Shown piece after piece: positions 1-20,088 of a stretch of 20,088 nucleotides of DNA. Location of the stretch: IMG/VR virus record IMGVR_UViG_3300048031_000032, positions 1 through 20,088 of that record, one strand, 5' to 3'. The translations under genes and the position numbers were made by a program. How positions within the stretch are numbered: the first letter of the stretch is position 1; each line of letters starts with the position of its first letter. This DNA comes from a virus. The notes under the pieces are model-generated. The model saw nothing but the letters and a program-made list of their open reading frames with translations. It made no database searches and had not been told where the DNA came from.

Positions 1-474
1 AAACTTTGTGAAGTACTCTTCCCTTGAAGGTATGTGCATATGTGTATCATGACCAGTATTTGATACAAATCTTAAATTACCTTGTTTATCTGCTTTTGGA
101 TAATACACAAAACTAAAATGACTAGCCATGTGTTTATGCATGTGTAGTAATTGATCATTCAATGAGTAAGTCGCCCAAGATTTGAGCATGTAAATATCAA
201 AAACATTTAAATTATATTTTTGTATTTCAAGATATTCTAAAATATGTTTTCTTATTTCAGTATATAGAATTTCAAAATCTTTGTTAAGATGTAAATTATC
301 ATCTATACTTTGAAGCTCTTTAGGCTTAACATCTGTTGTTCTTGCATATTGAGAATTCGTAGGAATTATATTTTTTTCTATCAAAGGAACAATTTTTTTA
401 TTTATTTCTTTAAAATATTCTACTTTAGAAATATAAATAGGTTCACCAAACCATTTAGTAAAACTAGCTTCCAT
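1..474 (-). CDS. 2OG-Fe(II) oxygenase superfamily protein (TIGR02466-like), 3' part cut off by window edge
   Basis: Open frame of 158 codons running off the left edge. The N-terminus (WFGEPIYISKV, residues 8-18) and the block around residues 93-125 (SWATYSLND, then LLHMHKH and SFVYYP) resemble the putative 2OG-Fe(II) oxygenase family TIGR02466, whose first metal-binding motif is H-x-H followed by an (S)GVYY strand; here H111 and H113 are the candidate ligands. The distal His and the 2-oxoglutarate-binding Arg would lie beyond the window, so catalytic competence cannot be judged. Such Fe(II)/2-oxoglutarate-dependent enzymes are common next to tail-fibre genes in marine phages; the substrate is unknown and a virion protein or host surface component is possible. 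The ATG is 12 nt after the TAG of the glycine-rich adhesin, in the same frame, with only a weak ribosome-binding site. Family assignment is by motif recognition. Confidence 0.7.
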   Translation of the reverse strand, partial: MEASFTKWFGEPIYISKVEYFKEINKKIVPLIEKNIIPTNSQYARTTDVKPKELQSIDDNLHLNKDFEILYTEIRKHILEYLEIQKYNLNVFDIYMLKSWATYSLNDQLLHMHKHMASHFSFVYYPKADKQGNLRFVSNTGHDTHMHIPSREEYFTKF

Positions 475-486
475 AAAATCTTTATA

Positions 487-1425
487 CTAGAATACATTTA
501 AAAATCTATATTTAAATTCTCCCTGTCCACCATTACCACCGCTTGTAGCACCACCACCTGTTACTTGTGCAGCTCCACCTCCACCACCAGCACCACGAGT
601 ACCGTGTCCACCTGCAGTACCACTCCCTGAAGAACTTCCGCCAGAACCACCTGAATGCGCGCCTCCATAGGAAGATGCTCCTGTAGTACCACCTATTCTA
701 CAATTATCTCCACCACAGTTACCATTCCAACCTCCTGCGGTTCCGTTTGCTGCTTGGTTAAAAGTCCCTCTTGGGCCGTTTGTTAAATCAGAAGTAGATC
801 CAACAGTTTGTAAATTAAAGCTACTATCTAAATACTGACCTGATGTAATTCTAGTACCAGAATTAGAAAAAGAACCAGCTGATCCTCCAGACCCACTTGC
901 TAATGGCCCTTGTACTCCACCTCCTGTAAGAGAAGCTCCACCGCCACCTGATAATGAAAATAGCCCTGTTACTGATGTTGTTCCTCCTGCCGATCCAATC
1001 TTAGGATGACCAAAATTAGCTGATTGATTTCCTGCGTTTCCTCCTGATGCTATAGAATAAGAATAACTTGATCCTCCTGATACACTATAGATTACATCTG
1101 AAATATATCCAGCTGATCCACCTGCAGCTCCAGAAGATTCTCCACCTGCTTTATCGTAACTTATACCACCTGTGGCACCACCTCCTCCACCAACACCATA
1201 TTGAAAGTGTATTGCATTTGCTTGTGATGGAACTGATATTGAACCTGAACCTGCACCAATAGTAGTATAACCAGATGCAGCGTAAGCAACATGAGTTAGT
1301 TCCCAAGTGCCTGATGCTTTTGAATATCCATTTATAGCTTCTTGCCAAGTTCCAGAAACTTTACTGTAAAGTCTATTTACTCTTTTCCAAACACCGCTTA
1401 CTTTAACAAATGTTCCTACACTCAT
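487..1425 (-). CDS. glycine-rich tail adhesin / receptor-binding fibre protein
   Basis: A 312-aa protein in two parts. Residues 6-45 carry three tandem 14-residue repeats of the form K-V/A-S-G-V/T-W, with Trp at 13, 27 and 41, a pattern familiar from phage tail proteins and probably the attachment end. From about residue 75 to 300 the chain is dominated by Gly, Ser, Thr and Ala with many GGGG runs, resembling glycine-rich receptor-binding adhesins such as Gp38 of T-even and S16-type phages, which fold as bundles of polyglycine II helices. It is inferred to act at a fibre tip and contact the host surface. It is the last fibre gene before the oxygenase and starts 3 nt after the stop of its upstream neighbour, with no strong Shine-Dalgarno sequence, so coupling is likely. 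It ends in TAG. Fibre role likely; exact family uncertain. Confidence 0.75.
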   Translation of the reverse strand: MSVGTFVKVSGVWKRVNRLYSKVSGTWQEAINGYSKASGTWELTHVAYAASGYTTIGAGSGSISVPSQANAIHFQYGVGGGGGATGGISYDKAGGESSGAAGGSAGYISDVIYSVSGGSSYSYSIASGGNAGNQSANFGHPKIGSAGGTTSVTGLFSLSGGGGASLTGGGVQGPLASGSGGSAGSFSNSGTRITSGQYLDSSFNLQTVGSTSDLTNGPRGTFNQAANGTAGGWNGNCGGDNCRIGGTTGASSYGGAHSGGSGGSSSGSGTAGGHGTRGAGGGGGAAQVTGGGATSGGNGGQGEFKYRFLNVF

Positions 1426-1428
1426 ACA

Positions 1429-2100
1429 TTATGAATACTGAAGCCAAATGTCTCCATCATTCCCTCCAGACGGTGAAGATGTACTTATTGTAAATTTTCT
1501 CTCAAGCTTTGCAGCAGTCACAGCATTATCAACTAATTTTACTGTACTAACTTGATTTGCAGAAATATTTGCAGTTAGCACTGCGTCATCAGCAAGTTGA
1601 GCAGATTGAATTGCATCATCCGCCACTTTCGCATTGGTCACTGCATCATCAGCAATTTGAGCTGTCCCTAATGTGCCTCCTAAAGTATCTAATGATACTT
1701 CGTTTAAGTTTGTACCATCAGCATACGCTGCATAAATTTTTGAAGCATCTAGTGTGAATCCAGTTCCTGATGCAGTTTTAATAGTAAGATTTGTAGGATT
1801 AGTAATTAATCTGCAATCGAATATATAAAATTTTTCTATAGAGTCTGGTATGGTTACTGTGGTTGCACCTGAAAGAGTAATAGTTGCAAATTTAATTACC
1901 ATATTTCTAGCAGTAGAAATAGATGCATTACTCATAACTAAAGCTGTAGTAGAACCACTTGAAAGAGAGATAGACTCAAAACCAGCAATTGCTTGTTGAA
2001 CAAGTTCTAAGTTTGTGTTTGTTTTAGTTCCCCATGTACCGGCATTCTCACCGGTGGCCATTAGTTCTAATTTAAGATCTGATGAATATGTTGATGCCAT
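1429..2100 (-). CDS. phage tail fibre protein with decapeptide repeats
   Basis: A 223-aa fibre-type protein. The N-terminus contains ATGENAGTWGTKTNTNL (residues 15-31), a hallmark of a widespread phage tail-fibre family. The middle (about 40-140) is predicted beta-rich. Residues 149-198 form five consecutive 10-residue repeats (IADDAVTNAK, VADDAIQSAQ, LADDAVLTAN, a diverged copy, LVDNAVTAAK), the kind of A-D-x-A-V repeat that makes the shaft of many phage fibres. The C-terminus PSGGNDGDIWLQYS is also typical of this family. It lies between the 22-residue-repeat fibre and the glycine-rich adhesin. The start codon has only a distant AAGGG upstream; the family N-terminus supports the chosen ATG. 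Confidence 0.8.
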   Translation of the reverse strand: MASTYSSDLKLELMATGENAGTWGTKTNTNLELVQQAIAGFESISLSSGSTTALVMSNASISTARNMVIKFATITLSGATTVTIPDSIEKFYIFDCRLITNPTNLTIKTASGTGFTLDASKIYAAYADGTNLNEVSLDTLGGTLGTAQIADDAVTNAKVADDAIQSAQLADDAVLTANISANQVSTVKLVDNAVTAAKLERKFTISTSSPSGGNDGDIWLQYS

Positions 2101-2120
2101 AATTTCGTATTATACCCTTT

Positions 2121-2810
2121 TTAAGCTGCCTTATCAACTTCTGTCCAAATGTTAGAAACTCCTTTATTTACCTCAGTCCATGTATTCGTTACATCTGGAT
2201 CTACATTAGACCATGCAGTAACTAGTGGACTATTGATAGAAGCTGTCATTTGTATACCTGTTACATCAACAACTGTATTTAGATCTATTGTTACTGAAGC
2301 TATAGAACCTGTTAATTGTGATCCTGTAACATCTACAGGAGTGTTAATATCTATTGTTTCTTCACCTAAGCTTGCTGTTATTTGAGTCCCTGTAACATTA
2401 ACATTTGCATCTCCAGTTACTTCTTGTACCGCACCTGCAGTCATTACCATGTCATGTTCGGTTACAACTACACTTACATTACCATCAGCACTTATAGAGT
2501 AAGTACCAAGTGATAAACCTAGTTGAGATCCTGTAACAGATACTGTTGCATTTGCTAAAGGAGTTTCTTCTCCTAGTGTCATTGTTAATTGTGAGCCTGT
2601 TACACCTACAATTGTATTTAAGTCTATTGTGGAATTACCTAAAGAACCTGTTAATTGAACACCTGTAACATTGATATTTGCATCTCCTGTTACAGATTGT
2701 ATTGCTCCTATACTAGAAGCTAAACTTATACCTGTGACTGCAGCAGTTGCGTTCGATGAACCTGTGGCTGCAAAAGGAGCTTCTGCAAATGTAGTTATTC
2801 CAAAAGCCAT
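2121..2810 (-). CDS. repeat-built tail fibre protein (22-residue VTG repeats plus Trp repeats)
   Basis: A 229-aa protein made almost wholly of repeats. The unit V-T-G-x-Q-L/I/M-T-x-S-L/I-G recurs with VTG at residues 25, 48, 70, 92, 139, 161 and 183, and a degenerate copy (VTE) near 116, giving a period of 22-24. A second level is visible: the VTGDAN block at 40 recurs at 131, suggesting duplication of a 91-residue segment. The C-terminus switches to an 11-residue repeat with Trp at 200, 211 and 222 (WTEV-N/D-K). Proteins with this VTG repeat and a W-x-E-V tail are familiar in marine phage fibre regions. It is inferred to be a structural, elongated beta-rich fibre. The start is supported by CAGGAGCG upstream. 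It sits 3 nt from an XkdW-like small gene. Confidence 0.7.
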   Translation of the reverse strand: MAFGITTFAEAPFAATGSSNATAAVTGISLASSIGAIQSVTGDANINVTGVQLTGSLGNSTIDLNTIVGVTGSQLTMTLGEETPLANATVSVTGSQLGLSLGTYSISADGNVSVVVTEHDMVMTAGAVQEVTGDANVNVTGTQITASLGEETIDINTPVDVTGSQLTGSIASVTIDLNTVVDVTGIQMTASINSPLVTAWSNVDPDVTNTWTEVNKGVSNIWTEVDKAA

Positions 2811-2813
2811 TTA

Positions 2814-3113
2814 TTACGCTCCTGATTTCGGATATTTATTTTTAGTAGCTGTTCTTTTAGCTTGTAATTCTGTAAGCGTATCACCACCATCTAATAGTGC
2901 GTGGATACAATCGTCTATTGTTGGGTATTCTGCTTGTCTATTTCTTTTCCATTCTTCAGCATCATACTCTGCTTGTAGTTCTGTCATCTTAGCTTCTATG
3001 TCAGCTACTGGTATAGGTGTTGTTCCATTGTGCCATTCAATAGTATTTATATTTTCGCCATGAACAGAAAACTCTGCTGTTGGATTTATTTTTAAAATTG
3101 CTTTATCTATCAT
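2814..3113 (-). CDS. XkdW-like small tail protein, possible fibre chaperone
   Basis: A 99-aa acidic/helical protein. Residues 35-65 (PVADIEAKMTELQAEYDAEE, then KRNRQAEYPTIDD) resemble the short XkdW-type proteins found in phage tail regions, where a PxxDIxAKxxELQ helix is followed by an R-x-x-E-Y-P segment and a C-terminal KYPK. No enzyme motif is visible. Four small genes of this general style are interspersed among the fibre genes here, which suggests a role in fibre folding or attachment, but this is inference only. Start supported by AGGATAATTT before ATG. Nearest neighbours are the repeat-built fibre downstream and a jelly-roll-type fibre upstream. Confidence 0.65.
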   Translation of the reverse strand: MIDKAILKINPTAEFSVHGENINTIEWHNGTTPIPVADIEAKMTELQAEYDAEEWKRNRQAEYPTIDDCIHALLDGGDTLTELQAKRTATKNKYPKSGA

Positions 3114-3116
3114 AAA

Positions 3117-3662
3117 TTATCCTGCTATTTCGTATGCTGTTAATGTTGAAATTCCTCTAGCTATATAAGAACCAGCATGGTCTTCATGTGGTCTATTAAT
3201 ATATAAAGATTGTGCATTACCATAATGCAACCCAGCTTGAATTTTATATGTAGTTGCTGAAGTAGTATTTGGAGAATCTAGAAAACTAGCTGATGAATTA
3301 TGCATTACATAACCATCACCATCTGCACTATGATTTCTCATAGAGGAAATTGTTAATCTTGCTCTACTACCATCTGCATCACCAATACCAATATCAGTTG
3401 AACCTCTAACAAATTTAACACCCATATATCTTTCCGAACCATCAATATTAATATTAAGAACTAAAAATATTTTATTTGAAGTTGATGATGGAGTTATAGA
3501 TAAACTCAAACCAGATACATCAACAAAAGTAGCAGTAGATGTAGATTGCGTATCTGTTTTAGTTGCAGATACAACTTGCAAAACCTTACCTTGTCCAGGT
3601 GCAACACTTGTTGGTATCGTCCCTGTAATTGCATTCGCTCCGCCTAATCTTGTTATCGCCAT
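3117..3662 (-). CDS. short tail fibre / virion protein of the ITGTIPTS...SITPSSTSNK type
   Basis: A 181-aa beta-rich protein recognisable as a widespread phage fibre-like family: N-terminal MAITRLGGANAITGTIPTS, then QVVSATKTDT (about 29-38), VSGLSLSITPSSTSNKI (about 49-65), a strand with VRGSTDIGIGD (about 84-94), the conserved FLDSPNTTSATTYKIQ (about 127-142) and a terminal LTAYEIAG. The fold is probably a trimeric jelly-roll head with a short N-terminal anchor, like the C1q-like neighbours but with different motifs. It is inferred to be one of several alternative or co-assembled tail tip proteins. Start supported by AGGATAAATT upstream. No membrane segment or catalytic motif seen. Confidence 0.7.
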   Translation of the reverse strand: MAITRLGGANAITGTIPTSVAPGQGKVLQVVSATKTDTQSTSTATFVDVSGLSLSITPSSTSNKIFLVLNINIDGSERYMGVKFVRGSTDIGIGDADGSRARLTISSMRNHSADGDGYVMHNSSASFLDSPNTTSATTYKIQAGLHYGNAQSLYINRPHEDHAGSYIARGISTLTAYEIAG

Positions 3663-3665
3663 AAT

Positions 3666-3944
3666 TTATCCTATCAACGCTTTAATTTCGTCGTCGTCCA
3701 ATCCTAAATCTTTTAGCTTCTGTTTACCAGAGGCTTTTTTATCTATTGCTGCTTGTTCAGCGTCTTTTAATTCTTGTATCTTTGCATTTACTTCAGCTTC
3801 AGTAGGTTTTGTAATTGAACTGTCATGTACAATAATATTTTCGTAAGACATTCTATGTTCACCAGTCCAGTCTTTTTTCCAACCAAACCATTGACCTGTG
3901 TGCATTTGTGCTAAAGCTGTATTTAACCATTCTTGTTCTGTCAT
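3666..3944 (-). CDS. XkdW-like small tail protein, possible fibre chaperone
   Basis: A 92-aa protein. The N-terminal half carries a WFGWKKDWTGEHRMSYENI segment, followed by a helix KPTEAEVNAKIQELKDAEQ (about 46-64) and a C-terminal KLKDLGLDDDEIKALIG, an ending shared by many small phage proteins from tail-fibre loci (XkdW-like). The helix is similar in style to those of the 99-aa and 116-aa proteins in the same module. No catalytic residues are evident. It lies between two jelly-roll-type fibres and has a good ribosome-binding site (AGGAGAATT before ATG). A chaperone or connector role is plausible but unproven. Confidence 0.65.
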   Translation of the reverse strand: MTEQEWLNTALAQMHTGQWFGWKKDWTGEHRMSYENIIVHDSSITKPTEAEVNAKIQELKDAEQAAIDKKASGKQKLKDLGLDDDEIKALIG

Positions 3945-3951
3945 AATTCTC

Positions 3952-4524
3952 CTATGTATCTGTCAATCTAATAAAACGCATTGCTGTTAAGTCGTAATTT
4001 GTATTTCCCATAGTTTCAGTATTTACATCATGAAGACCTACACGAAATTTAATTTTTTGATTTGATGTATCTGTTATATCTAATAATTGATCTGTAGAAG
4101 AAATTGCATAAGTTTCAGCACCACCTGTTTGTGTAATAAATGTAGAACCTTCAGATAAAGTAGAATAAGAAGAATTATTTGTTGTTCCCATTATTAATGC
4201 TGAACAAAATCTACTACCTGAATTTAATTTAAAAGAAACTGTAAAACTTACATAATAAATACCTGTTGATGGAAACGAAAATATTCCTGAAGATTCTGTC
4301 ATTTGTGAACCAAGATAACTTAAAGATGGAGCAGTATCATTTCGTTCTAAATTTGAAGCTATTGGATTAGCTTCACCAGTAAAACCTGTAGTTAATCTCC
4401 ATTGGTCTGCCATTGTAATTCCAGTATTAGGTAGGCTACTAGTAAATGTACCAGAACCATTTGAGGTAATAATTGCATTGCCTCCTGAATCTTTAAGCTG
4501 GTCTACTTTTAAAATGCTACTCAT
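3952..4524 (-). CDS. short tail fibre protein, C1q-like/jelly-roll head, type B anchor
   Basis: A 190-aa protein. The first 30 residues (MSSILKVDQLKDSGGNAII and TSNGSGTFT) match the anchor of the 179-aa fibre at 7760-8299 (MASIIKANQLQDFGGNSII), showing a shared N-terminal module. The C-terminal part has the pattern of a C1q/TNF-like domain: SGIFSFPSTGIYYVSFTVSF (about 81-100) and an ending LTAMRFIRLTD. It lacks the PAF linker that marks five of its relatives and has a different central domain, with MADQWRLTTGF after the anchor. Inferred to form trimers at the tail tip. Ribosome-binding site GGAG lies before the ATG and overlaps the end of the upstream gene. Stop is TAG. Confidence 0.68.
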   Translation of the reverse strand: MSSILKVDQLKDSGGNAIITSNGSGTFTSSLPNTGITMADQWRLTTGFTGEANPIASNLERNDTAPSLSYLGSQMTESSGIFSFPSTGIYYVSFTVSFKLNSGSRFCSALIMGTTNNSSYSTLSEGSTFITQTGGAETYAISSTDQLLDITDTSNQKIKFRVGLHDVNTETMGNTNYDLTAMRFIRLTDT

Positions 4525-4525
4525 A

Positions 4526-5032
4526 TTATGCTCCTAACCTATATCCGTAAAAAAATGCTTGTGTATTAGTACTTGTTAAATTTAAAGAACCAGCACCAGA
4601 TTCTTGTCTTACATAAATACTTACAGTATCAGTAGTTCCATTACAATCTACAATGGCTTGAGCTGAAAGTTTTGAATAGTGTTCATTTGGAGATACAACA
4701 TAACAAACAGTGCTAGAATTTTTATAAATATACATTTGACTACTTTGAAAATCAGTAGATGTTTCGTATCTAACCATGGAGTAAATGTAATATTTACCTG
4801 CTTTATTTGGAGTAAAAGTATATGCACTTGTATCATAACAACTATCTGTATCAAATACTTCTGAATTAAATTGTACTAAAGTTGTTGTATCTTGTGCTAT
4901 AGCTTGTGTAGCACTTACTGTTGCATGAAAAGCTGGTGTGCTAGACAACAACGTAACACCTGATCCAATAGTAATGTTACCAGATCCTGCGCTGTTTGTT
5001 ATTGTTCCTACTTTTAAAGTTCCGTCTGCCAT
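4526..5032 (-). CDS. short tail fibre protein with C1q-like head
   Basis: A 168-aa paralogue of the C1q-like fibres. Anchor residues 1-31 (GTLKVGTITNSAGSGNITIG) are followed by the linker STPAFHA (PAF at 33-35), then the head: FDTDSCYDTSAYTFTPNKAG and KYYIYSMVRYE, MYIYKNSS, VDCNGTTDTVSIYVRQ and the final YGYRLGA. The FTPxxAGKYY-x-Y, YKN and G-Y/A-YR-x-G motifs are the shared signature of the family. C1q-like jelly rolls usually trimerise and act as recognition heads; here a receptor-binding role is inferred. The start has no clear Shine-Dalgarno sequence and is 4 nt from the preceding stop, so translational coupling is likely. Confidence 0.72.
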   Translation of the reverse strand: MADGTLKVGTITNSAGSGNITIGSGVTLLSSTPAFHATVSATQAIAQDTTTLVQFNSEVFDTDSCYDTSAYTFTPNKAGKYYIYSMVRYETSTDFQSSQMYIYKNSSTVCYVVSPNEHYSKLSAQAIVDCNGTTDTVSIYVRQESGAGSLNLTSTNTQAFFYGYRLGA

Positions 5033-5036
5033 AATA

Positions 5037-5603
5037 TTATTCTATAATTTTAAAACCTTGCATTCTTGTTCCACCAATTTTGATACTTGAACTACTACCA
5101 TTTGCAGAATTAGCTGCAAAACCTTCTATGTAATCATCTGTATCTAAATCTACCAATACAGTTGTAGATACTCCTGCACCTCTACCTGGATTACCTCTAA
5201 AATCTACTCTACCATCACTACCACTTATTTGAGATCCATTTTTATAAATTTTTGCAGTAATAATTTGAACTTCTCCATTACCTGTGCTTTCTACAAATAC
5301 ATTTAAAGTTATAAAATATTTACCAGCCACAGCTGGTGTAAATTTATTACTTGCAAAAGTACCATTAGTATCAACATCCTCTGTATCAAAAGTTATTTTT
5401 GTATTTGTTTCAGAATTATCTAAACTTTGGTCTCCAGACTTTCTAACAGAAAAAGCTGGAGTGTTAGTTCCACCAAATCCTGTAGCCGTACCAGAGTTTG
5501 CAATAGTTACTCCTGATGGAATTGTTATTGTATCTCCTGATGTACCTAGCGTTAGCGTAGTACCTGTAGCTGGATCGACTTGATTTGTTTCTAGTTTACT
5601 CAT
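5037..5603 (-). CDS. short tail fibre protein with C1q-like head
   Basis: A 188-aa paralogue. The type A anchor is very clear (residues 4-33: LETNQVDPATGTTLTLGTSG then DTITIPSGVT), like the 183- and 185-aa paralogues. A Gly-rich stretch leads to the linker NTPAFSVR (PAF at 49-51). The head has NTKITFDTE, FTPAVAGKYFITLNVFVE and a KIYKNGSQISG strand, then LDTDDYIEGFAANS and a diverged ending GFKIIE instead of FGAYRIG. The TKITFDTE block is shared with the 179-aa paralogue. Its ATG overlaps the stop of the 152-aa gene (TAATG), so it is probably translated by re-initiation. Confidence 0.72.
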   Translation of the reverse strand: MSKLETNQVDPATGTTLTLGTSGDTITIPSGVTIANSGTATGFGGTNTPAFSVRKSGDQSLDNSETNTKITFDTEDVDTNGTFASNKFTPAVAGKYFITLNVFVESTGNGEVQIITAKIYKNGSQISGSDGRVDFRGNPGRGAGVSTTVLVDLDTDDYIEGFAANSANGSSSSIKIGGTRMQGFKIIE

Positions 5604-6061
5604 TATAAAATTACGAATGTACTCCCTGATGGTATAGTCACTGTACCACTAACTGTAACGGGTCCAACTAACGCTCCGTTGTTTGAACCTGCCATTGATA
5701 TACTTGTGAACGTTTGACTATTTTTCATAAAAAATGTTGATGCTAAACTTCCTGCTGTCACTGTTGAATCTGTTGGAGTTCCAATATCAAATACATCACC
5801 TAATACTGTTCCGAAAAAAGTATCTGAACTAGCAGGATTTGATGTGAAAGTAATCTGACTTCCCGATATTGTAAATGCTGATTGTGGCTCTTGGATAACT
5901 CCTGATACAGAGATTATACAATTAGCTTCGTTTCCAGGAGACACAGCGGTGCCGTTCACCGTTAAGTTAAACGGTCCTGGTGTTGATCCGGTGAATGACC
6001 CTGATATGTCATCCAGTATTTGATACGCTCCTGTTTGAGGAGCTTTTCCAACGTAAGCCAA
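5603..6061 (-). CDS. tail fibre protein of the MAY-G-AP family, TTG start
   Basis: A 152-aa protein. The N-terminus MAYVGKAPQTG matches that of the 147-aa gene at 9412-9855 (MAYLGNAPKQ) and of many phage fibres. Residues 26-90 form a typical fibre beta-domain (FNLTVNGTAVSPGNEANCII, then SVSGVIQEPQSAFTISGSQI and a FFGTVLGD strand). The C-terminus ISMAGSNNGALVGPVTVSG followed by TVTIPSGSTFVIL is a well known phage fibre end. The start codon is TTG, not ATG: it sits 8 nt after AAGGAG, there is no in-frame ATG nearby, and the family N-terminus begins exactly here. A weak start may set the dose of this protein below its neighbours, which is inference. Confidence 0.75.
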   Translation of the reverse strand: MAYVGKAPQTGAYQILDDISGSFTGSTPGPFNLTVNGTAVSPGNEANCIISVSGVIQEPQSAFTISGSQITFTSNPASSDTFFGTVLGDVFDIGTPTDSTVTAGSLASTFFMKNSQTFTSISMAGSNNGALVGPVTVSGTVTIPSGSTFVIL

Positions 6062-6073
6062 TTGTTAATCTCC

Positions 6074-6424
6074 TTATTCAGTTGGGATCGGGTTTGCAGT
6101 CTTGACAGCTTCTACATGGTCTTTCCATGTAGTAGTACCATCTTTAGAATCGTGGTACTGCATGTCGAGCTGTGAACCTAGATCACCGTAGGCGTTTCTT
6201 CTTGTAGCTCTAACTGCATTTTGTCTCTCTTCAAGATCTGCAGCAGAATCTACAGCGTTCAGTTGCTCATCAGTCGGTTTTGCTAATCCAGAAATATTCC
6301 ATTCCTTGATGTAGGGCCCCTGACCGTTTGAGTCGTCCTGAAGCAAAACGTCAGTCATAAAGTCAACAGAAGCGACACCATTATCTGATGCGTACTGTTT
6401 GATTTTGCTTGAAAGTGATGCCAT
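6074..6424 (-). CDS. small tail-module protein, XkdW-like, possible fibre assembly factor
   Basis: A 116-aa hydrophilic, largely helical protein. The segment LAKPTDEQLNAVDSAADLEE (about 47-66) and the C-terminal RRNAYGDLGSQLDMQYHD, then DGTTTWKDHVEAVKTANPIP, resemble small phage proteins that accompany tail-fibre genes; the R-x-x-AYG-x-L-x-xQLDM-x-YHD block is especially recognisable. No enzyme motif or membrane segment is visible. A strong ribosome-binding site (AAAGGAGAAAAACT before ATG) marks the start. It follows a 57-aa gene of the same general class and precedes the MAY-G-AP fibre. Role as a chaperone or baseplate/fibre connector is inferred from position only. Confidence 0.65.
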   Translation of the reverse strand: MASLSSKIKQYASDNGVASVDFMTDVLLQDDSNGQGPYIKEWNISGLAKPTDEQLNAVDSAADLEERQNAVRATRRNAYGDLGSQLDMQYHDSKDGTTTWKDHVEAVKTANPIPTE

Positions 6425-6451
6425 AGTTTTTCTCCTTTAGGTTATTATATA

Positions 6452-6625
6452 TTATTCTGGTGGGTTATCAATAACTGTATTTCCTTCTGAAATCCACTCC
6501 TGTATTGCTTGGTAATCTGTGTTTGCTTCGTCTAGTGGTACTGACCAAACTTTACCATCAATCAAAGTCATTTTGTAACTTGTAAACTCATTCTCTACAT
6601 ATTGTTTTTCTACACTACTAATCAT
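6452..6625 (-). CDS. 57-aa small tail-module protein (VPLDEANTDYQ type)
   Basis: A short ORF of 57 codons that fills the gap between the large fibre gene and the 116-aa gene. It starts 2 nt after the preceding TAA and ends in TAA. The translation begins MISSVEKQYVENEFT and contains WSVPLDEANTDYQAIQEW and ISEGNTVIDNPPE. The motif VP-x-D-x-ANTDYQ-x-x-x-x-W-x-x-EGN is very frequent in small proteins of phage tail regions, which strongly supports a real gene. Function unknown; by position it may belong with the XkdW-like accessory proteins. It lacks a clear Shine-Dalgarno sequence of its own and may be coupled to the upstream gene. Confidence 0.75.
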   Translation of the reverse strand: MISSVEKQYVENEFTSYKMTLIDGKVWSVPLDEANTDYQAIQEWISEGNTVIDNPPE

Positions 6626-6627
6626 AA

Positions 6628-7749
6628 TTATAACTCCGAACTAAATGCTATACATGGTTTCATTCCATTTGTTTCAGCAAATGCTTGAAATGGTGTTCCA
6701 GTTTGACCACCAGTATTTCCACTAAAACCTCCAAGTCTTACATAAACTGCATCTGTATTTTGTAAATATGATGCAGCAATTGTTGCTGAAGTTGTAGTCC
6801 TTGTAAAAACTCCCCAACCTGCTATTGATAAACTTGTTGTTAATAAAGAAGCTGATGGATTTGCTCTTTTTCTTTCTCTAAAATTAAAGCTAGTCCAAAA
6901 AGATGATGAATCATTAGCTTGTGCAAATGAAGCAACACCAAGTTCTTCATAGTATCTTAAACATCTTCTTAAATTCACATCAACAGGCAAGAACTCAAAA
7001 TCAGATGCAGTTGTTCCAGCTTCTAATTGTACGCCTGTAATATACCATTCGTTATCTGTGCTATCTGCAAGGTTGACTTGACCTACTGCTCTATTTGCGG
7101 CTGTGATTGTACCCCAAGAAGTCTGTAAAGTTCCAGATGAAAAATCACTTCCAGCTACTAACCAATGTATAAGTCTTAAACTATCTCCATTATCATTAGT
7201 AAATGCACCAGATGTATCTCCAGCATAAGTAATTGTTTTCTTTTCCCAAGTATCTGCTGATGAAATAGTGTATGATTTTGATATTGTTCTTGAATTATCT
7301 TGGTCTCTTAATTCAGCTATATAAGTTCCAGTTTTATTAGATTTAACCCAAAAAGATAGAGTTGTACTCTCTGCACTTGATGTACCTTTTTTTAAATACT
7401 GTAAGTTTTGACCTTCTATTTTTTGTTCAATAAATAAACCTTCATCTGATGATGGAGAAGTTCTAGCAGTAGTACAATCTAATTTTAAAGAATTAGCAAA
7501 ACCTTGACTACTAGGCACATCAGTAGATTGTGATTGTGTCCAAGTTCCAACATCTCCACCAGAAAAAGTTTGTTTAAATCTATCTAATGAACGATAGCCA
7601 GAACTATTAACACCACTAACAGAAGTCGCTCTTTGTGCTATGCTCATGTCACCATTGATGATGATGTTTCTGAAGTTGACATTATTATCAAGTTTCGATT
7701 GAGGTACATCCTCGATCATGTTTGTTGTATCTATTCTACTTAATGCCAT
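6628..7749 (-). CDS. tail fibre protein with carbohydrate-binding-type jelly-roll domain
   Basis: A 373-aa protein and the largest fibre here. It shows the ordered motifs of a common phage fibre family: NIIINGDMSIAQR (28-40), DRF (56-58), IEQKIEGQ (107-114), SFWVKSNKTGTY (132-143), TWEKKTITYAGDT (167-179), ITGVQLEAG (237-245) and RRCLRYYEEL (261-270). Residues 30-250 are expected to be a carbohydrate-binding-module-like beta-sandwich; the last 100 residues (270-373) form a distal domain that is usually variable. A role in binding host surface glycans is inferred. Ribosome-binding site AGGAAG precedes the ATG. It separates the upstream trio of C1q-like fibres from the downstream fibres. Confidence 0.82.
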   Translation of the reverse strand: MALSRIDTTNMIEDVPQSKLDNNVNFRNIIINGDMSIAQRATSVSGVNSSGYRSLDRFKQTFSGGDVGTWTQSQSTDVPSSQGFANSLKLDCTTARTSPSSDEGLFIEQKIEGQNLQYLKKGTSSAESTTLSFWVKSNKTGTYIAELRDQDNSRTISKSYTISSADTWEKKTITYAGDTSGAFTNDNGDSLRLIHWLVAGSDFSSGTLQTSWGTITAANRAVGQVNLADSTDNEWYITGVQLEAGTTASDFEFLPVDVNLRRCLRYYEELGVASFAQANDSSSFWTSFNFRERKRANPSASLLTTSLSIAGWGVFTRTTTSATIAASYLQNTDAVYVRLGGFSGNTGGQTGTPFQAFAETNGMKPCIAFSSEL

Positions 7750-7759
7750 AATTAACTTC

Positions 7760-8299
7760 CTATGTTATAATTCTGTATGCTCCAAATGTTGAAGCCTTTT
7801 GATTTGCAGCTAAACCATTAATTTTTCTTGTTCCATCACTATTGTTAATTTTTGCATATACTTCAATATAATCATCTGCATCTAAATCAAATACCTCATG
7901 ATATGAAATAAGACTATGTTTTGCACTAGGTTGTGTAAAAAAAACACTATCTTGACTTCCATTTTTAAAAATTTTAACCATATGTTCATCAGTAGTTCCA
8001 ACATTACTATCTTCAAATTCTAATCTTCCATATACAAAATATTTTCCAGCTATTGCTGGAGTAAAACGACCATTACTATTATTATAAGTTCCATCGCTAT
8101 CGTAAATTTCTGTATCAAAAGTAATTTTTGTATCAGTATCATTTGACAATTGACTTGTATCAGAACTTAAAAATGCTTCAAAAGCTGGAGTGTTTTTAAT
8201 TCCACTTGCATTAGGAGTCACATTACCCGCACCATCAGACGTGATAATGCTGTTACCGCCAAAGTCCTGTAGTTGATTTGCTTTTATAATTGATGCCAT
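7760..8299 (-). CDS. short tail fibre protein with C1q-like head, type B anchor
   Basis: A 179-aa paralogue. The anchor (MASIIKANQLQDFGGNSII, residues 1-19) is the same type as that of the 190-aa fibre at 3952-4524, whereas its head is closest to the 188-aa and 185-aa proteins: linker NTPAFEAF (PAF at 38-40), TDTKITFDTEIYDSDGTY, RFTPAIAGKYFVYGRLEFED, KIFKNGSQ, LDADDYIEVYAKI and a final FGAYRIIT. This anchor/head combination is a clear sign of module shuffling. A 15-bp DNA stretch over the PAFEA linker is identical to the next two upstream paralogues. It starts 2 nt after the stop of the 183-aa gene without a strong ribosome-binding site. Confidence 0.78.
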   Translation of the reverse strand: MASIIKANQLQDFGGNSIITSDGAGNVTPNASGIKNTPAFEAFLSSDTSQLSNDTDTKITFDTEIYDSDGTYNNSNGRFTPAIAGKYFVYGRLEFEDSNVGTTDEHMVKIFKNGSQDSVFFTQPSAKHSLISYHEVFDLDADDYIEVYAKINNSDGTRKINGLAANQKASTFGAYRIIT

Positions 8300-8300
8300 G

Positions 8301-8329
8301 ATTATGATCCTATCCTGTATGCACCGAAA
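8301..8329. repeat. 29-bp direct repeat, copy 1 (C-terminal junction)
   Basis: Identical to 8852-8880. It covers the stop codon and the codons for the conserved FGAYRIG ending of the 183-aa fibre. Confidence 0.85.
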
Positions 8330-8853
8330 ACTCCAACTGCCGAACCAATTTCAAAAACAGGTACGCCACTAATTACATTACCTCTAGCATAAAGTTCTAC
8401 ATAATCTGAACTCCCATTAAAATCTATCGTTGATGCTAAAAATATAGATACTTCATTTGGTGGAGAAGCTGTTCCAAAGTTTTGAGGTGTGTGTTTATAT
8501 TCCGACCCATTTTTATAAATGGCTAAGTTAGGAATTTGTAATTGATAATTTGTATTACTGTACATAGCAACATGACCATAAACATAATATTTTCCAGATA
8601 CTGTTGGAGTAAATCTATATGTAGATGTATTGTACATAGAATTTGTATCTAAAATTTCTGTGTTCATATTTAATTTAGTCCAAGTATTATCTGATGCTGT
8701 TTGGTCACTACTTCCATACGCTTCAAAAGCTGGATAGTTTAAATTACTTTGAACAACACCTGAACCTAGAGTAAACGTATCCCCAGAACTACCCAGGGTT
8801 ACTGTGCCGTTGTCCGCGATTGGTTCTATATTTGTTGTTTTAATTGTTCCCAT
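8302..8853 (-). CDS. short tail fibre protein with C1q-like head, type A anchor
   Basis: A 183-aa paralogue, tandem to the 185-aa gene. Anchor: GTIKTTNIEPIADNGTVTLG, then SSGDTFTLGSGVV; linker VQSNLNYPAFEAY (PAF at 41-43); head: NTEILDTNSMYNTSTYRFTP, VSGKYYVYGHVAMY, IYKNGSEY, DFNGSSDYVELYARG, and FGAYRIGS at the end. The linker DNA and the C-terminal/stop region are identical to the 185-aa gene over 45 and 29 bp, while the head between them has diverged strongly. Its ATG overlaps the upstream stop (TAATG). C1q-like heads normally form trimers; receptor recognition is inferred. Confidence 0.8.
   Translation of the reverse strand: MGTIKTTNIEPIADNGTVTLGSSGDTFTLGSGVVQSNLNYPAFEAYGSSDQTASDNTWTKLNMNTEILDTNSMYNTSTYRFTPTVSGKYYVYGHVAMYSNTNYQLQIPNLAIYKNGSEYKHTPQNFGTASPPNEVSIFLASTIDFNGSSDYVELYARGNVISGVPVFEIGSAVGVFGAYRIGS
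8720..8764. repeat. 45-bp direct repeat, copy 1 (anchor-head linker)
   Basis: Identical to 9280-9324. It codes for the VVQSNLNYPAFEA linker between anchor and C1q-like head of the 183-aa fibre. The first 15 bp are also found in the 179-aa fibre near 8183. Confidence 0.88.
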
Positions 8854-8880
8854 TATGATCCTATCCTGTATGCACCGAAA
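8852..8880. repeat. 29-bp direct repeat, copy 2 (C-terminal junction)
   Basis: Identical to 8301-8329. It covers the stop and FGAYRIG codons of the 185-aa fibre and the first bases of the 183-aa start. Distance between copies is 551 bp, about one gene. Confidence 0.85.
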
Positions 8881-9410
8881 GTGGTTGTTCTTAAACTAGA
8901 ATCACCAAAAACTAATGGAGTGCCACCTGAAACTAATACGTTGATAAAAAATTCAACATAGTCTGATGAACCATTCATATCAACTACTCCAGATACAAAA
9001 GGTGTAAAAAAATTTGCTGGGTTTGAAATATTTGCATATTGAGGTGAGCTCATAAGTTCAGCACCATTTTTATACATAATAGAAATAACTCTCATAACGT
9101 CATTATTTCCATCACAATCTCCTCTACCTTTTGCATAAACATAATATTTACCTGCTTTGTTTGGAGTAAAACGATAATTTGTAGAATTATCATAGCAACT
9201 ATCAGAGTCAAAAATTTCTGTGTTCGCTTGAACTTTTGTGTTTACATTACTAGATAAATTTACTGAAGCATTAGCAAAAGCTTCAAAAGCTGGATAGTTT
9301 AAATTACTTTGAACAACACCTGAAGTTAAAGCAACAGTATCTCCTGAAGAACCTATTGTTAAACTTGTTCCTGATTGTGGGTCTATTTTATCTACAAATA
9401 ATGTTGCCAT
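8853..9410 (-). CDS. short tail fibre protein with C1q-like head, type A anchor
   Basis: A 185-aa protein, first of the tandem C1q-like set in transcription order. Anchor: MATLFVDKIDPQSGTSLTIG, then SSGDTVALTSGVV; linker NLNYPAFEAF (PAF at 40-42); head: TEIFDSDSCYDNSTNYRFTP, NKAGKYYVYAKGRGD, MYKNGAEL, VDMNGSSDYVEFFINV, and TTFGAYRIGS as the end. The anchor is typical of pelagiphage-like fibres and probably docks into the tail; the jelly-roll head is expected to be distal. The stop overlaps the start of the 183-aa paralogue. The start has no clear Shine-Dalgarno sequence and lies 1 nt after the preceding stop codon, so coupling is likely. Confidence 0.8.
   Translation of the reverse strand: MATLFVDKIDPQSGTSLTIGSSGDTVALTSGVVQSNLNYPAFEAFANASVNLSSNVNTKVQANTEIFDSDSCYDNSTNYRFTPNKAGKYYVYAKGRGDCDGNNDVMRVISIMYKNGAELMSSPQYANISNPANFFTPFVSGVVDMNGSSDYVEFFINVLVSGGTPLVFGDSSLRTTTFGAYRIGS
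9280..9324. repeat. 45-bp direct repeat, copy 2 (anchor-head linker)
   Basis: Identical to 8720-8764, 560 bp away, coding for the same linker in the 185-aa fibre. Flanking sequence on both sides is clearly diverged. Confidence 0.88.
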
Positions 9411-9411
9411 A

Positions 9412-9855
9412 TTATACTACCGTTAATGTCCCGTTTACTGTGACTGTTGCTGTAAATGATACTGGACCACATAACATCATGTTGTCCGTTGCAGCAACTG
9501 TAATTGTTTCTGAAACTGTTGCTAAATTTTTATATCCACCGTTGATTGCAGAAATCATTCCTGCTTGAATACTGTTTTGACCGGGGTTAATACTACCCGT
9601 AGATTTACCTTGGAACACTACATAGATGTTTGCTGTTCCTGATGGTGGGGCTTCTGTGAAAGCTAAAGTTGTACCACCTGATATTGAGTAAGCGGAAAAC
9701 GGATCTTGTCTCACGTTTCCAACATATACTTCTGCTTCTGCAGTATTTGAAACACTTTGACTTAATGTAAAATTGACCGTGGATCCATCACCATTGAACT
9801 GTTGAGAGTTCATGGTATTTAAATTTTGTTTTGGAGCGTTTCCTAAATAAGCCAT
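9412..9855 (-). CDS. tail fibre protein of the MAY-G-AP family
   Basis: A 147-aa protein. N-terminus MAYLGNAPKQNLNTM, then a common fibre beta-domain (QQFNGDGSTVNFTLSQSVSN at 18-37; AEVYVGNVRQDPFSAYSISG at 41-60; a VVF strand near 79-81), a short linker INPGQNSIQAGMISAINGG and a C-terminal strand pair ending GPVSFTATVTVNGTLTVV. The whole layout parallels the 152-aa gene at 5603-6061, so the two are paralogues. The role is inferred to be tail fibre or fibre adaptor. A strong ribosome-binding site (AGGAGGAATC before ATG) supports the start. Confidence 0.77.
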   Translation of the reverse strand: MAYLGNAPKQNLNTMNSQQFNGDGSTVNFTLSQSVSNTAEAEVYVGNVRQDPFSAYSISGGTTLAFTEAPPSGTANIYVVFQGKSTGSINPGQNSIQAGMISAINGGYKNLATVSETITVAATDNMMLCGPVSFTATVTVNGTLTVV

Positions 9856-9863
9856 GATTCCTC

Positions 9864-10196
9864 CTACGTACTTATATCATCTACAGCGCCAACGACAGTA
9901 TCTAAAGAAGAAGCTGTATCTGATTTAACAAATAGCTGATCTCCTGAAGCAAGTACTATCTTCGAGCCTCCATCAATAAGTTCTAATGATCCGCCACTTA
10001 CAACTGGCGCATTTTTAATTAAATAATAATTTGCTGACGATCTTCTAATGTAAGCTTCAACATTAATTGTTGAAGTAGTAACGTTAGCCATTCTAACACT
10101 AATTAAAGTATCAAAACTATTTGCAGCACCACCTAAAGCATCAACTGCTGAAGTTCCTGTTTCTCTTGTTAGATAATTTCTAAAGTTTTGTGCCAT
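9864..10196 (-). CDS. conserved small virion/tail protein
   Basis: A 110-aa beta-rich protein. It resembles a structural family common in cyanophages and pelagiphages, with an N-terminal NFRNYLTRETGTSAV, a central strand in which a Thr/Ser-Ile-Asn-Val motif (TINVEAYI) occurs, then LIKNAPVVSGGSLELIDGG and KIVLASGDQLFVKSDTA at the end. Members usually lie with neck or tail genes; exact location in the virion is not known to me. No catalytic features. Start supported by AAGGAATAAATT before ATG. Ends in TAG. Confidence 0.68.
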   Translation of the reverse strand: MAQNFRNYLTRETGTSAVDALGGAANSFDTLISVRMANVTTSTINVEAYIRRSSANYYLIKNAPVVSGGSLELIDGGSKIVLASGDQLFVKSDTASSLDTVVGAVDDIST

Positions 10197-10211
10197 AATT
10201 TATTCCTTATA

Positions 10212-10589
10212 CTATAATGCAATCGACATAGCAATGACGAATCCGTTACTTGGTACCCCATCAACAACACCTGAAGCGTCTTTATAAACTGCTTTACTAG
10301 CAGGTAAAGTACAAAATACATCTTTTGTGCCTGCTGAAAAGTTAACAGCGCTATCTGAGTTAGATGAAGAAATAATAGTTGTTCTAGCTAATGTTCCAGC
10401 CGCAACGGTCCCAAGACCAACTTCAAACTCTGCTCCACCTTGTAAAGATATTGCATAGTAAGTCGTATTACCATTTCCAATAGCAGAAGAAAAAGTTTCA
10501 AAACCAGTTACAGCTCCAGCCAAAGTGAATGTGCCGGTACCAGTAGTCGTACTTGTTTCTTTTACTCTGTCATTTACTACTAACGCCAT
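10212..10589 (-). CDS. conserved virion protein of the NDRVKET family
   Basis: A 125-aa protein from a very widespread phage structural family, recognised by VNDRVKETSTTTGTGT (5-20), GNTTYYAISLQGGAEFEVGL (39-58), SSSNSDSAVNFSAGTKDVF (74-92) and the terminal SNGFVIAMSIAL. It is beta-rich and found near tail or fibre genes of many phages; its precise virion role is not established as far as I know. It lies between two other conserved small virion genes and is preceded by AAGGAATACAA before ATG. Confidence 0.75.
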   Translation of the reverse strand: MALVVNDRVKETSTTTGTGTFTLAGAVTGFETFSSAIGNGNTTYYAISLQGGAEFEVGLGTVAAGTLARTTIISSSNSDSAVNFSAGTKDVFCTLPASKAVYKDASGVVDGVPSNGFVIAMSIAL

Positions 10590-10607
10590 TTGTATTCCTT
10601 ATAAATA

Positions 10608-11039
10608 TTACGCGTCGCCAAGTCTAATGATTGCACTAGATGAATTAGCAGTTGGAAACTGAACAACGAAATCACCGTTAGTTGCAGTTTTTGATCCACC
10701 GAAGTCTAAAACTAATACAGCTTCATTACTTGTACCTTTATAAATCAGTGCCCCTACTGCTGTTAACGTTACAGAACTAAAAGTAGAATCTGCAAAATCA
10801 ACGTACGCAATATTACTTGCTACTGCTACACCGTTGTTAGTTAAAGTATTTCCACCTGCAGTATAGTTTGTACCAGATGAAGAAACTTCATTAGTAGTTG
10901 TATAAGCAGTTGTTGAAGTACTAAAACCACCTATAGATGTATAAAGCGCTAGTTTAAAAGTTGATCCACCAGATGAATCAAAATCAAACACGCCACCAAG
11001 TAGGTCTGTTTTAAAAGAGTCAGGTACTATATTTGCCAT
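10608..11039 (-). CDS. conserved phage structural protein (FKLALYTS family)
   Basis: A 143-aa protein with the motifs of a common phage structural family: DSFKTDLLGGVFDF (7-20), FKLALYTS (28-35), TAYTTTNEVSSSGTNYTAGG (44-63), an LTNNGVAV strand, GALIYKGTSNEAVLVLDFGG (95-114) and QFPTANSSSAIIRLGDA at the C-terminus. The protein is beta-rich with no enzyme motif; relatives are encoded near tail genes. Strong ribosome-binding site AAGGAGACAATTAA before ATG. It is the first gene after the neck block and may be a tail component, but the exact position is unknown. Confidence 0.75.
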   Translation of the reverse strand: MANIVPDSFKTDLLGGVFDFDSSGGSTFKLALYTSIGGFSTSTTAYTTTNEVSSSGTNYTAGGNTLTNNGVAVASNIAYVDFADSTFSSVTLTAVGALIYKGTSNEAVLVLDFGGSKTATNGDFVVQFPTANSSSAIIRLGDA

Positions 11040-11061
11040 TTAATTGTCTCCTTAATTTATT

Positions 11062-11733
11062 TTATGGTGATGGTGATTTAAGAGGTGTACGAATAACTCC
11101 ATCTTGATATTCGTCTCGGCGTCTACGACCTTGTTGTTCGATCGCGTACGATTGTAAAGCTCTTTTAAAAGATCCTTCGTAGTATTGTAACATATCTGCA
11201 GGACCTTTCAAGTATCCATATGCTTCTACCAAACATCCATATAAAAGTAAATCTTGATATTTATTACTTGTATATGTCCCTTGTGTACTTCCTGGTGAAG
11301 CTGTTATTGAATCTGGTTGTTTTGTATAAGCTAAAGTAATTAAATTAGTGCTATTTGGTGTAGGTGCTACCACCCAATAATTAGCATCCCAGTTAGCATA
11401 ATATTTGGGAATACCAGAAGCTGTACCTGGAGTATCATAAAAAGTTGCCATATATGAAGTATCTTTTTTCTCTAAAAAAGTTTGATTTCCATCAGCATCT
11501 GTCAATTGAACATATCTAATAAATCTTAAATCAGAAGGTATAGTTACATATCTACTTCCAGCTGCTAGATTTGAAGTTGCATAAAATCTATTATCATCAG
11601 AATCTGCATCTCTATAAATTCTGTTTTCTGCATTTTTAATTATAGTATTTAAAACCCCTGTAGATAAAACATCACTATCTACTTCAGTGTAATTTCTAAT
11701 ATCATCTTGTAGATTTGCTAAAGTATAAGCCAT
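11062..11733 (-). CDS. phage adaptor / connector protein (head-tail neck)
   Basis: A 223-aa protein. The N-terminal helical part (LANLQDDIRNYTEVDSDVLS, then NTIIKNAENRIYRDADSDDN, residues 5-48) and the following RYVTIPSDLRFIRYVQL are typical of the neck adaptor proteins of marine phages that resemble T7 gp11/P22 gp4-type tubular proteins. A later helix (YQDLLLYGCLVEAYGYLKGP, about 159-178) and a C-terminal helix rich in Arg (QQGRRRRDEYQDG) complete the pattern. It is inferred to sit below the portal. Its ATG overlaps the stop of a 44-aa gene (TAATG), and GGAGAATCAGA precedes the start. Confidence 0.75.
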   Translation of the reverse strand: MAYTLANLQDDIRNYTEVDSDVLSTGVLNTIIKNAENRIYRDADSDDNRFYATSNLAAGSRYVTIPSDLRFIRYVQLTDADGNQTFLEKKDTSYMATFYDTPGTASGIPKYYANWDANYWVVAPTPNSTNLITLAYTKQPDSITASPGSTQGTYTSNKYQDLLLYGCLVEAYGYLKGPADMLQYYEGSFKRALQSYAIEQQGRRRRDEYQDGVIRTPLKSPSP

Positions 11734-11867
11734 TACTCTGATTCTCCATATTTTCTACGTATCTTTTCTTGTTTGTCTGTTCTCACTTCTTCATACATTT
11801 TAAGATGAGGGTCTTGTTTTTCAGGTGTAAATATATTCTTAATCCAGTTCCAAATTTTATTTATCAT
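11733..11867 (-). CDS. 44-aa hypothetical protein in the neck block
   Basis: A 44-codon ORF fills the gap between two neck genes exactly: its ATG overlaps the TGA of the 200-aa gene (ATGA) and its TAA overlaps the ATG of the adaptor gene (TAATG). The translation begins MINKIWNWIKNIFTPEKQDP and ends in a charged helix (EEVRTDKQEKIRRKYGESE). The first 13 residues form an aromatic amphipathic helix. I do not recognise a function; the tight coupling on both sides is the main evidence that it is translated. It could be a small neck or membrane-interacting protein. Confidence 0.65.
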   Translation of the reverse strand: MINKIWNWIKNIFTPEKQDPHLKMYEEVRTDKQEKIRRKYGESE

Positions 11868-12466
11868 GCGTTTATTGTTATAGGTCCAACGGAACAACCG
11901 TAGCCTCCTCCTTTGATGTTTCCTGTTGTAGCAGTATCCGCATTAACTGTAAAGAAGAAGAAATTGGATAGAGCATAGTCTGTTGTAACTCTTGCACCAC
12001 TGTCATAAAGACCTGTTGTTATAGCATAACCAGATCCTTGACCTATTTGTGCTCCTGTTATTCCATCAAAATTTGGAATTGATGCATAAGCAAAAACAGG
12101 ATTAGTTGAAGTACCTGTTCCAGGAGATGTTGTAGGTGCACCTCTAAATAAATAAGTTGTACCGTTTGTTAAACCATGTCCTGGTGAAAAAACATTTATA
12201 ATACTTGACCCAGCTTGATAAGTTGTAAAAGGATCTTCTGGTAACATAACAGTTGTGATTGGTTCTGTTCTATCTGTTCTTACTTGTAGTAATGCAATAC
12301 CATCACCACCAATTGCTTTTGGTTCAAGTTGTGGTTGCTTAGGTTCAAATTCTGTATAGTGCACAAAAGCACCATTCCATTCTCTAACCATTTCTCTATA
12401 TGGAAACTCCATACCAGATCGATCAGAAATTGCTTTTGAATGTTTTCCTGTTGCGTATTTAGACAT
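11864..12466 (-). CDS. conserved neck/virion protein (SDRSG-FPYREM family)
   Basis: A 200-aa protein with a strongly conserved-looking N-terminus: YATGKHSKAISDRSGMEFPY (4-23), REMVREWNGAFVHYTEFEPK and QPQLEP (24-49). This is a common phage family next to the neck genes; relatives often have a C-x-x-C zinc-ribbon version of the same segment, here replaced by S-x-x-S. The rest is beta-rich, with VFSPGHGLTNGTTYLFRG and a terminal GYGCSVGPITINA. No enzymatic motif seen. The ATG overlaps the stop of the gp4-like gene (TAATG) with AGGA upstream. Inferred to be a virion structural protein at or near the head-tail junction. Confidence 0.7.
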   Translation of the reverse strand: MSKYATGKHSKAISDRSGMEFPYREMVREWNGAFVHYTEFEPKQPQLEPKAIGGDGIALLQVRTDRTEPITTVMLPEDPFTTYQAGSSIINVFSPGHGLTNGTTYLFRGAPTTSPGTGTSTNPVFAYASIPNFDGITGAQIGQGSGYAITTGLYDSGARVTTDYALSNFFFFTVNADTATTGNIKGGGYGCSVGPITINA

Positions 12467-13215
12467 TAAGTTCCTGGGTAATAAGCTTTTGGTGTAATAA
12501 ATGTGCTAGAAGCTGAACCATCTTCTGCTAATGCTCTTTGAAATTCATCTTCATAAATTAATTTTAAGTTTTGAGTTAGCTGTGGTTGATACTTCATTGA
12601 TAAGTAATATGCTAAACCAGAAACCATACAAGGTACAAATCTAAAAGGCATATCAGTTGCATTAGTATAGGCTCCAATATCTTGAATTCTTTTTATGTAA
12701 TAGAAATGCATATCTCTAGATGCATTAGTTGAATCAGGTGTTGGATAAACACTAATACTAACATGATCAATAAATCTTTGTACCCAGTATTGATTAGGGG
12801 TTCCTTTAGAAAGCTTGTTTGAAAAAGCAGCATAAGTAGATCTATCAACTTTAGTCATTGGACTATCTGATTGATCTGTTGCTGTTCTATTTGATCTTAA
12901 TTGTGCTTCAAGGACATCGGATATTCCATATACACCATTTGGATTTGAAACCGCACTTGTACCATCTGAACTAGCTCTAAAGAATTTATATTCTGCTTGA
13001 CCTTCAATTAAATCAAGATCAAGTTCTCCTATTTCCCAATAGTGAATACCTCTATTACCCCATTCCTGAAGCATTATATTTAATGATCTTCGTGAAGTTT
13101 TTAATTGATAACCTGATACTTGTTGAATACCTAAACGTTCAAAAGCTTCTTCTACTATTTCGTCAACAGAAAAAGTTTTATCAAAAGTAGTTGTTCCAGA
13201 GGTAGTGTTAGCCAT
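12466..13215 (-). CDS. tail accessory factor, P22 gp4-like (head-tail adaptor)
   Basis: A 249-aa protein. N-terminal helices EIVEEAFERLGIQ (19-31) and SRRSLNIMLQEWGNRGIHYW (41-60), then LIEGQAEYKF, a DVLEAQLRS segment, a YWVQRF strand with ISVYPTPDS, HFYYIKRIQD, and the helix PFRFVPCMVSGLAYYLSMKY (about 190-209) with FQRALAEDGS near the C-terminus. This order is that of the P22 tail accessory factor gp4 family, relatives of T7 gp11, which bind under the portal and close the head-tail junction of podoviruses. It is the best indicator of virion type here. Strong ribosome-binding site AGGAGGCTAA before ATG. Confidence 0.8.
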   Translation of the reverse strand: MANTTSGTTTFDKTFSVDEIVEEAFERLGIQQVSGYQLKTSRRSLNIMLQEWGNRGIHYWEIGELDLDLIEGQAEYKFFRASSDGTSAVSNPNGVYGISDVLEAQLRSNRTATDQSDSPMTKVDRSTYAAFSNKLSKGTPNQYWVQRFIDHVSISVYPTPDSTNASRDMHFYYIKRIQDIGAYTNATDMPFRFVPCMVSGLAYYLSMKYQPQLTQNLKLIYEDEFQRALAEDGSASSTFITPKAYYPGT

Positions 13216-13223
13216 TTAGCCTC

Positions 13224-13514
13224 CTAGCCAGTGTATCCGATAGTAACAGATCCTGATCCAGTTACATCTGCATAGATAGTATTTTCAAATCTAATTCCGT
13301 TTCCAGGTATATACATATCTAATCCTTCGCTTCCAAAAGTAGATTCAAATACAATATTTCCAGATGCAGTTGCTGCATCATAAAGTTTTATATTTGTAAC
13401 TCCTGTAGCTTGAATGTATGTAACTCTAGCAGGACCAATATTAGTAGATCCTCCAGAAAAAGTTTTCACCTGTCCGTCAGCTGTAAGTGTTGTAAATTTT
13501 TGGTCTGATGACAT
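13224..13514 (-). CDS. small beta-rich virion protein, function unknown
   Basis: A 96-aa protein predicted to be all beta: KFTTLTADGQVKTFSGGSTN (6-25), RVTYIQATGVTNIKLYDAAT (29-48), then IVFESTF, LDMYIPGNGIRFENTIYADV (65-84) and SVTIGYTG. No cysteine, no membrane segment, no catalytic motif. Size and position between a probable abundant virion protein and the tail accessory factor suggest a small structural or decoration protein. GGAGAAAACAAT precedes the ATG; a stem-loop lies just upstream. I do not recognise a named family with certainty. Confidence 0.6.
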   Translation of the reverse strand: MSSDQKFTTLTADGQVKTFSGGSTNIGPARVTYIQATGVTNIKLYDAATASGNIVFESTFGSEGLDMYIPGNGIRFENTIYADVTGSGSVTIGYTG

Positions 13515-13539
13515 ATTGTTTTCTCCGTTAAAATTAATA

Positions 13540-13559
13540 TGTGGGGCCGTAGCCCCACA
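13540..13559 (-). terminator. GC-rich stem-loop with UACG tetraloop, possible terminator or attenuator
   Basis: Perfect 8-bp inverted repeat TGTGGGGC/GCCCCACA around a four-base loop, read on the minus strand as C(UACG)G, a UNCG-class extra-stable tetraloop; one more G-U pair can be added at the base. It lies between the stop of the 160-aa gene and the ribosome-binding site of the 96-aa gene. Downstream in the transcription direction comes TATTAATTTT, moderately U-rich, so partial intrinsic termination is possible; an mRNA-stability role is an alternative. Confidence 0.6.
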
Positions 13560-13570
13560 CTAATTATTTA

Positions 13571-14053
13571 TTATTGTGTGTCAGATGTTGAATCAATTCC
13601 AAATATTTTTAGAACGATTACAGTATCTCCACCTGGATCACCTGAAACAACCAACTCAACTTCGTCTCCAGCTAAACCAGCTACTCCTGGTGCAAAACCA
13701 GACATACCAAGTACACCATTGCAACCTAAGAAACCTTTCCAACCAGTTGTATTAAGAGCTAAAGAAGCTCCATCAACATAACCGTCTGTGTCAGCATCTG
13801 TTCCAATGTCAACTAAGTTAACAGCGTTAACTGAAGCCGTAGTTACTACGACACCAATTCCCAATGGAATAAAGTTTGTAGGAATTTGAATAGAAGTTTC
13901 TTTTCCTGTAGTAGCACCATTAGCGACTGTAATAGTTGCAGTGAACTCTTTAAGACTCATTGTAGATGTAAGAGCACCTGTTGATGTGTTTTTAGTTATT
14001 ACTTCAAAACCGTTTTCTGATCGTACCGGTCCTTGAAATGTAGTATTTGCCAT
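13571..14053 (-). CDS. probable virion structural protein (MANTTFQGPVRSENGFE family)
   Basis: A 160-aa beta-rich protein. The N-terminal MANTTFQGPVRSENGFE is a recognisable opening in marine phage structural modules. Residues 35-75 hold alternating strands (FTATITVANGATTGKETSIQ, then IPTNFIPLGIGVVVTTAS), residues 95-130 a Gly-rich segment, and the C-terminus a VELVVSGDPGGDTVIVLKIF hairpin. Its own candidate promoter and structured leader upstream, the best ribosome-binding site in the area (AGGAGGATATAATT before ATG) and a stable stem-loop downstream suggest high and partly separate expression, as for an abundant capsid or decoration protein. That inference is from context; no biochemical family name is assigned. 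Confidence 0.65.
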   Translation of the reverse strand: MANTTFQGPVRSENGFEVITKNTSTGALTSTMSLKEFTATITVANGATTGKETSIQIPTNFIPLGIGVVVTTASVNAVNLVDIGTDADTDGYVDGASLALNTTGWKGFLGCNGVLGMSGFAPGVAGLAGDEVELVVSGDPGGDTVIVLKIFGIDSTSDTQ

Positions 14054-14074
14054 AATTATATCCTCCTAGTTTCC

Positions 14075-14115
14075 GAACATAGTCTCTAGGCCGTCGACTA
14101 TACGCGTCTATGTTC
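14075..14115 (-). repeat. inverted repeat GAACATAG...CTATGTTC in the leader
   Basis: Perfect 8-bp arms (14075-14082 and 14108-14115) separated by 25 bases. An alternative pairing inside the same RNA (ATAGTC with GACTAT, minus strand) would compete with the outer stem. The inner part contains the palindromes GTCGAC and ACGCGT. It lies directly before the AGGAGG ribosome-binding site, so it could modulate translation or stabilise the 5' end. Confidence 0.5.
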
Positions 14116-14124
14116 TAATTAATT

Positions 14125-14146
14125 TATATAGTAATAAAACTATATA
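14125..14146 (-). repeat. AT-only inverted repeat TATATAGT...ACTATATA overlapping the candidate -10 box
   Basis: Perfect 8-bp arms around a six-base spacer. It covers the proposed -10 element and the expected start of transcription, a placement seen in operators, but chance is not excluded in such AT-rich DNA. Confidence 0.4.
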
Positions 14147-14167
14147 CTAGTTTTTAGTAGAGTGCAA
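14139..14167 (-). promoter_or_regulatory. candidate sigma70-type promoter
   Basis: On the minus strand, TTGCAC (14162-14167) and TATAGT (14139-14144) are separated by 17 bases, close to the TTGACA/TATAAT consensus with ideal spacing. It would drive the 160-aa virion gene and those downstream. Sequence-only prediction. Confidence 0.4.
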
Positions 14168-14214
14168 GAGAGCCTGTAGTGTGAATTGAATTTATTCAAC
14201 GATGTAGCTTTTGT

Positions 14215-14424
14215 TTAAGTAGCTACTGAAACTTCTGGAGCAGAACCTTCAACATTGTTCTGTCTGTGGGCAATTGCTGCTTCTTCCAGCTTGATCTTTG
14301 TGATGATCTCTTTTACTTTGTCATCAATCTTGACCATTTCAAGAGTATATCTGTTATTATCCAGATGCTCCTGTTCCCACTTCAACTCCAAGGACCTTTT
14401 TGCTTTGTATAGGTCTTGTATCAT
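14215..14424 (-). CDS. 69-aa helical protein of unknown function
   Basis: A small, highly charged protein with long predicted helices (LYKAKRSLELKWEQEHLDNN at 5-24; KIDDKVKEIITKIKLEEAAI at 32-51), suggesting a coiled coil. It overlaps the 3' end of the 85-aa gene by 68 nt in another frame, and its excellent ribosome-binding site (GAGGAGGTTATAG before ATG) is encoded inside that gene, which supports both being real. It lies between the capsid gene and the virion gene at 13571. Possibly a small scaffold-like or head-completion factor; I do not recognise a family. Confidence 0.65.
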   Translation of the reverse strand: MIQDLYKAKRSLELKWEQEHLDNNRYTLEMVKIDDKVKEIITKIKLEEAAIAHRQNNVEGSAPEVSVAT

Positions 14425-14614
14425 CTATAACCTCCTCATAGGTTATTCTATTCACCTTGTTGTCATAACTAACTCCAAGGTTTTCCCAAACTATACTGTT
14501 TTCTCCAAGTTTGTCAAGGATTGATTGTTCCAGGTCAGTTGGGGAATCTTCTGATTCTACTTCAAATTTGGCGTGATGATCGTACGCCCAAATGTTAACT
14601 AAAAATTTTTTCAT
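14357..14614 (-). CDS. 85-aa hypothetical protein downstream of the capsid gene
   Basis: An 85-aa acidic protein opening MKKFLVNIWAYDHHAKFEVE, with a middle segment SPTDLEQSILDKLGENSIVW and a C-terminal KVLGVEVGTGASG. An in-frame GTG three codons upstream (14623) is possible, but the ATG at 14614 is preferred because GGTGAG lies five bases before it. A mixed alpha/beta fold is likely. It shares 68 nt with the 69-aa gene. A GC-rich stem-loop separates it from the capsid gene, so its expression may differ from that of the capsid. No family recognised. Confidence 0.6.
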   Translation of the reverse strand: MKKFLVNIWAYDHHAKFEVESEDSPTDLEQSILDKLGENSIVWENLGVSYDNKVNRITYEEVIDDTRPIQSKKVLGVEVGTGASG

Positions 14615-14637
14615 GAATCTCACCGTTTATTTTATGA

Positions 14638-14664
14638 TTGTGGCGGAACTATGTCCCGCCACAA
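14638..14664 (-). terminator. GC-rich stem-loop just after the capsid gene
   Basis: Perfect 9-bp inverted repeat TTGTGGCGG/CCGCCACAA with a nine-base loop, 10 nt beyond the capsid stop codon. No U-run follows in the minus-strand direction (TCATAAAATAAA), so it is not a canonical intrinsic terminator. It could protect the 3' end of capsid mRNA, mark an RNA-processing site or act as a weak terminator. Confidence 0.5.
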
Positions 14665-14674
14665 AAATTATTGA

Positions 14675-15577
14675 TTACGCTCCTGGCGAACCAAAAATAC
14701 CTCTAGGGTCAGAAACTCCGAAAGAGTATCTTTCTCTAGCTTTGTATCTTACGTTACCAGTGTCAAAGTCGCCTTCCATTGCAGTTGTCAATGGTGCTCT
14801 GTTGAACATTTTCATACCGTTAGGCACGTCTGTTAAGATATAGAACGCATCTGCATCTGTTAGGTAGTTGTTCACTCTATAACCTTGAGGAACCATACCC
14901 ATAGATACGATTGCATTGATATCGTTATCAGCTGTTCCAACTCTACCTTGAGACTTCATAAGTCTTTCAGCTGTAAATTGTAGCTCAGAAGGAATAATCA
15001 TTTTTACTCCTCTTGCTGCAACTCTTAAACCTCTTTCATCAGTCATTTTACCAATGTCAATCATTGATTGCTCTAATGAAGTTTCGTTCAAGTCAGAAGA
15101 AGTCGCTAATTCATTAGCGAACGTTCCTGCTACAGTCGGGTGGTTAGTAGCCATTAATGCTACACCGTCACCAGATTGGAAAGTTGTGAAACCATTAATT
15201 AATGGATCAACAGCTTTTACTTGCTTAGCGTTACTCATAGATCTTGCTAAAGCTTTTGTATATCTAGACGCAAGTCTATCATACAAGTTGTCCTCAATCG
15301 CTTCTTCAGTGATTGCGAACGCTAAAGCTACAGTCTCGTGAGTGTATCTAGCAGTGAAAGTTTCTTGCGCTTCATCAAATGAAACACCAGCACCTTCACC
15401 TTTAACTTGTGCGTTAGCGAAACCAGATAACATAACTTCTTCTTCAAAAGCTCTGTCAGATGATTCCTCAGTATAAATCTCAGCATGCTGATTTTCATAC
15501 CTTTTATATTCCAGGCCGAATAGTGCATTCAATCCTGGCTCTAGTTCTTTAACTAGTTGTGATCGTGATATTGCCAT
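14675..15577 (-). CDS. major capsid protein, HK97-fold (Mu gpT-like)
   Basis: A 300-aa protein of normal length for a phage major capsid protein. It begins ISRSQLVKELEPGLNALFGL, has the extended N-terminal EYKRYENQHAEIYT and the hallmark block VALAFAITEEAIEDNLYDRL (83-102) followed by SRYTKALARSMSNAK, then LMATNHPTVAG (141-151), MIIPSELQFTAERLMKS (193-209), a FYILTDVPNGMKMF segment and the C-terminal RYKARERYSFGVSDPRGIFG (277-296). These fit the HK97-fold capsid proteins related to the Mu-like major head subunit. It builds the icosahedral shell. Gene order (scaffold, unknown, decoration-like, capsid) and a double AGGAG ribosome-binding site upstream agree with an abundant product. Confidence 0.88.
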   Translation of the reverse strand: MAISRSQLVKELEPGLNALFGLEYKRYENQHAEIYTEESSDRAFEEEVMLSGFANAQVKGEGAGVSFDEAQETFTARYTHETVALAFAITEEAIEDNLYDRLASRYTKALARSMSNAKQVKAVDPLINGFTTFQSGDGVALMATNHPTVAGTFANELATSSDLNETSLEQSMIDIGKMTDERGLRVAARGVKMIIPSELQFTAERLMKSQGRVGTADNDINAIVSMGMVPQGYRVNNYLTDADAFYILTDVPNGMKMFNRAPLTTAMEGDFDTGNVRYKARERYSFGVSDPRGIFGSPGA

Positions 15578-15598
15578 AATTTATCTCCTATTCTCCTA

Positions 15599-16165
15599 TT
15601 ACGATTGTAGCTCGATTAGATTCGGACAAACAACCACTGAACAGAAAGCTGCAGTAATATCCTCATTTTCAGGATCTTCTGCTACTCTTAAAAGTCTTAG
15701 TGATTTGTTGTCGTTTCCTGTAACACCGATATCTAAAGTCGAAGATGATCTACCAGTGGTATCGCTACCAGCTGATGCATTCATATCATACGTCTCTAAA
15801 AATCCTGCTTGTGTTACAGCAGCATCTGTTGCTACTACATATTGTTGGTGTGGGTTATCGAATACAAAAGCAGTGATGTCTTCACTGTTTGCTGGTGTAA
15901 TCGTTGCTTTGTAAAAATTCGCAAACGTTGGCTTCAAAGTTGTAGCCGCGTTGTAGAAAATTCCGTTAAGCGTTCCAATTACAGGTGCAGCGGCCGTTTG
16001 ACCGTCCACAATATAACCAGCAGCAGATGCTACCATCCCGCCATTGTATATAGTAGTACCATAACCCGCATCGATTTTGTATTTACCTTGACCAGAAGTT
16101 GCTGGAGTTGAACCCAGAACACCTGCCGCAGTATAACCAAAACCTTGTTCGTTTCTATTTGCCAT
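15599..16165 (-). CDS. probable head decoration-type virion protein
   Basis: A 188-aa beta-rich protein directly upstream of the capsid gene. The N-terminus NRNEQGFGYTAAGVLGSTPA (3-22) with TSGQGKYKI is familiar in marine phage head modules. A central segment NGIFYNAATTLKPTFANFYK (68-87) and the C-terminal RVAEDPENEDITAAFCSVVV are predicted strands. Position between scaffold and capsid genes is where decoration or head-stabilising proteins are usually encoded, which is the basis for the role. Ribosome-binding site AAGGAGTAATAACT lies before ATG, right behind a UUCG stem-loop. Confidence 0.62.
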   Translation of the reverse strand: MANRNEQGFGYTAAGVLGSTPATSGQGKYKIDAGYGTTIYNGGMVASAAGYIVDGQTAAAPVIGTLNGIFYNAATTLKPTFANFYKATITPANSEDITAFVFDNPHQQYVVATDAAVTQAGFLETYDMNASAGSDTTGRSSSTLDIGVTGNDNKSLRLLRVAEDPENEDITAAFCSVVVCPNLIELQS

Positions 16166-16181
16166 AGTTATTACTCCTTAT

Positions 16182-16208
16182 GTACCTGCCCCGAAGGGCC
16201 TCCAGTAC
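16182..16208 (-). other. leader stem-loop with UUCG tetraloop
   Basis: On the minus strand GCCC-UUCG-GGGC forms a four-pair stem closed by a C(UUCG)G tetraloop; beyond an asymmetric internal loop, GTAC pairs with GTAC and a T-G pair extends it. It sits between the 153-aa and 188-aa genes, just before the AAGGAG ribosome-binding site. There is no U-run after it, so an mRNA-stability or processing element is more likely than a terminator. Confidence 0.5.
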
Positions 16209-16236
16209 GGTTTAATTTAATTCAGTGATTTAAAAA

Positions 16237-16698
16237 TTACTTTTTAGTACCACCGAAGGTTACACGAGATTGTCTATCAACATTGATAGGCATTCTACTA
16301 TCCTGCTCCCTCATAAGGTCGTTGTTTACGGCTTCGTTACGTTCTTTATGTCTATCAGACATATACTGTTGACGTTGCTCTGCGATCTCATTAGGTACCT
16401 TCGCAAGAAGAAGGCCACCAACCCCAATCACTCCCTTGTATTTACCGTCTTCAACGGTTGGGTAATCGCTTGCATTTTCGACTTCTTCAGATCTAACTAA
16501 TTCATAACCTTCTCTTAAACGTCCAGTTATATTTTTTGTATCTTGAAAGCCTACAACTTCAGCTCTTATCCATCTATACCTGAATCCATCAGGTGCAGGG
16601 GGTGCATCTAGAGATGACGGTGGAACCCACACTTTTGGTCTTTCAGACTTTGACCGTGTTTGGCTCGCACGAGAAGTATTTTCTTTTTCTTTTTCCAT
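16237..16698 (-). CDS. conserved phage head-module protein of unknown function
   Basis: A 153-aa hydrophilic protein. N-terminal SRASQTRSKSERPKVWVPPS (9-28), then SLDAPPAPDGFRYRWIRAEV and GFQDTKNITGRLREGYELVR, a Gly-rich strand (GVIGVGGLLLAKVPNEIAEQ) and a charged C-terminal helix (RQQYMSDRHKERNEAVNNDL). The RWIR...GRLREGYE-x-V segment is one I recognise from marine phage head modules, but no role is established to my knowledge. It lies between the scaffold and the decoration-like gene and overlaps neither. A strong ribosome-binding site (GAAGGAGCGTAAA before ATG) is encoded in the last codons of the scaffold gene. Confidence 0.65.
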   Translation of the reverse strand: MEKEKENTSRASQTRSKSERPKVWVPPSSLDAPPAPDGFRYRWIRAEVVGFQDTKNITGRLREGYELVRSEEVENASDYPTVEDGKYKGVIGVGGLLLAKVPNEIAEQRQQYMSDRHKERNEAVNNDLMREQDSRMPINVDRQSRVTFGGTKK

Positions 16699-16699
16699 T

Positions 16700-17653
16700 T
16701 TACGCTCCTTCCTTCGTGTGTTTTAATTGTTTTGCGTACTCTTCGAGTGGCACACCTAATTTTTTAGCTATTGCTACCTGTGATGATGTGAGTCTCACAG
16801 TTTTGCGACCAGGCTTTACGCTTCTTGTAGCTGAAGCCACTGTCTGAACAGGGGCGGTCGATTGCTTAGTTTCAGTATTACCAAATTTATGCGGAAAGTC
16901 AATTCTTATTCTTTTATCAACTTCTGCATAATACTCATTTGAGTTAGGATCGTATCCTTCTTTTTCCGTTAAATCCTTATGTATTTCAAAAGCAGTATAA
17001 GTCATTGCTTTATCAGTACCAAACCATGAGTTTTGAGAAGCCCATGCTTCAGCTTTAGGATCTGGATTAATTGGATCATCCATTTGTTGGGTCCGAACCG
17101 GTGGTTCAGACAATACAGGTTTCTCAGCCTGTTTCTCTTCTCTACCCGCTTTGGCTTGCTCTAGTTTTGCATTCTCAAAAGCAAGAGTTGCAATTCTTTT
17201 GTTCGCCTCAACTTGAGCATTTGCATCACCAGATTCAATAGCAGCAGCTAATTCTTTTTGTGCAGCTTCTAAACCTGTTGAGATACTTGTCTCAAATTTT
17301 TTAACATAATCAGCATCAGTTTTTTCAAACCTAGCTTCTAATGCTCTTCTTTTTTCCTCTACACCTTTAGCATAATCAATAGCGGCTTGTTCTCTTCTTT
17401 CCGCTTCTCTCATCTTACGAGTTAGTTTCGCAATACGAGATTGTACACCTTTGCTGTAGTCCTCTAAAGTTTCGTCGGATTTTTTTTCTTCTAATTTTGT
17501 TTCTCTTTCATTTTCATATGATTTATCTGTTCCTTGTTCTTGTTCCGTGTTTTCCGTTTCTACAACGGCTTCGTCTTTTGTTTCTTCAATAGCTATTTCT
17601 GCATCAGGTCCTGATGTATCAATAGGTACTAGTTTTTTTTCTTCGTCTGGCAT
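16700..17653 (-). CDS. capsid scaffold-like protein
   Basis: A 317-aa, very charged protein. The first 60 residues are acidic and probably disordered; residues 65-185 hold long Lys/Glu/Ala-rich helices (SRIAKLTRKMREAERREQAA, then later KELAAAIESGDANAQVEANK), a strong coiled-coil pattern. The C-terminal part has a WASQNSWFGTDKAMTYTAFE segment and ends in a basic helical region (PGRKTVRLTSSQVAIAKKLG). Acidic coiled-coil proteins with this layout directly upstream of the capsid gene are typical phage scaffolds that direct procapsid assembly and leave before DNA packaging. No protease motif is seen. Ribosome-binding site AAGGAGTAACT. Confidence 0.78.
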   Translation of the reverse strand: MPDEEKKLVPIDTSGPDAEIAIEETKDEAVVETENTEQEQGTDKSYENERETKLEEKKSDETLEDYSKGVQSRIAKLTRKMREAERREQAAIDYAKGVEEKRRALEARFEKTDADYVKKFETSISTGLEAAQKELAAAIESGDANAQVEANKRIATLAFENAKLEQAKAGREEKQAEKPVLSEPPVRTQQMDDPINPDPKAEAWASQNSWFGTDKAMTYTAFEIHKDLTEKEGYDPNSNEYYAEVDKRIRIDFPHKFGNTETKQSTAPVQTVASATRSVKPGRKTVRLTSSQVAIAKKLGVPLEEYAKQLKHTKEGA

Positions 17654-17671
17654 AGTTACTCCTTCCTATGA

Positions 17672-18079
17672 TTAAAACTCATGCAAGATGTCCTCTGGAC
17701 TATCAATTGTTGCTAACACTTCATCGTCGTTTAGCAGACGAATTTCCCCACCATCTATCTTGATCCGTGATCCGGCGTAACGTGCAAACATTACCCAATC
17801 ATTGACCTTGCACCACGGGCCTTCAGGATATCTCTCCTTATCCTTATAACATTGTGGGCCCATAGCTAAAACCAAACCACATTGAGAAGCGACTTGTTGC
17901 TTTTCTAAAGTAGTTTCGGCTAATACTAATCCACCTTTAGTTTTCTCTTTCATCTTGAAAGGTAAAACCATTATTCTCCAACCCGTAGGTTTCGGAATTT
18001 TTCCTTCTTCTTTTTTCTCTGATTTCTTTACACCAATAAGATCATTGTTTGGTGTTAATATCGATGACTGTTCCTTCAT
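17672..18079 (-). CDS. phage GroES-like co-chaperonin (Cpn10 fold)
   Basis: A 135-aa protein. After a 30-residue charged N-terminal extension comes a Cpn10 domain: GWRIMVLPFKMKEKTKGGLV (33-52), QVASQCGLVLAMG (62-74), CKVNDWVMFARYAGSRIKID (90-109) and a LLNDDEVLATID end. GGLVL (49-53) occupies the place of the GroES mobile-loop GGIVL, whose hydrophobic tripeptide docks on GroEL. The protein is therefore inferred to replace host GroES, as T4 gp31 does, for capsid folding. Phage-encoded GroES genes are known in marine viruses. Its start overlaps the 74-aa gene by 38 nt, with AAGGAG five bases before ATG encoded inside that gene. Confidence 0.85.
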   Translation of the reverse strand: MKEQSSILTPNNDLIGVKKSEKKEEGKIPKPTGWRIMVLPFKMKEKTKGGLVLAETTLEKQQVASQCGLVLAMGPQCYKDKERYPEGPWCKVNDWVMFARYAGSRIKIDGGEIRLLNDDEVLATIDSPEDILHEF

Positions 18080-18266
18080 TGTGCTCCTTATCGTTTAGCA
18101 GGTTAGAGATTTCCTGACGCACTGATTCCAGTGCATTGATTTGTCCTATTATATACTTGTAATTTTCCATATTGTCAACACTACCGGACGTTACTGATAT
18201 TGACAATTGATCTATTCTTGAATCTAGGAATCTTAAAGTTTTATTGATTACTGTTTCTAATTGCAT
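18042..18266 (-). CDS. 74-aa helical protein of unknown function
   Basis: A small protein, probably helical, with a coiled-coil look: VINKTLRFLDSRIDQLSISV (6-25), then NYKYIIGQINALESVRQEIS (35-54) and a polar tail. It starts directly after the stop of the DUF6321-like gene (TAAATG) and overlaps the GroES-like gene by 38 nt, so the trio is translationally linked. Proteins of this size and helical type are often found between terminase/portal and head genes in marine phages, but no function is known to me. Confidence 0.6.
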   Translation of the reverse strand: MQLETVINKTLRFLDSRIDQLSISVTSGSVDNMENYKYIIGQINALESVRQEISNLLNDKEHNEGTVIDINTKQ

Positions 18267-18563
18267 TTAACATTTCCATCTTCTCCGTGCTTGTCTGATT
18301 CGAGAATTAGGATCGTTACGAGTTTTTGCTGATGACCGTTTTAATTGTCCAAGTGATCTTGCGCAGTATGACTTCCTACGATTAGCAGCTTTTGATCCTG
18401 GCTTCACTTTACCAGTCACGGCTGTTTTTAATTTACTTCCAGGGTTTGCTGCCCTGTAAGCTCTTACACCTTTAGCTGTCATTCCAGCTCCAGATTTTGT
18501 TTTTCTATAATTAGCACCCTTACCTGTAGTAGTTTTTCTAATAGGATTTTCTTTTTTTCTCAT
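18267..18563 (-). CDS. basic mini-protein resembling DUF6321
   Basis: A 98-aa, very basic protein. The segment MTAKGVRAYRAANPGSKLKT (28-47), then GKVKPGSKAANRRKSYCARS (51-70) and a terminal RRRWKC, match the pattern I associate with DUF6321 proteins of marine phages (G-x-TAKG...GS-x-LK...RRKS-x-CAR...W-x-C). The function is unknown; the charge suggests nucleic-acid or phosphate binding, as an internal virion or DNA-condensing protein. It is the fifth member of a run of Lys/Arg-rich mini-genes. ATG overlaps the stop of the 51-aa gene (TAATG). Confidence 0.7.
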   Translation of the reverse strand: MRKKENPIRKTTTGKGANYRKTKSGAGMTAKGVRAYRAANPGSKLKTAVTGKVKPGSKAANRRKSYCARSLGQLKRSSAKTRNDPNSRIRQARRRWKC

Positions 18564-18718
18564 TAGATTTTTTGCATGTTAGGGTTGTTAGATAGTATAT
18601 TTTTTTCTGCTCTAGGTCTAGCTAAAGAGTCTTTACTTCTTTTTCTAAGTTGAGCAATAGCAGATTCTTTTAATGCTTTTTCTTTTTTTAATCTTTGTAA
18701 ATCTTTTTCTAAGTTCAT
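18563..18718 (-). CDS. 51-aa basic mini-protein
   Basis: A 51-codon ORF whose ATG overlaps the stop of the preceding gene (TAATG) and whose TAA overlaps the ATG of the next (TAATG). Translation: MNLEKDLQRLKKEKALKESA in the first 20 residues, then IAQLRKRSKDSLARPRAEKN and ILSNNPNMQKI. It is helical and Lys/Arg-rich, like its neighbours. It has no clear Shine-Dalgarno sequence and depends on coupling. Perfect fit between two genes and its composition support translation. Function unknown. Confidence 0.65.
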   Translation of the reverse strand: MNLEKDLQRLKKEKALKESAIAQLRKRSKDSLARPRAEKNILSNNPNMQKI

Positions 18719-18972
18719 TATGCAAATGTTTTTACGTTAGTTGGTTTACCGCCAGGATTACCAGCTGCTCTTTTTCGTTTGACAGCACTCGCCTTTTGCC
18801 CTTTTGACATCCGTGTGGCTTTTGCAAGTGGGACGCATTTTGGATATTTCCTCTTTGAGCCTTTGCTTCTCCCGCAAGGTTGATATTTGCCGTCTTTCTT
18901 CGGCGCTCCAATGTCTACCCATTTCTCCGCTACCCATTGTCTTAAACCACCTTTTGAAAAGTGTGTACGCAT
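18718..18972 (-). CDS. basic mini-protein resembling DUF5872
   Basis: An 84-aa protein starting MRTHFSKGGLRQWVAEKWVD, then IGAPKKDGKYQPCGRSKGSK, RKYPKCVPLAKATRMSKG and a lysine-rich tail. The W-x-x-x-x-W-V-D, C-G-R-s-K-x-S-K-R-K-Y-P-x-C and P-x-A-x-A-x-x-M-s-k motifs are those of DUF5872-like proteins in large viruses and marine phages. An upstream in-frame ATG (19023) would add 17 residues inside the preceding gene; the ATG at 18972 is preferred because it overlaps that gene's TAA (TAATG), has GGAAAG nearby and matches the domain start. Two Cys could bind a metal; function unknown. Confidence 0.7.
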   Translation of the reverse strand: MRTHFSKGGLRQWVAEKWVDIGAPKKDGKYQPCGRSKGSKRKYPKCVPLAKATRMSKGQKASAVKRKRAAGNPGGKPTNVKTFA

Positions 18973-19379
18973 TACGAATTCTTTCCGTAAGCTCTTCCTC
19001 TTCCTGCTTTGGCTTTTCCACAACCTTTAGAGCCATCTTTGTATCCGGCTCTTCCACCGACTCTAAATAAATCTCTTTCCATTTTTCTTAATGAACGAGT
19101 TAATTGTGCATCATCTGCTGCAGCATCTACTACTTTTTTTAAACCTTTATCAGAAATTTTATTTGTATTTTTAGTTCTACTTAAAGCATCATCTAGTTGC
19201 GTTATAGATATTTCTTTTTTAATCCCTTCTTTTTTGCCAAGAACAGGTTTAAAAGTTTTAGCATATTTTTTATCTTCTTTTTCTTCTTTTACCGTACTAC
19301 CTTTTGTAGTGATAGGTTTTTTATTTTTTTCTTTAGCTTTTCTTTTTTCAGTTGCTACTGATGGGAAATCAAATGCCAT
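18972..19379 (-). CDS. lysine-rich protein with GGRxGYK tail
   Basis: A 135-aa protein, Lys/Glu-rich and probably disordered for its first 60 residues, with a short helix (LDDALSRTKNTNKISDKGLK) and a helical AADDAQLTRSLRKMERDLFR segment, ending in VGGRAGYKDGSKGCGKAKAG and RGRAYGKNS. That C-terminal tail (GGRxGYKxG...C...K-G-x-GRAYGK) recurs at the end of many pelagiphage-type proteins. Function is unknown; a nucleic-acid-binding or targeting tail is possible. A strong AAAGGAGG ribosome-binding site lies inside the end of the preceding gene; the ATG overlaps that gene's stop. Confidence 0.65.
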   Translation of the reverse strand: MAFDFPSVATEKRKAKEKNKKPITTKGSTVKEEKEDKKYAKTFKPVLGKKEGIKKEISITQLDDALSRTKNTNKISDKGLKKVVDAAADDAQLTRSLRKMERDLFRVGGRAGYKDGSKGCGKAKAGRGRAYGKNS

Positions 19380-19579
19380 TATACTTGTCCTCCTTTAAGG
19401 TATTTCATTCTAGTCATATCCATCATTCCACCACCCATAGCTTTTTTTCTTTTCTTCTTGCCACCTGGTGTAACTTTACCAGAACATACTGCTGAACCAT
19501 ACATGTTCGCGTATGCCGAAGGGTAGACTTTGAATTTTCTTTTAGCGGCTGCTTTGCCTTTTGCGCAGAGTTTAGCCAT
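19379..19579 (-). CDS. 66-aa basic mini-protein (LCAKGKAAAKRKFKVYPSAYAN type)
   Basis: A small basic protein: LCAKGKAAAKRKFKVYPSAY (4-23), ANMYGSAVCSGKVTPGGKKK, then a Gly/Met-rich stretch and MKYLKGGQV at the end. The C-x-KGK-x-AAKRKFKVYPSAYAN...C segment is familiar from marine viruses; the two Cys (5 and 32) could form a metal site. Function unknown. Its ATG overlaps the preceding TAA (TAATG), and the GGAGGA coding the last Gly-Gly doubles as the ribosome-binding site of the next gene. Confidence 0.68.
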   Translation of the reverse strand: MAKLCAKGKAAAKRKFKVYPSAYANMYGSAVCSGKVTPGGKKKRKKAMGGGMMDMTRMKYLKGGQV

Positions 19580-20043
19580 TATGCTTTTTTTACTGATTTA
19601 GAAATTGGTGATTTCATTGCTCTAAGTTTTTTAAAATCAGGTCCATCAATTTTTTTCTTGTTACCTGCTAGTGATGCAATTTTCATTTGTTTAGATGAAA
19701 GTTGTTTGTCAGCTCCACCACCAAATTTAAGACCCATTCTTCCGCCATCTTTTTTACTTTCAACTGTTTTAAACATTTTTTTTGATTCTTTATTTCTTCT
19801 TAAAATATTATCTGTTTTTTGTAATGATTTAGAACCTGAATCTCTAAGTGCTTTTTTTAAACCCGGATCAACTTTACCTGCTTTTACAACATAGGTGTCT
19901 GTAATTTTTTTAAGTTTATCAAAAGTCTCTTTATTCTTTTTTAAATTACCAACATTTGGTGTAGTACCAACAATAGTTGGTGAAGTTTTTTTACCTTTAA
20001 CTAAATTTTTAACAAAATTTACTGCTCTTACATATCCTGACAT
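19579..20043 (-). CDS. lysine-rich mini-protein with GGRMGLKFGGG motif
   Basis: A 154-aa protein with very high Lys content. N-terminal VRAVNFVKNLVKGKKTSPTI (5-24), then helices (LKKNKETFDKLKKITDTYVV) and DGGRMGLKFGGG near residue 100, followed by KQMKIASLAGNKKKIDGPDF. The GGR-x-G-x-K motif is shared with the next-but-one gene and is widespread in pelagiphage-type proteins. No membrane segment or catalytic site is seen. Ribosome-binding site GGAGG nine bases before ATG. Possible internal virion or DNA-binding protein; function unknown. Confidence 0.65.
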   Translation of the reverse strand: MSGYVRAVNFVKNLVKGKKTSPTIVGTTPNVGNLKKNKETFDKLKKITDTYVVKAGKVDPGLKKALRDSGSKSLQKTDNILRRNKESKKMFKTVESKKDGGRMGLKFGGGADKQLSSKQMKIASLAGNKKKIDGPDFKKLRAMKSPISKSVKKA

Positions 20044-20088
20044 TATTTTTTTCCTCCGTTACGAAAAATTTGTGTACCCTTTATACCA
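20043..20088 (-). CDS. C-terminal fragment of an upstream gene, cut by window edge
   Basis: Fourteen codons ending in TAA that overlaps the next ATG (TAATG). The residues are GIKGTQIFRNGGKK, a basic Gly-Gly-Lys ending like other mini-proteins here, with GGAGG of the next ribosome-binding site inside the Gly-Gly codons. Frame choice rests on this overlap and on composition; the protein cannot be identified. Confidence 0.5.
   Translation of the reverse strand, partial: GIKGTQIFRNGGKK

What the first reader, a model, noticed from the sequence alone, without database searches (positions are those of the whole stretch)
8301..9324. Identical 45-bp and 29-bp repeats bracket the variable heads of adjacent fibre genes
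The 183- and 185-aa fibres share identical DNA at the anchor-head linker (8720-8764 and 9280-9324) and at the C-terminal/stop junction (8301-8329 and 8852-8880), while the heads between are strongly diverged. This arrangement would allow head-cassette exchange, deletion or duplication by homologous recombination, a diversification mechanism without a reverse transcriptase.
Basis: partly seen in the sequence, partly recalled or inferred. Interest (0 to 1): 0.72.

Follow-up and report, generated by a model that had tools for sequence, protein, structure and literature searches.

The report
Swappable fibre-head cassettes in ocean phage
A marine, SAR11-type phage carries a row of small tail-fibre genes whose fixed bases act as sockets and whose receptor-binding heads are swapped as whole cassettes between related phages and between sockets; the two repeats lie at the edges of those cassettes and show where the swapping happens.

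Summary
Relatives show head exchange. Where the neighbouring gene is at least 95% identical, slot-specific N-termini are 93-97% identical at DNA level, but heads only about 60%, as between distant phages. L011 matches the window at 99-100% over most of 3.7 kb upstream, yet all three compared heads differ. L003 and L058 differ in one head between near-identical neighbours. The same head occurs in different slots (18 pairs, up to 98% identity), and in cultured phage HTVC115P.

The proposed mechanism needs changing. Slot order is intact in 47 of 47 loci, so repeat-driven deletion or duplication is not seen. Within-genome S1-S2 linker matches are usually 9 bp; the window is an outlier. The 29-bp core (AGGATAGGA) looks like the next gene's ribosome-binding site. 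The 45-bp linker is a shared cassette edge: across slots, codons at identical residues match 81% there, 41% upstream and 62% in heads.

Best reading: a fixed-socket array with heads drawn from a community-wide pool by recombination between phages; a new variant of known receptor-binding-domain exchange, recombinase unknown.

The parts
9412..9855 (-). Anchor gene A, 147 aa, remote match to the T7 tail-fibre N-terminal domain; conserved left edge of the array
   Evidence: PF03906 E=0.011 (below Pfam cut-off), phrog_18673 tail fiber protein 6e-10; 133 viral contigs encode a relative
8853..9410 (-). Slot S1 fibre gene, 185 aa
   Evidence: ORF; N-terminus MATLFVDK conserved, heads variable
9325..9410 (-). 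S1 slot-specific N-terminal socket sequence upstream of the linker
   Evidence: Median 93% DNA identity over first 60 nt among close relatives
9280..9324 (-). 45-bp repeat, copy in S1: linker plus first head strand (SGVVQSNLNYPAFEA)
   Evidence: Exact repeat; cross-slot codon identity 81%
8881..9279 (-). S1 variable head between the repeats (C1q-like jelly roll by homology)
   Evidence: 59% identical to the S2 head; relative of this head in L141 on another linker
8852..8880 (-). 29-bp repeat, copy at S1 end: last head strand FGAYRIGS, stop, likely Shine-Dalgarno of S2
   Evidence: Exact repeat; AGGATAGGA conserved in 90 of 99 RIG-ended genes
8302..8853 (-). Slot S2 fibre gene, 183 aa
   Evidence: ORF; AlphaFold2 mean pLDDT 91, C1q fold
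8765..8853 (-). S2 slot-specific N-terminal socket sequence
   Evidence: Median 97% DNA identity over first 60 nt among close relatives
8720..8764 (-). 45-bp repeat, copy in S2
   Evidence: Exact repeat
8330..8719 (-). S2 variable head
   Evidence: Predicted strands 42-182; best head relative 61% aa identity
8301..8329 (-). 29-bp repeat, copy at S2 end, with likely Shine-Dalgarno of S3
   Evidence: Exact repeat
7760..8299 (-). Slot S3 fibre gene, 179 aa, C1q
   Evidence: PF00386 E=5e-11, over cut-off; same variable-head pattern
6628..7749 (-). Slot S4 fibre gene, 373 aa
   Evidence: phrog_4492 tail fiber protein 1e-56; N-terminus MALSRIDT
6074..6424 (-). XkdW-like gene between the two arrays
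   Evidence: PF09636 E=8e-12
5603..6061 (-). Second anchor gene, head of the second array
   Evidence: phrog_18673 tail fiber protein 2e-54
5037..5603 (-). Slot S5 fibre gene (second array)
   Evidence: Weak C1q match, phrog_15750 1e-5; an S5 head in L051 is 85-88% identical to S1 heads of L034 and L067
4526..5032 (-). Slot S6 fibre gene (second array)
   Evidence: PF00386 E=3e-5, over cut-off; S6 head in L147 97% identical to S1 head of L012
3952..4524 (-). Slot S7 fibre gene
   Evidence: N-terminus MSSILKVD shared with relatives; followed by a small gene
3666..3944 (-). Small partner gene after S7, possible fibre chaperone (inferred)
   Evidence: Non-C1q heads are followed by such an ORF; no significant Pfam or PHROGs match
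3117..3662 (-). Slot S8 fibre gene
   Evidence: N-terminus MAITRLGG shared with relatives; followed by small gene
2814..3113 (-). Small partner gene after S8
   Evidence: phrog_9114 3e-28, unknown function

Best explanation
The region is an array of small tail-fibre genes. Each gene has a short slot-specific N-terminus (inferred to dock the fibre at a fixed place on the tail) and an exchangeable receptor-binding head, usually a C1q-like jelly roll. The exchange unit runs from the linker in front of the first head strand to the end of the gene, with the embedded ribosome-binding site of the next gene. Phages infecting the same cell swap heads slot for slot by recombination in the conserved N-terminal DNA on both sides, and sometimes move a head to another slot, or to the second array, through shared linker and tail DNA. 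The window's 45-bp and 29-bp repeats are the edges of two cassettes of the same edge type in neighbouring slots; the linker in S1 was probably acquired from an S2-type gene. Shown: decoupled heads and sockets, the same head in different slots, edges at linker and gene end, excess synonymous conservation of the linker. Inferred: co-infection as the setting, homologous or annealing recombination as the chemistry, docking by the N-terminus, receptor binding by the heads.
For: Heads about 60% identical whether the neighbouring anchor gene is 96% or 74% identical, while N-termini are 93-97% among close relatives. Identity profile falls from 0.99 at the S2 and S3 start codons to about 0.3-0.4 within 15-45 nt upstream and within about 135 nt downstream. 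Window against L011: upstream flank 99-100% over most 250-nt blocks, three different heads. L003 against L058: only the S2 head replaced between near-identical S1 and S3 (S1 and S3 head identities 100% and 99.7%). 18 cross-slot pairs with the same head, up to 98%, covering linker or head start to gene end. Cultured HTVC115P gp58, in slot S6, shares 83% of 415 nt with S1 heads of L003 and L017. L141 carries a relative of the window's S1 head with a different linker; identity begins at TATCCAGCTTTTGAAGC, the 3' part of the 45-bp repeat. Cross-slot codon identity: N-terminus 250/607, linker 455/559, head 1433/2326. Non-C1q heads carry a partner gene with them while C1q heads do not.
Against: No recombinase identified: RecT, ERF and resolvase families absent in nine related, possibly incomplete records. 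Closest relatives are metagenomic contigs, whose assembly can break or join at conserved blocks. No exchange has been watched happening, and no receptor is known. The cross-slot break in the N-terminal half is partly forced, because N-termini are slot-specific by definition.
Confidence: 0.82

Rival explanations
1. Within one phage, recombination between the 45-bp and 29-bp repeats deletes, duplicates or swaps heads of neighbouring slots; this is the main source of diversity.
For: The window has long S1-S2 repeats at both edges, and S1 and S2 share the rarer GTT codon in the linker. Tails of adjacent slots are slightly more alike within a genome than between genomes even within clades (P=0.005 and 0.012).
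Against: 47 of 47 loci keep A-S1-S2-S3-S4. Median within-genome linker match is 9 bp, and the linker excess vanishes when clades are held apart (P=0.41, 0.15, 0.83). Most head replacements bring in a head not seen elsewhere in the same array.
Confidence: 0.08
2. The repeats reflect constraint only: the linker and last strand are needed for the fold, and the tail for translating the next gene. No DNA exchange is implied.
For: The tail core AGGATAGGA looks like a Shine-Dalgarno and uses a rare arginine codon in 90 of 99 genes. Both repeats encode edge strands of the jelly roll.
Against: Linker codons are matched across slots far more than N-terminal or head codons. Whole heads with up to 98% identity sit in different slots.
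Confidence: 0.06
3. The head and socket mosaics are assembly artefacts: short reads joined wrongly at conserved N-termini and gene ends.
For: Nearly all relatives are metagenomic contigs, and breakpoints lie at conserved blocks where assemblers can err.
Against: The same arrays recur in contigs from different metagenomes (L012-L015, L023 and L024, L025 and L026). Cultured HTVC115P has the same architecture and shares a head across slots. The reading frame is intact at every junction used.
Confidence: 0.03
4. Heads diversify in place by fast point mutation or by a diversity-generating retroelement.
For: Heads are hypervariable; C1q heads of pelagiphages under-recruit in metaviromes (PMC3909814).
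Against: Heads differ throughout, framework included, at about 60% identity between phages with near-identical flanks; no reverse transcriptase found; identical heads in distant backgrounds.
Confidence: 0.01

Closest known systems
Branched tail-spike complex of Ackermannviridae phages (PMC11414711)
   Same: Several tandem receptor-binding genes, conserved slot-specific 5' ends, exchange of the receptor-binding part by homologous recombination; recombination between neighbouring tsp genes was seen when a fifth gene was added.
   Different: There: large tail spikes, and deletion of tsp3 occurred in the engineered phage. Here: up to eight small genes in two arrays, sockets of about 30-40 residues, C1q-like heads, edges with an embedded ribosome-binding site, heads shared between many slots and both arrays, and no slot loss among 47 loci.
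Metaviromic islands with C1q-domain proteins in pelagiphages (PMC3909814)
   Same: C1q-domain genes of pelagiphages whose N-terminal part recruits reads while the head does not; proposed host-recognition role.
   Different: That paper describes the variability; a search of its text finds no mention of recombination, and no slots, cassettes or movement between slots are described in the passages read.
Tail-fibre adhesin exchange at conserved motifs in T-even and P2-like phages (from own knowledge, not tested here)
   Same: Short conserved blocks serve as recombination points around variable receptor-binding segments.
   Different: Those are one or two fibre genes; here an ordered multi-slot array shares one head pool.

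Membership tests
C1q-like (PF00386) head domain | Match to the C1q profile over its cut-off | tested here: inconclusive
   S3 and S6 pass the cut-off; S1 gives no C1q match and S2, S5, S7 are below it
C1q-like (PF00386) head domain | C1q/TNF jelly-roll fold | tested here: met
   S2 model mean pLDDT 91; best PDB match C1QL3 4qqo, E=1.4e-8, TM-score 0.82 on the target. S1 was in the alignment but not folded
Receptor-binding-domain exchange by homologous recombination | Conserved N-terminal part with unrelated distal parts in close relatives | tested here: met
Receptor-binding-domain exchange by homologous recombination | Same distal part found behind different N-terminal parts | tested here: met
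   18 cross-slot pairs; HTVC115P
Receptor-binding-domain exchange by homologous recombination | Recombination observed and host specificity changed | not testable with these tools
   Needs co-infection or engineering experiments
Diversity-generating retroelement | Reverse transcriptase near template and variable repeats | tested here: not met
   No RVT_1 in nine related records, control positive; records may be incomplete and the window is a fragment
Invertible fibre segment (Gin/Cin type) | Inverted repeats and a serine recombinase | tested here: not met
   No inverted repeats in 7000-11000; no resolvase in nine related records
Pelagiphage (HTVC027P/HTVC023P-like) lineage | Related structural genes | tested here: inconclusive
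   Capsid region 76% identical to HTVC027P over 11% of the window, other pieces to HTVC023P; host not shown

The most novel reading that the evidence does not exclude
A community-wide pool of heads with a common edge grammar: linker and first strand at one end, last strand plus ribosome-binding site at the other. Any head can plug into any of about eight sockets in two arrays, so each virion shows its own combination, and DNA at the edges is kept similar partly because it enables exchange.
Probability: 0.3. Interest if true: 0.78.

Novelty: new variant of a known kind. Interest (0 to 1): 0.62.

Why it matters
SAR11 phages are among the most abundant viruses in the sea, and how they keep up with varied hosts is open. 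This locus turns a known hypervariable island into an ordered system with defined sockets, defined cassette edges and a traceable head pool, so exchange rates, slot preferences and links between heads and hosts can be measured from long-read data and isolates.

Tried and rejected
Exact 45-mer scan of viral contigs: no match, so the full repeat is private to this record. Deletion or duplication variants: none in 47 loci. General within-genome homogenisation of linkers: an apparent excess (P=0.003 with the window, 0.04 without) vanished when permuted within clades. Reverse transcriptase, RecT, ERF and resolvase searches were negative. HTVC027P gp26 looks like an endonuclease VII relative and gp27 an exonuclease; gp26 gave no match in nine relatives, a search without a positive control. 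An S2 head search found only distant relatives. Promoter-like hits in the region are at the shuffled level. Scripts or calls that failed for technical reasons: 21, 49, 50, part of 76, 78.

Full report
The observation. Both repeats exist exactly as described and end where stated. They lie in two adjacent minus-strand genes, here called slot S1 (8853-9410) and S2 (8302-8853). The DNA between the repeats is 59% identical, close to the 53% of shuffled sequence, and the N-terminal DNA is 61% identical. Where the two proteins agree, codons agree at 42 of 64 positions outside and 22 of 23 inside the repeats.

What the genes are. The window has its best matches to phages of Pelagibacter, notably HTVC027P and HTVC023P, at about 76-78% over parts of it. 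S3 and S6 match the Pfam C1q domain above the cut-off, the others weakly. An AlphaFold2 model of S2 from an alignment of 57 window and relative proteins has mean pLDDT 91. Residues 1-41 have no assigned strands, strands run from 42 to 182, and the best solved structures are C1q domains. The 45-bp repeat ends in the first strand (PAFEA), and the 29-bp repeat holds the last strand (FGAYRIGS).

The array. Upstream lies anchor gene A (9412-9855), with remote similarity to the T7 tail-fibre N-terminal domain. Downstream come S3 (7760-8299), S4 (6628-7749), an XkdW-like gene, a second anchor (5603-6061) and slots S5-S8, the last two each with a small partner gene. Searches of viral contigs brought in over 200 loci. 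In them each slot has its own conserved N-terminus (MATLFVDK or similar for S1, MGTIKTTN for S2, MASIIKAN for S3, MALSRIDT for S4). All 47 distinct loci that span A to S4 have the order A-S1-S2-S3-S4.

Heads are decoupled from sockets. For pairs of contigs with anchor gene identity of at least 95%, the first 60 nt of S1, S2 and S3 have median identities of 0.93, 0.97 and 0.95, and the heads 0.60, 0.62 and 0.61. For pairs with anchor identity below 80% the head medians are 0.60, 0.60 and 0.61. Identity aligned on the S2 and S3 start codons is 0.99 at the codon, 0.3-0.4 within 15-45 nt upstream, and falls to about 0.4 by 135 nt downstream.

Three natural experiments. The window and L011 are 99-100% identical over most of 3.7 kb upstream, with all three compared heads different. 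L003 and L058 have identical S1 heads and 99.7% identical S3 heads, but different S2 heads; the change starts near codon 25 and ends at YRIGT, stop and ribosome-binding site. L141 carries a relative of the window's S1 head (79% of amino acids) in S1, but on another linker; identity begins at TATCCAGCTTTTGAAGC, inside the 45-bp repeat. Because the QSNL linker is rare in S1 genes of this type (2 of 46) and commoner in S2 genes (12 of 49), the window's S1 linker probably came from an S2-type gene.

Heads move between slots. An all-against-all comparison of unique slot genes found 18 cross-slot pairs sharing a head over at least 300 nt at 78-98%, among them S1-S2, S1-S5, S1-S6, S3-S6, S2-S3, S4-S5 and S4-S7. 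Aligned examples show identity from the linker to the stop codon, with slot-specific DNA on either side. The cultured phage HTVC115P has the second array (gp60-gp57), and its gp58 in slot S6 shares 83% of 415 nt with S1 heads of L003 and L017. Heads ending in RLGD or MEI-type motifs are mostly followed by a small partner gene (33 of 36 with an identified next gene), against 1 of 183 for C1q-type ends; this suggests two-gene cassettes. The motif classes are rough, and many genes fell into an unclassified group.

What the repeats mean. The suggested synonymous test was run on 15 genes with the same linker, leaving out pairs with the same head: across slots, codons at identical residues agree at 41% in the N-terminus, 81% in the linker and 62% in the head. 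Linker DNA is therefore shared across slots. The 29-bp repeat is different: AGGATAGGA occurs in 90 of 99 genes ending in RIG, although AGG is 3 of 133 arginine codons in the window, so a ribosome-binding function explains much of it. Long repeats within one genome are not the rule: the median S1-S2 linker match is 9 bp, and the window is the maximum. Within-clade permutation removes the linker excess and leaves a small tail excess for adjacent slots.

Mechanism. The simplest account is exchange between phages in one cell, with the conserved N-termini of a slot and of the next slot as homology arms, and occasional transfer between slots through shared linker and tail. The enzyme is unknown: RecT, ERF and resolvase were not found in nine related records, nor a reverse transcriptase, but these records may be incomplete.

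Comparison with what is known. Hypervariable C1q proteins in pelagiphages were described as metaviromic islands (PMC3909814). Exchange of receptor-binding parts among tandem genes with conserved 5' ends is known from Ackermannviridae (PMC11414711). What appears to be added here is the ordered multi-slot array, the head pool shared across slots and arrays, and the two edge sequences. Only open-access papers could be searched.

Limits. Nearly all relatives are metagenomic contigs. Numbers of exchange events are lower than numbers of pairs, since pairs are not independent. Contigs were found by searches for these genes, so loci lacking them could be missed.

Noticed in passing
2814-6061: A second array with its own anchor gene (5603-6061) and slots S5-S8; heads are shared between the two arrays in relatives.
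   Followed up: partly
3666-3944 and 2814-3113: Small genes that follow non-C1q heads in many relatives, in several slots; possible fibre chaperones moving with their head as two-gene cassettes.
   Followed up: partly
8305-8316 and 8856-8867: The rare arginine codon AGG is kept at the end of RIG-ended fibre genes, apparently because AGGATAGGA serves as the next gene's ribosome-binding site.
   Followed up: partly
L269 1893-3941 (HTVC115P gp57-gp60): A cultured pelagiphage carries the second-array architecture under hypothetical-protein annotations; gp58 has a head found in slot S1 of metagenomic relatives.
   Followed up: partly
L005 4363-5289: An S1 gene of 308 aa ending in ENNGNN instead of a usual head end, overlapping the S2 start.
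   Followed up: no
1-474: Weak match to a 2OG-Fe(II) oxygenase family (PF13759, below cut-off) at the window's edge.
   Followed up: no
487-1425: Glycine-rich protein (PF21722, just below cut-off) downstream of the fibre arrays.
   Followed up: no
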